Shown here one piece after another: positions 1-64,000 of a stretch of DNA of 64,000 nucleotides; positions within the stretch are counted from its first letter, which is position 1; every line of letters starts with the position of its first letter. Source of the DNA: Olivibacter sp. SDN3. Lineage in GTDB: Bacteria > Bacteroidota > Bacteroidia > Sphingobacteriales > Sphingobacteriaceae. The stretch is from assembly GCF_014334135.1 (NCBI RefSeq), contig NZ_CP060497.1, positions 5,952,001 through 6,016,000 of the forward strand. Reading direction: 5' to 3'. Under the pieces are notes generated by a model, which had not been told where the DNA came from, did not search any database, and saw only the letters and a list, made by a program, of their open reading frames with translations. A program made the position numbers and the translations under genes.

Positions 1-1037
1 AATTTCTCCAAAGGTTGCTGCAATTCCACGTCTAAAAAATCACGTAACTCTTGCATAAGAGCTATTTCCCCATAAATAAATCTACAATCAAAAAAAGTCG
101 AAAACTTGATTGCTGTCTCTGGTAAGGCATCTTCCATCCATTTTTTATAATTATTCTTCCAATGGGACAATGAATGTGTCCATTGGGGGTTACTTGCCAT
201 AAACCCACCTGTACAATAGGCAAAACCAATATCATGCAGTCGTTCAGAGACTTTAGAAGCAAAATCCAGAAACCAATCCCGCACTTCAATTCTATACTGA
301 TCCACCATATCTTCATAAATCAGTGCGTTATCCTGATCAGTTTTTAGTGTCTGCTCTTTCCTCCCTTCACTACCTAACACCATAAAAACAAATTTAGCTG
401 GCGCAGGTCCCTTTTCCTGCAAAACCTCTTCCACCACACGCTGCGTAATCGTATCTGCTATAACTGTAATCAACTGATTAACAATTTCGGCCTGTACACC
501 TTTACTCAGCAACTGATCCACGATAAAAGGTACCCGCGCCCATTTATCCTTTAATTCCTCACTACTTCGAGAAGATTTTACCGATTGTATAAATACCAAC
601 GGTGATTGCGCAAGCTCCGTCATGAGCTTATTACGACTTAAAAAACCTACATATTGATCATCAAGTGTAATAAGTAAATAACGTGATTTGGTTTCGTACA
701 TCAACAGCAGGGCTTCGTAAACATAGGTATCTGTGTTGACCGAAAGGATCGTCCTATCCATAAAATAGTAAATTGGTTTACTTAAATCAGCCTGTCGTGC
801 AATCACCTTGTCTCGAAGCGTTAAATCGGTCACAAAACCATCAATATGGTTACTTTCACTTGTAATAAACAAACAGCTCACTTTGTTAGAAGCCATTATT
901 CTGGCCGCTTCGTAAACCGGAGTAGTCCCTTTACAATAAACAATATTCCTATAAGCCAGTTGCCCAATCTTTTTTGAGTAAAGTTGATTAGATATTAGAT
1001 AGTTTTCCTGAAACAACGTTTGTTTGCGATCGGTCAT
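1..1037 (-). CDS. DUF294/CBS-domain nucleotidyltransferase-like protein, C-terminus outside window
   Basis: Only the first 345 codons lie in the window; the gene runs off the left edge. Residues about 10-140 read as a CBS pair, a regulatory module that usually binds adenine nucleotides. A DUF294-type nucleotidyltransferase core follows, with a GSEGR motif and then a TDQDNAL stretch holding the two acidic metal ligands. The ATG at 1037 overlaps the TGA of the upstream exonuclease gene by four bases (ATGA), so the two are probably translationally coupled. Proteins of this family are often described as putative signal-transduction proteins paired with a DnaQ-like exonuclease, as here. The substrate of the transferase domain is unknown. 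Confidence 0.85.
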   Translation of the reverse strand, partial: MTDRKQTLFQENYLISNQLYSKKIGQLAYRNIVYCKGTTPVYEAARIMASNKVSCLFITSESNHIDGFVTDLTLRDKVIARQADLSKPIYYFMDRTILSVNTDTYVYEALLLMYETKSRYLLITLDDQYVGFLSRNKLMTELAQSPLVFIQSVKSSRSSEELKDKWARVPFIVDQLLSKGVQAEIVNQLITVIADTITQRVVEEVLQEKGPAPAKFVFMVLGSEGRKEQTLKTDQDNALIYEDMVDQYRIEVRDWFLDFASKVSERLHDIGFAYCTGGFMASNPQWTHSLSHWKNNYKKWMEDALPETAIKFSTFFDCRFIYGEIALMQELRDFLDVELQQPLEK

Positions 1038-1759
1038 ATAATATTATTGAATTTCAGATAAATAACGAATAAGAGAAACAGCATTAAAAGCATTCCTATT
1101 AGAAGGATGCCTATATTGTTCTTCTTATGCATCACTTTAGTTCCACGCTCATTAATTTTCTTTTGTTGGTCTTTTATAACTTCTTCAGTAATATCCCCCC
1201 TCCTTTGAAGGGCGAAAAAACATAGTGCTGTTGCCTCGACATCAGCAGCTGCATTATGTGAGTCTATCAAATCCTTACTTAAAACTTCGTGATAGAGCTC
1301 GTTTAACTTAAGATACTTAACCCAAGGTTTTCTTGCATACTTCGCACTGATCAGCATAGTGCAAAACAATGGCATATGTCTCATTGGATTCACTATATTA
1401 CATCTATGAAAATCTGCTCCTATAACGTGAAAATCCAGCTCAACAAAATGCCCAACTACCAAAGGTTCATACATCATCAAATCTTTGGCAAGTAATTCCA
1501 TAACAAATGCTCTTGAGCGGCCATATTGAGTCAAGAATTTTATATCTAGATGATGTACAAGCTCCGCCTGCTTGCTTATAGGTATATCGTTGTTGTTAAT
1601 GTAATAATTTTCTCGTTTTATGATCTGCCCTCCGGCGTCATATATCATCCATGCAACCTGCACAGCAGCAGGCCATTTGTCACTAGCACTATGGGGAGCA
1701 CTCCAGTTTGTGGGAAGCCCTGTGGTTTCTGTATCTATGAAGAGTATGTAGTTTTGCAT
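1034..1759 (-). CDS. DnaQ-like 3'-5' exonuclease with C-terminal membrane segment
   Basis: 241 residues. The DEDDh exonuclease signature is complete: D9 and E11 in the FIDTETTG motif, D109, H168 and D173 in the SHNAAADV motif. This family removes nucleotides from 3' ends using two metal ions. Unlike the replicative epsilon subunit, this protein has a hydrophobic C-terminal stretch at about residues 212-235 (ILLIGMLLMLFLLFVIY) that looks like a membrane anchor. It is the first gene of a two-gene unit with the DUF294/CBS protein, sharing a 4-base stop/start overlap. The substrate cannot be read from the sequence; the pairing suggests a signalling or nucleotide-processing role rather than replication proofreading. 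Confidence 0.88.
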   Translation of the reverse strand: MQNYILFIDTETTGLPTNWSAPHSASDKWPAAVQVAWMIYDAGGQIIKRENYYINNNDIPISKQAELVHHLDIKFLTQYGRSRAFVMELLAKDLMMYEPLVVGHFVELDFHVIGADFHRCNIVNPMRHMPLFCTMLISAKYARKPWVKYLKLNELYHEVLSKDLIDSHNAAADVEATALCFFALQRRGDITEEVIKDQQKKINERGTKVMHKKNNIGILLIGMLLMLFLLFVIYLKFNNII

Positions 1760-1786
1760 GCAAAAAATGCTCTACTTTATAGCTAA

Positions 1787-1844
1787 CAAACTTAGATAAA
1801 ATGTTTTATATGCGGTTTATAAAAACCCATATAAACATTTTATC
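1787..1844. repeat. Long hairpin element, copy A, in the 1760-2082 intergenic stretch
   Basis: Arms 1795-1812 and 1828-1844 pair over 17 bases with one bulge, and the loop adds a nested GGTTT/AAACC pair, giving a near-continuous 22-bp stem. The element opens with CAAACTTAGATAAAAT, shared with a second hairpin at 44696-44756. Read on the minus strand, CAAACTTA is TAAGTTTG, a full match to the Bacteroidota -7 box and 28 bases from the exonuclease start, but no -33 element lies at the right distance. The rest of this 323-base gap (1845-2082) is AT-rich and shows no gene or other structure that I can support. Confidence 0.55.
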
Positions 1845-2082
1845 AGCCTATCTCTGGCCATTGGAGACAGTGTTTTTTAGAAAAAAATCAACAAAGACCT
1901 GTACATGTAAGAGCATCGCCTATAAACGTCCCAAAAAAAAGACATAATATTTTTTATTGTTAACATACACGTAACATTTACAAAACACTATAAAGCAACC
2001 GATTACACGTTATTTATACTTTAAGATGACAAAACGGCCTAGTACTTGCAATGTAGGAAAATATTTTACCTAAAATAAAAAC

Positions 2083-2769
2083 ATGAAAACAAAAAAAAGA
2101 AGTATGAAAATTTTTCTAAATGGTGCATTTATTCTGGCAATTTCGGCCTTGACAATTTCTTGTTCGAAGGAAAATGATATAGATGTTGGAGGGAATACGA
2201 ATATCAAAATAATCAATGCTTCGCAAGGTTCAAACGATCAAGATTTCTACCTTGCTAACAACAAAATTACTGGTGACCAAGCTGTTGCCTTTGGCTCTGC
2301 TACCGATTATATCATGACAACTGCGGGAGATAACCTAACTGCTGAGTTTAAAAACATAGGTACGGAAAACATATATGCCTCTGGTGAAGTAAATTTAGAA
2401 AGAGACCTACATTATTCTATTGTACTGGCGGGTTCCGGAGAGAACACCCGTATTGTATCTATCGATGACAACATAGAGGAACCCGCAAATGATCGGGCAA
2501 AAATTCGATTTATACATGTAAGTGACGTTCTGCCTGAAGCAGTTGATATTTATACCTCCGCAGGGGTTGTCTTGGCAAGTAATGTAGCCTATAATTCGGT
2601 AAGTAGTTTTATAGAAATAGACCCCTCCATTACTGCGTTGAGAATAGCCCCAACCGGCACCTCCGACTACAAAGATGTATCGGTTACTGCCTTTGCTCCC
2701 GAAAAAATTTATTCTATCATCATTGCGGGAAGTGGTGACGTACAAACAAGGCAAATAAGTCATAATTAG
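2083..2769 (+). CDS. DUF4397 lipoprotein
   Basis: 228 residues with a basic N-terminus, a hydrophobic segment and a lipobox ending LTIS-C27, so the mature protein is probably a lipoprotein. The remainder is two related beta-rich segments (NIKIINASQG... and AKIRFIHVSD...), the typical repeat pattern of DUF4397, a Bacteroidota family of unknown function found at the cell surface. Each segment ends in a SIVLAGSG / SIIIAGSG strand. A second in-frame ATG seven codons in (2104) would give a more conventional signal peptide and cannot be excluded. The gene stands alone and is closed by a strong terminator. Confidence 0.82.
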   Translation: MKTKKRSMKIFLNGAFILAISALTISCSKENDIDVGGNTNIKIINASQGSNDQDFYLANNKITGDQAVAFGSATDYIMTTAGDNLTAEFKNIGTENIYASGEVNLERDLHYSIVLAGSGENTRIVSIDDNIEEPANDRAKIRFIHVSDVLPEAVDIYTSAGVVLASNVAYNSVSSFIEIDPSITALRIAPTGTSDYKDVSVTAFAPEKIYSIIIAGSGDVQTRQISHN

Positions 2770-2780
2770 ATATTTATCAA

Positions 2781-2828
2781 AAACAAGGCAAAAAGGAGTA
2801 TTTCTATTCCCCCCTTTTTGCCTTGTTT
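2781..2828. terminator. Bidirectional intrinsic terminator
   Basis: A 16-bp perfect stem (2781-2796 with 2813-2828, core CAAGGCAAAAAGG) sits between the convergent DUF4397 and ywbE genes. The arms carry A and T runs, so it can end transcription from both sides. Confidence 0.85.
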
Positions 2829-2845
2829 AACAACTGTTCCCGTGC

Positions 2846-3046
2846 TCACTCATTGCCCATTATTTCTGCCACCCTACCTACCTGTCCATCCTCCAGCCTC
2901 ACTTTAATACCTCGAGAATGGAAACTCGAAGAGGTCAAAATATCTTTTACACAACCATAGGTTAAATGGCCACTTCGCTGATCTTTTTTCAAAATAATGG
3001 CTACTTCCAAACCAGGATAAATGTCTTTTCTATGCTGACCGTTCAT
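2846..3046 (-). CDS. ywbE: YwbE family protein (DUF2196)
   Basis: 66 residues matching the usual length of the YwbE family. The characteristic pattern is present: RKDIYPGLEVAIILKKDQRSG near the N-terminus, then VKDILTSSSFHSRGIKVRLEDGQVGRV. The family is widespread in Bacillota and Bacteroidota and is predicted to be a small beta-barrel; its role is unknown. The gene lies downstream of a lone receiver-domain gene on the same strand with a 46-base gap, so the two may share a transcript, and it ends against the terminator shared with the DUF4397 gene. Confidence 0.85.
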   Translation of the reverse strand: MNGQHRKDIYPGLEVAIILKKDQRSGHLTYGCVKDILTSSSFHSRGIKVRLEDGQVGRVAEIMGNE

Positions 3047-3092
3047 GATTTTTTACTGTAAATTTAATACTTTACAAGATTACAACATTATT

Positions 3093-3455
3093 TTATTCCT
3101 GAAATAAATACAGTTGGTCTACTACAGTAACCAGATGCGAAATATCAAAAGGTTTTCTTACAAAGGCCTCCGCACCACATCTATCCTTAATTTTTGCGAT
3201 ATCATCTGCCGCAGAAACCAATGCAACAGGAATATGTTTGGTTTCGGGATTTTGCTTTAATTCTAAACACAGATCACTGCCCCACATCCACATAAGCTGT
3301 TCATCCAATAATATAAGTCCGTATTTTTCTGTTCGAAGGATATTATGCATATTCCTTCCTGTATCAACTTTCACCTGATATCCTTCAGGTTTAAGAACCT
3401 CAGTAATCATCTCAGCAAAATCTGCGTCATCATCAACGCAAAGAATATTCTTCAT
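3093..3455 (-). CDS. Stand-alone response-regulator receiver protein
   Basis: 120 residues forming a single CheY-like receiver domain. The acidic triad D8-D9-D10, phosphoacceptor D51, switch residue S81 and K101 (in RKPF) are all present, so phosphotransfer should be possible. The loop after the phosphoacceptor reads DEQLMWMWG instead of the usual DxxMPxxxG: the conserved proline is missing and two tryptophans occupy the loop. There is no output domain. It lies divergent from the LOV histidine kinase, 474 bases away, which makes that kinase a plausible phosphodonor; this is inference from position only. Confidence 0.85.
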   Translation of the reverse strand: MKNILCVDDDADFAEMITEVLKPEGYQVKVDTGRNMHNILRTEKYGLILLDEQLMWMWGSDLCLELKQNPETKHIPVALVSAADDIAKIKDRCGAEAFVRKPFDISHLVTVVDQLYLFQE

Positions 3456-3929
3456 TAACTATTGTTATTTTCCGTCAAAAGCTATTAAGCACTATTAAGA
3501 ATAACCCAACCCTATTCTATTATTGTTCAAAGCAACTAGAAGAATAACGGCTATAAACACTCAATAAGTATGTCGTTATGAACAAATACTTTACCAAAAC
3601 TTAGTCTATTTACACTTACGCTGGCTTTAAACGCGCAAGTGATTGATTTTAAACGGCCAATAGCTTTATCATTTTTCTGTTATTTTCACTTTTGCATTAC
3701 GTCGTTATTTCATATGATCAAAAAACTCATTTCCAAGGCCGATCGACTATTAGATGCAATGCTGTACATAGACCCATTGTGAAGTCATATATTCATCATA
3801 TTAGGCCTATTTTGGTTTGAAGTTTGCATAGTTTACTTTATACGAATAAAAAAGAAGGAATGACTATTTTTTAATACAGGCCGACCTGTTTTATCGCGGT
3901 TAAGGAGGCTGGTCATAAGTGTTAACTAT
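3456..3929. other. Intergenic region between divergent two-component genes
   Basis: 474 bases. No gene is convincingly supported. A 22-codon reading frame (3714-3782) follows a weak promoter-like CACTTTTG at 3687-3694, which has only a poor -33 partner. An AAGGAGG stretch at 3903-3909 lies 20 bases ahead of the LOV kinase start, too far for a normal ribosome-binding site. The length suggests regulatory DNA for the receiver gene and the kinase. Confidence 0.4.
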
Positions 3930-5492
3930 ATGAAGCATGTTGACGACAATAAATTTTCATTTTCTGCCCATTCATCTAATCAGGAATTAAGCTTACTTCT
4001 TGCAGCGCTGAATACCACGAAGGCAGGTATGATTATTACAGACTGTTCACAGCCTGATAATCCTATCGTTTACTGCAATCTAGCTTTTGAAGATCTAACC
4101 GGATATTCCAGAGATGAGGTCATTGGACGCAACTGTAGATTCCTCCAAAGGAATGACGATAACGAGGAGGAACGAGCTGTTATAAAACAAGCGATCAGTG
4201 AAGGGAAAGAATGTAATGTCGCCATCAGGAACTATAAAAAGGACGGCAGACTGTTTTGGAATGAATTACATCTAAAACCGATAAAAAATGCTCAAAATCA
4301 GGTAATTTATTATATAGGTGTTCAAAATGACATTACTCACCAGCGACTGGTTGAACAACAGTTGAGAGTAGAGCGATTAAAAATAGAAAAACACATCAAA
4401 GAAACTGAGAATGTCCTAGCAAACAATAACTATTTAAGTGCCTTTCTTAATACCATGAACGAGGCGCTATTAATATTGAATGAGGATTTAAAAATTACGA
4501 CGGCCAGTCCGTCATTTCTCAAGATGTTCCATATTGCGGAAGACGAGGTAGTCAACCAATCAATCTATCAACTGGGAAACGGAAGGTGGGACACAATGGC
4601 TATCAGGAACCTCTTTGATAAGCTAATAAAACAAGACAAAAACATCCAAAATTATCTCCTTGAACATACCTTTCCGAATGTAGGGAAGAAGACGTTAAGT
4701 TGCAATGCCAGTGCCGTTCGTTATACGAACGACACGTTACAGATTATCTTGGCAATAGAAGATATTTCAGAATTAAAAGAAATAGAAAGACGAAAAGACG
4801 ATTTTTTAAGTGCAGCTAGTCACGAATTAAAGACACCATTGACAACGATTATGGCTTGTTTACAGTTAAGTCAAAAAATGCTACCTGATAGCAGTGATGC
4901 AAGGTTAAAAAACACATTGATAAAAACGAAGGAGTACGTTGATAAGTTGGAACATCTGATAACCGATCTACTCGATGTATCCAAGATTAAATCTGGAAAA
5001 ATTCGCCTTTCCATGGAAGCTTTTAACTTAGATGCCATGATTTTTAAGGTGGTAAAAAAGCTTCACCTAACCCACGCGAAATACACCTTTAATATCAGCG
5101 GCTTCGCAAGTAATTATTATGTAGGAGACAAAAAGCGTCTGGAACAGGTTATATTAAATCTCTTAAAGAATTCGGTGAAATTCTCACCAAAGGGCGGTAA
5201 TATCAACATACATCTTTCTAGACTAAGCGATTTCATAAAGGTGGCGATTACGGATTATGGCTTAGGAGTGGATTACCATAACCAGGAAAAGATATTTGAA
5301 AATTTTTTCCGTGTAGATGAGATACAAAAGCAATACCCGGGTATAGGGACCGGTTTATATGTGAGTGACCAAATTATTAAGAACCATGGCGGGTCCTTAT
5401 GGGTAGAAAGTACTGCAGGCCAAGGAGCTACATTTAGTTTTACTTTACCTCTTAAACGTAAATACCATGATAAAAAAGATAATGATATGTGA
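3930..5492 (+). CDS. LOV-PAS sensor histidine kinase (predicted blue-light receptor)
   Basis: 520 residues with no membrane segment, so cytoplasmic. Residues about 20-137 form a LOV domain: the flavin-adduct motif GRNCRFLQ with photoactive C69, flavin-contacting N101 and N111 (NYKKDGRLFWN) and the switch glutamine Q132 (GVQND). All are diagnostic of FMN-binding LOV photosensors. A second PAS domain follows (about 168-280), then HisKA with H298 in SHELKTPL, and an HATPase with N box (NLLKNSVKFSP), G1 (DYGLG), F box (FENFF) and G2 (GIGTGLYVS). The downstream receiver gene overlaps the 3' end by 26 bases. LOV kinases respond to blue light by forming a cysteine-flavin bond; that this one does is inferred from the motifs. 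Confidence 0.93.
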   Translation: MKHVDDNKFSFSAHSSNQELSLLLAALNTTKAGMIITDCSQPDNPIVYCNLAFEDLTGYSRDEVIGRNCRFLQRNDDNEEERAVIKQAISEGKECNVAIRNYKKDGRLFWNELHLKPIKNAQNQVIYYIGVQNDITHQRLVEQQLRVERLKIEKHIKETENVLANNNYLSAFLNTMNEALLILNEDLKITTASPSFLKMFHIAEDEVVNQSIYQLGNGRWDTMAIRNLFDKLIKQDKNIQNYLLEHTFPNVGKKTLSCNASAVRYTNDTLQIILAIEDISELKEIERRKDDFLSAASHELKTPLTTIMACLQLSQKMLPDSSDARLKNTLIKTKEYVDKLEHLITDLLDVSKIKSGKIRLSMEAFNLDAMIFKVVKKLHLTHAKYTFNISGFASNYYVGDKKRLEQVILNLLKNSVKFSPKGGNINIHLSRLSDFIKVAITDYGLGVDYHNQEKIFENFFRVDEIQKQYPGIGTGLYVSDQIIKNHGGSLWVESTAGQGATFSFTLPLKRKYHDKKDNDM

Positions 5493-5823
5493 TGATGATG
5501 AAGGCATTTTAGATATTACAGGTTTGTTGCTGGAAAGCTATGGGTACCAAGTTTTACTGGAACCTGATAGTGCACGCCTGATCTCAAGGATTAAGTCTGA
5601 AAAACCCGACCTGCTGCTAATTGATATTTGGATGCCCGTGCTAATGGGCGATGAAATCGTTCGCATGTTAAAAAGAAATATAGAAACAGCTAACATACCT
5701 GTGATCATGTTTTCGGCTAGTAGAGAAAGTAAAAAAATCGCCTTTGAAGTTGGTGCAGACGATTATATTGCCAAACCATTTGATATTGAAGACTTAACAA
5801 AAAAAATCAAGGCTTTGGAATAG
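5467..5823 (+). CDS. CheY-like response regulator, partner of the LOV kinase
   Basis: 118 residues, a single receiver domain with acidic residues D9-D10-D11, phosphoacceptor D53 in LLLIDIWMP, S83 or nearby in FSASRES, and the lysine of AKPFD. The ATG at 5467 lies inside the kinase gene (26-base overlap), implying coupled translation and a dedicated pair. It has no DNA-binding or enzymatic output domain, so the signal must pass on by protein contact or by a phosphorelay to another protein. The gene converges with the glycosyltransferase operon with only five bases between the stop codons. Confidence 0.92.
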   Translation: MIKKIMICDDDEGILDITGLLLESYGYQVLLEPDSARLISRIKSEKPDLLLIDIWMPVLMGDEIVRMLKRNIETANIPVIMFSASRESKKIAFEVGADDYIAKPFDIEDLTKKIKALE

Positions 5824-5828
5824 GGATA

Positions 5829-6815
5829 CTATTTATGCTTGATCACCCGCTTCCAAAAGTCCTGTAAAAACCCCATACCATAGGCTATTAGCTGGATAAA
5901 AGCAGCTGCAACACTTAGCAGACCAACACTGGCCGATTGCGTCTTTAGCCAGGCGTGAAAAAACAATAACAAAACATAGCAAACTAATGTTAAATTAGCC
6001 CATAACGTCAAATAAGGGATTAAGGTTATATGTAGTGTTTCTAAGATGTTGAGTGCAAGGGTCAGCCCGATAAATAAGGTAAAGAGTGTTGGGAAAAAAT
6101 GCACCAACTTTAATTCAGCAGGAAAATGCTTATATATATTAATCCTAGCGCGACCAAAGAAATGCAGTTGTTTGTAAAATTGGATAAAGTCTGTTCTCCT
6201 TTTATGAAACACCTTTGCCTCGGGGATTAAGCCTATCTTAAATCCAGCCTCATGAATACGGATACTATATTCTATATCTTCTCCTAAACGGGTCAATTTA
6301 TAACCGCCTACCTTTTCCCAAACGGTCCTTGAGACACCCATATTAAAGCTCCGCGGATGAAATTGCCCGACATGTTTTTTATTACCCCTGATCCCACCCG
6401 TAGTAAAAGGTGAAGTCATCGCGTAACTGATGGCTTTTTGTATGGGCGTAAAAGACTCGTGCGCCGCATCTGGGCCTCCATAAGCATCGAGTTTCTGCTC
6501 TGCTAAAAACTCTTTTACTGTTTTAAGGTAGTCAACAGGAATTAAACAGTCGGAATCAAATACAATAAAATAATCCCCTTTAGCGCGCTCAAATCCAAAA
6601 TTCCGACTAAACCCCTGCCCTTCATTAGATTTAAAATAATAATGAACGTCTAGCTTACCTTTATATTTATCAACAATAGCTCTGGCGTCTACCGTCGAAC
6701 CATCTTCGATAACAAGTACTTCAAATAGCCGATAGTTTTGTTGTTCCAAAGTAAAAAGCAGTTCATCAATTTCCTGAGGACGATTATATAAGGGAATTAT
6801 AATAGAAAAAAACAT
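5829..6815 (-). CDS. Glycosyltransferase family 2 with C-terminal membrane helices
   Basis: 328 residues. The GT-A fold signature of family 2 is clear: SIIIPLYNRP at the N-terminus, EDGST, then FDSD as the metal-binding DxD-type motif, and a GEDIEYS motif near residue 190 for the acceptor/base region. Two hydrophobic helices follow at about 235-300, so the enzyme is probably anchored in the inner membrane. It is the last gene of a five-gene minus-strand unit, 18 bases after another family-2 transferase. The sugar and acceptor cannot be told from the sequence; cell-envelope glycan or glycolipid synthesis is likely. Confidence 0.88.
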   Translation of the reverse strand: MFFSIIIPLYNRPQEIDELLFTLEQQNYRLFEVLVIEDGSTVDARAIVDKYKGKLDVHYYFKSNEGQGFSRNFGFERAKGDYFIVFDSDCLIPVDYLKTVKEFLAEQKLDAYGGPDAAHESFTPIQKAISYAMTSPFTTGGIRGNKKHVGQFHPRSFNMGVSRTVWEKVGGYKLTRLGEDIEYSIRIHEAGFKIGLIPEAKVFHKRRTDFIQFYKQLHFFGRARINIYKHFPAELKLVHFFPTLFTLFIGLTLALNILETLHITLIPYLTLWANLTLVCYVLLLFFHAWLKTQSASVGLLSVAAAFIQLIAYGMGFLQDFWKRVIKHK

Positions 6816-6833
6816 ACAGATGGTATCCTTGAA

Positions 6834-7784
6834 TTAAATCACTTTTTCTACTTGATAATGATTGCGATCATTCGCATTACGTGATAAGAGTTCCGATACA
6901 AATCCGGTCAGAAATAATTGAAAGCCGATAATAATGGCAACTAGGGCTATGTAAAATAAAGGTTGATCTGTAATATTTCGATAAGTACTACCCTTCGCGA
7001 TACTAATTAACTTATCAAATATGAGCCAGAGTGTTATAAAAAAACCACCGCAAAAGCTTAACACCCCCATGGTGCCAAAAAAATGCATGGGCCTCTTACT
7101 AAATTTCCCAACAAAAAAGATGGACAACAGGTCTAAGAACCCATTAATAAACCTACTAAAACCAAATTTTGTAGTCCCATATTTTCGAGGATAATGCTTT
7201 ACCACCTGCTCATCTATTCTGGTGAATCCAGCCCATTTAGCAATAACTGGTATATATCGATGCATTTCCCCATATACTTCAATACTCTTGATCACCTCTT
7301 TGCGGTAAGCCTTCAATCCGCAATTAAAATCATGCAAATTCGCAATACCTGACATTTTTCTGGTTACTGCGTTAAACACCTTAGTAGGTACAGTTTTACT
7401 TAGTGGATCATGACGTTTCTGTTTGTAACCAGATATTAAATCCAGATCTTTCTCCTTCATGCGGGAGTAAAGAGCAGGAATTTCATCCGGACTATCTTGA
7501 AGGTCGGCATCCATAGTTATGACAACCTCTCCGGAAGAAGCTGCAAAACCAACATTTAATGCGGCAGACTTCCCATAATTTCTTCTGAATTTTATAGCAT
7601 ATATCTCCGGGTAACTATCTTTAAGCATTTCAATTAATTGCCAAGATCCATCTGTACTACCATCATCTACCATCACGACTTCGTAATTGTAACTATGTGT
7701 TATCATTACTCGCCTAATCCAAGCTAATAATTCTGGCAGCGATTCTACTTCATTGTATAAAGGTATTACGATAGATATATCCAT
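6834..7784 (-). CDS. DPM1/GtrB-like glycosyltransferase family 2
   Basis: 316 residues. The N-terminal domain has VIPLYNE, VDDGSTD and DADLQD motifs, the pattern of polyprenyl-phosphate sugar transferases of the DPM1/GtrB/ArnC group. Two C-terminal membrane helices (about 235-260 and 275-300) match that group. Such enzymes move a sugar from a nucleotide donor to undecaprenyl phosphate on the cytoplasmic face of the inner membrane. Gaps of 14 and 18 bases to its neighbours indicate cotranscription. Which sugar is used is unknown. Confidence 0.88.
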   Translation of the reverse strand: MDISIVIPLYNEVESLPELLAWIRRVMITHSYNYEVVMVDDGSTDGSWQLIEMLKDSYPEIYAIKFRRNYGKSAALNVGFAASSGEVVITMDADLQDSPDEIPALYSRMKEKDLDLISGYKQKRHDPLSKTVPTKVFNAVTRKMSGIANLHDFNCGLKAYRKEVIKSIEVYGEMHRYIPVIAKWAGFTRIDEQVVKHYPRKYGTTKFGFSRFINGFLDLLSIFFVGKFSKRPMHFFGTMGVLSFCGGFFITLWLIFDKLISIAKGSTYRNITDQPLFYIALVAIIIGFQLFLTGFVSELLSRNANDRNHYQVEKVI

Positions 7785-7798
7785 AGCTGTATAGTCTT

Positions 7799-8392
7799 TT
7801 ACTGCTGATCTATTGGATCATTATCCGAGCTTTGAAATATGGGCCGTTCTTTCTTAAACAATGCCGCAAAAATTAAGGCAAGCACAAATACTACAATGAT
7901 GGAAATCCCCAACCCCCTAAGTGTATTGGTAATATTTACTTCTCCAGCTTGTGCGATTTGCTCATCTATCTTTTCTATTTGCGCATCGATTTGCTCAGCA
8001 TCCGCACCTGACCGTTCCATAAATTCGATCGAATTATTTGCGATATTACGCATATAGCGTTCACGCATTTCCGGTTCCACATACTTTTCAAAAACAAATC
8101 CGGTGAAAGAGGAAATAGCCGCCGCGACAAGCAACATCATAAAAATACTAACTACAGCTTGTTTAAAGCTCCAATAACCTCCTATTTTTTTTCTTAACCG
8201 AAAGGTAAATAAGATAGCAATTACTAAAGGAAACAAAAAACCTGTAATAACGGGACCTATAATAACCGTCCAAAATGATGAACTCGAAGCATAGTAGTAC
8301 ATGGGTAAAATAGTTAAAACGACCACCAATACACCCAGGGAAAGCCCCATAAAGGCCCCTTCTCTTCGTAATGCACTTTCATTATTTTCCAT
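7799..8392 (-). CDS. DUF4199 membrane protein
   Basis: 197 residues with four hydrophobic segments and a charged middle part (about 105-150) between the third and fourth, the usual plan of DUF4199, a Bacteroidota family of unknown function. The start is placed at the ATG at 8392 (MENNES...); an upstream TTG would add only two residues. It is the third gene of the five-gene unit, 7 bases after the acidic protein and 14 before the DPM1-like transferase. Association with glycosyltransferases suggests an envelope role, but no catalytic motif is visible. Confidence 0.85.
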   Translation of the reverse strand: MENNESALRREGAFMGLSLGVLVVVLTILPMYYYASSSSFWTVIIGPVITGFLFPLVIAILFTFRLRKKIGGYWSFKQAVVSIFMMLLVAAAISSFTGFVFEKYVEPEMRERYMRNIANNSIEFMERSGADAEQIDAQIEKIDEQIAQAGEVNITNTLRGLGISIIVVFVLALIFAALFKKERPIFQSSDNDPIDQQ

Positions 8393-8399
8393 AATCAAT

Positions 8400-9071
8400 T
8401 TATTTTTGGTAATAAGCGATAATTAATGCGTAAATCGCCGTATCAAAAGCACGGTTATTGCTGATGTGCGTGTACTCTTCAAGTTGCTTTTTATCTGGCT
8501 CTTTTTCCATAAAAAAGCTCATTATAGGATAAAATAACTCAACCAATTCCTGGTTCTCCTCAATCTTATCAGCAACCTTGTAAATTTCCTGAAAGCTGCT
8601 TTCTATTAGAATCTGATTCGCGAGCAAGGGTTCATAAATGCGGTACTCATCCTGAAACTCATCTTCATCAACCAGCAGAAACTCCTTCAGGAAATCATCC
8701 AACTCAGGCTCCAAATCTTCGTCGAGGCATTCACGTAAGTATAATAAGAGGTTCAACAGTTCGGTTCCTCTGTCAATAGTTTGCTCTTCAATAAATTCCC
8801 ATTCCTCCGATTCCAAATAATCTTCTTCCAACTTACTCACATCTGCCGCAAAGAAGTTCATTAGTAATAAATCAAAAGTAATTTCCCTGAGCGCGTCATA
8901 AACAGGATGATTATCAAAAAATTGATCCAGCAGTTCAACTTTTTGCATATAACTCTCTTCACTTTCAAATACAGCTATCAGTTCCGCTTCAACATCTTCT
9001 ATTTCATTTTGAACATTTTCCTTATACGCTGAAAGTGAAGCTTTCAATGCCTTAGCAATACGATTATCCAT
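8400..9071 (-). CDS. Acidic, helix-rich conserved protein of unknown function
   Basis: 223 residues, very rich in glutamate, aspartate and leucine, with no signal peptide or membrane segment, so probably cytoplasmic and mostly helical. I do not recognise a family. Runs such as LEPELDDFLKEFLLVDEDEF suggest a helical-repeat or protein-binding surface. It sits 8 bases after the dihydroorotase homologue and 7 before the DUF4199 gene, so it is embedded in the operon and is not a chance reading frame. A partner role for one of the flanking proteins is possible but unproven. Confidence 0.75.
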   Translation of the reverse strand: MDNRIAKALKASLSAYKENVQNEIEDVEAELIAVFESEESYMQKVELLDQFFDNHPVYDALREITFDLLLMNFFAADVSKLEEDYLESEEWEFIEEQTIDRGTELLNLLLYLRECLDEDLEPELDDFLKEFLLVDEDEFQDEYRIYEPLLANQILIESSFQEIYKVADKIEENQELVELFYPIMSFFMEKEPDKKQLEEYTHISNNRAFDTAIYALIIAYYQK

Positions 9072-9079
9072 ATTTTATA

Positions 9080-10354
9080 TTATTCTTGGTTGCTATTGTA
9101 AACCTGTTTATTATTAAGTACTAGGTTGACCCTTCCTTTCAGTATTGAGCCATAATACGGACTGTTCGTACTTTTTGAACGATTCGTATAAGCATCAAAG
9201 GTCCAACTTTCTTCGGTATTAAACAACACGAAATTTGCGTCACTACCTTCTGCCAATGTAGGTGGCGCTAATCTCAAAATAGCACGAGGAGCAATAGCAA
9301 GTTTCTCAACAATTAAGTCTACGGGCAAACCTGCCTTCAATAAAAGAGGCAGAACAGTTTGTAAACCAATAATCCCGTTCTTGGCTATTTCAAATTCTAC
9401 CTTTTTAAATTCTACTTCATGTGGAGTATGTTGCGATACTATAGCGTCGATCGTTCCATCCAGCAAACCATCCTTTAGCGCTTTAACGTCGTCATCTGTC
9501 CGAAGCGGTGGACTCACCTTATAATTACTATCAAAACCACTCACCGATTCTTCAGTAAGTACTAAGTGATGCGCCGCGACATCGCATGTAACTTTTATTC
9601 CCTTTTTTTTCGCAAGACGAATCAACTCAACACTTTCTTTCGTAGATATGGTGCTGAAGTGTATCGGGGCATTATTATAAGCAGCCAAGTATAAGTCCCT
9701 CGATACCATTAACTCCTCCGCAAGGTTTGGATTGCCCTTCATTCCTAAAAAAGTACTTGTGATACCTTCATTCATTTTTGCTCCATTGGCAATACTGGCA
9801 TCTTCAGCGTACGACATCACCAAACCTTCAAAACCCTTACAATACAACAAAGCTCTACTCATAAGACCCGCCTGTTGTACACTCTTATTGCCGTTGCTAA
9901 AAGCCACTGCTCCCGCCTGCTGCATATCATAAAGTTCTGCTAAATCATCGCCCGACCTATTTTTGCTGATCGCTCCAATGGGATACACAGAAACAAGATT
10001 GCCCTTTGCTAAATTAACGATCATTGCTATCTCCCCTCTACTATGTAGGGCTGGGACGGTGTTGGGCTGAACAGCTAAACCCGTATAGCCTCCCGCAACA
10101 GCCGCTGTACAACCTGTACTTATCGTTTCTTTAGTTTCCAAACCCGGCTCACCAAAATTAACATTTAAATCAAAGAAGCCTGGTGATAGATATTGATGCT
10201 TTCCATCAATTGTAAGGGCATGCTCATCATGAATCGCATCCCCACCTTCTACCTTTGAAACAACACCGTTTACAATCAACACATCTACCGCTTGGCCATG
10301 TCTATCGTGTCCAGGAAATACCAACGTTGCTGATTTTACCAATATTTTATCCAT
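9080..10354 (-). CDS. Dihydroorotase homologue lacking the metal-binding residues (predicted pseudoenzyme)
   Basis: 424 residues, aligning over its full length with class I dihydroorotases of pyrimidine synthesis (PGFFD, PNT, GAVAFS, MNEG, PPLRT, GIIGLQT motifs). The zinc ligands are gone: the DxHxH motif reads DLNVNFGEPG (N64, N66), the FSDDG motif reads FSNGN, the next histidine is tyrosine (SYAED), HVST has become TIST, and the catalytic aspartate of DHAPH is glutamine (SQHTPH). It should therefore be catalytically dead. Non-catalytic homologues such as PyrC' of Pseudomonas serve as structural partners of aspartate transcarbamoylase; a similar role here is inference. It heads the five-gene minus-strand unit. 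Automatic annotation would probably name it PyrC. Confidence 0.88.
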   Translation of the reverse strand: MDKILVKSATLVFPGHDRHGQAVDVLIVNGVVSKVEGGDAIHDEHALTIDGKHQYLSPGFFDLNVNFGEPGLETKETISTGCTAAVAGGYTGLAVQPNTVPALHSRGEIAMIVNLAKGNLVSVYPIGAISKNRSGDDLAELYDMQQAGAVAFSNGNKSVQQAGLMSRALLYCKGFEGLVMSYAEDASIANGAKMNEGITSTFLGMKGNPNLAEELMVSRDLYLAAYNNAPIHFSTISTKESVELIRLAKKKGIKVTCDVAAHHLVLTEESVSGFDSNYKVSPPLRTDDDVKALKDGLLDGTIDAIVSQHTPHEVEFKKVEFEIAKNGIIGLQTVLPLLLKAGLPVDLIVEKLAIAPRAILRLAPPTLAEGSDANFVLFNTEESWTFDAYTNRSKSTNSPYYGSILKGRVNLVLNNKQVYNSNQE

Positions 10355-10502
10355 GTAAAAAAGAAAAGGTTTTGATGATATAAAATGATAGCTTTCCCTT
10401 TCTCAGGGCTGCTTGCATTATACTAAGAAAAATTTGAATTATAACAACCGGACGGGTTATAAATTTGTAAAAGGAATGAAGTACGTCGTAATGAACTTCC
10501 AT

Positions 10503-10555
10503 TAAAAAACAAAAGTACAAAATAGTCGTTAATGGGAACAAATATTTTGTACTTT
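10503..10555 (-). terminator. Intrinsic terminator of the glycogen operon
   Basis: A perfect 13-bp inverted repeat (10512-10524 with 10543-10555, AAAGTACAAAATA / TATTTTGTACTTT) with an 18-base loop lies 18 bases past the glgC stop. On the minus strand it is followed by TTTTGTTTTTT, so it ends glgC transcription. Confidence 0.75.
10510..10542 (-). promoter_or_regulatory. Candidate promoter of the dihydroorotase-homologue operon, inside the glgC terminator
   Basis: On the minus strand TTTG (10539-10542), 21 bases, then TACTTTTG (10510-10517) fits the Bacteroidota TTTG/TAnnTTTG pattern. The -7 box occupies the 3' arm and T-tract of the terminator hairpin and the -33 box its loop. The 5' leader would be about 150 nt. 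Confidence 0.45.
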
Positions 10556-10573
10556 ATATCAAAAACAATTTAG

Positions 10574-11857
10574 CTATTCACCTATAACGGTGTTATCGGG
10601 AATTATAGCACGTTTTTTTATAACAATGATACCATCTTTAATAGTATAAGTTTCAAACTCACCATCAGGAAGATGTGCCCCACCTTTAATCTGAACATTA
10701 TTACCGATAAAGCAGCTTTTGTCTAAGATCGCTGTATCAATATAACAGTTCTCTCCTACACCGATAATTGGTTTATGCTGTTGCTTAGCATCCTCGAGTT
10801 CCTCTAAGTTCTGATAGAAATCACTGCCCATCATGTAGGTGTTTTTAATAACCGTACCGCTTCCTATGCGTGATCGCACACCTATAACGGATCGCTCTAT
10901 CTGCTTAGCAGCTATAATACAACCATCCGCTACTATGGCATTATACAACGTTGTGGCGGCTATTTTTGATGGTGGTAACATCCTAGGGCGGGTAAAAATA
11001 CTCTGCTTATCAAAAAGATTAAACGCTGGGATCTCGTCCGTTAGACCAATATTTGCCTCAAAGAACGAATCGATATTACCGATATCTGTCCAATAACCGT
11101 CATATTGATAACTGATTACTTTCATTTCATCCGTAATCGCATCTGGAATGAGTTCCTTTCCGAAATCCAAGCCTTTATTCATGGTTAGCAAATCATTCAG
11201 CACCCCCTTACTGAAGACATAAATCCCCATAGATGCCAAGTACTCCCTGCCCGCATCTTTCATCTCATTGCTGACCTCAGATGCCCAATCAACCAATAAT
11301 TCTGTTCTCGGTTTTTCAATAAATGAAGTGATATCCCCTTCTTCATCCGACTTAAGTATTCCAAATGATGTTGCATCCTTGGCATTTACAGGAATGGTAG
11401 CAATGGTAATCTCCGCCTTCTTACTAATATGATATTCGATCATTTCCTGAAAATCGATCTGATAAAGTTGATCACCGGAAAGGATCAAGATAAAATCATA
11501 GTCATGATTGACCATATACCTCAACGAGTGCCTCACCGCATCGGCAGTACCTTGAAACCATTTGTCGCCTTCCATCGTTTGTTCTGCAGCTATAATATCA
11601 ACAAACCCTTTACTAAAAACACTGAAGTTATAAGTGTTTTTGATGTGCGTATTCAATGAAGCGGAGTTATACTGCGTAAGCACAAAAATCCTGTTAAATC
11701 CTGAATTCAAACAATTGGAAATAGGAATATCGACCAACCGGTATTTACCTGCGATAGGAACTGCAGGTTTGGACCGTTTATCTGTTAGTGGTGCCAAGCG
11801 GGTCCCCCGTCCCCCACCTAGTACAATAGAAATTACTTTAGGAGCCATATTATTCAA
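10574..11857 (-). CDS. glgC: Glucose-1-phosphate adenylyltransferase
   Basis: 427 residues. It makes ADP-glucose and pyrophosphate from glucose 1-phosphate and ATP, the committing step of bacterial glycogen synthesis. The N-terminal nucleotidyltransferase motif GGGRGTRLAPLTDKRSKPAV is intact, as are the sugar-binding FxEKP (FIEKPRTE) and SGDQLY motifs. The C-terminal third shows the left-handed beta-helix pattern with repeated isoleucine/valine hexapeptides (IGVRSRIGSG, SCFIGNNVQIKGG). Its start overlaps the end of glgA by eight bases, so translation is likely coupled. It is the last gene of the glgB-glgA-glgC series. Confidence 0.95.
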   Translation of the reverse strand: MNNMAPKVISIVLGGGRGTRLAPLTDKRSKPAVPIAGKYRLVDIPISNCLNSGFNRIFVLTQYNSASLNTHIKNTYNFSVFSKGFVDIIAAEQTMEGDKWFQGTADAVRHSLRYMVNHDYDFILILSGDQLYQIDFQEMIEYHISKKAEITIATIPVNAKDATSFGILKSDEEGDITSFIEKPRTELLVDWASEVSNEMKDAGREYLASMGIYVFSKGVLNDLLTMNKGLDFGKELIPDAITDEMKVISYQYDGYWTDIGNIDSFFEANIGLTDEIPAFNLFDKQSIFTRPRMLPPSKIAATTLYNAIVADGCIIAAKQIERSVIGVRSRIGSGTVIKNTYMMGSDFYQNLEELEDAKQQHKPIIGVGENCYIDTAILDKSCFIGNNVQIKGGAHLPDGEFETYTIKDGIIVIKKRAIIPDNTVIGE

Positions 11858-13274
11858 TTAGTTTTTTATATAATTCTATATATTTAGCTGCCGATTTATC
11901 CCAAGAAAAATCGAGTTTCATGATTTTTTTTCGCAGTGTACCCAGCTCCCTTTTTTTTGTTGCTTTCCAAAATGAAAGCGCTTGTTGAATGGCTCCAAAA
12001 ACCGCTTCAACAGATGCTTCATCAAACAACATACCGTAACCATCGTATATATTAATGTCTTTTACAGTATCTTTTAAGCCGCCAGTAGCCCGCACCACAG
12101 GGATAGTCCCGTAACGCATGGCATATAGCTGATTTAAACCACAGGGTTCAACTCTCGAAGGCATTAGCAGATAATCGGCCGAAGCATACACCTGATGTGC
12201 CAGCTCTTCATTATAACCAATATGCACGCCGAAATGTTGGGAGTAATTTTCGGAAAGTTCCACAAGCTTACTTTCAATTGACCGATCACCGGATCCCAAT
12301 ATGAAAAAAGTCACCTCACCTTCATGTTGTGCCAAACTGTATCTTATGCTATCTGCAAGGAGATCCGCTCCTTTCTCCAAAGCAAACCGGCCAATAAAAA
12401 CAATAAGCGGCAATAATGGATTCAGACCATAATCCGAGCAAAGCTTCTCTTTATTCGTTTTTTTACCCTTGGCAATGCTAACTAAATTGAAGTTATAAGC
12501 AAGCATGGAGTCTGTAGAAGCATTCCAAAGTTCAGTATCGATCCCATTGACTATCCCATACGCTTTATCTTTTTCCGCTAAAAAAAGACTTTCCAGTCCG
12601 TTTGCTTCCTGATATAATTCTGAAAGATACCCCTCGGAAACGGTAGTATATGCCCAGCAGCATTTTATTAATGCCGCCAACGGGTTAATCAACCCGTTCC
12701 AATCCAATAGCCCCCAACGCCAGGTATCAAACGCGGGTAACAACGCTGCCATTTTCCAGTCCATCCACCCCTGGTATTGCCCATTGTGTACTGTTGCTAT
12801 TGTAGGTGTGCCTTTTAGGAGATCAAATTGATCGGCATGCTCCATATAGAATGGAATGAGTCCGGTATGATGATCATGACAATGGATAATATCCGGCAGC
12901 ATCTTGGCGTTACACAGCCAATCGAGACCTGCATGTTGAAAAGCCAAAAATTGAACCTGCTCATCGGGATAACTATAGACCTCTTCACGATCTAACAAAC
13001 CAGGTATACGAATCAAAAAAAGCTTGAAACCCAGGAGATCATCCTTTTCTTTTAAGACCTCATAGTTTAACCGTTCTCCACCTTGATATATGCGCCCCTC
13101 ATAAATTCTTTCGAGATAGTGAGTACGAACAAAAGTCTTATCATAAAAGGGAAGAACGACTGATGTGTTGATGCCTAACTGTCGTTGATATTTCGGTAAG
13201 GCACCCAGTACGTCCGCTAAGCCTCCAACTTTTGCAACCGGGTAACATTCTGCAGCAAAATGAATAACGTGCAT
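11850..13274 (-). CDS. glgA: Glycogen synthase (GT5)
   Basis: 474 residues, the usual length for GlgA. It extends alpha-1,4-glucan chains from ADP-glucose. The family 5 motif KVGGLADVLGALPK at the N-terminus (ADP-glucose binding) and the C-terminal nucleotide-binding region (GRFALEKGADLL, then SRVEPCGLNQLYAMRYG with the conserved catalytic glutamate of the E-x7-E pattern) are present. It begins 57 bases after the glgB stop and overlaps glgC by eight bases. No allosteric or membrane segments are seen. Confidence 0.95.
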   Translation of the reverse strand: MHVIHFAAECYPVAKVGGLADVLGALPKYQRQLGINTSVVLPFYDKTFVRTHYLERIYEGRIYQGGERLNYEVLKEKDDLLGFKLFLIRIPGLLDREEVYSYPDEQVQFLAFQHAGLDWLCNAKMLPDIIHCHDHHTGLIPFYMEHADQFDLLKGTPTIATVHNGQYQGWMDWKMAALLPAFDTWRWGLLDWNGLINPLAALIKCCWAYTTVSEGYLSELYQEANGLESLFLAEKDKAYGIVNGIDTELWNASTDSMLAYNFNLVSIAKGKKTNKEKLCSDYGLNPLLPLIVFIGRFALEKGADLLADSIRYSLAQHEGEVTFFILGSGDRSIESKLVELSENYSQHFGVHIGYNEELAHQVYASADYLLMPSRVEPCGLNQLYAMRYGTIPVVRATGGLKDTVKDINIYDGYGMLFDEASVEAVFGAIQQALSFWKATKKRELGTLRKKIMKLDFSWDKSAAKYIELYKKLIE

Positions 13275-13331
13275 TTAATTTTATCTTTTTTGTTCAAAAT
13301 TCGTTAGCATTTCAATTTATTAGGGCTAGAT

Positions 13332-15245
13332 CTATTTAATTTTCACCTTGAGAACCAGACCACTTAATGGAGGCAATGTTAACTTTCCTGAATATGCTTT
13401 GTTCATCCAGTGGTATGCCTCAGCAACTATACTTTCCTGTTTTACTCCACTACCATAATATACCTCATCATCCGAATTAAGCAGCACCTCATATTCTCCC
13501 TTATGCGGTAGGCCTACCCGGTAGTAGTACCTAACTATTGGAGTTAAGTTCAATACTATCACTAAATCATTTTCCTTGTCGTGCCCTTTTCTATAATATA
13601 TTAAAACAGAGTTATCCTGGTCTCCGAGCTCAACCCATTCAAAACCTTCAGGAGAAAAGCTCTTTTCATACAAAGCTGGCTGACTTTTATACAATTCGTT
13701 TAAGGCTGTTACAAACCTGAACATACCCAAGTGAGGTCTATAATTTAACAGGTGCCAATCTAATGACTGATTATAATCCCATTCAGATGTTTGTCCAAAT
13801 TCTCCCCCCATAAATAATAATTTAGTACCTGGATGAGTAAACATGTAAAGGTAAAGAGTACGTAAATTGGCAAAACGCTGCCATTCATCGCCGGGCATTT
13901 TGCCGATAAGAGCACCTTTACCGTGTACCACTTCATCATGAGATAGGGGCAACATAAAATTTTCATGGAAAGCATAAACAGTACTAAAGGTAATCTGCCC
14001 GTGATTATATTTACGATGAATAGGATCGTTCTTAAAATAATTCAAGGTATCATGCATCCAGCCCATCATCCACTTCATTCCGAAACCGAGACCTCCTGCA
14101 AAAGTGGGCCGGCTTACACCGGGCCATGCCGTAGACTCTTCTGCGATCGTCTGCACGTCTGGATAATGGCTATAAACGGCCTCATTTAATTCTTTTAGAA
14201 AACTCACTGCCTCCAAATTTTCTCTACCTCCATACTCATTGGGTATCCATTCTCCCTCTTTTCTGGAATAATCGAGATAAAGCATAGATGCCACAGCGTC
14301 TACTCTCAATCCATCGATATGATACCTGTCTAACCAAAACAGTGCATTACTTATTAAGAAAGACCGTACTTCATTCCGACCATAGTTAAAGATATAAGAA
14401 CTCCAATCTGGATGATACCCTTTTCTTGGATCGGCATGTTCATATAAATGCGTTCCATCGAACTTATACAATCCATGGGCATCACCTGGAAAATGAGACG
14501 GCACCCAATCCAATATCACACCAATGTCGTGCAAATGTAGCTGCTCAATAAGGTACATTAATTCCTGCATGGATCCATATCGTGAGCTAGCTGCATAGTA
14601 TCCAGTAACCTGATATCCCCAAGAAGGGTAATAAGGGTGCTCCATAAGGGGCATAAACTCTACGTGTGTAAAGCCTGTTTCTTTGATATAAGGAATAAGT
14701 TTATCGGCTACCTGCCCATAACTCAATATTGTTTCCGGTTTGTCAGGATCTCTTATCCAAGATCCCAAGTGAAGCTCATATACGGAAATAGGTTTATCCA
14801 AAGCATTGTGTAGGTGTCTTTTGGCTATCCACTCTTCATCCTGCCACTCGTACCATGTGGTAGCAACGGTAGTAGCAGTTTTGGGTGGCTCTTCCCAACA
14901 AAGCGCAAAAGGATCTCCCTTTTCTAAGTTCTCACCGTTTGTGCTACGAATCAAATATTTATAATGCTGCCCTATTGTAACGCCTTCTATAAATCCTTCC
15001 CATATCCCTGAACCATCCCAACGAATATTCAGCAGATGAGCATGCGGATTCCACCCATTAAAGTCGCCAATGACATAAACCGCCTTTGCATTAGGAGCCC
15101 ATACTGCAAAATAAGTTCCTTCTTTACCATTTTTCGTTAAGCTATGTGATCCAAATTTTTCATAAAGCTTATAATGTTTACCTGCTTGAAAAAGCGTAAT
15201 ATCAAATTCGGTAAACAAGGAATACACCTCTACGGGGCTGTGCAT
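13332..15245 (-). CDS. glgB: 1,4-alpha-glucan branching enzyme (GH13)
   Basis: 637 residues. It introduces alpha-1,6 branches into glycogen. A carbohydrate-binding module 48 occupies about residues 25-120 (AVWAPNAKAVYVIGDFNGW), followed by the GH13 barrel with DWVPSHF, the nucleophile D316 in GLRVDAV, the acid/base glutamate in IAEEST (about residue 369) and the SHDEVVHGKG motif. The length fits the shorter branching enzymes that lack the extra N-terminal module. It lies 136 bases downstream of the GH31 gene and 57 upstream of glgA. Confidence 0.95.
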   Translation of the reverse strand: MHSPVEVYSLFTEFDITLFQAGKHYKLYEKFGSHSLTKNGKEGTYFAVWAPNAKAVYVIGDFNGWNPHAHLLNIRWDGSGIWEGFIEGVTIGQHYKYLIRSTNGENLEKGDPFALCWEEPPKTATTVATTWYEWQDEEWIAKRHLHNALDKPISVYELHLGSWIRDPDKPETILSYGQVADKLIPYIKETGFTHVEFMPLMEHPYYPSWGYQVTGYYAASSRYGSMQELMYLIEQLHLHDIGVILDWVPSHFPGDAHGLYKFDGTHLYEHADPRKGYHPDWSSYIFNYGRNEVRSFLISNALFWLDRYHIDGLRVDAVASMLYLDYSRKEGEWIPNEYGGRENLEAVSFLKELNEAVYSHYPDVQTIAEESTAWPGVSRPTFAGGLGFGMKWMMGWMHDTLNYFKNDPIHRKYNHGQITFSTVYAFHENFMLPLSHDEVVHGKGALIGKMPGDEWQRFANLRTLYLYMFTHPGTKLLFMGGEFGQTSEWDYNQSLDWHLLNYRPHLGMFRFVTALNELYKSQPALYEKSFSPEGFEWVELGDQDNSVLIYYRKGHDKENDLVIVLNLTPIVRYYYRVGLPHKGEYEVLLNSDDEVYYGSGVKQESIVAEAYHWMNKAYSGKLTLPPLSGLVLKVKIK

Positions 15246-15381
15246 AATTTCGTTCTTAGTGATTAATAGTCTGTATTAGCGCGACACCCCATAAAACAAA
15301 CGCCTACAATGGCTCATATAGGGTTTGATCTTAAGTAATCCGGCACATGGCCCAATTATGATCATATGTCTTTTTTAGTCA

Positions 15382-17829
15382 TTAGGAAATAACAAGATGC
15401 TTAAAATCTTTACTAACTTGTACATTAAGCACATTATTAATCAAGCTTATAGGTGTCGGTTTATCATCTACCATAACTTTTTTTACTTTAAAAGGCAGAC
15501 CAACAAAATGAAATTTATAAGTCTCGTACCTTTCTGTAAACAATCCTTCTTTACTTTGGTTTACCAACAGGCTGCTTTTGTTACCTTTTACAACAAACTT
15601 TTTTTCAAGATAGATTTCCTGTTCATAGGCAAATGTGTCACCATGATCCTCGTAAACAAATGAATTAATTTCTTTATCAGTATAATAAACGGACAACTTT
15701 AATGCGTCAACATTATTGATGTCTACAAACTGCATCACTGGAAATTCTGGAATAACAGCTCCTCCCTTTATGAATATAGGCATTTCATCCAGAGGTGTCT
15801 CAATTTCATATTCCTTACCTCCTATAAACAGCTTGTTAGACCAATAATGAAACCACTCTCCTTGCGGCAGATAAACTGTTTTGGAAGACTGGCCGGGATT
15901 AACTACAGGCGAAACCAAGATCTTATCGCCAAAAGAAAATTCCTCTTCACGCGCTATATTTCCTAGAGCACCCTGCTCTTGCATGGTAATAGGTCTTAAA
16001 ATCGGGAATCCATATTTCGAATGTTCCCAAAACACAGAATAGATATAAGGCAATAACTTGTAGCGAAGTTCAATAAATTTTCTATTAATTTTTTCTAGTT
16101 CTTCTCCAAAACTCCAAGGTTCTCGCTCCCTTGTATCGCCAGCAGAATGGGCACGCATAAAAGGAGAAAAAACACCAAATTGTATCCATCTCGTAAACAG
16201 TTCACCATCTGGCTCTCCACTAAATCCTCCGATATCTGTTCCGCAAAAAGGCATCCCGGAAACCGATAATCTTTGCAACTGTAAAACTCCCAAACGTAGG
16301 TGTTCCCAAGTGGCCACATTATCTCCTGTCCAAACAGAAGAATAACGTTGGGTGCCGGCATAGGCTGCACGTGTAATGGTAAAGGGCCTTTTGCCATGGT
16401 TCAGTCTTTTTAACCCGTCATAGGTTGCACGAACCATTTGCATGCCATAAACATTATGCGCTTTACGATGAGATCCTCTATACCCTTCATAGTTATGTCT
16501 CACGTCATCTGGGAAAGTTCCTCTTCCAAAAACTGCCGGTTCGTTCATATCATTCCAAACTCCAGCGACACCAACTTCTATCAATCCTTTAAATAACGAG
16601 CCCCACCATTCACGGGTTTCCGGGTTTGTAAAATCAGGAAACTGGCACCTTCCGGGCCATACGTGCCCTTCCATAAAGTAATCATCTCCCCTTCTACAGA
16701 AATAACGATGTTCTTTTCCTTCCTTGAATACCCAGTAATTATCATCGACCTTGATTCCTGGATCTATGATAACCACTGTTTTGAAGCCGTCATCAGCCAA
16801 CGTTTTAATCATTTTCTTAGGATTGGGGAAATAATGCTTGTTCCATGTAAAACAGCGGTACCCATCCATATAATCGATGTCAAGATAGATTGCGTCACAG
16901 GGTATATTACGCGACCTAAACCCTTCAGCTATTTCATACACCTTGCTTTCTGGATAATAACTCCATCGGCATTGATGAAACCCGAGCGCCCATAAAGGCG
17001 GCAGGTAATGTGTACCTGTAATACTATGATAGCGTTTTACCACATCCATCATATGCGGCCCGTGAATATAATAGTACTGTAACTCTCCACCCTCCGACCA
17101 AAAGCTGGTTTGGTCATATACTTCTCCTGCAAAATCAAAATAGGTTTTAAACGTATTATCAAAGAAAATCCCATAGGCATTTCCTTTATTCAAACCTATA
17201 TAAAATGGTATACTGCGATACAATGGGTCTTGATTGAAGGCAAACGAGTAGGTATCAGAGTTCCAGTTTATCAAACGTCTTCCTCTTAAATTCAGATGTG
17301 TAGGTTTATCTCCCAATCCATAAAAGGCTTCATCACTTTCTGCTAACTTAGTGCAATAGACGTAATAGCCACCAAAATCAGGATTTTCTTCCCAATGCAT
17401 TGGCGACTGGTCTTGATTAACCACTTTTCCATCTCGGTCTTGAAATGAGATATGAAAATTTTGTTTGTTTATAACACATGTGACGGTATTGGTACTAACG
17501 CTATATGAGTTTTCATCTTCTTGAAAAGCATATACCGTAACATGCTGATCCGGGTTCGGAACGGCATAGGAGAAATCGTCTAAAAACTGCCCATGGGGAG
17601 CCAATCGTATACGGATAATTTCGTCACTTACCACTTTTACCTCAACAGTAGCAGATCCATCAGTAAAATAATAACTATTATCTTTCTGCGTGTATCCAGT
17701 AACCTTTTGAAGGTACTTCTTAACTATCTGGGGTAGATCAAGCACCGGATTATTAACATGTTGAATACCAGATTCTAAAGTTGTCTCTTCTATAGGTGCT
17801 GTGGGTTTGGGGTTAGTTGTTTCTGCCAT
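15382..17829 (-). CDS. GH31 family alpha-glucosidase
   Basis: 815 residues with no signal peptide, so cytoplasmic. Family 31 motifs are plain: the nucleophile region GVWNDMNEPAVFG, the acid/base region GTDIGGFSGEPDGELFTRW, and the ALGFHQCRWSYYPESKVYEIAEGFR and LDIDYMDGYRCFTW substrate-pocket motifs. N-terminal beta-sandwich and C-terminal beta domains flank the barrel, as is usual. Family members hydrolyse alpha-1,4 or alpha-1,6 glucosidic bonds. Placement ahead of glgBAC with no terminator between them suggests a role in glycogen or maltodextrin turnover. Exact linkage specificity is not readable. Confidence 0.93.
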   Translation of the reverse strand: MAETTNPKPTAPIEETTLESGIQHVNNPVLDLPQIVKKYLQKVTGYTQKDNSYYFTDGSATVEVKVVSDEIIRIRLAPHGQFLDDFSYAVPNPDQHVTVYAFQEDENSYSVSTNTVTCVINKQNFHISFQDRDGKVVNQDQSPMHWEENPDFGGYYVYCTKLAESDEAFYGLGDKPTHLNLRGRRLINWNSDTYSFAFNQDPLYRSIPFYIGLNKGNAYGIFFDNTFKTYFDFAGEVYDQTSFWSEGGELQYYYIHGPHMMDVVKRYHSITGTHYLPPLWALGFHQCRWSYYPESKVYEIAEGFRSRNIPCDAIYLDIDYMDGYRCFTWNKHYFPNPKKMIKTLADDGFKTVVIIDPGIKVDDNYWVFKEGKEHRYFCRRGDDYFMEGHVWPGRCQFPDFTNPETREWWGSLFKGLIEVGVAGVWNDMNEPAVFGRGTFPDDVRHNYEGYRGSHRKAHNVYGMQMVRATYDGLKRLNHGKRPFTITRAAYAGTQRYSSVWTGDNVATWEHLRLGVLQLQRLSVSGMPFCGTDIGGFSGEPDGELFTRWIQFGVFSPFMRAHSAGDTREREPWSFGEELEKINRKFIELRYKLLPYIYSVFWEHSKYGFPILRPITMQEQGALGNIAREEEFSFGDKILVSPVVNPGQSSKTVYLPQGEWFHYWSNKLFIGGKEYEIETPLDEMPIFIKGGAVIPEFPVMQFVDINNVDALKLSVYYTDKEINSFVYEDHGDTFAYEQEIYLEKKFVVKGNKSSLLVNQSKEGLFTERYETYKFHFVGLPFKVKKVMVDDKPTPISLINNVLNVQVSKDFKHLVIS

Positions 17830-17855
17830 TTTTCACTTACTTGGAATTTACATTG

Positions 17856-17886
17856 CCAATGTACACCATTTGCCTAATGAAAACAA
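17856..17886 (-). promoter_or_regulatory. Candidate promoter for the GH31-glg genes
   Basis: On the minus strand TTG (17884-17886), 20 bases, then TACATTGG (17856-17863), one mismatch from TAnnTTTG, about 27 bases ahead of the GH31 start. Confidence 0.4.
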
Positions 17887-18111
17887 TACTCGAAACATTA
17901 AAATGTTACCTAGGTAATTCACGCTAGACCATGGTTAACTATTTTCTGGCGGTATAAGATTAAAAAAACATCCTACATTATTTAAGCTAGACAAAAATAA
18001 AATAGGCGTAAGGTTGCTTTTTTCGGCAGGAGCTAAGCAAACACATATATTATGAATTTATCATTAAAAAAATATATCCAACATACATTTATTAATAAAA
18101 TCTATTTTTTA

Positions 18112-18142
18112 TTTGTAAAATAAAATCCATCCACTATATTTG
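18112..18142 (+). promoter_or_regulatory. Promoter of the histidine operon
   Basis: TTTG at 18112-18115, a 19-base spacer and TATATTTG at 18135-18142 match the Bacteroidota sigma-A consensus exactly. Transcription should begin near 18149, about 28 bases before the leader peptide start and about 205 before hisG. The stretch from 17887 to 18111 holds nothing else that I can support. Confidence 0.75.
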
Positions 18143-18176
18143 TACCATTCCTCGCAGAGGTGTATTTTTGTTTACA

Positions 18177-18236
18177 ATGATCAAAGTCTTCACACATCAC
18201 ATACATTTCCATCATCGCCCTTGTGGCGATATGTAA
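18177..18236 (+). CDS. hisL: Histidine-rich leader peptide of the his operon
   Basis: A 19-codon frame, ATG to TAA, encoding MIKVFTHHIHFHHRPCGDM. Five of seven consecutive residues (positions 7, 8, 10, 12, 13) are histidine, within a frame that begins about 28 bases after a consensus promoter and ends 117 bases before hisG. This is the arrangement of enterobacterial his leader peptides, where ribosome stalling at histidine codons under histidyl-tRNA shortage prevents transcription termination. The peptide is not homologous to the enterobacterial one; the shared logic is inferred from position and composition. Chance clustering of five His codons exactly here is very unlikely. Confidence 0.8.
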   Translation: MIKVFTHHIHFHHRPCGDM

Positions 18237-18320
18237 TTAGTATGTTTCTACGTGAAGCACAAAAACCCTATAATTTTTTCCTGTTTACAATTTATATCTT
18301 GCATTTACGGCCAAGATATA
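18214..18320 (+). promoter_or_regulatory. Attenuator-like RNA structures of the his leader
   Basis: Hairpin 1 pairs ATCGCC (18214-18219) with GGCGAT (18225-18230) over a 5-base loop and overlaps the end of the leader peptide, so a ribosome stalled at the His codons would influence it; it could act as a pause hairpin. Hairpin 2 pairs TATATCTTG (18293-18301) with CAAGATATA (18312-18320) over a 10-base loop, 33 bases ahead of hisG. Hairpin 2 is not followed by a clear T-tract, and a T run at 18274-18279 has no stem directly before it, so which element terminates transcription is unclear. Confidence 0.5.
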
Positions 18321-18353
18321 CTAAACTTTATAAATTAAAATAACCTCCACTAG

Positions 18354-19205
18354 ATGACACCTTTAAAAATTGCCATCCAAAAATCAGGCAGATTAAACGA
18401 AAAATCTGTTGCACTACTAAAAAACTGTGGTTTAAATTTTGAAAACTATAAAAGCTCCCTTATTTCCACTGTTTCAAACTTTCCATTGGAAATTCTTTTT
18501 TTGAGGGATGATGATATACCGGAATATGTACAAGACGGCATAGCAGATCTCGGTATCGTTGGAGAGAATGTCATCAATGAAACAGAAGTTAATGTACAAT
18601 ATTTACAACGTTTAGGTTTCGGGAAGTGTACCTTAAAAATTGCTATACCAAACGAAAGCAATCTTCAAGAAATACATGACCTTGAAGGAAAAGCCATTGC
18701 GACTTCATATCCGGTAATCCTTAAGAAATATCTTCAGCAAAATAAGATCGATGCGACCATACGTACTATATCAGGATCGGTTGAGATATCTCCCGGCTTG
18801 GGCTTAAGCGATGCAATCTGTGATATTGTCTCAACTGGCGGGACATTAAAAAGCAACGGTTTAAAACCCTTTGCCGAAGTATTATCTTCAGAAGCTATTC
18901 TAATTGGAAAAGACGGTGTAGATCGGGATGGCGTTGTCAAGGAATTAATGCAGCGTATACAGTCGGTTCTTACTGCCAAAGAAACTAAATACGTAGTTTT
19001 AAACGTAGATCGCAGCAACTTAGACACCATTCTACAGTTATTGCCAGGTGTTAAGAGTCCTACAATTGTACCTTTGGCAGAAGAAAACTGGGTAGCAGTG
19101 CACACGGTAATACAGGAGCGTGATTTTTGGGAAAAAATAAATAGATTGAAAGCGGAGGGTGCCCAGGGTATTGTTGTTATGCCAGTGGAAAAAATTATCA
19201 TGTAG
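18354..19205 (+). CDS. hisG: ATP phosphoribosyltransferase, long form
   Basis: 283 residues. It condenses ATP with PRPP, the first and feedback-controlled step of histidine synthesis. The N-terminal type II periplasmic-binding-like fold shows LKIAIQKSGRL, the DLGIVGENV motif and the PRPP-binding SGSVEISPGLGLSDAICD segment. The length and the last 75 or so residues (KYVVLNVDRSNLDTILQLLPG...) mark the long hexameric form with a C-terminal ACT-like domain that binds histidine; it does not need HisZ. It is the first structural gene of the his operon. Confidence 0.96.
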   Translation: MTPLKIAIQKSGRLNEKSVALLKNCGLNFENYKSSLISTVSNFPLEILFLRDDDIPEYVQDGIADLGIVGENVINETEVNVQYLQRLGFGKCTLKIAIPNESNLQEIHDLEGKAIATSYPVILKKYLQQNKIDATIRTISGSVEISPGLGLSDAICDIVSTGGTLKSNGLKPFAEVLSSEAILIGKDGVDRDGVVKELMQRIQSVLTAKETKYVVLNVDRSNLDTILQLLPGVKSPTIVPLAEENWVAVHTVIQERDFWEKINRLKAEGAQGIVVMPVEKIIM

Positions 19206-19269
19206 CGCGAAATGTAGACAATATTTACATGCCGGTACTTCATAGAATTCCTAAAAACATATCACTGAA

Positions 19270-20571
19270 ATGTTAAAGACATATGTATATAATGATCTCT
19301 CGCAGGAAAAGCGCGCAGAGTTAACATCCCGAAATACAGATCCAGCTAATGCCATTCAACAATCAGTTGAAGAGATTTTGGAAAAAGTCAGACAGGAGGG
19401 TGATCACGCCCTTATTAACTATGCCCTAAAGTTCGATAAGGTAAATCTCCATAAACTTTATCTGGAAGCTGATGAAATAAAAGACCTAGCTTCAACCATT
19501 GATAGAACAGCACAGCGGGCATTGGAAATTGCGTTTAATAACATTTTTAAATTTCATCAAAGCCAGTTATCAAAAGAAAAAAAAATCGAAACGATGCCCG
19601 GCGTAACGTGTTGGCGGGAACCACGTCCCATAGAACGCGTTGGTTTATATGTCCCTGGCGGAACGGCGGTACTCCCCAGCACGTTTCTAATGTTAGGCAT
19701 TCCGGCAAGAATAGCCGGCTGCAAAGAAATTATTGTCTGTTCTCCTCCCCAGGCAGATGGAAAAATTAATGGGTATATTGCATACTGTGCGCAATTGCTA
19801 AAAATAGATCGTATTTTCTTAGTCGGCGGAGCACAAGCAATTGCAGCAATGGCATATGGCACGCATAGTATTAGCAAAGTTGATAAAATATTCGGACCTG
19901 GAAACCAATTTGTAACCAAGGCAAAAACAATTGTACAAGCCAATGCTTCCGTAGCTATTGATATGCCAGCAGGACCATCTGAGGTGCTAGTTATAGCTGA
20001 CGAGAGTAGTAATCCAGCATTTGTTGCTGCCGATTTGCTGGCACAGGCAGAACATGGAAAAGATAGTCAAGCCATACTCGTAACTGATAGCCAGCAATTA
20101 ATAGATCAGGTAAACGTATCTTTAAGGGAACAGATTAGCGTACTACCACGGGCCCCATTAGCAGAAGTAGCAATTAATAATTCCTATGCTATGCTTTGCG
20201 ATGACTTAACAAAATGCATAGACTATAGTAATCACTATGCTCCCGAACATCTCATTATCGCGGTAGACAATTGGTCGTCGCTTATTAGTAAAATAATTAG
20301 CGCGGGGTCAGTCTTTTTAGGACACCTAACTCCCGAAAGCGCTGGCGACTACGCGTCAGGCACTAATCACACCTTACCTACCGGTAGTTTTGCCAGATCA
20401 TACTCCGGTGTATCAGTAGACTCTTTTATAAAAAAGATCACTTTTCAATATATAACAGCAGAAGGAATAAACAATATCGGAAGTACTGTGGAAACATTGG
20501 CAGACTTGGAGGGCTTACAAGCTCATAAAAATGCTGTTACCATTAGGAACACGCAAAGTAACAAACATTGA
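19270..20571 (+). CDS. hisD: Histidinol dehydrogenase
   Basis: 433 residues. It oxidises L-histidinol to L-histidine in two NAD-dependent steps, the last reactions of the pathway. Recognisable blocks are VGLYVPGGTAVLPST, the IDMPAGPSEVLVIAD motif, the zinc-site region AQAEHGKDSQA and HYAPEHL with the catalytic E-H pair. The length is typical. It starts 64 bases after hisG, and the hisC start follows 26 bases after its stop. Confidence 0.96.
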   Translation: MLKTYVYNDLSQEKRAELTSRNTDPANAIQQSVEEILEKVRQEGDHALINYALKFDKVNLHKLYLEADEIKDLASTIDRTAQRALEIAFNNIFKFHQSQLSKEKKIETMPGVTCWREPRPIERVGLYVPGGTAVLPSTFLMLGIPARIAGCKEIIVCSPPQADGKINGYIAYCAQLLKIDRIFLVGGAQAIAAMAYGTHSISKVDKIFGPGNQFVTKAKTIVQANASVAIDMPAGPSEVLVIADESSNPAFVAADLLAQAEHGKDSQAILVTDSQQLIDQVNVSLREQISVLPRAPLAEVAINNSYAMLCDDLTKCIDYSNHYAPEHLIIAVDNWSSLISKIISAGSVFLGHLTPESAGDYASGTNHTLPTGSFARSYSGVSVDSFIKKITFQYITAEGINNIGSTVETLADLEGLQAHKNAVTIRNTQSNKH

Positions 20572-20597
20572 TTGCCGTTTTTATTCTTATAATTGAC

Positions 20598-21647
20598 ATG
20601 AATATAGATATTGACACCCTCGTTAGGGAAAATATTAAACGACTAACCCCTTATTCTTCCGCACGCGACGAATTTAAAGGGAAAGCATCCGTACTGCTAG
20701 ATGCCAATGAAAACGCATACGGTTCGCCGCTATCCAGTAATTACAACAGGTATCCCGACCCATTACAATTGCAACTAAAAGAAAGGATAAGTACAATTAA
20801 AGGTGTTCCTCCAAGAAACATCTTTTTAGGAAATGGAAGTGATGAAGCAATAGACCTATTGTTTAGGGCCTTCTGTATACCTGCAATAGACAATATTATT
20901 ATTGTGCCACCAACTTATGGCATGTATGAAGTTTCTGCTAACATTAATGATGTCGCGATAAAAAAAGTGGCACTTACAGAAGATTTTCAATTAGACTTGG
21001 CTGGAATCGCCGAGGCGATTGATGCAAATACAAAATTGATTTTTATATGCTCGCCCAATAACCCCACAGGCAATTCTATTCATAGAGAAGATATAGAAAC
21101 CGTACTTAATAATTTCAATGGACTAGTAGTTATTGATGAAGCCTATATCAATTATGCCCGCCAGAAGTCATTTATCCAAGAGCTTATAGAATACAACAAC
21201 TTGGTTGTATTGCAAACTCTTTCCAAAGCATGGGGTTTGGCAGGTTTACGTATCGGAATGGCCTTCGCTTCGGAAAAGATTATAACAATCTTTAATAGGA
21301 TAAAGCCACCGTACAATATTAATGAAGCATCTCAACAATTAGCATTGAAAGCGTTAACAGATGTTGAAAAAATCAATAGCTGGATAAAAGAAACCGTTAC
21401 ACAACGTAACACCTTAAGTAAAAAACTTTTAGAATTTACATTTGTACAACATGTTTACCCATCAGATGCTAATTTTTTACTTATTAAAACGACTGATCCA
21501 CAGAAAATTTACAAATTTTTAGTCACGCAGGGAATCATTATCAGAGACCGGTCGTCTGTAACATTGTGTACGGGTTGTCTGCGTATCACTATTGGTACGC
21601 CTGAGGAAAATCAACGTTTACTAGACACCCTCACAAATTACAAATAA
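20598..21647 (+). CDS. hisC: Histidinol-phosphate aminotransferase
   Basis: 349 residues from the ATG at 20598 (MNIDIDTLVREN...). An in-frame TTG at 20568 would add ten residues that overlap hisD, but the later ATG matches the usual family N-terminus. This is a fold-type I PLP enzyme that transaminates imidazole-acetol phosphate with glutamate. The DANENAYG substrate motif, SPNNPTG, IDEAY and the Schiff-base lysine K210 in LSKAWGLAGLRIG are all present. A 153-base gap to hisB carries a weak promoter-like TACCTTTA. Confidence 0.95.
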   Translation: MNIDIDTLVRENIKRLTPYSSARDEFKGKASVLLDANENAYGSPLSSNYNRYPDPLQLQLKERISTIKGVPPRNIFLGNGSDEAIDLLFRAFCIPAIDNIIIVPPTYGMYEVSANINDVAIKKVALTEDFQLDLAGIAEAIDANTKLIFICSPNNPTGNSIHREDIETVLNNFNGLVVIDEAYINYARQKSFIQELIEYNNLVVLQTLSKAWGLAGLRIGMAFASEKIITIFNRIKPPYNINEASQQLALKALTDVEKINSWIKETVTQRNTLSKKLLEFTFVQHVYPSDANFLLIKTTDPQKIYKFLVTQGIIIRDRSSVTLCTGCLRITIGTPEENQRLLDTLTNYK

Positions 21648-21800
21648 AATAATCTTTTGAGAGTTAAATAAGAATATCAACAACTAAAAACAATATCTCT
21701 TACAAAGAAACCAATAATTGGACAGTTTTAAACGGAATAACTTGTACCTTTACAAATTCGTTATTCAACCTACAAAAGAGAAAAGATAGTATTTAATAAT

Positions 21801-22946
21801 ATGTCTACAGGTAACATAAAAAAACGTTTGTTGTTCATCGACCGTGATGGAACATTGATTCTTGAACCGGAAGACGAGCAGATAGATGCTTTTGAAAAGC
21901 TTAAATTTTTTCCTGGCGCTTTACAATATTTACCCCGAATAGCAAAGGAACTGGACTTTGAACTGGTTTTAGTAAGTAATCAGGACGGTTTGGGTACTTC
22001 ATCTCATCCTGAAGAGAATTTTTGGCCAGTCCATCGTTTTATTATGGAAACATTTGCTGGCGAAGGTGTACATTTTATCCGGGAACACATTGATAGAACC
22101 TTTCCACATGAAAATGCTGACACCCGCAAACCGGGAATTGGGATGCTAAAAGAGTATTTCGATGAAGAGAAATACGACCTCAAACATTCTTTCGTTATTG
22201 GAGACCGTGTAAACGACGTACGTTTAGCTCAAAATCTCGGAGCAAAAGCCATTTGGCTACACACCAATGACCTCTTGGGCGCAGCAGAAAACGTTCGTAT
22301 TGACCAAGAGGTCATTGCGTTAAAAACTACTGATTTCAGAAAAATATATGAGTTCTTAAAGGCAGGGAACCGTTCAGCTGAACATAGAAGAATAACAAAT
22401 GAAACGGACATTTACATTCGTATCAATTTAGACGGAAAGGGGGAAGCCGATATAAAGACTGGCCTATCATTTTTTGATCACATGTTAGACCAATTGGCAA
22501 GACACGGGAGTATGGACTTAACCATACACACAAAAGGCGATTTGCATATTGACGAGCATCATACCATTGAGGATACGGCCTTAGCTTTAGGCGAAACCTT
22601 TTTAAAAGTGCTGAGCGATAAACGAGGAATTGAACGTTATGGATTTTGCTTACCAATGGACGATTGCCTAGCACAAGTAGCCCTCGATTTTGGAGGTAGA
22701 AATTGGCTTGTTTGGGATGCGGATTTCAAAAGAGAAAAAATTGGCGAAATGCCTACGGAAATGTTTATTCATTTTTTTAAATCTTTCTCCGACGCCGCAA
22801 AATGCAATTTAAACATTAAGGCAGAAGGACAGAATGAACATCACAAAATAGAAGCTATATTTAAGGCTTTTGCAAAAGCTGTAAAAATGGCTGTTAAACG
22901 CGACACGGACCGTATGCAGCTACCTAGTACCAAAGGGGTGTTGTAA
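21801..22946 (+). CDS. hisB: Bifunctional histidinol-phosphatase / imidazoleglycerol-phosphate dehydratase
   Basis: 381 residues with two fused domains. The N-terminal HAD phosphatase (about 8-170) has D14 and D16 in FIDRDGT and the KPGIGM and GDRVNDV motifs; it removes phosphate from histidinol phosphate. The C-terminal part (about 195-381) is the dehydratase, with the metal-binding [15 protein letters not shown] and [16 protein letters not shown] motifs. The fusion is known from enterobacteria and many Bacteroidota. It is the fourth gene of the operon. Confidence 0.95.
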
Positions 22947-22997
22947 TTTACAGTATATGCGATTCGACATACTAAAAAGGAGAGATACTAAACGAAG

Positions 22998-23588
22998 ATG
23001 ATTGGGATTATAAACTACGGAGCAGGTAATATTTTTTCGTTAACGGCAGCCTTAGACCGTTTAAATCTAAAACATGGTATGGTTAATGTAGAAGATAACA
23101 TGGATGTATATAGCCACATTATTATACCTGGTGTGGGCCATGCGGGTGCCGCTATGAAAAAACTGCAGGAGAGCGGTTTAGTAGAAACAATTAAAACCTT
23201 AAAACAACCGGTGCTTGGTATATGTGTGGGCATGCAGCTCCTAACAGGTTTTTCAGAAGAGGGAAACACAGATTTGTTAGACATTATGGATATCAGCACC
23301 TTACATTTTGCCAATAGGGTCTCTCTAAAAGTTCCACATATGGGTTGGAACAGGGTTCATACGAACCGTAGCAGCCCTTTGTTTCAAGACATTGATCATG
23401 GAGCGTATTTTTATTTTGTTCACTCTTATTTTATTGAATATAATCCTACTTTTACACTCGCTTATACGAATTACGGTATAAAATACTCTTCTGCCATACA
23501 GCACAGGAATTTTTATGGTGTACAATTTCACCCTGAGAAATCAGGGCAAGCTGGCGAGCAATTGTTAAGAAATTTTTCTACGATATAG
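22998..23588 (+). CDS. hisH: Imidazole glycerol phosphate synthase, glutaminase subunit
   Basis: 196 residues. A class I glutamine amidotransferase that supplies ammonia to HisF. The catalytic triad is intact: C76 in GICVGMQLL, and H178 and E180 in FHPEKS. The N-terminal INYGAGN block and the PHMGWN motif near residue 113 are typical of HisH. It lies between hisB and hisA with short gaps of 51 and 20 bases. Confidence 0.96.
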   Translation: MIGIINYGAGNIFSLTAALDRLNLKHGMVNVEDNMDVYSHIIIPGVGHAGAAMKKLQESGLVETIKTLKQPVLGICVGMQLLTGFSEEGNTDLLDIMDISTLHFANRVSLKVPHMGWNRVHTNRSSPLFQDIDHGAYFYFVHSYFIEYNPTFTLAYTNYGIKYSSAIQHRNFYGVQFHPEKSGQAGEQLLRNFSTI

Positions 23589-23608
23589 TTAAAATCTAAA
23601 ATATAACC

Positions 23609-24358
23609 ATGTATATTATTCCAGCAATAGATATTCTCGATAAAAAAGTGGTTCGTTTGCGCGAGGGCAAATATGACGATGTTACCACTTATGATATCAA
23701 TTTAGAAGAGATGATAGAAAAATACCAGTCAAATGGTACCGAATTTGTACATATCATTGATCTAAATGGAGCGAAAGGTGATTTCAGTAATCAACAGTAT
23801 TTGTTTGACATCATTCGTAAAACAGATATGAAAGTGCAGTATGGCGGTGGAGTGCGGAGTATTGATAAAGTAAAAGAGCTTATCGATGCCGGATTGCATC
23901 GAATCATCGTAGGCACACAAGCGATTACCAACCCAGCTTTTCTAGACGAGTTAAGCAGCTTATATTGTAATGGCATTAAATGCTCGGATCATATTGTGGT
24001 GGCAATAGACGTTCTCGACGAAGTTATCAAATACTCCGGATGGATGGAAAGTTCTCCGGTAAAATTGATCGATTATATAGGTCGTTGCTTAGGTTTGGGA
24101 TTCTTCCGCTTTTTGTGCACCGACATCAATAAAGATGGAAAATTGGGTGGAGCGGGCATCGACTTGTATAAAAAACTATTAGAGCATTCGCCCATAATCA
24201 AACTGATTGCGTCTGGTGGTATCAGTTCCATGGAAGATATCAAAGCGCTCGATGAACTCCGGATCGAAGCCTGCGTTGTAGGTAAGGCTATTTACGAAAA
24301 TCGCATAAGTATAGATGAAATAAAGGAATGGAACCTACGCTCACTGATCAACTTTTAG
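23609..24358 (+). CDS. hisA: ProFAR isomerase
   Basis: 249 residues forming a beta/alpha barrel. It isomerises the ProFAR intermediate of histidine synthesis by an Amadori rearrangement. Catalytic D8 (IIPAIDI) and the second aspartate D134 (VVAIDVLDE) are present, with the phosphate-binding GGGVRS and ASGGIS loops. Its 3' end overlaps the hisF start by 31 bases in another frame. Confidence 0.95.
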
Positions 24359-25116
24359 ATGCTAACGTAGCCAAGCGTATCATACCATGTTTAGACGTTA
24401 AGGATGGAAGAACGGTAAAAGGTGTTAATTTTGTTGATCTACAAGATGCAGGTGACCCAGTGGAGCTTGCGTGGCAATATTCTCAACAACATGCCGACGA
24501 GTTGGTTTTTCTTGATATTACGGCTTCTCATGAGAAGCGTAAAACGACTGTGGATATGGTAAAAGCTGTGGCGAGGAATGTTAACATACCCTTTACCATC
24601 GGAGGCGGTATACACGAGCTTGCAGATGCAGAAATTTTATTGAACGCCGGTGCCGATAAAATTTCAATCAACTCCGCAGCTGTGAGAAATCCTCAACTCA
24701 TCAATGACCTTGCAGGTGCATTCGGAATACAGTTCGTCGTGGTCGCAGTTGACACCAAGGCTATTGATGGGAAAAACTACATCCACCTCAATGGTGGTAG
24801 AATAAAAACAGATAGGCTTACCGAAGAATGGATAATAGAAGTGGAAAGTAGAGGTGCTGGAGAAATTTTGTTAACTTCAATGGATCATGACGGCACTAAA
24901 AATGGTTTTGATTGTACGCTGTTAGGAAAAATCAATCAAAAGCTATCTATTCCACTGATTGCTTCTGGTGGAGCGGGCAACAAACAACACTTCAGTGATG
25001 TTTTCCAACGAGCAAATGTGGATGCGGCTCTGGCAGCTTCGGTGTTCCACTATGGAGAAATACTAATTCCGGATCTTAAATGCAAGCTTCGGGATGATGG
25101 TATCCAAGTTCGTTAA
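24328..25116 (+). CDS. hisF: Imidazole glycerol phosphate synthase, cyclase subunit
   Basis: 262 residues forming a beta/alpha barrel homologous to HisA. It joins PRFAR with ammonia from HisH to give imidazole glycerol phosphate and AICAR. D23 ([15 protein letters not shown]) and D141 ([10 protein letters not shown]) are the catalytic acids; the GGGI and ASGGAG loops bind phosphate. The first 12 or so residues extend beyond the usual N-terminus, but no other ATG, GTG or TTG occurs before the conserved core, so the start at 24328 inside hisA is required unless a rare codon is used. Confidence 0.95.
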
Positions 25117-25158
25117 CAACAATAATTATGAAAGAAGCTTAAGCTTAAAGAAATAACA

Positions 25159-25746
25159 ATGTTAGACTTCAAGAAAGGCGCGGGATTGGTTCCCGTAATC
25201 ATACAAAATAACCAAACACTGGAAGTACTCATGCTGGGCTACATGAATAAAGAGGCCTGGGAGAAAACCCAACAGGAAAAACGAGTAACTTTCTTCTCTC
25301 GTACCAAAAATCGCCTATGGACGAAAGGCGAGGAAAGTGGTCATTATTTACAAATGGTAAGTTATGCAGTGGATTGCGACAGCGACACCTTGCTAATTAA
25401 AGTAATACCAAATGGCCCAACCTGTCATACCGGAGCCCGCAGTTGTTTTAACACTGCATATAATCAAAATTTTCTTTTTAAGCTTGAAAACATCATTAAT
25501 GAGCGTTATACGAATCCAACTGAGAATTCATACGTTAATAGACTTCATCATAAAGGGATAAATAAAATAGCACAAAAGGTTGGTGAAGAAGCTGTAGAAA
25601 CGGTAATTGCCGCACTCAATGAAACCGAAGAGGATTTCATTAATGAATCTTCAGACCTAATTTTTCACTTATTAGTCCTTCTCAGAGAAAAGAACATCAA
25701 TCTCGGTAAGCTAGCTAAAAATTTAGAAGATCGACATAAAAAATAA
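25159..25746 (+). CDS. hisI: Bifunctional phosphoribosyl-AMP cyclohydrolase / phosphoribosyl-ATP pyrophosphatase
   Basis: 195 residues, a HisI-HisE fusion (hisIE). The N-terminal cyclohydrolase (about 1-105) carries the zinc and magnesium sites in VDCDSDTLL and GPTCHTGARSCF. The C-terminal pyrophosphatase (about 108-195) is an all-alpha MazG-like domain with KVGEEAVETVIAAL and ESSDLIFHLLVLL. Together they carry out steps two and three of histidine synthesis. As the last gene it completes all ten reactions in eight structural genes. No convincing terminator follows. Confidence 0.96.
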   Translation: MLDFKKGAGLVPVIIQNNQTLEVLMLGYMNKEAWEKTQQEKRVTFFSRTKNRLWTKGEESGHYLQMVSYAVDCDSDTLLIKVIPNGPTCHTGARSCFNTAYNQNFLFKLENIINERYTNPTENSYVNRLHHKGINKIAQKVGEEAVETVIAALNETEEDFINESSDLIFHLLVLLREKNINLGKLAKNLEDRHKK

Positions 25747-26170
25747 GTATGCGTGTCGGATTTTATCTATAACGCAACCGTCATTATCATGATAAAATAT
25801 GGTCATATACAGACTAATGCAGCTTCAAAACTTTTGGATAGCACAAGCTAAATAAACCTACAATCTTTCAAAAATGTTGTTCATTGAAAGTGTCTGTTGT
25901 CAATGGTGATGAAGTTTGCAAAAGCAGGTTAAGCTGCGAATTTTATTTATAGATTATCTGTTTTAAGAGGTATTATTCATCAAGGGCTTGTTTTAAAAGA
26001 TGTTCATGAGCTCATTTCATTCGGTTCATGAGAACGCTTCGCTAAGTTCTTTGGTTATATTTCTTTTGCGGACCTTCCCTTTAGGGAAAGCTCGAATGCC
26101 TTTTAATGTAAATACTTCGATGAGAAAAAAGAAAGTAATAAATAAAGGATAAAATAAATTTTCAAAGAAA
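25747..26170. other. Intergenic region after the his operon
   Basis: 424 bases without a supported gene. ATTTTATC (25761-25768) and GATAAAAT (about 25791-25798) form an 8-bp inverted repeat with a long loop and no T-tract, so it is a poor terminator. A short TTCCC/GGGAA hairpin lies near 26075-26090. Translations in several frames are broken by stops and resemble no protein I know. Confidence 0.4.
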
Positions 26171-27088
26171 ATGGCCAAAATCGAAATAAAAAAAAGACAC
26201 ACATTAACAGGACATCAAAATCCTGTTTTTGCAGTGGAGAAAGGCGTTGAGTCTTCCAAAGTATTTACTGGAGGCAATGATAAAGGTGTGGTTGAGTGGG
26301 ACTCATTGGAAGGAAAATTTCTAAGAATCATACTTCCGGTTAAGACTTCTGTATACAGTCTTCACCACATACAAAACAGTAAGTTATTGGCTGTTGGCGA
26401 ACGCAGCGGTCAGGTAACTATCATAGATACAACAAACCAAGAAATTGTAGCAAAATTAAGCCACCATAGGAAACCAATTTTCTGCATCCAATCCTTTCAT
26501 TCAAAACCTGAATTGATCATTTCCTCCGAAGACGGAACAGTCTCTGTTTGGGAGACCTCAACTTTCAAGCTGTTGTACAACTTTAAAGTTTCTACAGAAA
26601 CCGTACGTTGTATCGCCCTTAATGGGAAAGAAGATGTTTTTGCCCTGGGATCGAAAGACAGTAAAATAAGAATATTCGATGCGAAAGAATATTCAATAAT
26701 TCATGAAATACATGAGCACACTATGCCAATAACGGCATTGGCATTTTCTCCTGATAATAAACATTTGTTAACTGGAGGTCGGGATGCACAATTAAACATC
26801 TTCAATACGGTTAATTATGCACTTGAAAAGAATATTACTGCTCATATGTTCAGCATATATGGAATTGTTTATCATCCATACCTACCATTATTTGCTACCG
26901 CAAGTCGTGATAAAAGTATAAAAATATGGCGCGCTGACGATTTCTCGTTGTTAAAGATCATTAGTCAGGAGAAAGGCTACGAATCGCATCGGCTCTCTAT
27001 AAACGGCATTATTTGGGAAGAAGATATGCTAATTTCGGTGAGCGATGATAAAAGTGCCATTATTTGGGATATTGACACAAACGTCTAG
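26171..27088 (+). CDS. WD40 repeat protein
   Basis: 305 residues with no signal peptide. About seven repeats of 40 residues are visible, many ending in the WD-type dipeptide or a variant (VVEWDS, VSVWET, KIRIFDA, KIWRAD, AIIWDID), and GH-type dipeptides occur at repeat starts (TGHQNPV, EHTMPITALAFSPD). The protein should fold as a single seven-bladed propeller and act as a scaffold for protein contacts. No enzymatic domain is attached. It is a single-gene unit ending seven bases before the convergent neighbour. Confidence 0.9.
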   Translation: MAKIEIKKRHTLTGHQNPVFAVEKGVESSKVFTGGNDKGVVEWDSLEGKFLRIILPVKTSVYSLHHIQNSKLLAVGERSGQVTIIDTTNQEIVAKLSHHRKPIFCIQSFHSKPELIISSEDGTVSVWETSTFKLLYNFKVSTETVRCIALNGKEDVFALGSKDSKIRIFDAKEYSIIHEIHEHTMPITALAFSPDNKHLLTGGRDAQLNIFNTVNYALEKNITAHMFSIYGIVYHPYLPLFATASRDKSIKIWRADDFSLLKIISQEKGYESHRLSINGIIWEEDMLISVSDDKSAIIWDIDTNV

Positions 27089-27095
27089 CCTACTA

Positions 27096-27839
27096 TTATT
27101 GCTTACCATTTTTGTTGTCAATCGTTAGCTTTATTTTTTCTTTTGCTGATGGACTCAGTTCCTTATATTTATTATAAGCATCCATAATATACAGTCGCAT
27201 TTGCTCGTCGTCTGACCCCTCAACAAATGAGACCTTTGGTCGATACTTTGCCATAAATAAGGTCAAATCTTCACCTGATAAGGGTGTAAGTTCGGTTATG
27301 GTTGCTTCATTAAACCGGGTGTCTATAATTCGGTTATTACTTTCTTCCTCCAATAATCTATACTGTCTCCTCGCTTCCCTCCCCTCTCTTCCAAAAATTC
27401 TAGAAGGCGATAGCCCAATTCCACCACCTGATGGCGTACTACCAAATTGCCCTTGTTTTCTCACCCGCTCTTTTTCTTCAGCTAATCTATTATTGGTCAA
27501 AGCGGTGATGTTCACTTCTTCCAACATCCTTGGGTCATCAACAGGAGTTAAATAAACGCGTTTAACAGCAAAGTCTATTACGACCAGACTATCTCTTCGA
27601 TAGCCAGGATAAGAAAACACCAAGATATCTTCCTTTTTAACATTTATATTAAAAGCCCCGTCGTTATTCGTGGAAACGCTATCACCGCTATTAATGTTCT
27701 TCACCACAACTTGTGGCATTGTCTCATTACTCTTATACTCTAAAATAATCCCTTTTAGATTATCCTGCGCATAACTTGAAAAACCTAACACCAATGTCGT
27801 TATCGAAAGTAAAATAAATTTTATCATAGTAGTTTTCAT
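27096..27839 (-). CDS. Secreted carboxypeptidase-like regulatory-domain protein
   Basis: 247 residues with a signal peptide (hydrophobic 7-22, ending SYAQ). Residues about 25-105 have the CarboxypepD_reg-like beta-sandwich pattern (LKGIILEYKSNETMPQVVVKNINSGDSVSTN...), common at the start of Bacteroidota surface proteins. The following part is charged and low in complexity (EEKERVRKQGQFGSTPSGGG), with no recognisable domain. It is probably periplasmic or surface-exposed. The function is unknown. A 150-base gap separates it from the M1 peptidase on the same strand. Confidence 0.75.
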   Translation of the reverse strand: MKTTMIKFILLSITTLVLGFSSYAQDNLKGIILEYKSNETMPQVVVKNINSGDSVSTNNDGAFNINVKKEDILVFSYPGYRRDSLVVIDFAVKRVYLTPVDDPRMLEEVNITALTNNRLAEEKERVRKQGQFGSTPSGGGIGLSPSRIFGREGREARRQYRLLEEESNNRIIDTRFNEATITELTPLSGEDLTLFMAKYRPKVSFVEGSDDEQMRLYIMDAYNKYKELSPSAKEKIKLTIDNKNGKQ

Positions 27840-27989
27840 AGTATCGGTGCTGTCTCTTCTTATTAGCCCAAATAGACCATATTACTTTTGATCTCAGCTT
27901 GCTACAGGTATTTAATAAAGGATAGCTACCTGTGCTCTATTCAATAACAAAAGTAATCCAAAAGTGTTAGCTTTTATTAATAACAAACA

Positions 27990-29945
27990 TTAATTTGACC
28001 ACGTATTATTTGCGGGATTAATATCAGGAAAAACCTTGTCGGGGTCTATCACCACTGAACTTAACGCTTCATCTGTAGCTATTTTAAAAGAAAATGCCCT
28101 ATTGCGTTCCCAGATCTCAACAGGCAATTTTACCCTGACCTTCTTTCCGCTAACAGTGGTGGCGTCTATAATTAAAGGCATGGGCATTTTTTCCAAATTG
28201 TCTACCGTCACAACTGCACCTTTTGACGGATCATTGTCTACATAGGAAACCTCTCTTATAGCCTGATCCAATTTCCAATTATTGAGAAACCAAGAGCGCC
28301 AAAACCAACCCAAACTCTCCCCAGCAACATTTTCCATGGTGCGGAAAAAATCGTCTGGCGTTGGGTGTTTATATGCCCAGTAATTGATGTATGTTTTAAA
28401 AGCGTGATCAAAACGTTCCTCTCCGAGTATCTGCTCGCGAAGTATGGTCAGACCCAACTGAGGCTTACGATAGGCTAGCGTACCAATATGCCGCTCTTGC
28501 ATGTTCTGAGGGGATGACATAATAGGTTCCAGTTCATCGTCAAAGTATAACGGTGCTAGTTTATGCCCATCATATTTTGCTGCTTTATACTCACCATTAT
28601 TGAAAACATCTCTTGAAAGAGAATTTATCAGTGTATTAAACCCTTCGTCCATCCAAGCATGTAGACGCTCGTTACTACCAACAATCATGGGAAACCAAAT
28701 ATGACCAAATTCATGGTCAGTAACGCCCCAAAGGCTTGCGCCCGTAGCCTTACTCCCGCAAAAAACTATCCCGGGATATTCCATTCCCCCAACGTTAGAG
28801 GCCACGTTAACAGCTACCGGATACGGATAGTTATACCATTTCTCGGCATAGTATTCAATTGAAGATTTTGTATACTCTGTAGAACGTTCCCAAGCATTAT
28901 TCCCATTACTTTCTATAGGATAAGCAGATACTGCCATTGAAGTCTTGCCATCGGGCAAATTAATTCGAGCGGCATCAATAATAAAAGCAGCAGAAGCAGC
29001 CCAAGCAACATCTCTGCTATTATTTAACCTGAATTTCCATGTCAGCTCTTTCTTTCCAGGTCTGGAAGAAGCTTCAGTCACCTCTTCTGCCGATCTAATT
29101 AATACGGTCTCATCACTATTTTTTGCCTGCTCCCATCGTTTTAACTGTTCTTTTGTATACACATCTCCCGGATTCAAAAGTTCTCCTCCACATACAACAA
29201 TCTGCTTGGCGGGTGCCGTTATTTCTAATTCGAAATCACCATACTCCAAATAAAACTCTCCAGGCCCGGTATAAGGTTGCACGTTCCAGCCCAAGATATC
29301 GTCGTAAACAGCCACGCGAGGATACCATTGCGCCACGGAGAAAACGGCTCCATTAGCTGTAGACAATACCCCAGTTCTATCGGCACCGTAATCTGGTATA
29401 GTATAACTGTAAGCAATCTGAATTCCGGTATTTCCTCCTCCGGAAGAAAGCTCTTGCGGCAAAAAGACCTGCATACGGGTATCCGTAATGGTATACGCTA
29501 AATCATCACCATTTACCGATTTCACTGACTCAATCGTGTAACCTCCGTCAAAAGGATCATCATGAGAACCATACCTACTCTTACCAACCGGTACAATCTG
29601 ACTTCCTCTACCCTTTTTTGAAAACATATTTTGATCCAACTGAATCCATATAAAATCAAGGTTATCCGGACTATTATTGGTATAATCCATTTCAACTATG
29701 GCATCAATCTCCTTTGTCTGATCATTTAAGCTAGCCTTGATTTTATAATCCACACGATTTTGCCAATATTTATGCCCTGGCTTACCACTGGCTGACCTAT
29801 AGTCATTTCCATTATGCGAATAGAAAATCGGTGCAAAGGCTTCTTTATAACTATAATTACCTGGCTCTTGACTATCTTGACCAAAAATTTGAAAAGAATT
29901 AATAAAGAGAAAAACAGCAGCAGCTAAAATATTCTTTTTAATCAT
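27990..29945 (-). CDS. Secreted M1 family metallopeptidase
   Basis: 651 residues with a signal peptide ending near residue 22 (QIFGQ). The zinc site is complete: H411, E412 and H415 in DHEFGHIW and E434 in WMDEGFN, exactly the HExxH-x18-E spacing of clan MA family M1. The GGMEYPG sequence just upstream is the exopeptidase GxMEN-type motif in variant form. The N-terminal half is the beta-sandwich domain. It is predicted to be a periplasmic aminopeptidase; specificity cannot be inferred. Confidence 0.92.
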
Positions 29946-30121
29946 GTGAATAAGGGTTTAGTAATCTAAAATATACGTTAACGCGAATTAATTGCGGCCA
30001 ATGTATGATGACAAATCTACAACATCTACGTTTTGGCATATCCGAGGCTAATATAGTACATTTTAACACCTCTTTTTAATAGAGAAGTCTGAAATTTCAA
30101 TTTTTTAGACCTTTGTAACAA

Positions 30122-30466
30122 TTATTTTAGTTTATTTTGATACTCCTTTTCGTCGAAGCCTATAATTAACCCTTTTGGGGATTCAATAATTGGGCGTTTG
30201 ATGACACTGGTCTTTTCTTTCATTAATTTGTTAGCAGTATCTTCATCTACAACTGCTAGCTTCTCTTCGTCTGTCAAATTACGCCATGTCATACCCTTTT
30301 TATTTACCAAAATTTCCCAGCTTACCTGTTTTTCCCAACTCTTCAAGGTATCCTCATTTACCCCTAATTTTTTAAAGTCTTGAAATTCATATCTTATTTT
30401 ATGGTCATTTAACCAATCTAGGGCTTTTTTTACTGTACTGCAGTTTTTAATTCCGTATACTTTCAT
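30122..30466 (-). CDS. ArsC/Spx-family thioredoxin-fold protein
   Basis: 114 residues. It has the ArsC-family start MKVYGIKNCSTVKKALDWL with a single active-site cysteine (C9) and the characteristic VIKRPIIE segment with its cis-proline. The YffB/Spx-like length and the absence of a second active-site cysteine argue for a glutathione- or thiol-linked reductase or a regulator rather than a classical arsenate reductase; there are no ars genes nearby. It follows pth by 24 bases and is probably cotranscribed with it. Confidence 0.85.
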   Translation of the reverse strand: MKVYGIKNCSTVKKALDWLNDHKIRYEFQDFKKLGVNEDTLKSWEKQVSWEILVNKKGMTWRNLTDEEKLAVVDEDTANKLMKEKTSVIKRPIIESPKGLIIGFDEKEYQNKLK

Positions 30467-30490
30467 ATATGTATTGTTTTAAGAATTATT

Positions 30491-31051
30491 TTATTTATTA
30501 AAATTTGTCATGGTTAACTCGATACCCACACTCACAAAATTCTTTACTGCTCCAACTGCATGTTGAATAAGACCCGGCAGTTCCAACTGCTCCTCTTTAT
30601 CAAAGGGCCCCAATACATAATCAATTTGTCTACCTTTGGGATAACTATCTCCTATTCCGAATCTCAGTCGTGGATACTGTTGTCCTCCACACAGGGCTTC
30701 GATACTTTTTAAACCATTGTGGCCCGCGGCACTGCCCTTTGGTTTGATGCGGATGCTTCCGAAGGGAAGTGCTAAATCGTCTACAATTACCAATATATTC
30801 TGAAGTGGTATTCTCAATTCGTGCATCCAGTAATTAACTGCTTTACCACTAAGGTTCATAAAGGTGGTTGGTTTAACAACGTAAACGGTCCTTCCCCTAA
30901 GTTTAAATTCAGAATAGAACGCATATTTTAATGTAGAATAAGATGCCTGTGCCTCCTTCACAAGTTCATCTGCCACCATAAAACCTATATTATGACGGGT
31001 GTCAGCATATTCCGGGCCTATATTGCCCAATCCTACGATCAGGTATTTCAT
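30491..31051 (-). CDS. pth: Peptidyl-tRNA hydrolase
   Basis: 186 residues. It releases tRNA from peptidyl-tRNA that drops off ribosomes. Catalytic H20 in DTRHNIGF, the FMNLSGKAV motif with its asparagine, the VDDLALPFGSIRIKP motif and the GSAAGHNGLKSI motif are all intact. The length is typical of bacterial Pth. It lies in the Bacteroidota arrangement tRNA-Gln, prs, rplY, pth on the minus strand, but a terminator after rplY separates it from that gene. Confidence 0.96.
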   Translation of the reverse strand: MKYLIVGLGNIGPEYADTRHNIGFMVADELVKEAQASYSTLKYAFYSEFKLRGRTVYVVKPTTFMNLSGKAVNYWMHELRIPLQNILVIVDDLALPFGSIRIKPKGSAAGHNGLKSIEALCGGQQYPRLRFGIGDSYPKGRQIDYVLGPFDKEEQLELPGLIQHAVGAVKNFVSVGIELTMTNFNK

Positions 31052-31094
31052 CTATAAATAATTATTCGTCGTTTTTATTTTATTAACGGCACTC

Positions 31095-31235
31095 ATGAAA
31101 CACAAAGTGGTTTTTTATCCATCTGCCAGATGGGGCTTACCATGTTTAAACCCCGAAGGGCTGATGAACACCAATTTAACATTAAGACCCGTGAATAAAT
31201 TTACATTTACCTGCGTGATGAAAATGAAATTTTAA
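31095..31235 (+). CDS. Possible 46-codon small reading frame ending in a repeated element
   Basis: ATG at 31095 to TAA at 31235, opposite to the flanking genes. The product is basic and begins MKHKVVFYPSARWGLPC. I recognise no family. Its last codons (MKMKF, stop) and the bases after the stop are part of a sequence found again at 48298-48345, where the rest of the frame is not preserved. It may be a decayed gene or chance coding within a repeat. It occupies much of the 31052-31368 gap; nothing else besides the repeat and the rplY terminator is seen there. Confidence 0.25.
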   Translation: MKHKVVFYPSARWGLPCLNPEGLMNTNLTLRPVNKFTFTCVMKMKF

Positions 31236-31252
31236 ACATGGGCAGTTCATGA
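31203..31252 (+). repeat. Short intergenic repeat, copy 1
   Basis: The core ATGAAATTTTAAACATGG and flanks match 48298-48345 with a few substitutions and one indel over about 48 bases. The match includes GTTCAT about five bases past the core. It does not form a strong hairpin. Confidence 0.45.
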
Positions 31253-31315
31253 TTATAAATAAGTTCTCACTCTTTTTTTATTAAAAAATATTTGATCTCA
31301 GGGAAAAATAGCAAA

Positions 31316-31350
31316 AAAAAAGCATCCGCCAAATCGACGAACGCTTTTTT
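31316..31350 (-). terminator. Intrinsic terminator after rplY
   Basis: On the minus strand a 13-bp stem (AAAAAAGCGTTCG with CGGATGCTTTTTT, two G-T pairs) and a 9-base loop is followed by more T residues. It lies 18 bases past the rplY stop. Confidence 0.82.
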
Positions 31351-31368
31351 CTAACAAATGTTATCCTA

Positions 31369-31956
31369 TTATTTCTTAACAGCTTTAGCAGCTTCCTGCT
31401 CAGCCTGCTTCAATGCACGAGACATAACTACAGATACAATAGTATCATCGGCATTGTTAAGCACTTTGGCATTTTCTAGCGAAATAGCCTCAACTCGAAC
31501 AGATTTACCAACCACTAGAGATTCCAAACTTACCTCGATTGTTTGCGGCATATCTTTAGGTAGTGCTTTTACACGAAGCTTACGCAACTTCTGAACCAAC
31601 TTCCCTCCCATCTTTACACCAGGAGAAGTACCTGTCAATTCTATTGGTATGTACGTAGAAACCTCTTTTTTATCATCCAGTTCCAAAAAATCAACATGGA
31701 TAACCTGATCAGTCAATGGATGAAATTGAGTTTCCTGAACAATAGCATTAAACTTCTTTCCTTCTATGTCAAGGTCTATGAAATGAACATCTGGCGTATA
31801 AATCACCGATTTCAAATCAGCTGCGGACACAGCAAAGTGATGTTGTTTCTCACCACCATACAGAACCGCTGGAACTTTACCTTCGTAGCGTAATTCTTTT
31901 GCGCCTCTTTTCCCTACGTTCTCTCTTAGAGAACCGCTAATAGCAATTGATTTCAT
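31369..31956 (-). CDS. rplY: 50S ribosomal protein L25, general stress (Ctc) form
   Basis: 195 residues. The first 90 or so form the L25 5S-rRNA-binding domain (IAISGSLRENVGKRGAKELRYEGKVPAVLYGG), followed by a second beta-rich domain ending in an alanine/glutamate tail. This two-domain type is the Ctc/TL5 form found in Bacteroidota. It sits between prs and pth on the minus strand. A box reading TATCTTTG on the minus strand at 31980-31987 could be a promoter -7 element, but no -33 partner is well placed. Confidence 0.95.
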   Translation of the reverse strand: MKSIAISGSLRENVGKRGAKELRYEGKVPAVLYGGEKQHHFAVSAADLKSVIYTPDVHFIDLDIEGKKFNAIVQETQFHPLTDQVIHVDFLELDDKKEVSTYIPIELTGTSPGVKMGGKLVQKLRKLRVKALPKDMPQTIEVSLESLVVGKSVRVEAISLENAKVLNNADDTIVSVVMSRALKQAEQEAAKAVKK

Positions 31957-32008
31957 TTTATTTCTAATTTTAAAGGTCGCAAAGATAGAAAAAACTATTC
32001 ACAAATCA

Positions 32009-32965
32009 CTATTTATTTTGATCAATAATCTTAAACAACTCACTTATTGAGCCATGTTCGTTGATATTAGTGATGGCTCTTGCAAACAGATCGGCAGTAG
32101 ACAAGACTTTAATTTTACCGCCTTGTTTTTTCAATGGAATCGTGTCCGTAACAATCAACTCGCTTAAAACAGAATTTTCAATCGTTTCATATGCCTTTCC
32201 AGAGAGAACAGGATGCGTGCAAACCGCGCGAACACTACTCGCACCTTTTTCCATAATCAATGAAGCCGCTTTTGACAACGTTCCTGCAGTATCGCAGATA
32301 TCATCAATCAAAACGATATCCTGTCCGCTCACATCCCCGATAATAGACATCGACTCGATTTCGTTTGCCCGTTTCCGTTGCTTATCACAAATAACCACTT
32401 CTGCATTAAAATATTTTGCAAAAGTGCGTGCACGATAAGAGCCGCCCATATCAGGTGAAGCAATAGTTAGGTTAGGAAGATTAAGCGATTTTATATGTGG
32501 CACAAAAATACTAGCTGCATCTAAATGATCAACGGGGATATCAAAAAAACCCTGTATCTGAGCTGCATGTAAATCCATAGTCATGATACGATGAGCACCA
32601 GCAGCAGTCAGTAGATTGGCAATCATTTTTGCTCCTATAGCAACTCTGGGCTTATCTTTACGATCTTGCCGAGCATAACCAAAATAAGGCACCACAGCGG
32701 TAATGTAATGTGCCGATGCCCTCTTAGCAGCATCAATCATTAATAATAGTTCAAAAAGATTGTCTGTTGGTTGATAAGTAGACTGAATCAGGAACACATC
32801 GCTACCACGAATAGACTCGCTGTAGAAAGGTTGAAATTCCCCATCACTGAAGCGCGAAAGAGTCATTTCTCCTAGTTCTTTACCATAAGATTTTGAGATT
32901 TTGTTTGCCAGTTCAACGGTACCTGATCCAGCAAATAATTTAACCGTGTTAAATTGCAGAGGCAT
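32009..32965 (-). CDS. prs: Ribose-phosphate pyrophosphokinase
   Basis: 318 residues. It makes PRPP from ribose 5-phosphate and ATP, feeding purine, pyrimidine, histidine and NAD synthesis. The FSDGE, YFGYARQDRKDKPR (ATP-binding), MDLHAAQIQGFFD and PRPP-loop DDICDTAGTL motifs are all present. The length is typical of class I enzymes. A tRNA-Gln gene lies directly upstream on the same strand, separated by a terminator. Confidence 0.96.
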   Translation of the reverse strand: MPLQFNTVKLFAGSGTVELANKISKSYGKELGEMTLSRFSDGEFQPFYSESIRGSDVFLIQSTYQPTDNLFELLLMIDAAKRASAHYITAVVPYFGYARQDRKDKPRVAIGAKMIANLLTAAGAHRIMTMDLHAAQIQGFFDIPVDHLDAASIFVPHIKSLNLPNLTIASPDMGGSYRARTFAKYFNAEVVICDKQRKRANEIESMSIIGDVSGQDIVLIDDICDTAGTLSKAASLIMEKGASSVRAVCTHPVLSGKAYETIENSVLSELIVTDTIPLKKQGGKIKVLSTADLFARAITNINEHGSISELFKIIDQNK

Positions 32966-32983
32966 GAGTGCGGGTTTGGTGTT

Positions 32984-33020
32984 TAAAAAAATTCGGGCCG
33001 TTTTTTTCTTAACGACCCGA
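32984..33020 (-). terminator. Intrinsic terminator of the tRNA-Gln gene
   Basis: On the minus strand TCGGGTCGTT pairs with AACGGCCCGA (10 bp, one G-T pair, 8-base loop) and is followed by ATTTTTTT, 15 bases past the tRNA 3' end and just before prs. Read-through would be needed for joint transcription with prs. Confidence 0.8.
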
Positions 33021-33034
33021 CTCTCTTTTTGTTG

Positions 33035-33105
33035 TTGCCCGACCAGGATTCGAACCTAGACAAACTGAACCAAAATCAGTTGTACTACCTTTATACTATC
33101 GGGCA
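33035..33105 (-). tRNA. tRNA-Gln (anticodon TTG)
   Basis: 71 bases. The acceptor stem is TGCCCGA/TCGGGCA with discriminator A; the anticodon stem ACTGA/TCAGT encloses the loop TTTTGGT with anticodon TTG; the T arm carries GGTTCGAATCC. CCA is not encoded, so it is added after transcription. Confidence 0.97.
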
Positions 33106-33143
33106 ATCCTTTCGTTTACTAGGTTTTTGCTGTAAACGGAGTG

Positions 33144-33174
33144 CAAATATAAAGCGATATTTTAAATACACAAA
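33144..33174 (-). promoter_or_regulatory. Promoter of tRNA-Gln
   Basis: On the minus strand TTTG (33171-33174), 19 bases, TATATTTG (33144-33151): an exact match to the Bacteroidota consensus, identical in form to the his promoter and 38 bases ahead of the tRNA. Confidence 0.8.
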
Positions 33175-33478
33175 ATATTTAAACCATTTTTTTTACCTAC
33201 AGCATAATCACATTGATTCTCAGTCAGATTTTCTATCAATACCTAGCTAGACGCATCAAAACACTATACATTAGGTCACGAAGCCCACACAGTAGCCTAT
33301 TCCACCTGCTTCTACAAAACCCATGCTTTTTCATTTTTGCTTTCTAATTTTTACTTATATCAATACTAATACTTATTTTCGGCACATAATTGTACTTTCA
33401 AACATTTTAAGCGTTATACGTTGAAAGAAATTTCAACAAAAAGACGATTTGTCAACAAGAACAAACAAATAAGAGCTA
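33175..33478 (+). other. Upstream region of the DUF2723 gene
   Basis: 304 bases without a gene. A perfect 7-bp hairpin GTTGAAA-GAAA-TTTCAAC lies at 33420-33437, 41 bases ahead of the start codon. TACTTTC near 33400 resembles a -7 box but lacks a -33 partner. Nothing else is seen. Confidence 0.35.
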
Positions 33479-36400
33479 ATGGATTATAACAAGACGAACA
33501 ATTTATTTGGATGGATAACCTTTTTGATTTCCACCATCGTTTATGTGTTAACACTGGAACCTACTGCTAGTTACTGGGATTGTGGAGAATTTATCGCCGC
33601 AGCTTATAAAATGCAGATAGTGCATCAGCCTGGAGCACCTTTATTTCTGATGTTGCAGAATATCTTCAGCAATCTAGCTTTTGGTAATAAAGAAGCTCTT
33701 GCCTACTGGATGAATTTTGGTTCCGCTGTATCCAGCGGTCTTACCATTTTATTCTTATTCTGGACGATCACCGCGTTAGCGCGAAAGGTTTTATGGAAAA
33801 ATGGTACCGAGCTCACGCAAGGTAACTTAATACAGATTATCGGAGCGGGTTTAGTCGGCGCACTGGCCTACGCGTTTTCAGACACTTTTTGGTTCTCGGC
33901 AGTAGAGTCAGAAGTTTATGCGATGTCATCGTTATGTACCGCCATCGTTTTTTGGGCTATCCTGAAATGGGAAGCGCATGCAGGTGAACCCCGTGCCGAT
34001 AAATGGCTACTCTTCATTGCTTATATTATGGGGCTATCAATTGGTGTTCACTTGCTCAATCTTTTAACAATTCCCGCATTGGCACTAGTTGTATATTTCA
34101 AAAGAACCAAACAGGCTACCAATGGTGGTATATTTAAGGCACTTCTCATAGGTATTGTCATAGTAGCTTTTGTATTATGGGGAATTATTCAGTACCTTAT
34201 CAAATTCGCGGCCTACTTTGATCTTTTCTTCGTAAACAGTTTGGGATTTGGATTTGGTTTCGGTGTCGTATTCTTTACCCTGTTGATCATCGGCGGACTA
34301 ACATATGGCATTTTTTATTCGATCAAACAGCTGAAACCACGATTAAATCTCATCTTATTGGCCATTTGCTTTATCATCTTTGGTTATGGTTCTTTTGCCA
34401 TGATCTTAGTGCGTGCCAAAGCAGATACCAGTCTAAACAATAGTGATCCCGATAATGCCTTCTCTTTCCTAAGTTACCTCAACAGAGAACAATATGGAGA
34501 AGAACCATTAGTGAAAGGCCCCTATTTTACATCTAAACCAATCGACAGAAGCGAAGGAGGTAGTACCTATATAAAAGGTGAAGAAAAGTATGAAAATATC
34601 GGTCGTAAGTACAACTACATATACGATCGTGAAACTGTTTTTCCACGTATTTACAGCAGTGATGCCGGTCGTGGCCACCCACAATTTTATCGTAGCTGGC
34701 TTAATATGGGCGAAAATGAGCAGCCAACCTTCGGTAACAACCTCAATTTCTTTTTCACCTATCAGATCGGTCATATGTATGCCCGCTATTTCTTCTGGAA
34801 TTTTGTTGGCAGACAAAATGATCAAAAAGGAGATGGCAGCTTTACCGAAGGCAATTGGATCACCGGAATAAAACCCATCGATCAGGCGCGCTTAGGTGGC
34901 CAGGAGGTCTTACCGGAATCCCTTAAAACAGATCCTTCCAATAATAAGTATTATGGCTTACCACTCATATTGGGTATTATAGGAGCCTTATGGCATTTCA
35001 AAAGGCACCAAAAGGATGCAGGTATTGTAGGTCTACTCTTTTTCTTCACAGGTTTGGCCATTGTGCTTTATCTCAACCAGACACCGATGCAACCACGCGA
35101 GCGGGATTACGCTTATGCAGGTTCATTTTACGCCTTTGCTATATGGATAGGTCTAGGGGTAATTGGTCTGGCAGACTTCTTTCAAAAGAAAACGAACCAA
35201 AAAAATGCTGGAATAATAGCAACTGTCATTGGTTTATTAGTTGCACCGGTATTAATGGCAAAAGAAGGATGGAACGACCATGACCGATCAACCAAATACG
35301 TCGCACGCGATCTTGCCAAAAATTACCTGGAATCCTGTGCTCCCAATGCCATATTGTTCACTTATGGAGATAACGACACCTATCCGTTATGGTATGTGCA
35401 GGAAGTAGAAAATTTCAGACCAGACGTACGCATCGTTAACTTAAGTCTATTAAGTGCCGATTGGTATGTACGCCAGATGAAAGAAAAAGTAAACGAAGCA
35501 GAAGGGCTACCCATCACCATGACAGACAGTCAATTTAAACAGGGCACCCGTGACGGTATGTCTTATATGGATAGAGGATTTAAAACACCTGTTGAGCTAG
35601 GTAGTGTATTAGATGTGTTGCTCTCTGACAATCCCAACGATCAGGTTGAATATCAAGACGGAAGCCGATCTAACTATCTTTTTACCAAAAAATTTCAGTT
35701 AACTGTGAATAAAGAAGATGTAGTGGGCAACAACGTCGTTCCAGCCAAATGGAAAGACAATATTGTAGACACTATGGTTTGGGACTATAATAAAGACTAT
35801 GTTTCAAAAGCAGAATTGGCAATATTCGACATCTTGGTGCATAACGACTGGAAAAGACCAATTTATTTTGCCACAACCGTTCCTAATAGTAACTATCTAG
35901 GATTAGATAATTATTTGATCAATGAAGGATTCGCTATGCGGCTCATGCCTATACGATTAGACAAGCCATCAGAAGAGGAAATGTCCATGGGAGAATCGGT
36001 TAATACAGAAGCGCTCTACGAAAACACCATGAATAAATTTGCTTGGGGAAATCTGGCAGATGCCCGCTACCTAGATCCTGAATCTTACGGCATGCTATCG
36101 CTCATTATTAATAATTTCAGCACCCTTAGCCAGTCGTTGATCGAAGAAGGCAAACCGGAAGAAGCACAAAAGGTCTTGAGCAGGTGCTTAGAAGTTATAC
36201 CAGAACGTATTTACTCGCTCCGCGAGGCCCGGGTACTTTATTTCTTAAATAGGCAACTATACCAAGCGGGCTCTATAGAAAAGGCAAATGAATTGGTCGA
36301 AAGAAACGGTAAATATGTAAGTGATCTCTTAAAGTACTACATTTCCATATCGAAGACCAAGCCAAATCTAGAAATGCAGAATATCCAAATGGGTACACAG

Positions 36401-36511
36401 GTTATCTACAGTTCCGCAGAGCTTGCCAAAGAATACAAACAGGAAAAGCAGGCAAAAGCGCTAGAAGATTCATTAAATGAAATCGAGAAACTATTTGGGG
36501 GTTCTCAATAA
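33479..36511 (+). CDS. DUF2723 large membrane protein, GT-C-like
   Basis: 1010 residues. About a dozen hydrophobic helices fill the first 560 residues, followed by a large soluble part and helical, TPR-like repeats near the C-terminus (about 880-980). The conserved first-loop motif SYWDCGEFIAAAYKMQIVHQPGAPL contains the acidic pair expected of lipid-linked GT-C glycosyltransferases of the protein O-mannosyltransferase type. The family is widespread in Bacteroidota. A role in transferring a lipid-linked sugar to a protein or envelope glycan is inferred; donor and acceptor are unknown. It is a single-gene unit closed by a strong terminator. Confidence 0.88.
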   Translation: MDYNKTNNLFGWITFLISTIVYVLTLEPTASYWDCGEFIAAAYKMQIVHQPGAPLFLMLQNIFSNLAFGNKEALAYWMNFGSAVSSGLTILFLFWTITALARKVLWKNGTELTQGNLIQIIGAGLVGALAYAFSDTFWFSAVESEVYAMSSLCTAIVFWAILKWEAHAGEPRADKWLLFIAYIMGLSIGVHLLNLLTIPALALVVYFKRTKQATNGGIFKALLIGIVIVAFVLWGIIQYLIKFAAYFDLFFVNSLGFGFGFGVVFFTLLIIGGLTYGIFYSIKQLKPRLNLILLAICFIIFGYGSFAMILVRAKADTSLNNSDPDNAFSFLSYLNREQYGEEPLVKGPYFTSKPIDRSEGGSTYIKGEEKYENIGRKYNYIYDRETVFPRIYSSDAGRGHPQFYRSWLNMGENEQPTFGNNLNFFFTYQIGHMYARYFFWNFVGRQNDQKGDGSFTEGNWITGIKPIDQARLGGQEVLPESLKTDPSNNKYYGLPLILGIIGALWHFKRHQKDAGIVGLLFFFTGLAIVLYLNQTPMQPRERDYAYAGSFYAFAIWIGLGVIGLADFFQKKTNQKNAGIIATVIGLLVAPVLMAKEGWNDHDRSTKYVARDLAKNYLESCAPNAILFTYGDNDTYPLWYVQEVENFRPDVRIVNLSLLSADWYVRQMKEKVNEAEGLPITMTDSQFKQGTRDGMSYMDRGFKTPVELGSVLDVLLSDNPNDQVEYQDGSRSNYLFTKKFQLTVNKEDVVGNNVVPAKWKDNIVDTMVWDYNKDYVSKAELAIFDILVHNDWKRPIYFATTVPNSNYLGLDNYLINEGFAMRLMPIRLDKPSEEEMSMGESVNTEALYENTMNKFAWGNLADARYLDPESYGMLSLIINNFSTLSQSLIEEGKPEEAQKVLSRCLEVIPERIYSLREARVLYFLNRQLYQAGSIEKANELVERNGKYVSDLLKYYISISKTKPNLEMQNIQMGTQVIYSSAELAKEYKQEKQAKALEDSLNEIEKLFGGSQ

Positions 36512-36551
36512 TAACAAAAGAAAGCAGGATATCCCGCTTTCTTTTGTTATT
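36510..36551. terminator. Bidirectional terminator between DUF2723 and susD
   Basis: A perfect 16-bp stem (36510-36525 with 36536-36551, core ACAAAAGAAAGC) and a 10-base loop. Its arms include bases of both convergent stop codons. Confidence 0.85.
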
Positions 36552-38343
36552 ACCATCCCGGATTTTGGATCAAGTTTCTATTTCTATCCATTTCTGACTG
36601 AGGAATAGGCCACAAATAATGTTTGGACTGAAAAACACGTCGTTCAAATACGGTGCGTTGGTAAAATGAAGGATCTGTATAGCTGTTTCCTTCTTCGACA
36701 TTCATCCCGTAGAAGTTTCCTCCGTCTGTTTCTTCTGCTATTTTCCATCTGCGTGTATCAAAAAAACGATGACTTTCGAAAGCCAACTCTACACGCCTCT
36801 CTTGCCGAATCCGTTGTCTCATCTCTTCTTGAGACAGGCCATTTTCTACCGGGGGTAACCCCGCACGCTCTCTGACCAAATTCAGATACCTTGTGATGTC
36901 AATGTTACCCGGATCATATTCATTCAATGCCTCTGCATAATTTAGATAGATTTCTGCTAATCGAAAATGCGCATACGGTCTTCTATTCCATAAACCAATC
37001 CGAGGGTTTGAATTTGGGTGAATATTTTTTCTAACGAGATAACCGGTTTTACTGTGATCCCAAGAACCTTGAAGTCCCGAGTTTCCTGTTCGATGTAGTC
37101 CGATTTGTCTATCCCCTTCACTGGTATTGATCCAATAAGAACCATTGTAGACTATGGAAACATAAAACCTAGGTTCACGATTTGCATACATATTATAATC
37201 ATGCCGATGATGATATTTACCATCACTTGCAGCAAAGCCCTCCTCCAAGTATCCTGATCCCTCTTCATCTATCGCTTTTCCATTCTCCATAAAATAAGTA
37301 TCTACCTGTTGTTGTGTTACACCAACACCGCTATAACCGCTCGCTATCCGTGGTGTGCTGTACCTCTCCCAGCCTTGATGATCCCAATCCATACGCACAA
37401 AAATCTGCTCTGAATTCCAATGCTCCAAGAAAACGTTCTGATAGGATAAAAATGGATCAATATTTCCTTCACTGTCATATTCTTTATATAATTCGAACAT
37501 CCCTAAATCAATCAACGCTTTACTCGCTTCAGCTGCCACTCGCCATTTATTTTCATCGTATTGCGGGTTAATCAACGGCGTACCATCCGTATTTGTAAAC
37601 CCGGCATAATCTGTATTCCCATTATATAAGGCGCTAGCAGCGTATAATAACAATCTAGATTTAACAGCCCTGCACCACACGGATGTAGCACGAGCTTTTT
37701 CCGTAGGATCTGAATATGCGCTTGGCAATTGCTCAGCTATTTCATCCAGCTCGCCCACGATATAATTTACACACTCATCGTAGGTACTACGTGGAAACTG
37801 GACTTCTTCCAACGGTGCATCAGGAGCGATCAACTCGGGAACAAGAATAATAGGTCCGTATTGTCTCAATAAACAGAAGTAAAAGTATGCTCTCAAGAAT
37901 CTTGCCTCCGCGGTATAACGAGCAATTAGCTGTTCACCCTGCTGACCAAGCGCTAAAATCTCTTCATTCCCTCCTATATTTTCCATAAAATAAGTAGCTG
38001 AGCGAACTCCCTGGTAGTAGTGTTGCCAATGCTGTGCATAATTCGCGTTGGGATCCCAAGAACCAAGATTAATAAAAGCTGTAAAATGTTGGGCCCAAGT
38101 CATATCTGCTTCATCCGCAACTCCCACCCAAGGGTTTTCTGTCCATTGATTTCCCTCTTCTTTTATTCTATTATAAATATTCGCTAAATATTTCTCTGAA
38201 TCCACGCGGCGGTTAAACACGTCCTCCATTGTAATTCGATCATCTGGCACCTGATCAAAAAAATCTTTTTGGCAAGAAGAAAGAATAATCAACAAGCCGC
38301 AAACCATACAAATCTTAAAGAAGAATCTATTATAAATTTTCAT
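36550..38343 (-). CDS. SusD/RagB family nutrient-binding lipoprotein
   Basis: 597 residues with a signal peptide and lipobox (LSS-C24). The SusD pattern is clear: DQVPDDRITMEDVF near the N-terminus, the RFLRAYFYFCLLRQYGPIILVPE segment of the TPR core, and the C-terminal RLAEIYLNYAEALNEY and RRVELAFESHRFFDTRRW motifs. It forms the lid of the SusC channel on the outer membrane and binds a glycan or other oligomeric nutrient. It is 11 bases downstream of susC and so in the same transcript. The ligand is unknown. Confidence 0.95.
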   Translation of the reverse strand: MKIYNRFFFKICMVCGLLIILSSCQKDFFDQVPDDRITMEDVFNRRVDSEKYLANIYNRIKEEGNQWTENPWVGVADEADMTWAQHFTAFINLGSWDPNANYAQHWQHYYQGVRSATYFMENIGGNEEILALGQQGEQLIARYTAEARFLRAYFYFCLLRQYGPIILVPELIAPDAPLEEVQFPRSTYDECVNYIVGELDEIAEQLPSAYSDPTEKARATSVWCRAVKSRLLLYAASALYNGNTDYAGFTNTDGTPLINPQYDENKWRVAAEASKALIDLGMFELYKEYDSEGNIDPFLSYQNVFLEHWNSEQIFVRMDWDHQGWERYSTPRIASGYSGVGVTQQQVDTYFMENGKAIDEEGSGYLEEGFAASDGKYHHRHDYNMYANREPRFYVSIVYNGSYWINTSEGDRQIGLHRTGNSGLQGSWDHSKTGYLVRKNIHPNSNPRIGLWNRRPYAHFRLAEIYLNYAEALNEYDPGNIDITRYLNLVRERAGLPPVENGLSQEEMRQRIRQERRVELAFESHRFFDTRRWKIAEETDGGNFYGMNVEEGNSYTDPSFYQRTVFERRVFQSKHYLWPIPQSEMDRNRNLIQNPGW

Positions 38344-38354
38344 AGTTATTTGGT

Positions 38355-41300
38355 TTAAAAGGTTACCTGTAAACCCAGGCTGTATATTTTTTGTTGAGGG
38401 TATATTGCGCCCCTACCATCCCCGAGTTCAACATCCCAAAGGTCAAAATCTGAGAACGTCAGTAAATTAAATCCCTGAAAAAAAATGGTGGCAGAACTCA
38501 ACCTTAACTTTTCTACGAGCTTCGGGTTAAACGTATAATTGACGTCAACGGTCTTTAAGCGCAAAAAAGCACCGTTCCGAACCCAATGAGAACTTGTACG
38601 ATAATTCATATTTTCGTCACCAAAAGATAATCTTGGGTAAAATGCATTTGGGTTTGGGTTTTCTACTGTCCAGCGATCTTCGTTCACCAAGGTAAAAACA
38701 TTCCCTTCCGAACCACCTCTTTGGAAAGGAGCAAAGCCTACGCCGTTTAATAAAATATCCACATCTCCAATGCCCTGAAAAAATGCAGCAACAGAAAATC
38801 GCTTATAATTAAATCCGAAACGCATTCCATATACCAACCTAGGAAAAGATCCATAGCCAATAGGAGCCTCATCATTTGCATCAATTAAGCCGTCGCCATT
38901 TAAATCAACATACTTTAAATCACCCGGCCTGGTATCTCCCACCTGTGTCGCGCTGTTTTGTATCTCCTCCTCACTAGTAAAAAAACCTTCCGCTATGTAG
39001 CCAAATCTTTGACCAATCTGTTGACCTTTTCTTTCACGCCACGGATAATTCCAAAGTGGCAGATCATCCTCAATTACAGTTGTTCTGTTATAAGTGATTG
39101 TCGGTTGAAAATTCAAGCTAAAACTATTGGACAGATCTTTGCGATACGTCATGGAAGCATCAAAACCCTTATTCTCCGTTCTTCCAAGGTTACCGTATGG
39201 GTTGTTAATCAGTCCAACAAACGCCGGAACTGCACTCCTCCTCAAAAAAGAACCATCCCGTAGCTCCCTGAATAGATCAAACTGTACATTTAGGTCACCT
39301 TTAAAAATATCGAAGTCAATGCCCAGGTTGGTCTTGGTTGACCTTTCCCATGTTACATCTACGGCATACTCTTCGAAATCTGTTCCATCAAAGTGGCGAT
39401 TATAAGTTTCTCCAAATTGATATCCTCCAGAACCTTCTCCTACTGTTCCTATATATGCGAAACGCCTCCCACCAATATCCGCATTGCCAACAACACCGTG
39501 CGAAAAGCGAAATTTAGCTAAGGGAACAAAACCTTTTAAAGACTTAAAGAAAGATTCTTCCGACAACACCCACCCAAGGCCCAGCGAAGGGAAAAAGCCA
39601 TATCGTCTCTCAGGCAGAAAATTCTCTGATCCATTAAAGCCAAAATTTAGCTCCAATAGATACCGATTGTCAAAATCGTATGTCCCTCTTCCCGCAAAGC
39701 CTCTATATCTATAAGGAAGGGAGTTTATGAAATCATTAGCTATAGAGTTTATAAAGTCCGATTGATTGAATAAAAACATCCCGGTAACATTATGCTTATC
39801 AAAACTCCGCACATAATTGATCGCCGCCTCCGTATAAAAGCGACGTTCCATTTCATTACCTGTTCGTTCAAAGCTCAAATACGGGCTACCGACGTTCGTT
39901 TGCTGTAAAATAAGCTCACCAGCCTCGTTACGCTCCGTAGCATAGTAGGTGTCTGGAACCCGATGTCTACGCATCGTCGTACTATTATAATAATCGAAAG
40001 CGAACATAGCATAAGCTGTTAGGCCTGGAGTTATAAAATTAAAATCTTGTGTAGCCCTTATATTCGAGTTTACCCGGTTTCTTACGTGCTTTGCAAAGCC
40101 AGTTTGCGTTAACATCGTGTAGGGATTACTCAAACTATTTGGTCCACCTGCATCTACTCTAGCTTCAGCCAGAGCCCCATTAGTATACCTTAAAGGAAAA
40201 AGTACCGGCGTAATATCCATTGTCCGACCAAAAATATTTTCTGTACCAGCGCCCGGATAATTGCCATCCAGTATAAATCCTTGCACGCCCAAATCAACCT
40301 TGGTGGTAGGAGTTGCCTGCATGGATAGGTTGGCAGTAAAATTATAACGATCGAGCGCCATTTTCGAATTATATCGCTGCAACTCATCTCTTTTGAATAG
40401 CCCTACTTCGTTAAAATAGGCGGCAGAAACATAAAAATTTGCCCTTTCAGATCCTCCCGTCATATTTAAATTAAACCGCCGATTCCGACCAAAATCTTCA
40501 AACAGTTCGTTCATCCAATTCACATTGGGATAAAGGTCGGGGTCTATACCTGTTCTCGTTAGCTCAATTTCTTCAGCAGTATAAGCAGCACTCCTTCCCC
40601 TATTGGTTAGTGCTTCATTTGTCAAGGACATATAAGTAGGGCCATCAACAAATTGAGGCACCCTAACGAAATCAGAGATCCCCTCGTTATAACCCGCTAC
40701 GACCTTTGTCTTTTGCACAGCCCCTTTTCTTGTGTTGATGAGAATAACACCATTGGCACCTCTTACGCCATATACAGCCGTGGCAGATGCATCTTTTAAG
40801 ATGGAGAAACTCTCAATATCCTCCGGATCAATATCTTGAAAGGGTCGTTCCACCCCGTCAACCAAAACCAAAGGAGCACTGGAACCACTTAGACTTGCCT
40901 GTCCACGAATAAAAATATTTGCATTGTCATACCCGGGCTCACCTGACCGCTGCACCCCTACTATCCCTGATAGTCGTCCCGCAAGTACAGTAGATAGATT
41001 CCTTACTGGCGTTTTTAACTCTGTAGGGCGTACCGTAGATTGAGCACCAATGCTGGTTAATTTCTTTTGCACGCCAAACCCCACTACAACTACTTCTTCT
41101 AAACTACTGGCGTCGGCCTGCAATTCGATATTGATCAACGTTTCTTTATCGACAAATACTTCTTTCGATTTATACCCAACATAGGATATGGATAAAATAG
41201 CGTTCTCGAGAACATCTATCACATATTTTCCTTCCTCATTGGTAGTAGTGCCTCGCTGCTCTCCCTTAACCCGAATAGACACCCCTGGTAAAACAGCTCC

Positions 41301-41741
41301 TGTGCTATCAGTGATTGTACCTGTAACAGTAATAGTCTCTTGCTGCTCTGCTTTTTCTACCAGTGTTATTGTTGTTTTTTTCCTTAAAGCTACTGTGCCC
41401 GCTATTTTTTTATAAGAGAGTGACTGTTCTGCCAATACCCGATCTAATACTTTTAAGAAGTCCATATCAGCTACTTGTATACTGACAGGCTTACTACTAC
41501 GCATTATATCACTATCATAAATAAACCGTATTCCAGTTTGTTTTTTAACCACCTCCAGAAAATCCGGTAATGGGAGTTCTTTAACATTGATCGATATTTT
41601 TTGTGCCTTTAGATTTGCATGGGCTGCAAATGAAAAAAGTAACACCCAAACAACTATAAGTTTCATTATTAGTATAATCTTAGGTATAAATGGGCAAAAG
41701 CTTTCACCCTCCGGCACTTGGCCAAGAGAAAAGTTATTCAT
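38355..41741 (-). CDS. SusC/RagA TonB-dependent outer-membrane transporter with STN domain
   Basis: 1128 residues from the ATG at 41741 (MNNFSLGQ...). Upstream in-frame codons to 41819 encode sequence unlike a signal region and overlap a terminator hairpin; a later ATG at 41666 is also possible. After the signal region come an STN domain (SINVKELPLPDFLEVVKKQTGIRF), which relays signals to FecR-type anti-sigma factors, a CarboxypepD_reg beta-sandwich, the plug (LVLVDGVERP, ILKDASATAVYG) and a 22-strand-type barrel. The STN domain and the adjacent sigma/FecR genes predict trans-envelope signalling: substrate binding releases the sigma factor. The substrate is unknown, since no enzyme genes lie nearby. 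Confidence 0.93.
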   Translation of the reverse strand: MNNFSLGQVPEGESFCPFIPKIILIMKLIVVWVLLFSFAAHANLKAQKISINVKELPLPDFLEVVKKQTGIRFIYDSDIMRSSKPVSIQVADMDFLKVLDRVLAEQSLSYKKIAGTVALRKKTTITLVEKAEQQETITVTGTITDSTGAVLPGVSIRVKGEQRGTTTNEEGKYVIDVLENAILSISYVGYKSKEVFVDKETLINIELQADASSLEEVVVVGFGVQKKLTSIGAQSTVRPTELKTPVRNLSTVLAGRLSGIVGVQRSGEPGYDNANIFIRGQASLSGSSAPLVLVDGVERPFQDIDPEDIESFSILKDASATAVYGVRGANGVILINTRKGAVQKTKVVAGYNEGISDFVRVPQFVDGPTYMSLTNEALTNRGRSAAYTAEEIELTRTGIDPDLYPNVNWMNELFEDFGRNRRFNLNMTGGSERANFYVSAAYFNEVGLFKRDELQRYNSKMALDRYNFTANLSMQATPTTKVDLGVQGFILDGNYPGAGTENIFGRTMDITPVLFPLRYTNGALAEARVDAGGPNSLSNPYTMLTQTGFAKHVRNRVNSNIRATQDFNFITPGLTAYAMFAFDYYNSTTMRRHRVPDTYYATERNEAGELILQQTNVGSPYLSFERTGNEMERRFYTEAAINYVRSFDKHNVTGMFLFNQSDFINSIANDFINSLPYRYRGFAGRGTYDFDNRYLLELNFGFNGSENFLPERRYGFFPSLGLGWVLSEESFFKSLKGFVPLAKFRFSHGVVGNADIGGRRFAYIGTVGEGSGGYQFGETYNRHFDGTDFEEYAVDVTWERSTKTNLGIDFDIFKGDLNVQFDLFRELRDGSFLRRSAVPAFVGLINNPYGNLGRTENKGFDASMTYRKDLSNSFSLNFQPTITYNRTTVIEDDLPLWNYPWRERKGQQIGQRFGYIAEGFFTSEEEIQNSATQVGDTRPGDLKYVDLNGDGLIDANDEAPIGYGSFPRLVYGMRFGFNYKRFSVAAFFQGIGDVDILLNGVGFAPFQRGGSEGNVFTLVNEDRWTVENPNPNAFYPRLSFGDENMNYRTSSHWVRNGAFLRLKTVDVNYTFNPKLVEKLRLSSATIFFQGFNLLTFSDFDLWDVELGDGRGAIYPQQKIYSLGLQVTF

Positions 41742-41748
41742 AATTTTG
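41717..41748 (+). promoter_or_regulatory. Antisense promoter lying on the susC start codon
   Basis: CTTG (41717-41720), a 20-base spacer and TAATTTTG (41741-41748), a perfect -7 box, point opposite to susC. The -33 element is half of the palindrome CTTGGCCAAG (41717-41726). Transcription should start near 41754. Confidence 0.65.
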
Positions 41749-41753
41749 GTAAG

Positions 41754-41834
41754 ATTATGGTTATTAAATTTTAGATTGTAATTAGTTAGCCGTAATTCAT
41801 TCCGGGAGTGCCCGCACACTTCCGGTTTTTTGTT
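41754..41834 (+). ncRNA. Predicted cis-antisense small RNA against the susC leader (DonS-like)
   Basis: The interval runs from the predicted start after the antisense promoter to the T-tract of an intrinsic terminator on the plus strand. The terminator stem is CCGGGAGTG/CACTTCCGG (41802-41810 with 41817-41825, nine pairs including one G-U), with a 6-base loop and a TTTTTTGTTTT tail. The G-U pair exists only in the plus-strand RNA; on the minus strand it becomes an A-C mismatch, and the tail becomes an A-tract before the stem, so the orientation is clear. There is no plus-strand gene to terminate. The RNA would pair with the susC mRNA from about 13 to 90 bases ahead of the start codon. Bacteroides species use such RNAs to repress sigma/anti-sigma-controlled glycan loci. 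Confidence 0.62.
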
Positions 41835-41885
41835 TTAGATAACATGTATTATTTCATATGTTTCAGCCTCCTTTCTTCTCTTATT

Positions 41886-43067
41886 TTATAATGTAGTCTC
41901 TTTAGCATAAACTATTAGCTTATTATTTATAATATAGAATTTATAGTCACTAACAACTTCGAGAACGTCACATACTTCACTTAATTTATCTGCTCGACTG
42001 ACTGTTCCGGTAATTCGCTGTTTTCTAACATTCTTCTTATACTTGATATCTACATTGTACCATCTACTAATTTCCTCCAGGACTTCTTTTAACGGTTGCT
42101 CGTTGAAGTAGAAGTATCCTTCTTTCCAAGCGGTAGCTTTTTCTATATCAGCAACAGAAACTTTTAAGCTACCTTTTGCAAGTGTAGCTTCTTGTCCGCG
42201 ATAAAGCTTCGCCGAATTTTTATTGCCCACAACTTTCACAACCCCCTCCGTCAGGATCGCTTGAAATTGTTTATCGTAAGCAGAAATGTTAAATTGCGTA
42301 CCGAGAGCTTCCGTAGTCACCTGACTTGCCATCACCTTGAAAGGTCTGTCGGGGTCTCTGGCTATATCAAAATAGGCTTCACCCTTCAAAAAAACCTTTC
42401 GCTCATCAGAAGAGAATTGAATAGGAAAACGTAGTTCCGACAGCGCATTGAGCCAAACCTTTGTTCCATCGGATAACGTCAACTGATAAGTACCAGCAGT
42501 TGGCGTATGTAACTCATTGTACAACAATTCTCCTTGACTAACTATCGCGCCGTTATGATAAGCTACCGAATTATTGTCACTATTAATCTGAATGCCATTT
42601 GTTTCGTTAAGTGCTTGTTCCTCCGGCCCCAACGGTACTTTCTTTCCATTCGACAAAATCAATATACCTTTATCTGATCCTGGCAATATATCATTTGCAT
42701 GTGCACTACCTACATAAGGAACTATACGATCAGAAATTTCTTTATTAAAGTGAAATTGATATATACCAAGGAGTGTACAAACTATTGCCGCGAATACTGC
42801 CGCGTACGATAGGTATAACCGCTTATTCTTTTTGGCTCTTATCGTATTTAGCCTACGTTGCTTTTTCCAGGCCACGTCCACGTCAATGTCAGCGATATAA
42901 GATATTCCGTCTAATACTTTTCGGTCATCTTTAAAATTTGCTAATATCTTATGATGAGTTTCATCTTGATTCAACCATTCATTTAGCTCCTTTTCTTCCA
43001 GAGGCGTGGATTCACTACGTATATAATTGGCAATTATTTGTGCAATATGAAAATCTTCCTTTTTCAA
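41886..43067 (-). CDS. FecR family anti-sigma factor
   Basis: 393 residues. A short cytoplasmic N-terminal part (about 1-80) precedes one membrane helix at 84-104. The periplasmic FecR domain follows (GTYQLTLSDGTKVWLNALSELRFP and FLKGEAYFDIARDPDRPFKV), then the C-terminal DUF4974/STN-like part (FYFNEQPLKEVLEEISRWYNV). It holds the ECF sigma factor inactive at the inner membrane until the SusC STN domain signals. It lies 66 bases after the sigma gene, with an 8-bp inverted repeat (43071-43078 with 43099-43106) in between, and 144 bases ahead of susC. Confidence 0.95.
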   Translation of the reverse strand: MKKEDFHIAQIIANYIRSESTPLEEKELNEWLNQDETHHKILANFKDDRKVLDGISYIADIDVDVAWKKQRRLNTIRAKKNKRLYLSYAAVFAAIVCTLLGIYQFHFNKEISDRIVPYVGSAHANDILPGSDKGILILSNGKKVPLGPEEQALNETNGIQINSDNNSVAYHNGAIVSQGELLYNELHTPTAGTYQLTLSDGTKVWLNALSELRFPIQFSSDERKVFLKGEAYFDIARDPDRPFKVMASQVTTEALGTQFNISAYDKQFQAILTEGVVKVVGNKNSAKLYRGQEATLAKGSLKVSVADIEKATAWKEGYFYFNEQPLKEVLEEISRWYNVDIKYKKNVRKQRITGTVSRADKLSEVCDVLEVVSDYKFYIINNKLIVYAKETTL

Positions 43068-43133
43068 ACGTTGGTTTCTAGATTAGTACATGGATAAAGA
43101 AACCAAGTCTAAAGAAAAGGATGACAACAGACA

Positions 43134-43697
43134 TTAAAAATTTAGAAAAAAAATTAAAACATTCAGCACCGAGGGATGTAGCTTCTTTTTGAGAATCTTG
43201 AGTCCTCGTTGTTTTTGAGTTTTTACGGTATTAACACTTATTCCAAGCATTTCAGCTATTTCCGCATTTTTAAGCCCCTCTAAATAGCCCAATCTGAATA
43301 TTTCCTGACAGTTCTCCGGCAATGTAGCAACGACTTGATAGAGTTCATCTAATACCTCCGCGTTGATAAGCGCCTCTAATACGGTATCCTCTTCGTCATC
43401 AACTTCTTCCCTTGTCTCGAAATATCTATTTATCACTTTTTTCCTTCTTTGTATATTAAGGCAGATATTTTTTACGTGCGTATACAAAAAATTCTTGATA
43501 GCGATAGGATGATCTGAAAGAATTTCCTTCTTATCCCATAACGCTAAAAAGGCCTCTTGCACCGCATCGTCGGCTGTATGCTTTTCCTGAAGTAATTGGT
43601 ATGCAAAGTAAGATAATGAACGATAATGTGTTTTAAATAACTTCTCAGCATTATCATTTATAAAATTTCTAGGGTTATTTTCACCAACTATGCCCAT
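43134..43697 (-). CDS. ECF RNA polymerase sigma factor, FecR-linked
   Basis: 187 residues from the ATG at 43697 (an upstream TTG would add one residue). Region 2 is visible (LSYFAYQLLQEKHTADDAVQEAFLALWDKK...FLYTHVKNICLNIQRRKK) and region 4 has the helix-turn-helix LGYLEGLKNAEIAEMLGISVNTVKTQKQRGL. It belongs to the Bacteroidota ECF group paired with FecR and SusC. It should direct transcription of susC-susD and possibly other genes. A consensus housekeeping promoter lies about 53 bases upstream. Confidence 0.95.
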   Translation of the reverse strand: MGIVGENNPRNFINDNAEKLFKTHYRSLSYFAYQLLQEKHTADDAVQEAFLALWDKKEILSDHPIAIKNFLYTHVKNICLNIQRRKKVINRYFETREEVDDEEDTVLEALINAEVLDELYQVVATLPENCQEIFRLGYLEGLKNAEIAEMLGISVNTVKTQKQRGLKILKKKLHPSVLNVLIFFLNF

Positions 43698-43746
43698 CAA
43701 TATAAATTAGGTTTACTATTGCAATAATTGCTGGTATCTAGACAGG

Positions 43747-43896
43747 CTACAAAGTTAACTTGTTTTCCATCAAAAGCCAATAAATTAGATTCTCATTCAG
43801 CGATTTAACTAAATTGTCCTGAGCAAAAGTCGCCGTACCGCCGGCCATAAATATCGCAACAGCCAAAACTATAGCTGTTTTATTAAATTTTATCAT
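43747..43896 (-). CDS. 49-residue frame with signal peptide, probably a gene remnant
   Basis: ATG at 43896 to TAG at 43747. The first 26 residues are a convincing signal peptide (hydrophobic IVLAVAIFMAGG, cleavage after TFAQ), but only 23 residues follow. The 3' end runs through the sigma-factor promoter, and the coding sense of the tail looks poor. It may be the 5' end of a deleted secreted-protein gene or a genuine small secreted peptide. No family is recognised. The rest of the 43698-44009 gap holds the sigma promoter and a terminator. Confidence 0.4.
   Translation of the reverse strand: MIKFNKTAIVLAVAIFMAGGTATFAQDNLVKSLNENLIYWLLMENKLTL
43750..43780 (-). promoter_or_regulatory. Promoter of the ECF sigma gene
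   Basis: On the minus strand TTG (43778-43780), 20 bases, TAACTTTG (43750-43757) match the housekeeping consensus. The sigma gene starts about 53 bases downstream. Confidence 0.6.
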
Positions 43897-43947
43897 GTGT
43901 GTATATTTTTAGGTCGGTAAATGTAGTTGTTTTATTATTTTAAGCAT

Positions 43948-43982
43948 AAAAAAAACGGTGTTGCTTAACACCGTTTTTTTTT
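43948..43982. terminator. Intrinsic terminator after the lipocalin-like gene
   Basis: A perfect 15-bp stem (AAAAAAAACGGTGTT with its complement) and a GCTT tetraloop. It lies 28 bases past the lipocalin-like gene on the minus strand; A and T runs make it usable in both directions. Confidence 0.85.
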
Positions 43983-44009
43983 AAATAATTAGCTATCTCT
44001 GTAACAGAT

Positions 44010-44528
44010 TTATTTTTTAGCAAACTGAAACTCTAAAAAGGCTTCATCACTTCCCCCCACATTTACCGGCATGTGCAAAGTGAGCGTTTGCTCATCGGCA
44101 TAAGCCAAATCTAATCGATATCCTTCAGTTACGTTTTTCGCCTTCTCTCCCGGATATAATTTTTTAAACTGAAATTGTGCCTCACCCCCTTCAGGTGTAT
44201 AAACAGACCAGAAGATATCTCTTGTTGCTCCGGGAGCACATAGCTCTCCGTTTGCCGCAAAAGTTATCCCTCCATTTCCATTAGCTACGAGATTCCAGGT
44301 ACTCCCAATAAAACACTCAATTGGCGCTTCATCAAAAATACGTTTTACACTGGCTCCGGCAGGGAAATTCTGTTTTTCAACAGCATTCAATACCCATTGC
44401 CCCCGCACACCTCTTTTCCATTGTCCTGCACTTGGTGAAGAGCTGCTGGTTTGCCTAGAAGACGAACAGGCGCTGAGAAACAGTGCCAACACTAAAAAAA
44501 AAGCCGAAAATTTTACAGTTGTTTTCAT
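44010..44528 (-). CDS. Lipocalin-like lipoprotein
   Basis: 172 residues with a signal peptide and lipobox (FLSA-C21), followed by a serine-rich linker. The mature part reads as a small beta-barrel of the lipocalin-like type common in Bacteroidota (GQWVLNAVEKQNFPAG..., ECFIGSTWNLVANGNGGITF). Two cysteines (in ECFIG and ELCAPG) could form a disulfide. It is probably anchored at the outer membrane. The ligand and role are unknown. Confidence 0.78.
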   Translation of the reverse strand: MKTTVKFSAFFLVLALFLSACSSSRQTSSSSPSAGQWKRGVRGQWVLNAVEKQNFPAGASVKRIFDEAPIECFIGSTWNLVANGNGGITFAANGELCAPGATRDIFWSVYTPEGGEAQFQFKKLYPGEKAKNVTEGYRLDLAYADEQTLTLHMPVNVGGSDEAFLEFQFAKK

Positions 44529-44695
44529 TTAATTCAATTTATTGTTCTGAAATATCACCTTACTATCGTAACATACTTGTTTTATCGCTTAATCGCCTGT
44601 CATAATTTTACTGTTAATGCAATAAAATTGTACATTTGTTTCCTTTAACAATACAATCGGCATACTACATGTATTCACGTTATGGTGTTGTTATG

Positions 44696-44756
44696 CAAAC
44701 TTAGATAAAATTCTTTTATATAAAAGCCCCGAAAGATGGCATTAAAAGAATTTATC
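44696..44756. repeat. Long hairpin element, copy B, in the 44529-44889 intergenic stretch
   Basis: Arms 44704-44718 and 44743-44756 pair over 14 bases with one bulged A, around a GC-richer loop. It begins with CAAACTTAGATAAAAT like the element at 1787-1844 and likewise lies between divergent genes. TACATTTG at 44631-44638 could be a -7 box for the downstream plus-strand gene but lacks a -33 partner. Nothing else is visible in this 361-base gap. Confidence 0.55.
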
Positions 44757-44889
44757 AATCACTCCTCCGCAATTGTGAAACAATTTAACAGGGGGGAAAA
44801 TGAATTTTGAAATCATTCTTCAAAACTCAATAAAATGAATTGATCGAAATTGATTTCAGCTCAGCGATATTATAAAATTTAAAACACGG

Positions 44890-45225
44890 ATGAAAAAAAT
44901 GCCCAAAAATCATACCATAAGTAAGTTTACAGCCAAATTATTGGTTAGACTATTTATATTGTTGCTAGCAGCAGCTATCGCTCCTATGTTTATAGACAAT
45001 GAAATAGCCGCTAAAATGGAAACTACATATGTGTACATTGAGAACAAATGGGTTTTTATCTTCCCGTTGATTTTGTTTCTCAGCTTCCTAACCTTACTTG
45101 TATTAACAGGCAGGGCAAAACACGAAAAAACAGATCTTAACTGGATGCTATCACTTAATACACTACTGTTAATTGTATATATCATTCTTCTTTTTGTACG
45201 TTTATACCCGCTGATATACAAGTAG
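44890..45225 (+). CDS. Small integral membrane protein
   Basis: 111 residues with three predicted membrane helices (about 15-36, 53-73 and 86-108) and a basic N-terminus. I do not recognise a family. It ends 11 bases before the flippase-like gene, so the two are probably cotranscribed and may act together in the envelope. Its sequence is otherwise uninformative. Confidence 0.65.
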   Translation: MKKMPKNHTISKFTAKLLVRLFILLLAAAIAPMFIDNEIAAKMETTYVYIENKWVFIFPLILFLSFLTLLVLTGRAKHEKTDLNWMLSLNTLLLIVYIILLFVRLYPLIYK

Positions 45226-45236
45226 ATTTATTACTG

Positions 45237-46154
45237 ATGAGTCGACAAAAATTTTGGAACGCTTCCAAATTTATATTTAAATTAGCTGTTACCGCTTTCG
45301 CATTATACCTGGTTTTTTCTAAAGTTAGTTTGAAAGATTTGAAAGAGGTTTTTACCAAATCAAACCCCATTTTTCTATTATTGGGCTTTTTGAGTTTCTT
45401 CACTTCCATTGTCATTTCGGCGTGGCGTCTCAATACATTCTTTAAAGGGATTAAACTGGAATTACCTGAGGTATACAATTTCAAATTATATTTGCTGGGT
45501 ATGTTTTATAATCTTTCCCTTCCCGGAGGAATCGGAGGTGACGGCTACAAAATCTATTTCTTAAGAAAAAAATTTAAAGTCAAGGGAAGGAAATTGTTAT
45601 CATGCGTTTTTTTTGATCGGCTAAGCGGTATGTGGGCCTTATGTTTAATAACGGCTGCCTTAGTTATTTTTATACCACGTTTAGGCATCCCGAATTGGGC
45701 TCCCATAGGCGGTGTCTTCGTAGGCACTATCATATACTACTTGCTTATGCACCGGTTCTTTTCCGAATATAGCACACAGTTTATTTTTAAACATTTCAAG
45801 GCTATCGGTGTACAATCCTTACAGATCATTTGTGCCATCTGTATATTATACGGTCTTGACTTTCAAGGTAAATTTTCACCTTACCTATTACTATTTTTAC
45901 TTTCGCAGATCATAGCGGTAATCCCCCTATCTATAGGCGGTTTAGGCGCTAGAGAAGTGGTTTTTATTTACGGATCTGATTATTTTGAGCTTGATCCCCA
46001 CCGTGCTGTTTTGATTAGTTTAATTTCCTATTTTATATCTGCAATTATTTCATTATCAGGCTCCTATTTCACATTTTACCCCAAAGCACTTGGAGAGGAG
46101 AAATTACCTGAAACAGATGAAATAGCATTACAAGATATGGAGGAAAATGATTAG
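45237..46154 (+). CDS. UPF0104/AglD-type membrane protein (lysylphosphatidylglycerol synthase transmembrane region)
   Basis: 305 residues with about eight membrane helices. The family pattern is visible: SAWRLNTFFKGIKLELP near residue 65, the FYNLSLPGGIGGDGYKIYFLRKK loop, the VFFDRLSGMWAL motif and the PLSIGGLGAREVVFIYG motif near residue 235. This is the flippase-like membrane part of the MprF/AglD superfamily, without the aminoacyl-transferase domain. A lipid-translocating or glycolipid role is inferred. The acidic tail (about 285-305) is probably cytoplasmic. Confidence 0.85.
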   Translation: MSRQKFWNASKFIFKLAVTAFALYLVFSKVSLKDLKEVFTKSNPIFLLLGFLSFFTSIVISAWRLNTFFKGIKLELPEVYNFKLYLLGMFYNLSLPGGIGGDGYKIYFLRKKFKVKGRKLLSCVFFDRLSGMWALCLITAALVIFIPRLGIPNWAPIGGVFVGTIIYYLLMHRFFSEYSTQFIFKHFKAIGVQSLQIICAICILYGLDFQGKFSPYLLLFLLSQIIAVIPLSIGGLGAREVVFIYGSDYFELDPHRAVLISLISYFISAIISLSGSYFTFYPKALGEEKLPETDEIALQDMEEND

Positions 46155-46288
46155 ATGACCAACTATATCCCTCATTTTGGCATATTAGAATTTAACAGGT
46201 ATTCAAACATTTATTACGCAGCAGTGTAATTGTGTTAAGGGGTTATATGCAATTAGCATAATACAATAAACATAAAATCGGTAAATGT

Positions 46289-46315
46289 TCCCTGTTCGCC
46301 TATAATGGGCAGGGA
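46289..46315 (+). promoter_or_regulatory. Hairpin in the SDR gene leader
   Basis: TCCCTG (46289-46294) pairs with CAGGGA (46310-46315), with an inner GCC/GGC pair, 23 bases ahead of the SDR start. It has no T-tract. It could be an operator or a leader structure; the role is unknown. Confidence 0.3.
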
Positions 46316-46337
46316 CTACTGAAAATAATAAAATAGA

Positions 46338-47042
46338 ATGAATATAATAATAACAGGAGCAAGCAGTGGAATAGGTTTTGAGGCCGTTTTGGAGCTTACT
46401 TTACGTAATGAAAATCATGTTGTTGCCTTAGCGAGATCCCACGATAAACTTAAGAAACTGTATGAAATCGCAAAAGGCTTAAATCCAGACTGCAATATCT
46501 ATCCCGCTAGATTTGATATTGTGCATGATGACTATGAAACGGGATTATTACCATTTATAAAAGAAAAAATAGGTCATGTAGATATACTTATAAATAATGC
46601 GGGTGTTCTCATTAACAAACCATTTATGGAAACCAGCACGATTGATTTTGCAGAAATGCTTCAAACCAATATCTTGGGACATGTAAAAATGATCAGGCAA
46701 TTGGTGCCTATAATGCCAAAAGGCAGTCATATTGTAAACATCGGTAGCATGGGAGGATTTCAAGGAAGCATTAAGTTTCCAGGACTTGCGGGATATTCTG
46801 CCAGTAAAGCAGCTTTACATGCACTTACAGAGTGTTTAGCAATTGAGCTTAGTGAGGAAAAGATCCATGTAAACTGCTTGGCGATTGGATCTGCGCAAAC
46901 AGAAATGCTGGAAAAAGCGTTCCCTAACTATGAATCACCCATTGCCGCCTTTGAAATGGGTAAATATATTGCAGATTTTGCGCTAACAGGGCACAAATTT
47001 TTTAACGGTAAGGTGCTGCCGGTAGCAGTTACCACGCCTTAA
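46338..47042 (+). CDS. Short-chain dehydrogenase/reductase
   Basis: 234 residues, the length of classical SDRs. The Rossmann cofactor motif TGASSGIG (6-13), the NNAG motif (86-89), N111, and the catalytic S137, Y153 and K157 (YSASK) are all present. Such enzymes interconvert alcohols and ketones using NAD(P)H. The lack of an acidic residue after the second strand and the basic ARSHDK sequence suggest NADPH preference, which is an inference. The substrate is unknown. A lipoprotein gene follows 13 bases later. Confidence 0.9.
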   Translation: MNIIITGASSGIGFEAVLELTLRNENHVVALARSHDKLKKLYEIAKGLNPDCNIYPARFDIVHDDYETGLLPFIKEKIGHVDILINNAGVLINKPFMETSTIDFAEMLQTNILGHVKMIRQLVPIMPKGSHIVNIGSMGGFQGSIKFPGLAGYSASKAALHALTECLAIELSEEKIHVNCLAIGSAQTEMLEKAFPNYESPIAAFEMGKYIADFALTGHKFFNGKVLPVAVTTP

Positions 47043-47055
47043 ATTCTTTTTTATC

Positions 47056-47577
47056 ATGAAACATATTAACAGCTTAATAACTATTTTAACAATGATAATA
47101 ACATTCTTCTTCATGGCCTGTCAGAGCAATAGAGAAGATCGAGAAGCGGAAGATAAGTCTCTGCAAGAACAAAAGGCAGATGCAGACCCACATGCACTTG
47201 ATGAAGCAAAGACATTGACCCTTCCTTATATTGTAGTGGCCGATACCGAAACAGCCGCCATTGAAATCGAAGAAAACCCGCAGAGAAGTAAAGTTCCTTT
47301 AAATAAAGAAGAACTGCTGGAAGCTTTGAATATTAAATACCCGGATATCGATTTAAAGCTTGGAGCATCAAGTCATGACACCTTGCAGGTCAATATCGAT
47401 GACGCTACATTTCTAACTCAACAGTATGGTACAACCGGAGCACTGACCTATTTAGCAGAGGCCACGTATGCTTTCACGGAATTACCTGACATAAAGGTAG
47501 TAAACTTCAACTTCAAAGAAGGCGACCATGCCGTTCCTGGGCCATACACCCGCGATAGTTTCAGAAAAAGTCTTTAG
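47056..47577 (+). CDS. Lipoprotein of unknown function
   Basis: 173 residues with a signal peptide and lipobox (FFMA-C22), then a charged region (REDREAEDKSLQEQKADAD) acting as a linker. The remainder (about 55-173) is a small alpha/beta domain with no motif I can name; GTTGALTYLAEATYAFTELP resembles a region of predicted periplasmic sensor-like domains but this is not reliable. It follows the SDR gene by 13 bases and is probably cotranscribed. Confidence 0.65.
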   Translation: MKHINSLITILTMIITFFFMACQSNREDREAEDKSLQEQKADADPHALDEAKTLTLPYIVVADTETAAIEIEENPQRSKVPLNKEELLEALNIKYPDIDLKLGASSHDTLQVNIDDATFLTQQYGTTGALTYLAEATYAFTELPDIKVVNFNFKEGDHAVPGPYTRDSFRKSL

Positions 47578-47640
47578 CCAATAAACCACCGGACTGTGGA
47601 TCCGCCGAAGCGTATTCAGCGCCCGGTGAGTTTTACCTAT

Positions 47641-47991
47641 CTATTCTGACAACGTTGTCTTACGTTGAAAAGTATGAATTTCATTTACAACGATTTCCGT
47701 TACATATTTTGTATCTCCGTCCTTGTCCATATAACTTCGGTTGATCAATTTCCCTTCAATTGCAACTTCACTCCCCTTCCGCAAACTTTTCTCGGCAAAA
47801 ACTGCATGTTTTCCCCAAAGCACCAAATGGTGCCACTGGGTGTCTGTTAACCATTCTCCCTGATGGTTTTTGAATCGCTCATTAACTGCGATGGAAACCC
47901 GGGCTAAACTTTTATTTTCTCCAAATTTTCTCACCTCAGGGTCATTCCCTAGGAAGCCCGTTAATCTGACGCTATTTTTTAATGTATTCAT
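47641..47991 (-). CDS. ssb: Short single-stranded DNA-binding protein
   Basis: 116 residues consisting of one OB fold: NSVRLTGFLGNDPEVR at the N-terminus, then RVSIAVNE, TQWHHLVLWGKHA and GSEVAIEGKLINRSY, the standard SSB pattern. The protein stops right after the fold (RKTTLSE) and lacks the long acidic tail ending in DDxPF that recruits repair proteins. It is therefore probably an accessory SSB, as used in competence, conjugation or plasmid biology, rather than the essential copy. It is a single-gene unit on the minus strand. Confidence 0.9.
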   Translation of the reverse strand: MNTLKNSVRLTGFLGNDPEVRKFGENKSLARVSIAVNERFKNHQGEWLTDTQWHHLVLWGKHAVFAEKSLRKGSEVAIEGKLINRSYMDKDGDTKYVTEIVVNEIHTFQRKTTLSE

Positions 47992-48377
47992 AAAAATTGA
48001 TATTTAATTTTATTTCAAAATCACTGTGTAATAAAACGCTATATAGTCCTTCTTACGTTGACACAAAGGTCAGATACCTACTGAAAGTATTCGGAAGATA
48101 CACGGATATAACCGTATATATACGTATATAATCGGCTATTATAAGTAAAGCTGGCTACCTTTGCTAAAATTCCGAAACCTATATTTCACCTATAAATAAT
48201 TTTTCACCAGTATTTAATTTCGAGTGGTAGCCATGAGCCTAACTAGTAGTTATTTTGCTATCCATTGCTCGTATAGCGCTTATTACAGCAGAGATTCACA
48301 TTCCCCATATGAATGAAATGAAATTTTAAGCATGGACGGTTCATTCATTTTTTTTAAGTTTGAAAAAAAAACATCAT
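47992..48377. other. Intergenic region between ssb and the MazG-like gene
   Basis: 386 bases. It contains a 12-base palindrome CGTATATATACG (48113-48124) inside a TA-rich tract, a perfect -7-type box TACCTTTG (48156-48163, plus strand, no clear -33 partner) and the second copy of the short repeat at 48298-48345. No gene is supported. Confidence 0.45.
48298..48345 (+). repeat. Short intergenic repeat, copy 2
   Basis: It shares ATGAAATTTTAA-CATGG and the downstream GTTCAT with 31203-31252. Overall about 80% of positions agree over 48 bases by eye. Here it lies 33 bases ahead of the MazG-like start codon. Confidence 0.45.
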
Positions 48378-48845
48378 ATGCAAGACCCGATCACATTGAC
48401 TTCTGTAGCAGAATTTCATAAAACATTTAAACATCCCATTTTAGAACACCCGGCAATACCTGGTGAGCAACGTTGCAAACTAAGGGTATCACTCATAGCC
48501 GAAGAATTAAAAGAGTTGGAAGAAGCCATCCAGAACAATGACATAGTGGAAGTCGCCGATGCTTTATGCGATATACAGTATGTCCTATCTGGAGCCATTT
48601 TAGAATTTGGATTGGCAGATAAATTCAAAGCATTATTTGATGAAGTTCAGCGTTCCAATATGAGTAAGGCTTGTAAAACGCTCGAAGAAGCCGAAGCTAC
48701 CATTTTACACTATAATAGTAAAGGGGTAGCATGCTACTATGAACAGCAAGATGGTTTATATCTGGTATACCGAAAAGAAGATAAAAAAACATTAAAGTCA
48801 GTAAACTACTCCCCTGCCGATCTCAAAAGTATTGTGGAAGAATAA
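48378..48845 (+). CDS. MazG-like nucleoside triphosphate pyrophosphohydrolase
   Basis: 155 residues from the ATG at 48378 (MQDPITLTSV...); an upstream TTG in frame would add six basic residues. The all-alpha NTP-PPase signature is present: EELKELEEA (about 42-50) followed by EVADALCDIQYVL (58-70), giving the ExxE...ExxD metal site. It resembles the DR2231-like group that hydrolyses non-canonical or excess dNTPs to monophosphates. The C-terminal 45 residues are a small extra beta-rich part. It lies 18 bases before an OsmC gene. Confidence 0.82.
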   Translation: MQDPITLTSVAEFHKTFKHPILEHPAIPGEQRCKLRVSLIAEELKELEEAIQNNDIVEVADALCDIQYVLSGAILEFGLADKFKALFDEVQRSNMSKACKTLEEAEATILHYNSKGVACYYEQQDGLYLVYRKEDKKTLKSVNYSPADLKSIVEE

Positions 48846-48863
48846 ATTGCTTTTTATATACCT

Positions 48864-49337
48864 ATGAAAAAAACACATAGCTATCAATTAACCAACCAGT
48901 GGACTGGAAATACAGGTGTAGGAACCAAAGACTATCGGTCATTTGATCGCAGTTATCTCATTAACATTGAAAACAAGCCTGTTATTGAAGGTTCGTCCGA
49001 TCCTGCTTTTCGCGGTGACCGGACAAAATATAATCCCGAGGAGCTTCTATTAGCTTCGCTTTCGAGTTGTCATATGTTATGGTATCTTCATCTATGTGCT
49101 GAAGCTAAAATTATCGTAGAATCTTATCAAGATCATGCGTCGGGCCTTATGATAGAAACAGCCAATGGCAGTGGATATTTTTCGGAAGTAACGCTAAAAC
49201 CTCAAGTAGCCGTAGTCGAAGAGACGATGATAAGCAAAGCATTGGAGTTGCATAAACAAGCGAACAAATTATGTTTTATAGCCAACTCTGTAAATTTCCC
49301 TGTGCATCACACTCCGTCTTGTTCGGCAATTAAATAA
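48864..49337 (+). CDS. OsmC family peroxiredoxin-like protein
   Basis: 157 residues. The OsmC/Ohr fold is shown by the PEELLLASLSSCHMLWYLHLC helix with peroxidatic C69, and the second redox cysteine C137 in KLCFIANSVNFPV. A conserved arginine/glutamate environment (RGDRTKYNPEE) precedes it. These proteins reduce organic hydroperoxides with thiol donors. The family placement is safe; whether it is OsmC or a distinct YhfA-like subgroup is not clear. It follows the MazG-like gene closely. Confidence 0.88.
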   Translation: MKKTHSYQLTNQWTGNTGVGTKDYRSFDRSYLINIENKPVIEGSSDPAFRGDRTKYNPEELLLASLSSCHMLWYLHLCAEAKIIVESYQDHASGLMIETANGSGYFSEVTLKPQVAVVEETMISKALELHKQANKLCFIANSVNFPVHHTPSCSAIK

Positions 49338-49629
49338 GTCGGCCCATCTCATTGCATGTTATCGCTTATTTGTGTAACTTGCAACTTGGGTGCTACTATA
49401 TCTCTTTTAGAATTAACATAAAGAGAAGCTTTCCATAAGTCGAATGAATCGTATTTATTATAGATAATGACTGAAGATTTAAAATATGGAGTTACAACTT
49501 TGCCTTATGGGATCATATTCCTTAAGGCGATAATGGCTGGTTCCTGTCTTAAATCCACACCTACTGTTTTGTCTAACGAGGGCTTCTCTCTTCTCGATAT
49601 TTCCAGACCAAAAATATTCGAATCATTAT

Positions 49630-49667
49630 CCCCGAACTTAACTTTTTAACCTTCTTAAAGTTCGGGG
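49630..49667. repeat. 10-bp inverted repeat in the 49338-49784 intergenic stretch
   Basis: CCCCGAACTT (49630-49639) and AAGTTCGGGG (49658-49667) are perfectly complementary, with an 18-base loop. It has no T-tract on either side, so it is not a simple terminator. It ends 117 bases before the GreA/B-domain gene. Another smaller repeat, TCTCTTT...AAAGAGA, lies near 49401-49426. No gene is supported in this 447-base gap. Confidence 0.5.
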
Positions 49668-49784
49668 ACGACACTTTAACATTTTTTCACAATACTTAAG
49701 AGCTTTATATCCAGGAGTACCCAATAGCTATTATTAAGTGTTCTATCAAATTTAATCTCTTGAAAACTATATAAAAAAAACAAA

Positions 49785-50159
49785 ATGAATAATCTCAAAA
49801 ATCAAGTAGTGTTAAGTCAAGAAGACTATAACCTACTGACAAAACACGTTAAACCAACAGAAAATAACGACAATACCATGTCTTTAGCATACGAGCTGGG
49901 CCGTGCGAAGATTTTACCCCAAGCTGAAATCCCAAAAGACAGAGTAAAAATCAACTCGGTAGTAGAAATAAAAGACCTCGATACAAACATAAAAACCGTC
50001 CTTACCATCGTTCCTCCGGAACAGGCAGATATCAAACAACAGAAGATTTCTGTTTTAACGCCAATAGGATCGGCATTGATTGGGTTTAAGGAGAACGATC
50101 AAGTGGAATGGAAAATGCCTGCAGGCCTCAAAAAGTATAAAATAATAAAGGTTAACTAA
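49785..50159 (+). CDS. GreA/GreB C-terminal domain protein (Rnk-like)
   Basis: 124 residues. The second half matches the FKBP-like C-terminal domain of transcript-cleavage factors (VKINSVVEIKDLDTN..., ISVLTPIGSALIGFKENDQVEWKMP). The first half is short and lacks the long acidic coiled coil of GreA/B, so cleavage activity is not expected; Rnk-type proteins bind RNA polymerase through this domain. It is a single-gene unit closed by a terminator. Confidence 0.87.
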   Translation: MNNLKNQVVLSQEDYNLLTKHVKPTENNDNTMSLAYELGRAKILPQAEIPKDRVKINSVVEIKDLDTNIKTVLTIVPPEQADIKQQKISVLTPIGSALIGFKENDQVEWKMPAGLKKYKIIKVN

Positions 50160-50180
50160 ACTACAGCCGGTAAGGACAAC

Positions 50181-50220
50181 AAGATAGCACAGTACAGGCT
50201 TCGCGTGCTATCTTTTGTTT
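50181..50220 (+). terminator. Intrinsic terminator after the GreA/B-domain gene
   Basis: AAGATAGCAC pairs with GTGCTATCTT (10 bp, 14-base loop) and is followed by TTGTTT. It starts 22 bases past the stop codon. Confidence 0.8.
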
Positions 50221-50252
50221 ACCTTAAAGGATATTTCTTTCTTAAGCTTATT

Positions 50253-51794
50253 TTATTCAGCCAGCAACCAAACCTTTTGTATCAACTTTGCTTCTTCGCC
50301 TGCTTGGTCGTCTAAGACTAATGCCTTTTCTTCCGACGACAAATACTTTATCCCGGCCAATCCAAAATATTCGCCATATGGGATAGGTACACCTTCCTGA
50401 ACATGTTTAACTAAAAATTGCTTAATCTCAGGATATGTCAATTTTTCAATTTCATCAAATAGCTCATCATCATTAAAATAACGGTCTTTACCGAAACGTA
50501 TGCCCAAATCATGTGTTAAATCCTTTAAACCGTATCCTCCCTCCGACAAATGTAACAAGTAAACATCCAAGCAGGCAGCAATTAACGCTCCTTTTTGATA
50601 AACATTCCCGTATTGACCGGCATGTATTGAAGCGGCGTGGGCACTTAACTGCGTAAAAGACAAACTATCGTCATAACTTTCTCTCGAATCGACAATTTTG
50701 TCAGACAGTTTATCAAGGAATTGTTGAACCGTATTCAATCCATTTTTTACCTGCACGTGATGAGCTGTGTATTCTGTAGTTCCCTCATATAACCAAAGAT
50801 GCTTAGATAATACCGCCTCATCATAGTTAAACTCCTTCACTTCTTTGGAGGCAATGTTCAACGGTGTGATGATATGAAAGAACTCATGGGAAGATACGTC
50901 TACCACAATATTTTTTAGCTTCTCGGCAGGGAGTTCCGGAAGATAGTAAAAAGAGGAAGTAGTATGTTCAAGTGCACCTCCCAATCCGGGCGGAAAAGAT
51001 TGTTCCACTGCCGGGTCTTTAAAATAATAAAGAAATGCATAACGATCGGCCGGCAATTTGCCTCCTAAATATTTTCTCGCGCCTTTGAGTAAGTCGGCCA
51101 GCCACTCGGCTATTTCCGATGCTCGCATTAACTGATTGGGTGAATACACAGACACCAATACTTCGCAGTTTCCAACTTGTATTTTCGCTGTATCCGCTAT
51201 GCCATACATAATAGGAGTGTCATATAATTCATCCAGATGTTCCATCTTAAAGACATCCTGCCCAGCATTGCTGGAAACGGGAACACCGCTAGAAGAAGCA
51301 TGGAAATTAGCAGGCTTTTCAAAAGTCAGCTCAAAAGGCAGCTTGCTTTTTCCCTCCAAATAACCGAAGATACCTGGCGAATGTATCACGATATTTTGCG
51401 CTTCAATATTGGTAGCAGCCATTGGATATATTTCATGTGGTATCTCAGTATCAAATATATCTTCTACAACATAGGTGATTTTATTAAGCCGCTTTGCCCT
51501 CTTTATCTCCCATTGATTTTCGTTCAATTGTTTTACCTGTAGTTTTTTGCCCTTCTTATCGTAAGCCGCTAAATCGGTCACGAATTTGCCATAATCACTG
51601 ATAGCATAAGTACCGGGAATAATCTTCGGTAACGCAAAAACAGCCTTTTTTTCTGTCAAATTTGGTGTAAGTAACGTTACGGAGAGCTTATCGTTCTGGA
51701 TATTTTTAAGGTCAACCGAATATCGATAGCCTTGTGCCAACAAAAGATTGTTAAAAATATGCAGTAAGAGTAATATTAGTAATGTTCGTTTCAT
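50253..51794 (-). CDS. Secreted M61 family peptidase
   Basis: 513 residues from the ATG at 51794, which opens a good signal peptide (MKRTLLILLLLHIFNNLLLAQ); a longer upstream frame encodes cysteine-rich sequence unlike the family. The zinc-binding H303-E304-xx-H307 (SHEFFHI) and E337 (LYEGTTEY) fit the glycyl-aminopeptidase group of clan MA. A beta-sandwich N-terminal domain precedes it. The C-terminal PDZ domain found in longer members is not apparent. It should act in the periplasm or outside. Confidence 0.9.
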   Translation of the reverse strand: MKRTLLILLLLHIFNNLLLAQGYRYSVDLKNIQNDKLSVTLLTPNLTEKKAVFALPKIIPGTYAISDYGKFVTDLAAYDKKGKKLQVKQLNENQWEIKRAKRLNKITYVVEDIFDTEIPHEIYPMAATNIEAQNIVIHSPGIFGYLEGKSKLPFELTFEKPANFHASSSGVPVSSNAGQDVFKMEHLDELYDTPIMYGIADTAKIQVGNCEVLVSVYSPNQLMRASEIAEWLADLLKGARKYLGGKLPADRYAFLYYFKDPAVEQSFPPGLGGALEHTTSSFYYLPELPAEKLKNIVVDVSSHEFFHIITPLNIASKEVKEFNYDEAVLSKHLWLYEGTTEYTAHHVQVKNGLNTVQQFLDKLSDKIVDSRESYDDSLSFTQLSAHAASIHAGQYGNVYQKGALIAACLDVYLLHLSEGGYGLKDLTHDLGIRFGKDRYFNDDELFDEIEKLTYPEIKQFLVKHVQEGVPIPYGEYFGLAGIKYLSSEEKALVLDDQAGEEAKLIQKVWLLAE

Positions 51795-51990
51795 CAGAAT
51801 AATATTTTTTTTGCAAAATAGCTGTTTTAAAATAGACTGCAGCTTCCTCCAATTGTTACAGTACAACTGGCATAACAAAGATGAAAAACAGTGTTGTTCA
51901 TTTTCGTTCATTTACTGGTTTCGCTTTAGCAAACCCAATTGTTTAATTAAATTGCCGTTAGCTTTCATTTACAATAACCTTAATCGGACA

Positions 51991-52347
51991 ATGGATTATA
52001 ATTGCCTAGACTGCAAACGCACGCTCATCGGCCGATCAGACAAAAAATTCTGCAATGATGCGTGCAGAAGTAATTATAATAATAAGCGAAATTACATACA
52101 GCATCGGCACATTCGATCAGTAAATAGTATTTTGAAGAAAAACAGGAATATATTAGCCGCTTTAAACCCTTATGGCAAAAAAGTAGTAGCAAAAGAAAAA
52201 CTACTTGAAAACGGCTTCAACTTCCATTATTTTACCAACTTACTGGAGACTTCAAAAGGTCGTGTCTATTTCTTCTGTTATGAATATGGATACCTAATCA
52301 TTGACGACCAGGAAGTACTCCTCGTTGTGCAAAACAGTCGCTATTAA
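51991..52347 (+). CDS. Small zinc-ribbon protein
   Basis: 118 residues from the ATG at 51991. The N-terminal part has four cysteines (C5, C8, C21, C25) in CLDC...FCNDAC, a treble-clef or ribbon zinc site like that of DUF2116-type proteins. A basic helical stretch (NNKRNYIQHRHIRSVNSILKKNR) follows, suitable for nucleic-acid contact. The C-terminal 60 residues have no named domain. Its stop overlaps that of the convergent lipoprotein gene by three bases. Confidence 0.78.
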   Translation: MDYNCLDCKRTLIGRSDKKFCNDACRSNYNNKRNYIQHRHIRSVNSILKKNRNILAALNPYGKKVVAKEKLLENGFNFHYFTNLLETSKGRVYFFCYEYGYLIIDDQEVLLVVQNSRY

Positions 52348-53186
52348 TTAGCTGTTTTGTTGTTATGATTATCTATCTGTTCCGCAGCAGCAGCGACACC
52401 GGCTGCAGCAACAACAGCACCCGCTACCGCCAACCCTTTGCCCTTCGTCTTCTTTACGAAGAAGGTATCACCGCGCTTATTCCTATAATTCAGCAAATTA
52501 TCTGGATTAACTGTTGTTTTAATCAATTCAGACACAAAGAAATCTTCGGCAAAGGTCATTGTCCTAGGTTTCTCCGTGGCCTCATCAAGTACATACAGCG
52601 TTAAGTAACTTTTAAATGCCAGTGGCGTACTTGCATCTGTGTAGTTCTTATGATTAATCCTGGCCAAGGTGCCGTCAAATTTTGCGAGATCAGCTTTCGT
52701 GTAAGCACTGTCGGCGACATCCTGGTGAAATGATGGTGATATTTGTAATTGTGTCTTCTCGATGGTAGCATGTGGTGGAATAAAACTTAAACCTTTCGGC
52801 AATTTAGCGGTAGCATCAATTGTACCGATCCCACGCGATGTACGCCAATTGTTAAATGTTCTATAGCTGGTTTCCACATTCCTCGTCACTCCACTGATGG
52901 CCACTTCATCACCCATATAACTAACGGCCTGACCGTCTACTATCAACGCCGAGCGTTGCCAATCAATGTATAAAGGTTCCTCCAATTTATTGTAAACCGC
53001 AATACTTACCGGCGCATGCTCTCCAAAAAAATTATACGATACCATCACCGAGTCGTTTTCAAATATAAAGACACCCGTCTCCGCATCCTTCTTGATATCT
53101 ACACTATCTAAAGTACTCACATAATAGGTAGAGCAAGAGGAAAATACGACAGCAAAAAGCAATAATAATGATACATACTTATTCAT
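52344..53186 (-). CDS. Lipoprotein of unknown function
   Basis: 280 residues from the ATG at 53186, which gives a signal peptide and lipobox (VFSS-C18); the longer frame upstream lacks a signal. The body is beta-rich, with VFIFENDSVMVSYNFFGEHAPVSIAVYNKLEEPLYIDWQ giving an Ig-like impression. An alanine/valine-rich hydrophobic stretch at about 255-270 is followed by a polar tail. I do not recognise a named family. It lies divergent from a TonB-dependent receptor gene, 105 bases away. Confidence 0.72.
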   Translation of the reverse strand: MNKYVSLLLLFAVVFSSCSTYYVSTLDSVDIKKDAETGVFIFENDSVMVSYNFFGEHAPVSIAVYNKLEEPLYIDWQRSALIVDGQAVSYMGDEVAISGVTRNVETSYRTFNNWRTSRGIGTIDATAKLPKGLSFIPPHATIEKTQLQISPSFHQDVADSAYTKADLAKFDGTLARINHKNYTDASTPLAFKSYLTLYVLDEATEKPRTMTFAEDFFVSELIKTTVNPDNLLNYRNKRGDTFFVKKTKGKGLAVAGAVVAAAGVAAAAEQIDNHNNKTAN

Positions 53187-53291
53187 ACATTCTAGATTTT
53201 CATAAATATAATTAATTATATTTGAATACACCATTTCAGGTAAATAACGCGACAAATTTATTACCGTTAATTGCTTAATATTCACAATAAA

Positions 53292-55379
53292 ATGACGATC
53301 CGTTATATCTATAGTTTAATTTTCTCCGCGCTTTCCATATTAACCGTATTGATCAACCAAACCTTTGCACAACAATTAGCTATTGACACCACCGTACGGG
53401 AACTGCCGTCGGCAACAGTTAGCGCATATCTGAGTACGCAACCCTATCTCCATATTACTAGCTCTATCGGCTTAATAGACACCGGCTTATTAAAATTACA
53501 GCAAGGGAATACCTTACTCCCATCACTGAACACCATACCTGGCGTACGCATGGAAGAACGCTCTCCCGGCAGCTATCGTTTATCTATTCGCGGAAGTTTA
53601 TTGCGCTCACCTTTTGGCATCAGAAATGTTAAGACATATTTTGATGAGATCCCACTTACGGATGCTGGGGGAAACACCTATCTTAACTTACTTGACCCCT
53701 CCGCATTGCAAAGCCTCACTGTTTTAAAAGGACCTGACGGAAGTTTATTTGGTGCCAACTCAGGCGGTGTCGTACTTATTAATCCTAACATTAGCAGTCA
53801 AACGGGTCTAAATATCACCAGTAGTGGCGGCTCCTATGGGCTGTATCACCAACAGTTAAGTGGAAATTTTGTGGTCAACCCAAAATATCATTTCAGCATG
53901 AACTATGCTTTTCAACGTGCCGATGGATACCGGGAGAATACCTCCAGTAAACGCCACTATTTTCAAACAGTGCAACGCTATAGATATACAAATAACAGCG
54001 AGTTACGTCTAGTAGGCTTTTATTCTAACATGGATTACCGAACACCGGGAGGGCTTACTGAAAGTCAGTTCCTGGAAAACCCCCGGCAGGCACGTCCAGC
54101 TGCCGGCCCTATTCCAGGAGCGGTGGAACAAAGGGCAGGTATTTATAATAAAACGCTACAAGGTGGATTAATACACGAAGCTGCCCTAAGCAACTCATTT
54201 AAACATGTAGTGTCTATTTTCGGCTCGTATACCGACTTCACCAATCCTTTTATAACGAATTACGAAAATCGCTATGAAAACAATATGGGTTTCAGGAGCT
54301 ATCTAAGTTATGAAAAAAACCAAAATCAGCATTTCATGTGGACGGCCCATGCAGGTATAGAATGGCAAAAGGGCAACGCAGATATACTAAATTACGATAA
54401 CAATCAGGGCACTAAGGGGAATGAACAGGCCGGCGACGCTTTAAAAAACGATCAACACTTCTATTTTGTCAGGTTTCGGGGAGAAGTGAACCGTCGCTTA
54501 AATATAGAAACTGCCTTGAGTTTAAATTACTATCATTACGCCTATAAAAACTTATTTCCCGAGACCAGCGATTATCAGAAAGTATCTTTTAGTCCAGCCT
54601 GGATGCCGCGCTTCGCCTTATCTTACACCATTAATTCCAACAGCAGCTGGCGTTTATCCTCCGGAAGAGGTTTCTCTCCGGGCTCAGCTGCCGAAGTTAG
54701 GTCTTCAGACAATATTATCAATACTGCTCTCCGGCCGGAAACTGGCTGGAATCATGAAACCGGCTTCCGCTGGCAGAGCAATGGGAATAGGTTTCAGGCC
54801 GATGCGTCTGTATTTTTGTACCGCATGCAAGACGCTATCGTAAGATTAGTAAATGACGACGGCGCGGAATTTTTTACAAATGCCGGTGGGGTCCGACAAC
54901 GTGGTTTGGAAGCCGCTCTAAGTGCTTGGATCATCCAACCTCGTAAACATACCTTGATAAACGGACTTCGTATTTCAAGTAACATCACTTGGAGCCATTT
55001 TAGATTCAGCAATTACATAGACAATAATAACGATTACTCTGGCAATAAGCTCACTGGGGTACCCGGAGAGGTTGTTGTTAGTAGCATACATACCTTATTC
55101 CCAAAAAAAATCAGTTTTTACCTTCAACATAATTATACCGCACGTATTCCATTAAATGATGCCAACACCGCTTTTGCAGACAGCTACCAGCTTTTACAAG
55201 GTAAACTGATGTGGGATTGCAAAGTATCAAAAAAGATACTCCTATCTATATTCACCGGTGCCGACAACTTATTGAACCAGCGCTATAGCTTAGGAAACGA
55301 TATCAATGCCTTCGGAAATAGATTTTTTAATACCGCCATGCCCCGCAATTACTACTTAGGACTTAACCTCAGGATTTAG
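53292..55379 (+). CDS. TonB-dependent outer-membrane receptor
   Basis: 695 residues from the ATG at 53292, with a signal peptide ending near QTFAQ. The plug is clear (LLPSLNTIPGVRMEERSPGSYRLSIRG, LTVLKGPDGSLFGANSGGVVLINP), and the rest alternates as a 22-stranded barrel ending in a terminal aromatic/hydrophobic strand (NYYLGLNLRI). It has no STN or carboxypeptidase-like domain, so it resembles siderophore or metal receptors more than SusC. The ligand is unknown. Its 3' end overlaps the convergent lpxB gene by 24 bases. Confidence 0.9.
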   Translation: MTIRYIYSLIFSALSILTVLINQTFAQQLAIDTTVRELPSATVSAYLSTQPYLHITSSIGLIDTGLLKLQQGNTLLPSLNTIPGVRMEERSPGSYRLSIRGSLLRSPFGIRNVKTYFDEIPLTDAGGNTYLNLLDPSALQSLTVLKGPDGSLFGANSGGVVLINPNISSQTGLNITSSGGSYGLYHQQLSGNFVVNPKYHFSMNYAFQRADGYRENTSSKRHYFQTVQRYRYTNNSELRLVGFYSNMDYRTPGGLTESQFLENPRQARPAAGPIPGAVEQRAGIYNKTLQGGLIHEAALSNSFKHVVSIFGSYTDFTNPFITNYENRYENNMGFRSYLSYEKNQNQHFMWTAHAGIEWQKGNADILNYDNNQGTKGNEQAGDALKNDQHFYFVRFRGEVNRRLNIETALSLNYYHYAYKNLFPETSDYQKVSFSPAWMPRFALSYTINSNSSWRLSSGRGFSPGSAAEVRSSDNIINTALRPETGWNHETGFRWQSNGNRFQADASVFLYRMQDAIVRLVNDDGAEFFTNAGGVRQRGLEAALSAWIIQPRKHTLINGLRISSNITWSHFRFSNYIDNNNDYSGNKLTGVPGEVVVSSIHTLFPKKISFYLQHNYTARIPLNDANTAFADSYQLLQGKLMWDCKVSKKILLSIFTGADNLLNQRYSLGNDINAFGNRFFNTAMPRNYYLGLNLRI

Positions 55380-56480
55380 GTATTTATTGATTAGTTCAGC
55401 TACACGTGATGAAGCCCCCGGCTGCCCCATAATTTCCTGCAATTTAACGTAATTATCTAGCATCTGCTGCCTATACGACTTTTTATTAAGCAGTAAATCC
55501 AGCTCGTCTGCTATCTCATCATGATTAGCATCCTTCTGAATGAGCTCTTTTACCACTTCCTCATCCATGATCAGGTTTACCAATGAGATGAAGTTCACTT
55601 TAATCACTTTTCGTGCTATGGCAATAGATACGGCATTTGCCTTATATACCACAACCTGCGGAACATTTAACAAAGCCGTTTCCAAAGTAGCGGTTCCGCT
55701 AGCTACAACGGCCGCTTCGGCCACTTTCAAAAGGTCATAGGTCTGATTAAAGACCACCGGAACTTCAAACCCACCCATAAACTGTCTATAATATGCAGTA
55801 TCAAAATTGGGTGCACCTGCAATTACAAATTGGTGGCCTGGAAAAAGGCGTGCCACACGCATCATTTCTGACATGAGTTTGCTAATTTCCATCTTTCTAC
55901 TCCCAGGCAATAAAGCTATAATTGGTTTATCTTGTAATTCATTGGCCTCCTTAAAACCGCTATTAAATGTATGTTTAGCTATGGCATCAAGCAGGGGGTT
56001 ACCAACAAAATCCACATGCATGCCCCATTCTGCATAAAAATCAACTTCAAAGGGCAATATACAGAACATATGATCAACCACACGCTTGATCCGATTTACC
56101 CTGCCGGTATTCCACGCCCAAACCTTTGGCGATATATAGTAGAAAACTTTTATACCATGAGCCTTCGCAAAAGATGCTATTTTTAAGTTGAAGCCAGGGA
56201 AATCAATTAAGATCAATGCATCAGGTCGATGTGCGATTAAATCTTCTTTTACCTTCTTCAGGTTTTTAAAGATACTTCTCCAGTTGAAAAGAACTTCAAC
56301 AAATCCCATAAAAGACATCTGCGAAGTATGTAAAATAGCCTTTTCATTACTTGCATGCTGCATCTTATCACCTCCTACGATACGGAATTTCGCAGTTTTA
56401 CCCAGTACTTTTAGCGCTTTAATCAAATTAGCTCCGTGTAGATCACCAGAACTCTCTCCTGCTATAAGATAATAATTCAT
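55356..56480 (-). CDS. lpxB: Lipid-A-disaccharide synthase
   Basis: 374 residues. It joins UDP-diacylglucosamine and lipid X in lipid A synthesis at the inner membrane (GT19). The GESSGDLHGA start, YYISPKVWAWN, LPFEVDFY, PLLDAI and LLPGSRKMEI motifs are intact, as is the C-terminal VVASGTATLETAL nucleotide-binding motif. It is the last gene of the surE unit, 16 bases after a small membrane protein gene. Confidence 0.95.
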   Translation of the reverse strand: MNYYLIAGESSGDLHGANLIKALKVLGKTAKFRIVGGDKMQHASNEKAILHTSQMSFMGFVEVLFNWRSIFKNLKKVKEDLIAHRPDALILIDFPGFNLKIASFAKAHGIKVFYYISPKVWAWNTGRVNRIKRVVDHMFCILPFEVDFYAEWGMHVDFVGNPLLDAIAKHTFNSGFKEANELQDKPIIALLPGSRKMEISKLMSEMMRVARLFPGHQFVIAGAPNFDTAYYRQFMGGFEVPVVFNQTYDLLKVAEAAVVASGTATLETALLNVPQVVVYKANAVSIAIARKVIKVNFISLVNLIMDEEVVKELIQKDANHDEIADELDLLLNKKSYRQQMLDNYVKLQEIMGQPGASSRVAELINKYLNPEVKS

Positions 56481-56496
56481 ACTTATTTTTATCGCT

Positions 56497-56766
56497 TCAA
56501 AAAATAGTGATGTTTTCTTTAAACACCAGCAATAGGATGATACCCATGAAAGTTATCGCAATAACCCCCCCAGCAGTTTGACTTGCATCTTTTTTATAAA
56601 AATAGCGTAACAGTAACAAATTAACGGTCCCTGCTATCATATAAAGAGTAAGCGGTTTATCGGCAAAACGCTCATGTAATACGGTATGTTCTGCAAATAA
56701 ACAGGCTATGATAGGAGCAATAGCGCCAACAATAATTCCTGCAAACAAATGATTTTTTTTCATCAT
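56497..56766 (-). CDS. Small membrane protein between surE and lpxB
   Basis: 89 residues with three hydrophobic segments (about 7-26, 40-56 and 66-88). I do not recognise a family, but the position between surE and lpxB, 71 bases after one and 16 before the other, marks it as real and cotranscribed. Its function is unknown; a link to lipid A supply is only a guess from position. Confidence 0.65.
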   Translation of the reverse strand: MMKKNHLFAGIIVGAIAPIIACLFAEHTVLHERFADKPLTLYMIAGTVNLLLLRYFYKKDASQTAGGVIAITFMGIILLLVFKENITIF

Positions 56767-56837
56767 TTTTCTAACCTTAATTTCTTGCAGTGACTTTAAG
56801 ACGGTTCCCCATTAACATCCGTTTCCAGCCCTAAACC

Positions 56838-57611
56838 TTAAATTACGTCAAAAGACCAAGCATTTAACTGTGGAATAGCGTGATGAGCCGTCATATCAAA
56901 TTGAACAGGCACCAACGAAACAAAACCATTCCTCAAAGCCCAAACGTCAGTATCTTCTCCTCTATCATTTAATACAAATTTACCAGTTAACCAGTAATAC
57001 GGGCGATGGTAGGGATCTTCTCTTTCCTCAAACTCCTCTGCCCATTTTGCGTCTGCCTGTCTGCAAACCTTCACGCCCTTAATATTTCCCTGGGGGAAGT
57101 TAACATTTAACAATGTTCCTTGCTGAATGCTGTTCTTTAATACCTGTTTAGCAATTTCTCTAACATAAGGCCGACATTTATCAAAATCTGCATCAAGTGT
57201 ATGATCGTCATACGAAAACCCAACCGACGGTATACTTTCTATAGCACCTTCCACCGCGGCAGACATGGTACCACTATATAAAACGTTAATAGAGTTATTG
57301 AGACCATGGTTAATTCCAGAAACACACAGGTCTGGTTTTCGTCCTTTAAATATTTTATTTACGGCAAGTTTCACGCAATCTACTGGTGTTCCTGAGCATT
57401 TGTACATTTCTACTTCCGGATATATATAAACCGGATCGATACGCAAGGGCTTCCCAATGGTAATCGCATGCCCCATGCCGGATTGCGGACTGTCTGGCGC
57501 GACTACGACTACTTTGCCCAGGGTTTGCATTTCTTCCATAAGCACCTTTATGCCGGGGGCTGTTATACCATCATCATTAACTACTAAAATGGTAGGTTTC
57601 TGCTTTGTCAT
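56838..57611 (-). CDS. surE: 5'/3'-nucleotidase SurE
   Basis: 257 residues. A metal-dependent phosphatase acting on nucleoside monophosphates. The VVNDDGITAPGI motif (metal ligands D13, D14), the SGMGHAITIGKPL motif, SGTPVDCVKLAV and SGINHGLN are intact. The length matches the family. It heads a unit with the small membrane protein and lpxB. A terminator for the upstream csbD gene lies just before its start. Confidence 0.95.
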   Translation of the reverse strand: MTKQKPTILVVNDDGITAPGIKVLMEEMQTLGKVVVVAPDSPQSGMGHAITIGKPLRIDPVYIYPEVEMYKCSGTPVDCVKLAVNKIFKGRKPDLCVSGINHGLNNSINVLYSGTMSAAVEGAIESIPSVGFSYDDHTLDADFDKCRPYVREIAKQVLKNSIQQGTLLNVNFPQGNIKGVKVCRQADAKWAEEFEEREDPYHRPYYWLTGKFVLNDRGEDTDVWALRNGFVSLVPVQFDMTAHHAIPQLNAWSFDVI

Positions 57612-57639
57612 GCTGCGAAGTTAAAGGATTTGTCAATTA

Positions 57640-57678
57640 AAAAGAAAAAGCACTCCGCCATTTTCATGTGGAGTGCCT
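57640..57678 (-). terminator. Intrinsic terminator after csbD
   Basis: On the minus strand GCACTCC pairs with GGAGTGC (13-base loop) and is followed by TTTTTCTTTTT. It lies between csbD and surE. Confidence 0.8.
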
Positions 57679-57710
57679 CATACACGTATAAAAACTTAAA
57701 AGCCTACTTA

Positions 57711-57896
57711 CTACAGGCTATTCAACCAATCAACTACTTCATCCCGTGTTTTGCCTGTTTTCTTTTGTAAACGACCAATTAATTCATCTTCTTTTCCCTC
57801 TTCGTATAGCAAATCATCATCAGTTAAATCAGCATAACTTTGTTTAGCTTTTCCTTTAACCTCATTCCAAATGCCTTTTAATTTTAAATTGCTCAT
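57711..57896 (-). CDS. CsbD family stress protein
   Basis: 61 residues, the usual length of CsbD proteins. The pattern [24 protein letters not shown] followed by [20 protein letters not shown] is characteristic. CsbD-like proteins are small, hydrophilic and helical, and are induced by general stress in many bacteria; their molecular role is not established. It is a single-gene unit on the minus strand between acs and surE with its own terminator. Confidence 0.9.
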
Positions 57897-57972
57897 TTTA
57901 TCTGTTTTTTAATAAGTAAATATTTTTTATTAGCTACTAGTTAAACAGGAGACAATAAAAATTGTTTGAAGC

Positions 57973-59895
57973 TTATTTTTTTCTTAATTCTTCAGCTCCT
58001 TGTTTTATTTCATCAACCACTTCAGGATCCAATAATGTGGTAATATCGCCTAAATTACTAGTGTCACCTTCGGCAATTTTCCGCAGAATTCGCCTCATTA
58101 TTTTGCCCGAGCGCGTTTTAGGTAGCCCCTTTACAAATTGAATTTTTTCAGGTTTAGCAATAGCCCCAATAATTCGCGACACTGTTTTATTGATATCTCC
58201 ACGCATCAAATCTGCATCTTTTTTATGCTCCCCAGCAATTACAAAAGCGTAAATTCCCTGCCCTTTTATGCTGTGCGGGTACCCGACTACAGCAGACTCC
58301 ACGACATCGCTATGCCTGTTAATAGCATCCTCTACTTCCGCCGTACCTATCCTATGCCCGGAAACATTCAGCACATCGTCTACCCGTCCGGTAATACGAT
58401 AGTAGCCGTCTTTATCACGCAAACAACCATCGCCGGTAAAATACATGTTCTCGTAGGTTGAAAAATAAGTTTTCTTACAACGCTCGTGATCACCATAAGT
58501 AGTACGTAACATCCCCGGCCATGGAAATTTCACACATAGATTACCACTCACATCGTTGCCTTCAATTTCCTTGCCCTGCTCGTCCATCAACGCAAGCTGA
58601 ATACCAGGTTGCGGAAACATGGCATAGCTCGGTATGGTAGGTGTAATGTTTGCAATTGGGCTGATAATAAAACCACCGGTTTCGGTTTGCCAATAGGTGT
58701 CTACTATCGGCGCTTTGCCATGCCCAATTTTTTCATCAAACCATTTCCATGCTTCTTCATTGATAGGTTCCCCTACTGAGCCCAACGTTTTAATGGTACT
58801 CAAATCTTTTCCCTCCACAAACTCATCTCCAGCTCCCATCAATGAACGGATTGCTGTAGGTGCGGTATACACGATGTTTACCTTATGTTTTTCCACAATA
58901 TCCCATAAACGTCCAGCATCGGGGTAAGTAGGTATTCCCTCGAACATCAAAGAGGTCGCCCCCTGCGATAGTGGGCCATAAAGAATATACGAGTGTCCGG
59001 TAATCCAGCCTATATCCGCTGTACAAAAATATACATCACCCCGATCATATTGAAAAGTATTGGCAAAGGTATAACCCGTATAGACCATATACCCTCCACA
59101 GGTATGTACCACACCTTTCGGGCTACCTGTTGAACCAGAGGTATAAAGAATAAAGAGCATGTCTTCAGCGTCCATCTCTTCTGCCGGAAAATGCGGGTTT
59201 CCCTGAGTTTCTACCCTCTTAATTTCATCTTCCCACCACACATCTCTTCCTTTGATCATCGAGACCGACGTACGCGTGCGGGTTAAAACGATGACCTTTT
59301 CAACTGATTTACATTGCCCTAAGGCATCATCTACAATATCCTTAAGCTCAATCACCTTGGTACCTCTAAAGCTGCCATCAGCTGTTATAACCAGCTTGCA
59401 CTGTGCATCATTTATTCTATCGGCGATAGACTGGGCAGAAAAACCGCCAAATACCACGGAATGGATCGCGCCTATGCGGGCACAGGCCAATACAGCAATT
59501 GCCAGTTCAGGTACCATAGGTAAGTATATACAAACCCTATCACCTTTTTCAACACCGTTATTCTTCAAAACATTTGAAAACTGCTCTACATTAAACAACA
59601 ACTGTTTATAACTTAATATTCGATAGCTTTCATTTGGGTCATTTGGCTCCCAAATAATGGCTGGTTTATCCCCCAATTCTGTGATATGTCTATCCAAACA
59701 GTTTTCAGTGATATTCAGCTTCCCTCCTTCAAACCATTTTACATCCGGCCCCTTAAAATCCCAGTTTAACACTTTATCCCATTTCTTACGCCATTTAAAC
59801 TCCTCTGCTACACCTGCCCAAAATTCTTCCGGCCTTTCCACACTTTTCTTATAGGTTTCCTTATAATCTTCAAATGACCTTACTTTTAAATTCAT
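57973..59895 (-). CDS. acs: Acetyl-coenzyme A synthetase
   Basis: 640 residues from the ATG at 59895 (MNLKVRSF...); an upstream TTG adds two residues. It activates acetate to acetyl-CoA through an acetyl-AMP intermediate. The P-loop-like YTSGSTGSPKGVVHT, the YWQTETGG motif, the hinge GRVDDVLNVSGHRIGTAEVE and the C-terminal PKTRSGKIMRR motif, whose lysine is the known acetylation site in the family, are all present. It lies downstream of an MFS/DUF6814 gene pair. Confidence 0.95.
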   Translation of the reverse strand: MNLKVRSFEDYKETYKKSVERPEEFWAGVAEEFKWRKKWDKVLNWDFKGPDVKWFEGGKLNITENCLDRHITELGDKPAIIWEPNDPNESYRILSYKQLLFNVEQFSNVLKNNGVEKGDRVCIYLPMVPELAIAVLACARIGAIHSVVFGGFSAQSIADRINDAQCKLVITADGSFRGTKVIELKDIVDDALGQCKSVEKVIVLTRTRTSVSMIKGRDVWWEDEIKRVETQGNPHFPAEEMDAEDMLFILYTSGSTGSPKGVVHTCGGYMVYTGYTFANTFQYDRGDVYFCTADIGWITGHSYILYGPLSQGATSLMFEGIPTYPDAGRLWDIVEKHKVNIVYTAPTAIRSLMGAGDEFVEGKDLSTIKTLGSVGEPINEEAWKWFDEKIGHGKAPIVDTYWQTETGGFIISPIANITPTIPSYAMFPQPGIQLALMDEQGKEIEGNDVSGNLCVKFPWPGMLRTTYGDHERCKKTYFSTYENMYFTGDGCLRDKDGYYRITGRVDDVLNVSGHRIGTAEVEDAINRHSDVVESAVVGYPHSIKGQGIYAFVIAGEHKKDADLMRGDINKTVSRIIGAIAKPEKIQFVKGLPKTRSGKIMRRILRKIAEGDTSNLGDITTLLDPEVVDEIKQGAEELRKK

Positions 59896-60071
59896 CAGCA
59901 ATTAATTTAGTTTATTTAGTTGTTATCACCCTTCCTGCAGCTTGCAGTCTGGCTAGCTTTAAATTTGTTAGCTTTAATTTTTCCGCAACCAAGTTAGCAA
60001 TCTTTAAAAGCCTTTCCAAAAGAAATTCGACAAAATAACGCCCTGTTTATTCATTTAAGCCATTTTATTAT

Positions 60072-60299
60072 TCATAATCCCTCATCATCATATTCCCCTT
60101 TCCAAGCAAACCAACCAAAGATCAACAGGCCACCGCTAATAATTGGCATCAGCACAAATGTATAAACAATAGCCGGCACTAAATCTTCCGGATTATCGCT
60201 CTTAAACTGCGGTATAGCCTGGCTAACGATGAGGTAATACCCTGCCACAATACCCAATAACATCCATAAAATTCCTAAATACTTTTTTAAAAGATCCAT
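60072..60299 (-). CDS. DUF6814-type two-helix membrane protein
   Basis: 75 residues with two membrane helices (about 8-27 and 43-66) and an acidic tail (KGEYDDEGL). It follows the MFS gene by 11 bases and precedes acs by 176. I associate this pattern with DUF6814, small Bacteroidota proteins encoded beside metabolite transporters. It may be an accessory subunit of the transporter, by analogy with small partners of acetate permeases; this is inference. Confidence 0.7.
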   Translation of the reverse strand: MDLLKKYLGILWMLLGIVAGYYLIVSQAIPQFKSDNPEDLVPAIVYTFVLMPIISGGLLIFGWFAWKGEYDDEGL

Positions 60300-60310
60300 C
60301 TCTTAATTTT

Positions 60311-61894
60311 TTAAACATCGATTCTCTTCTTGTTACTTATATAAAGCACACCTATTAAAAAACTCACGCCGGTAATAATGATGGGATACCACAATCCCTC
60401 CAGATATGGCTTATCAAAAGGTAGCTGTTCACCTCTTTCTGCTGCTAGTTCATTGGCCGTTTGTGCTCTTGCCACCAGATAGGTAGCAACGGTTGGCATC
60501 AACCCTCCAAAAATACCATTGCCTATATGGTAAGGCAAGGACATCGAAGTATATCGGATCTTCACAGGAAACATTTCCACCAAGAAAGCAGCTATGGGCC
60601 CATAAACCATCGTCACGTAAAGCACTTGCAAAAAAATAAGTAGAACCATCAGGCTCATGTTATCTTTCGTTAGTTTGACCGATAAACTCTCACTGGTATA
60701 AACCGTATTTCCAGTTTGTGGATCGAGATATTCTTTTCGTACATCGGCTAACTGCGTACCGTCCGCATAAAATCGGTACCTCGTTAGTATCTTTGCCTCG
60801 TTTGCGCCAAAATCACCATCTAGCACAGGTTCCGTTTTCTCTGAGGTGTAGCCTTTTGCGGTTATTTCCTTTTTTTGGTCTACATCAGCTATCTGATATA
60901 ACTTATCATAAATTGGCCGATAAGTAAGTATTGCCAATAACATGCCACTCATCATAATAACCTTTCTACCTACCTTATCAGAAAGCCATCCAAAAAAGAT
61001 GAACATACCGGTACCTAAAAATATGGCAATACCAACAATGTAATTCGTTTGGTCAAAATCGATATTACAAACTCTTTGTAAAAAAGATAAAGTGTAAAAT
61101 TGCCCGGTATAAAAAACTACCCCTTGCCCCATGGCTGCGCCAAATAGTGCCAGCAATACAAATTTCAGGTTATACCGGTTACCAAAAGATTCCTTTAACG
61201 GGTTACTAGACAACTTGCCTTCCGTTTTTATTTTTTTAAAGAGGGGAGACTCATCCATATTTCTGCGGATGAAATAACTTACAATTACCATGAAGATTGA
61301 GATCAGGAACGGTACCCTCCACCCCCATTCCAAAAACGCCTCATTTGACATGGCATTGCGGGTCAACAATATTACCGCTAGTGAAATAAACAATCCAAAT
61401 GAGGCAGTAGTCTGTATCCATGAGGTTCGCTCTCCCCTTCGATGGGGCTCTGCGTGCTCGGAAACGTAAGTAGCAGCTCCCCCGTATTCACCGCCAAGGG
61501 CAAGTCCTTGCAAAAGCCTTAATATTAACACCAATATTGGGGCTACAAAACCAATGGTTTTATACTCTGGAATCAAGCCTATAGCAACTGTAGATAGCCC
61601 CATCACCAATAAAGTAGTGAGAAAGGTGTATTTTCTACCTATGATATCGCCCAATCTACCAAAGAAAAGCGCACCGAAGGGCCTTACAACAAATCCAGCT
61701 GCAAAAGTGGCCAGTGTCGATAGAAAAGCCGCAGTTGGATTGTCGGATGGAAAAAATTTCGTAGAAATGATTACGGCTAAACTGCCAAAAATATAAAAGT
61801 CATACCATTCAATGAGTGTTCCCAAAGAAGATGCTCCTATCACTTTCCACAACTCACCTGGCTTACGGGATACGGAAGTATCGTTTTCATTCAT
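60311..61894 (-). CDS. MFS transporter, metabolite:H+ symporter type, with soluble insert
   Basis: 527 residues with 12 predicted helices. The MHS-subfamily motifs are visible: SLGTLIEWYDFYIFG at 23-37, GRLGDIIGRKYT at 79-90, and ALGGEYGGAATYVSEHAEP at 132-150. Such carriers move carboxylates, osmolytes or related metabolites with protons. An unusual polar stretch of about 85 residues (327-411) interrupts the second half between helices. Its position upstream of DUF6814 and acs suggests a short carboxylate such as acetate as the substrate, which is inference. Confidence 0.88.
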   Translation of the reverse strand: MNENDTSVSRKPGELWKVIGASSLGTLIEWYDFYIFGSLAVIISTKFFPSDNPTAAFLSTLATFAAGFVVRPFGALFFGRLGDIIGRKYTFLTTLLVMGLSTVAIGLIPEYKTIGFVAPILVLILRLLQGLALGGEYGGAATYVSEHAEPHRRGERTSWIQTTASFGLFISLAVILLTRNAMSNEAFLEWGWRVPFLISIFMVIVSYFIRRNMDESPLFKKIKTEGKLSSNPLKESFGNRYNLKFVLLALFGAAMGQGVVFYTGQFYTLSFLQRVCNIDFDQTNYIVGIAIFLGTGMFIFFGWLSDKVGRKVIMMSGMLLAILTYRPIYDKLYQIADVDQKKEITAKGYTSEKTEPVLDGDFGANEAKILTRYRFYADGTQLADVRKEYLDPQTGNTVYTSESLSVKLTKDNMSLMVLLIFLQVLYVTMVYGPIAAFLVEMFPVKIRYTSMSLPYHIGNGIFGGLMPTVATYLVARAQTANELAAERGEQLPFDKPYLEGLWYPIIITGVSFLIGVLYISNKKRIDV

Positions 61895-62081
61895 AACTTT
61901 CTTACAATTGGTTTAATTTAAATTACTCTCCCTATTTCTACGAAACCGGGAGCATTTTTACTGCTCGGCAAAATAACAATTAAACCTAATTTTATTAAGA
62001 AAAAAGAAACAATTCATCAACAGGCTCTATATTAGATCAATAACATGCGAACAGGCTTTTTCAGCAATAAACTAAAAATAC

Positions 62082-62112
62082 TTGCATAAACAAAAACATT
62101 TTCTGATATTTG
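62082..62112 (+). promoter_or_regulatory. Candidate promoter of the rpmB cluster
   Basis: TTG (62082-62084), 20 bases, GATATTTG (62105-62112), one mismatch from TAnnTTTG, 51 bases ahead of rpmB. The preceding 61895-62081 shows nothing else. Confidence 0.5.
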
Positions 62113-62163
62113 CAAACTCTTTAAGAAAAGAAGTTTTTAACAGAACGAATATAGCATATAGTC

Positions 62164-62397
62164 ATGTCAAGAATTTGTGATTTAACAGGTAAAGCAGCAT
62201 TAAACGGATACAACGTTTCTAATTCTAACGTTAAAACCAAGCGTAAATTTTACCCTAACCTTCAAACAAAAAGGTTCTTTATCCCGGAAGAAAACCGTTG
62301 GATTACTTTAAAAGTATCTACATCTGCGATCAAAACCATCAACAAAAATGGTATTACAGCAGTGATTAACAAGTTTATCAAAAAAGGATACGTTTAG
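62164..62397 (+). CDS. rpmB: 50S ribosomal protein L28
   Basis: 77 residues. SRICDLTGKAALNGYNVSNSNVKTKR is the bL28 N-terminal signature, followed by the F-x-PNLQ segment and a basic C-terminus. It is a structural protein of the large subunit near the exit-site region. It leads the conserved Bacteroidota cluster rpmB-rpmG-DUF4295-ftsY. Confidence 0.97.
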   Translation: MSRICDLTGKAALNGYNVSNSNVKTKRKFYPNLQTKRFFIPEENRWITLKVSTSAIKTINKNGITAVINKFIKKGYV

Positions 62398-62478
62398 TTT
62401 TAGGTATTACGCTAAAATCTATTTATCCTGTAGTACAAAATATATCCCGCAGATTTGCGGCATTAAGACAAAATAAAA

Positions 62479-62661
62479 ATGGCTAAAAAAGGTAACAGAG
62501 TTCAGGTAATTTTAGAGTGTACCGAACATAAAGAAAGTGGCCAACCGGGCATGTCTCGTTATATCACCACTAAGAATAAGAAAAATACTACAGAACGTTT
62601 GGAATTGAAAAAATTCAATCCCGTACTTAAAAAAGTAACCGTTCATAAGGAGATTAAGTAA
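62479..62661 (+). CDS. rpmG: 50S ribosomal protein L33
   Basis: 60 residues with the bL33 pattern [14 protein letters not shown]...[21 protein letters not shown]. Only one cysteine (C14) remains, so this is the zinc-independent (C-minus) form rather than the four-cysteine type. It is 81 bases after rpmB. Confidence 0.96.
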
Positions 62662-62703
62662 ATCTTTAATAATTGCCCACCAAGGGCCTAAAGAATAAAA
62701 GAA

Positions 62704-62889
62704 ATGGCTAAGAAAACCGTTGCAACCCTTAAAACAGGTAAAGGTAAAGATTACACAAAAGTAATTACCGCCGTTAAATCACCAAAAACTGGTGCTTATA
62801 CGTTCAAAGAATTAATCGCTCACAACGATCATATTAAAGACGCCGTTGAAGCAGCAAAAGAAATTGTTGCAGAAAACGCCGCTCAGTAA
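62704..62889 (+). CDS. DUF4295 protein, Bacteroidota-specific ribosomal protein bL38
   Basis: 61 residues, basic at the N-terminus (MAKKTVATLKTGKGKDYTKV) and helical at the C-terminus. It always accompanies rpmB-rpmG in Bacteroidota. As I recall, structural work on the Flavobacterium johnsoniae ribosome assigned this family as the phylum-specific protein bL38; that is from memory and not visible in the sequence itself. The position directly after two ribosomal protein genes supports a ribosomal role. Confidence 0.85.
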   Translation: MAKKTVATLKTGKGKDYTKVITAVKSPKTGAYTFKELIAHNDHIKDAVEAAKEIVAENAAQ

Positions 62890-62910
62890 TAAAGTGACCT
62901 AAAATATATA

Positions 62911-62946
62911 AGGCCGTTCCGATTTATATTGGAAGGGCTTTTTTTG
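62911..62946 (+). terminator. Intrinsic terminator after the ribosomal-protein cluster
   Basis: GCCGTTCC pairs with GGAAGGGC (one G-G mismatch) over a 10-base loop and is followed by TTTTTTTT. It lies between DUF4295 and ftsY. Confidence 0.72.
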
Positions 62947-63071
62947 TTTAAACTGCTGCTACTATTTGTTTTCCCAAGGTCCGAATCATTATATCTAGCA
63001 GGTCATATAATCAAGTTAAAACAGTATCTTTACAGGGTATAGCAATTTATTTCTTGTACATTATTTAATTA

Positions 63072-64000
63072 TGGGATTATTTGATTTTTTTAAAAAAAAG
63101 GAACAGACCCCCGAAGTTCAGGAAGCTTTAGAAAAAGGTTTAGAAAAAACAAAAGAAGGTTTCTTCACGAAGATCACCAAAGCTGTGGTTGGCAAATCAA
63201 CAGTAGATGATGACGTGTTAGATGATCTGGAAGAGATATTGGTAACGTCTGATGTTGGTGTTACTACCACGCTGAAAATAATAGAACGCATAGAAGATCG
63301 GGTAGCTAGAGACAAGTATGTTAATACGTCTGAACTTAACGGCATCTTACGGGATGAGATTCAGGCATTATTAGCTGAAAATAACAGTGAAGATTTTGAA
63401 AACTTTGAATACGGCAAACATAAACCGTACGTAATCATGGTAGTCGGGGTTAATGGCGTAGGTAAAACTACCACCATTGGCAAATTGGCCCATAAATTAA
63501 AAGAGGCCGATAACAAGGTAGTGCTCGGAGCAGCAGACACATTCAGGGCCGCAGCTGTTGATCAAATAAAGCTGTGGGGTGAACGGGTTGGTGTAAGAGT
63601 GGTTGCTCAATCGATGGGATCAGACCCTGCCTCTGTTGCATTTGACACTGTCCAATCCGCCGTTGCTAACGGTGAAGATGTGGCTATTATTGATACTGCC
63701 GGTCGTCTACATAACAAGCTGGCGCTTATGAACGAGCTTACCAAAATAAAAAATGTTATGAAAAAGGTAGTACCAGGTGCTCCACACGAAATATTATTGG
63801 TGCTCGACGCTTCTACCGGGCAAAATGCCATTGAGCAGTGTAAACAGTTCACCCAAGCTACCGATGTTAATGCGCTGGCTTTGACAAAGCTGGACGGCAC
63901 GGCCAAGGGTGGAGTGGTAATAGGTATATCTGATCAATTCAAAATACCTGTAAAGTATATCGGTGTAGGCGAAAGTATAAACGACTTACAACTATTTAAT
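63072..64000 (+). CDS. ftsY: Signal recognition particle receptor FtsY, 3' end outside window
   Basis: The first 309 codons from the ATG at 63072; the gene runs off the right edge. After a short acidic N-terminus come the helical N domain (about 15-105) and the GTPase G domain: VGVNGVGKTTTIGKL (G1), DTFRAAAVDQ, DTAGRLHN (G3) and TKLDGTAKGG (G4 and closing loop). The long acidic A domain of E. coli FtsY is absent, as is common in Bacteroidota. It receives SRP-ribosome complexes at the inner membrane for co-translational insertion. Confidence 0.95.

Follow-up and report, generated by a model that had tools for sequence, protein, structure and literature searches.

A DonS-type cis-antisense RNA of about 79 nt, started by a housekeeping promoter, appears to brake an ECF sigma/FecR-controlled susC gene in Olivibacter sp. 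SDN3, a reading to which we give a probability of about 0.8. Its promoter, terminator, strand, conservation and 5′ stem are read from sequence, and we infer its transcription, repression and pairing mechanism. The kind of RNA is already known in Bacteroides. Many receptor genes of related bacteria show this arrangement too, and for that reason the predicted RNA probably acts as a genuine brake on them rather than being a chance pattern. A preliminary description of this DNA had predicted an antisense small RNA over the susC leader and likened it to DonS; the prediction gains support from a conserved promoter and terminator and from strand-specific wobbles and T tails.

The window, the whole 64,000-nt stretch that was analysed, contains these receptor genes and presumed regulators:

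38355..41741, minus strand: susC (SusC/RagA, TIGR04056, with an STN domain, which was checked for the window SusC only), start taken as the ATG at 41741
36550..38343, minus strand: susD (SusD_RagB, E 2e-66)
41886..43067, minus strand: fecR, anti-sigma factor (FecR E 4e-17, FecR_C E 1e-17)
43134..43700, minus strand: ECF sigma factor of the Bacteroidetes type (TIGR02985 above cut-off)
41742..41885, minus strand: fecR–susC intergenic region, read from the sequence as the susC leader and presumed target of the antisense RNA

All four genes lie on the minus strand, and profile matches place the sigma and FecR genes next to susC, which the ECF sigma/FecR pair presumably controls. These domain matches bear out the neighbours given in the preliminary description. 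The sole plus-strand ORF of at least 60 aa overlapping the region is 64 aa long and has a TTG start. The susC ATG occupies 41739–41741 (CAT as its plus-strand complement), and we place the start at 41741 because the receptor of a paralogous cassette in the same genome (L082) has a similar N-terminal extension, beginning MNNFPKGQ against MNNFSLGQ at the window susC. On the far side of the receptor genes, a TMEM260-like protein O-mannosyl-transferase gene (33479–36511, plus strand, Pfam PF11028) stands tail to tail with susD and ends just short of it. Rfam models at gathering scores matched tRNA alone in the whole window; in the small region, a hit to L20_leader (18.1 bits against a gathering score of 58.7, E 0.34) was taken as chance.

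The antisense elements read on the opposite strand are:

41717..41720, plus strand: −33-like element CTTG (consensus TTTG, three of four bases), 20 nt upstream of the −7 box
41741..41748, plus strand: −7 box TAATTTTG, an exact TAnnTTTG of the housekeeping-sigma promoter type, overlapping the susC start codon
41754..41832, plus strand: predicted antisense RNA of about 79 nt, from the box and terminator positions and the RNA fold
41754..41796, plus strand: 5′ stem-loop in which 41754–41763 pairs with 41787–41796, from the fold and related RNAs
41802..41831, plus strand: intrinsic terminator with a 9-bp stem, a 6-nt loop and T6, from sequence, scan, fold and related loci

The first T of TAATTTTG is the last base of CAT, so the perfect −7 box earlier described at the susC start codon is found there as an exact TAnnTTTG at 41741–41748. 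Of the accompanying −33 element, the presence of CTTG at its spacing stands, but the match is three of four and the element is weakly conserved in the family; among 75 loci with an exact box, C or T is commonest at position −24 (C in 33) and TTG begins at −23 in 10. The −7 consensus also occurs in Flavobacterium johnsoniae, without a detectable −33 motif there according to the accessible portion of PMC7366714. Downstream of the box, the 9-bp stem with a T-rich tail resolves into CCGGGAGTG-CCCGCA-CACTTCCGG at 41802–41825 and TTTTTT at 41826–41831 of the plus strand. One of its nine pairs, the only wobble, is G-U on the plus strand and an A-C mismatch on the minus strand, in keeping with the earlier statement that the stem forms better in plus-strand RNA. 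Taking the RNA to start 5 nt past the box, which is uncertain by a few bases, the 79-nt RNA folds at −22.6 kcal/mol (z −4.25) on the plus strand and −13.6 (z −1.48) on the minus strand. Every base of the predicted RNA has its complement in the susC mRNA leader, in the stretch that lies about 13 to 91 nt before the start codon.

A SusC protein scan of named genomes gave nine loci. Six of these have both a long N-terminus and an upstream FecR, in Parapedobacter luteus (L097; Sphingobacteriales) and Dyadobacter (L098–L102; Cytophagales), and all six carry an exact box starting two bases past the CAT start together with an antisense T-tailed hairpin; the five Dyadobacter loci count as little more than one case because they are close relatives. 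The loci from Olivibacter (L096) and Robertkochia (L103), whose SusC lacks the long N-terminus, have no exact start box and no hairpin of score 10, and L104, a weak partial match, was left out of the orthologue comparison. In the Dyadobacter RNAs the stretch from promoter to terminator contains one more hairpin, CACTTGCTTGCCGGCAAGTG or a close variant of it.

The genome itself is a single contig of 6.12 Mb with 56 SusC genes, and all 56 leaders were scanned. Twenty of the genes were classed by length as having a long N-terminus; immediately upstream of every one of them, a comparison by eye shows a FecR_C match. Fourteen of the 20 carry an exact antisense TAnnTTTG at −8 to +3 of the start, and none of the remaining 36 does; in this second group two genes have a box within 25 nt, and a scripted search found no hairpin at either.

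Since loci should not be chosen by the signal itself, the wider survey began from FecR_C matches and scored the start of the gene that follows FecR, whose identity as a receptor was not confirmed at every locus. The sample consists of the best FecR match per genome and further matches lower down the lists, not every match; further loci of the class set come from five genomes chosen by the author, and one locus (L133) was placed in its genome (G026) by elimination. Ten of 190 loci were dropped because the FecR model had no match and four of the remaining 180 for other reasons (two without an ORF, one duplicate, one short), which leaves 176 that could be scored. The layout was counted where an exact box at the start was joined by a hairpin of score at least 10 with at least four T in the next eight bases. 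Conservation of promoter and terminator, on which the preliminary description had staked its case, is seen in all six named orthologues, in 15 of 28 FecR loci of the same genome and in 41 of 88 FecR loci of the order, the last spread over 19 of the 28 order genomes sampled. The Bacteroides-type layout that it had noticed in a sphingobacterial genome thus stands at the window locus and belongs to a pattern seen at 15 loci of that genome. Allowing one box mismatch in the usual registers raises the figures to 18 of 28 own loci, 55 of 88 order loci and 22 of 28 order genomes; a looser earlier tally of own loci had given 18 of 29, and the own-genome hairpin count takes in one poor hairpin (L076). 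The antisense RNA is not obligatory, because 10 of the 28 own-genome FecR loci lack a matching box/hairpin pair even with one box mismatch allowed. Neither an exact start-codon box nor a scored T-tailed hairpin is present at the own FecR loci L067, L070, L077, L084, L088, L089, L093 and L095.

Between promoter and terminator, the RNA has a second stem at its 5′ end that was absent from the preliminary description. In the 59 loci with a box and a T-tailed hairpin, which yield predicted RNAs of 57–128 nt (median 92, with the start assumed 5 nt past the box), the pre-terminator part is more strongly folded as antisense RNA (mean z −1.30) than as sense RNA (−0.39), with the lower z on the antisense side in 48 of the 59. 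A frequent partner of the 5′ end (TAGGTTTA-like) is the AAGCCTA-like sequence directly before the terminator. Mean pairing is 8.05 with each RNA's own partner and 6.45 (sd 0.19) with re-dealt partners, none of 200 deals reaching the former, in a set that includes related loci. Wobbles in this stem are G-U in 43 cases and A-C in 5. The 5′ stem co-varies, and does so strand-specifically. This observation bears on the strongest rival, in which the antisense promoter and terminator are real and the act of transcription regulates susC by promoter occlusion or polymerase collision, the RNA itself being waste. The box and the terminator are the best conserved parts, and RNA synthesis would run head-on into susC transcription, as such a scheme asks; a waste RNA would need no co-varying stem, and we consider the scheme unlikely.

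The strand of the RNA can be read from the hairpins themselves, which were picked by a score that gives G-U and A-C equal weight and is therefore blind to strand. In 62 hairpins at exact-box loci, wobbles on the antisense strand are G-U in 58 cases and A-C in 2, with G-U only in 45 loci, A-C only in one and both in one. Because A-C on one strand is G-U on the other, selection has kept the pairing of the antisense RNA. Of 116 leaders, 74 have a tail of at least four T on the antisense side and 8 have one on the sense side. Wobbles and T tails together support a predicted RNA that belongs to the plus strand.

The motif TACATTTG, or CAAATGTA on the sense strand, coincides with the SusC ATG in five registers (28, 8, 4, 1 and 1 loci), which argues that the DNA, and not the protein or its reading frame, is conserved. 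The antisense promoter covers the first codons of susC genes L066–L092 and L105–L244. In the −2 register (28 loci) it forces Met-Tyr as the first residues, and the promoter spacer sits in the N-terminal extension that precedes the signal peptide. An alternative would make the hairpin a 5′-leader element of the minus-strand susC mRNA, such as an attenuator, stabiliser or protein-binding site, and the box a by-product of start-codon context. The inverted repeat does sit in the leader and folds on the minus strand too, and since the box includes the start codon itself in 28 of 75 exact-box loci, the start context could help create TACATTTG. Against this stand the bias of wobbles and T tails towards the antisense strand, the use of one motif in five registers and the absence of a start box from all 36 short-N-terminus SusC genes, and the alternative is very improbable.

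It is similarly hard to credit that the hairpin chiefly ends plus-strand transcription coming through susC and so shields fecR and the sigma gene. The hairpin is a good plus-strand terminator; yet a T-tailed hairpin lies downstream of the box in 59 of 75 exact-box loci, and the box/hairpin pair occurs at none of the 36 short-N-terminus susC genes.

At the window locus alone the evidence is weak, because a loose terminator scan of 7 kb found a single site where shuffles lead one to expect 5.2. A chance match in AT-rich DNA could appeal to this lack of significance at a single locus, and is barely conceivable given the counts of layout, boxes, T-tailed hairpins and 5′-stem pairing across loci, which contradict it. 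Of the 176 FecR loci, 75 have the exact antisense box on the start codon, against a mean of 2.8 and a maximum of 5 in first-order Markov shuffles; in the same loci the mirrored motif is found 5 times and the sense-strand box not at all. When the box registers are moved by 12 to 60 or by −14 to −26, one-mismatch boxes fall from 97 to 7–21 of 116. In the 116 own and order leaders, hairpins of score at least 10 number 81 (1–4 in each of eight shuffled sets) and T-tailed antisense hairpins 74 (0–3 in each), figures in which shuffles, like the re-deals above, overstate independence because the counted loci are related to each other. The comparison across loci puts the box/hairpin pattern far beyond chance.

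Beyond the order, exact box and hairpin occur together in 3 of 37 loci of the class set and 0 of 23 of the class/phylum set, and FecR_C is present in 18 of 60 and 33 of 61 genomes of the class and phylum sets. A further family (f32) is of the Bacteroidales type: one of its genomes (G061) matches the RNA Bacteroidales-1 (RF01693) at 166.6 bits, and in a control of 14 genomes this model matched in Bacteroides ihuae only. Seven of the family's 77 loci were dropped (one without FecR, five without an ORF, one short), and eight of the remaining 70 are shared with the class set. These 70 FecR loci have 11 exact boxes and 17 T-tailed hairpins, with both at nine; the hairpin accompanies 9 of 11 exact boxes and 8 of the 59 other loci. 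With one box mismatch, 14 of 70 have both signals, and their wobbles are G-U in 15 cases and A-C in none. We prefer the exact count of 9 of 70 because the one-mismatch rule is loose (34 of 70 pass). With both signals at nine loci, the layout extends to a family of Bacteroidales type, DonS being known from that order, where it is less frequent than in the window's order. As the layout is rare or absent in the wider sets and FecR_C is found in only part of their genomes, the survey does not extend the layout past these orders.

Three further features of the leaders were followed. In many of them, AGAAAGGAGG and then an ORF of 1–5 codons lie between fecR and susC; a leader peptide was rejected as a separate signal. 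GGAGG is found near the fecR end in 31 of 62 antisense-RNA loci (4.7 in shuffles, which ignore fecR codon choice), and since it precedes the fecR stop in 29 of the 31 and the ATG after it shares the fecR frame in 21, its letters mostly spell the fecR C-terminus, read by eye as Arg-Arg-x-x-Val-Met-x-stop. On the minus strand of the window, GGAGG (41867–41871) falls 14 nt past the fecR stop, and 9 nt on is ATG-AAA-TAA (41849–41857); because most relatives with GGAGG use those letters as the last fecR codons, the window fecR seems to have lost its tail, and its GGAGG looks like a remnant. A search for an ECF promoter of susC in 18 of 21 GGAGG leaders, from 32, revealed no second element that clearly keeps a constant spacing. 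Finally, when 15 own-genome RNAs were set against 15 leaders, 27 of 210 non-cognate pairs passed the 1% threshold of shuffled controls, which we do not count as evidence of cross-talk because shared self-complementary (palindromic) stems alone could explain it.

We propose that housekeeping RNA polymerase would start the RNA at the TAnnTTTG promoter on the susC start codon, and that the transcript would stop at the terminator (41802–41831) and fold into two stem-loops. A constitutive antisense RNA would then cover the susC leader and, by pairing with it and blocking translation or stability, would most likely keep susCD low, to which opposed polymerases may add interference. When FecR frees the ECF sigma factor, susC transcription would override the RNA and run through the antisense promoter. 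Repression is not certain, because some antisense RNA–susC pairs of B. thetaiotaomicron correlate positively in the accessible text of PMC10994844. More tentatively, and with odds somewhat against it, the structured cis-antisense RNA could be an ancient fourth part of the ECF sigma/FecR/SusC cassette that predates the split of Bacteroidales, Cytophagales and Sphingobacteriales, was copied with the cassette and was lost in some lines. It might act as an RNA and not through transcription alone, with a conserved 5′ stem that must open or be bound by protein before leader pairing, and the at least 15 sister RNAs of a single genome might have enough sequence in common to act partly on each other's targets. 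The conserved 5′ stem is a directly testable part. Should the layout prove as common as this sample implies, a dozen or more such RNAs would be found in each genome of some environmental Bacteroidota, the mechanism could be read from co-variation over a very large number of loci, and susC leaders and antisense RNA-seq reads would have to be annotated differently.

The closest known systems are the PUL cis-antisense RNAs of Bacteroides, which, as far as the available parts of the cited papers describe them, are 78–128 nt long and divergently encoded to susC homologues of mucosal-glycan systems (PMC7366714), typically under ECF sigma/anti-sigma control (PMC11697453). Fifteen such loci are reported in B. 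fragilis and 32 antisense RNAs are annotated in B. thetaiotaomicron (PMC9723704, PMC10994844), where the TAnnTTTG promoter type stands at 52% of cis-antisense candidates (PMC7366714). DonS represses its PUL by a mechanism that the accessible text calls unknown (PMC11697453), some antisense RNA–susC pairs of B. thetaiotaomicron anti-correlate and others correlate positively, and the class is described as needing functional study (PMC10994844). In Flavobacterium psychrophilum, likewise a member of the phylum outside Bacteroidales, antisense RNAs occur genome-wide and are put down mostly to imperfect termination and non-canonical initiation; the accessible portion of that paper describes no susC start-codon family, refers to the Bacteroides studies and presents its list of antisense RNAs as a point of departure for similar work (PMC9723704). 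Our search of the accessible literature, which does not prove absence, found no report of a susC start-codon antisense family outside Bacteroides. The likeness of the window RNA to DonS, compared here by the part of its published description available, is one of layout, position and predicted length. The RNA is cis-antisense to a susC homologue over start codon and leader, a likeness in position only; its predicted 79 nt falls within the 78–128 nt of the DonS type (PMC7366714), and its susC adjoins an ECF sigma/anti-sigma gene pair of the kind that typically governs DonS-type loci. The window site adds a TAnnTTTG promoter and an intrinsic terminator on the antisense strand, two features that the accessible description does not state for DonS, any more than it gives the structure of DonS or the place of its promoter on susC. 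Unlike DonS of Bacteroides, the layout described here, known from sequence alone, is found in Parapedobacter (Sphingobacteriales), Dyadobacter (Cytophagales) and the window's own genome.
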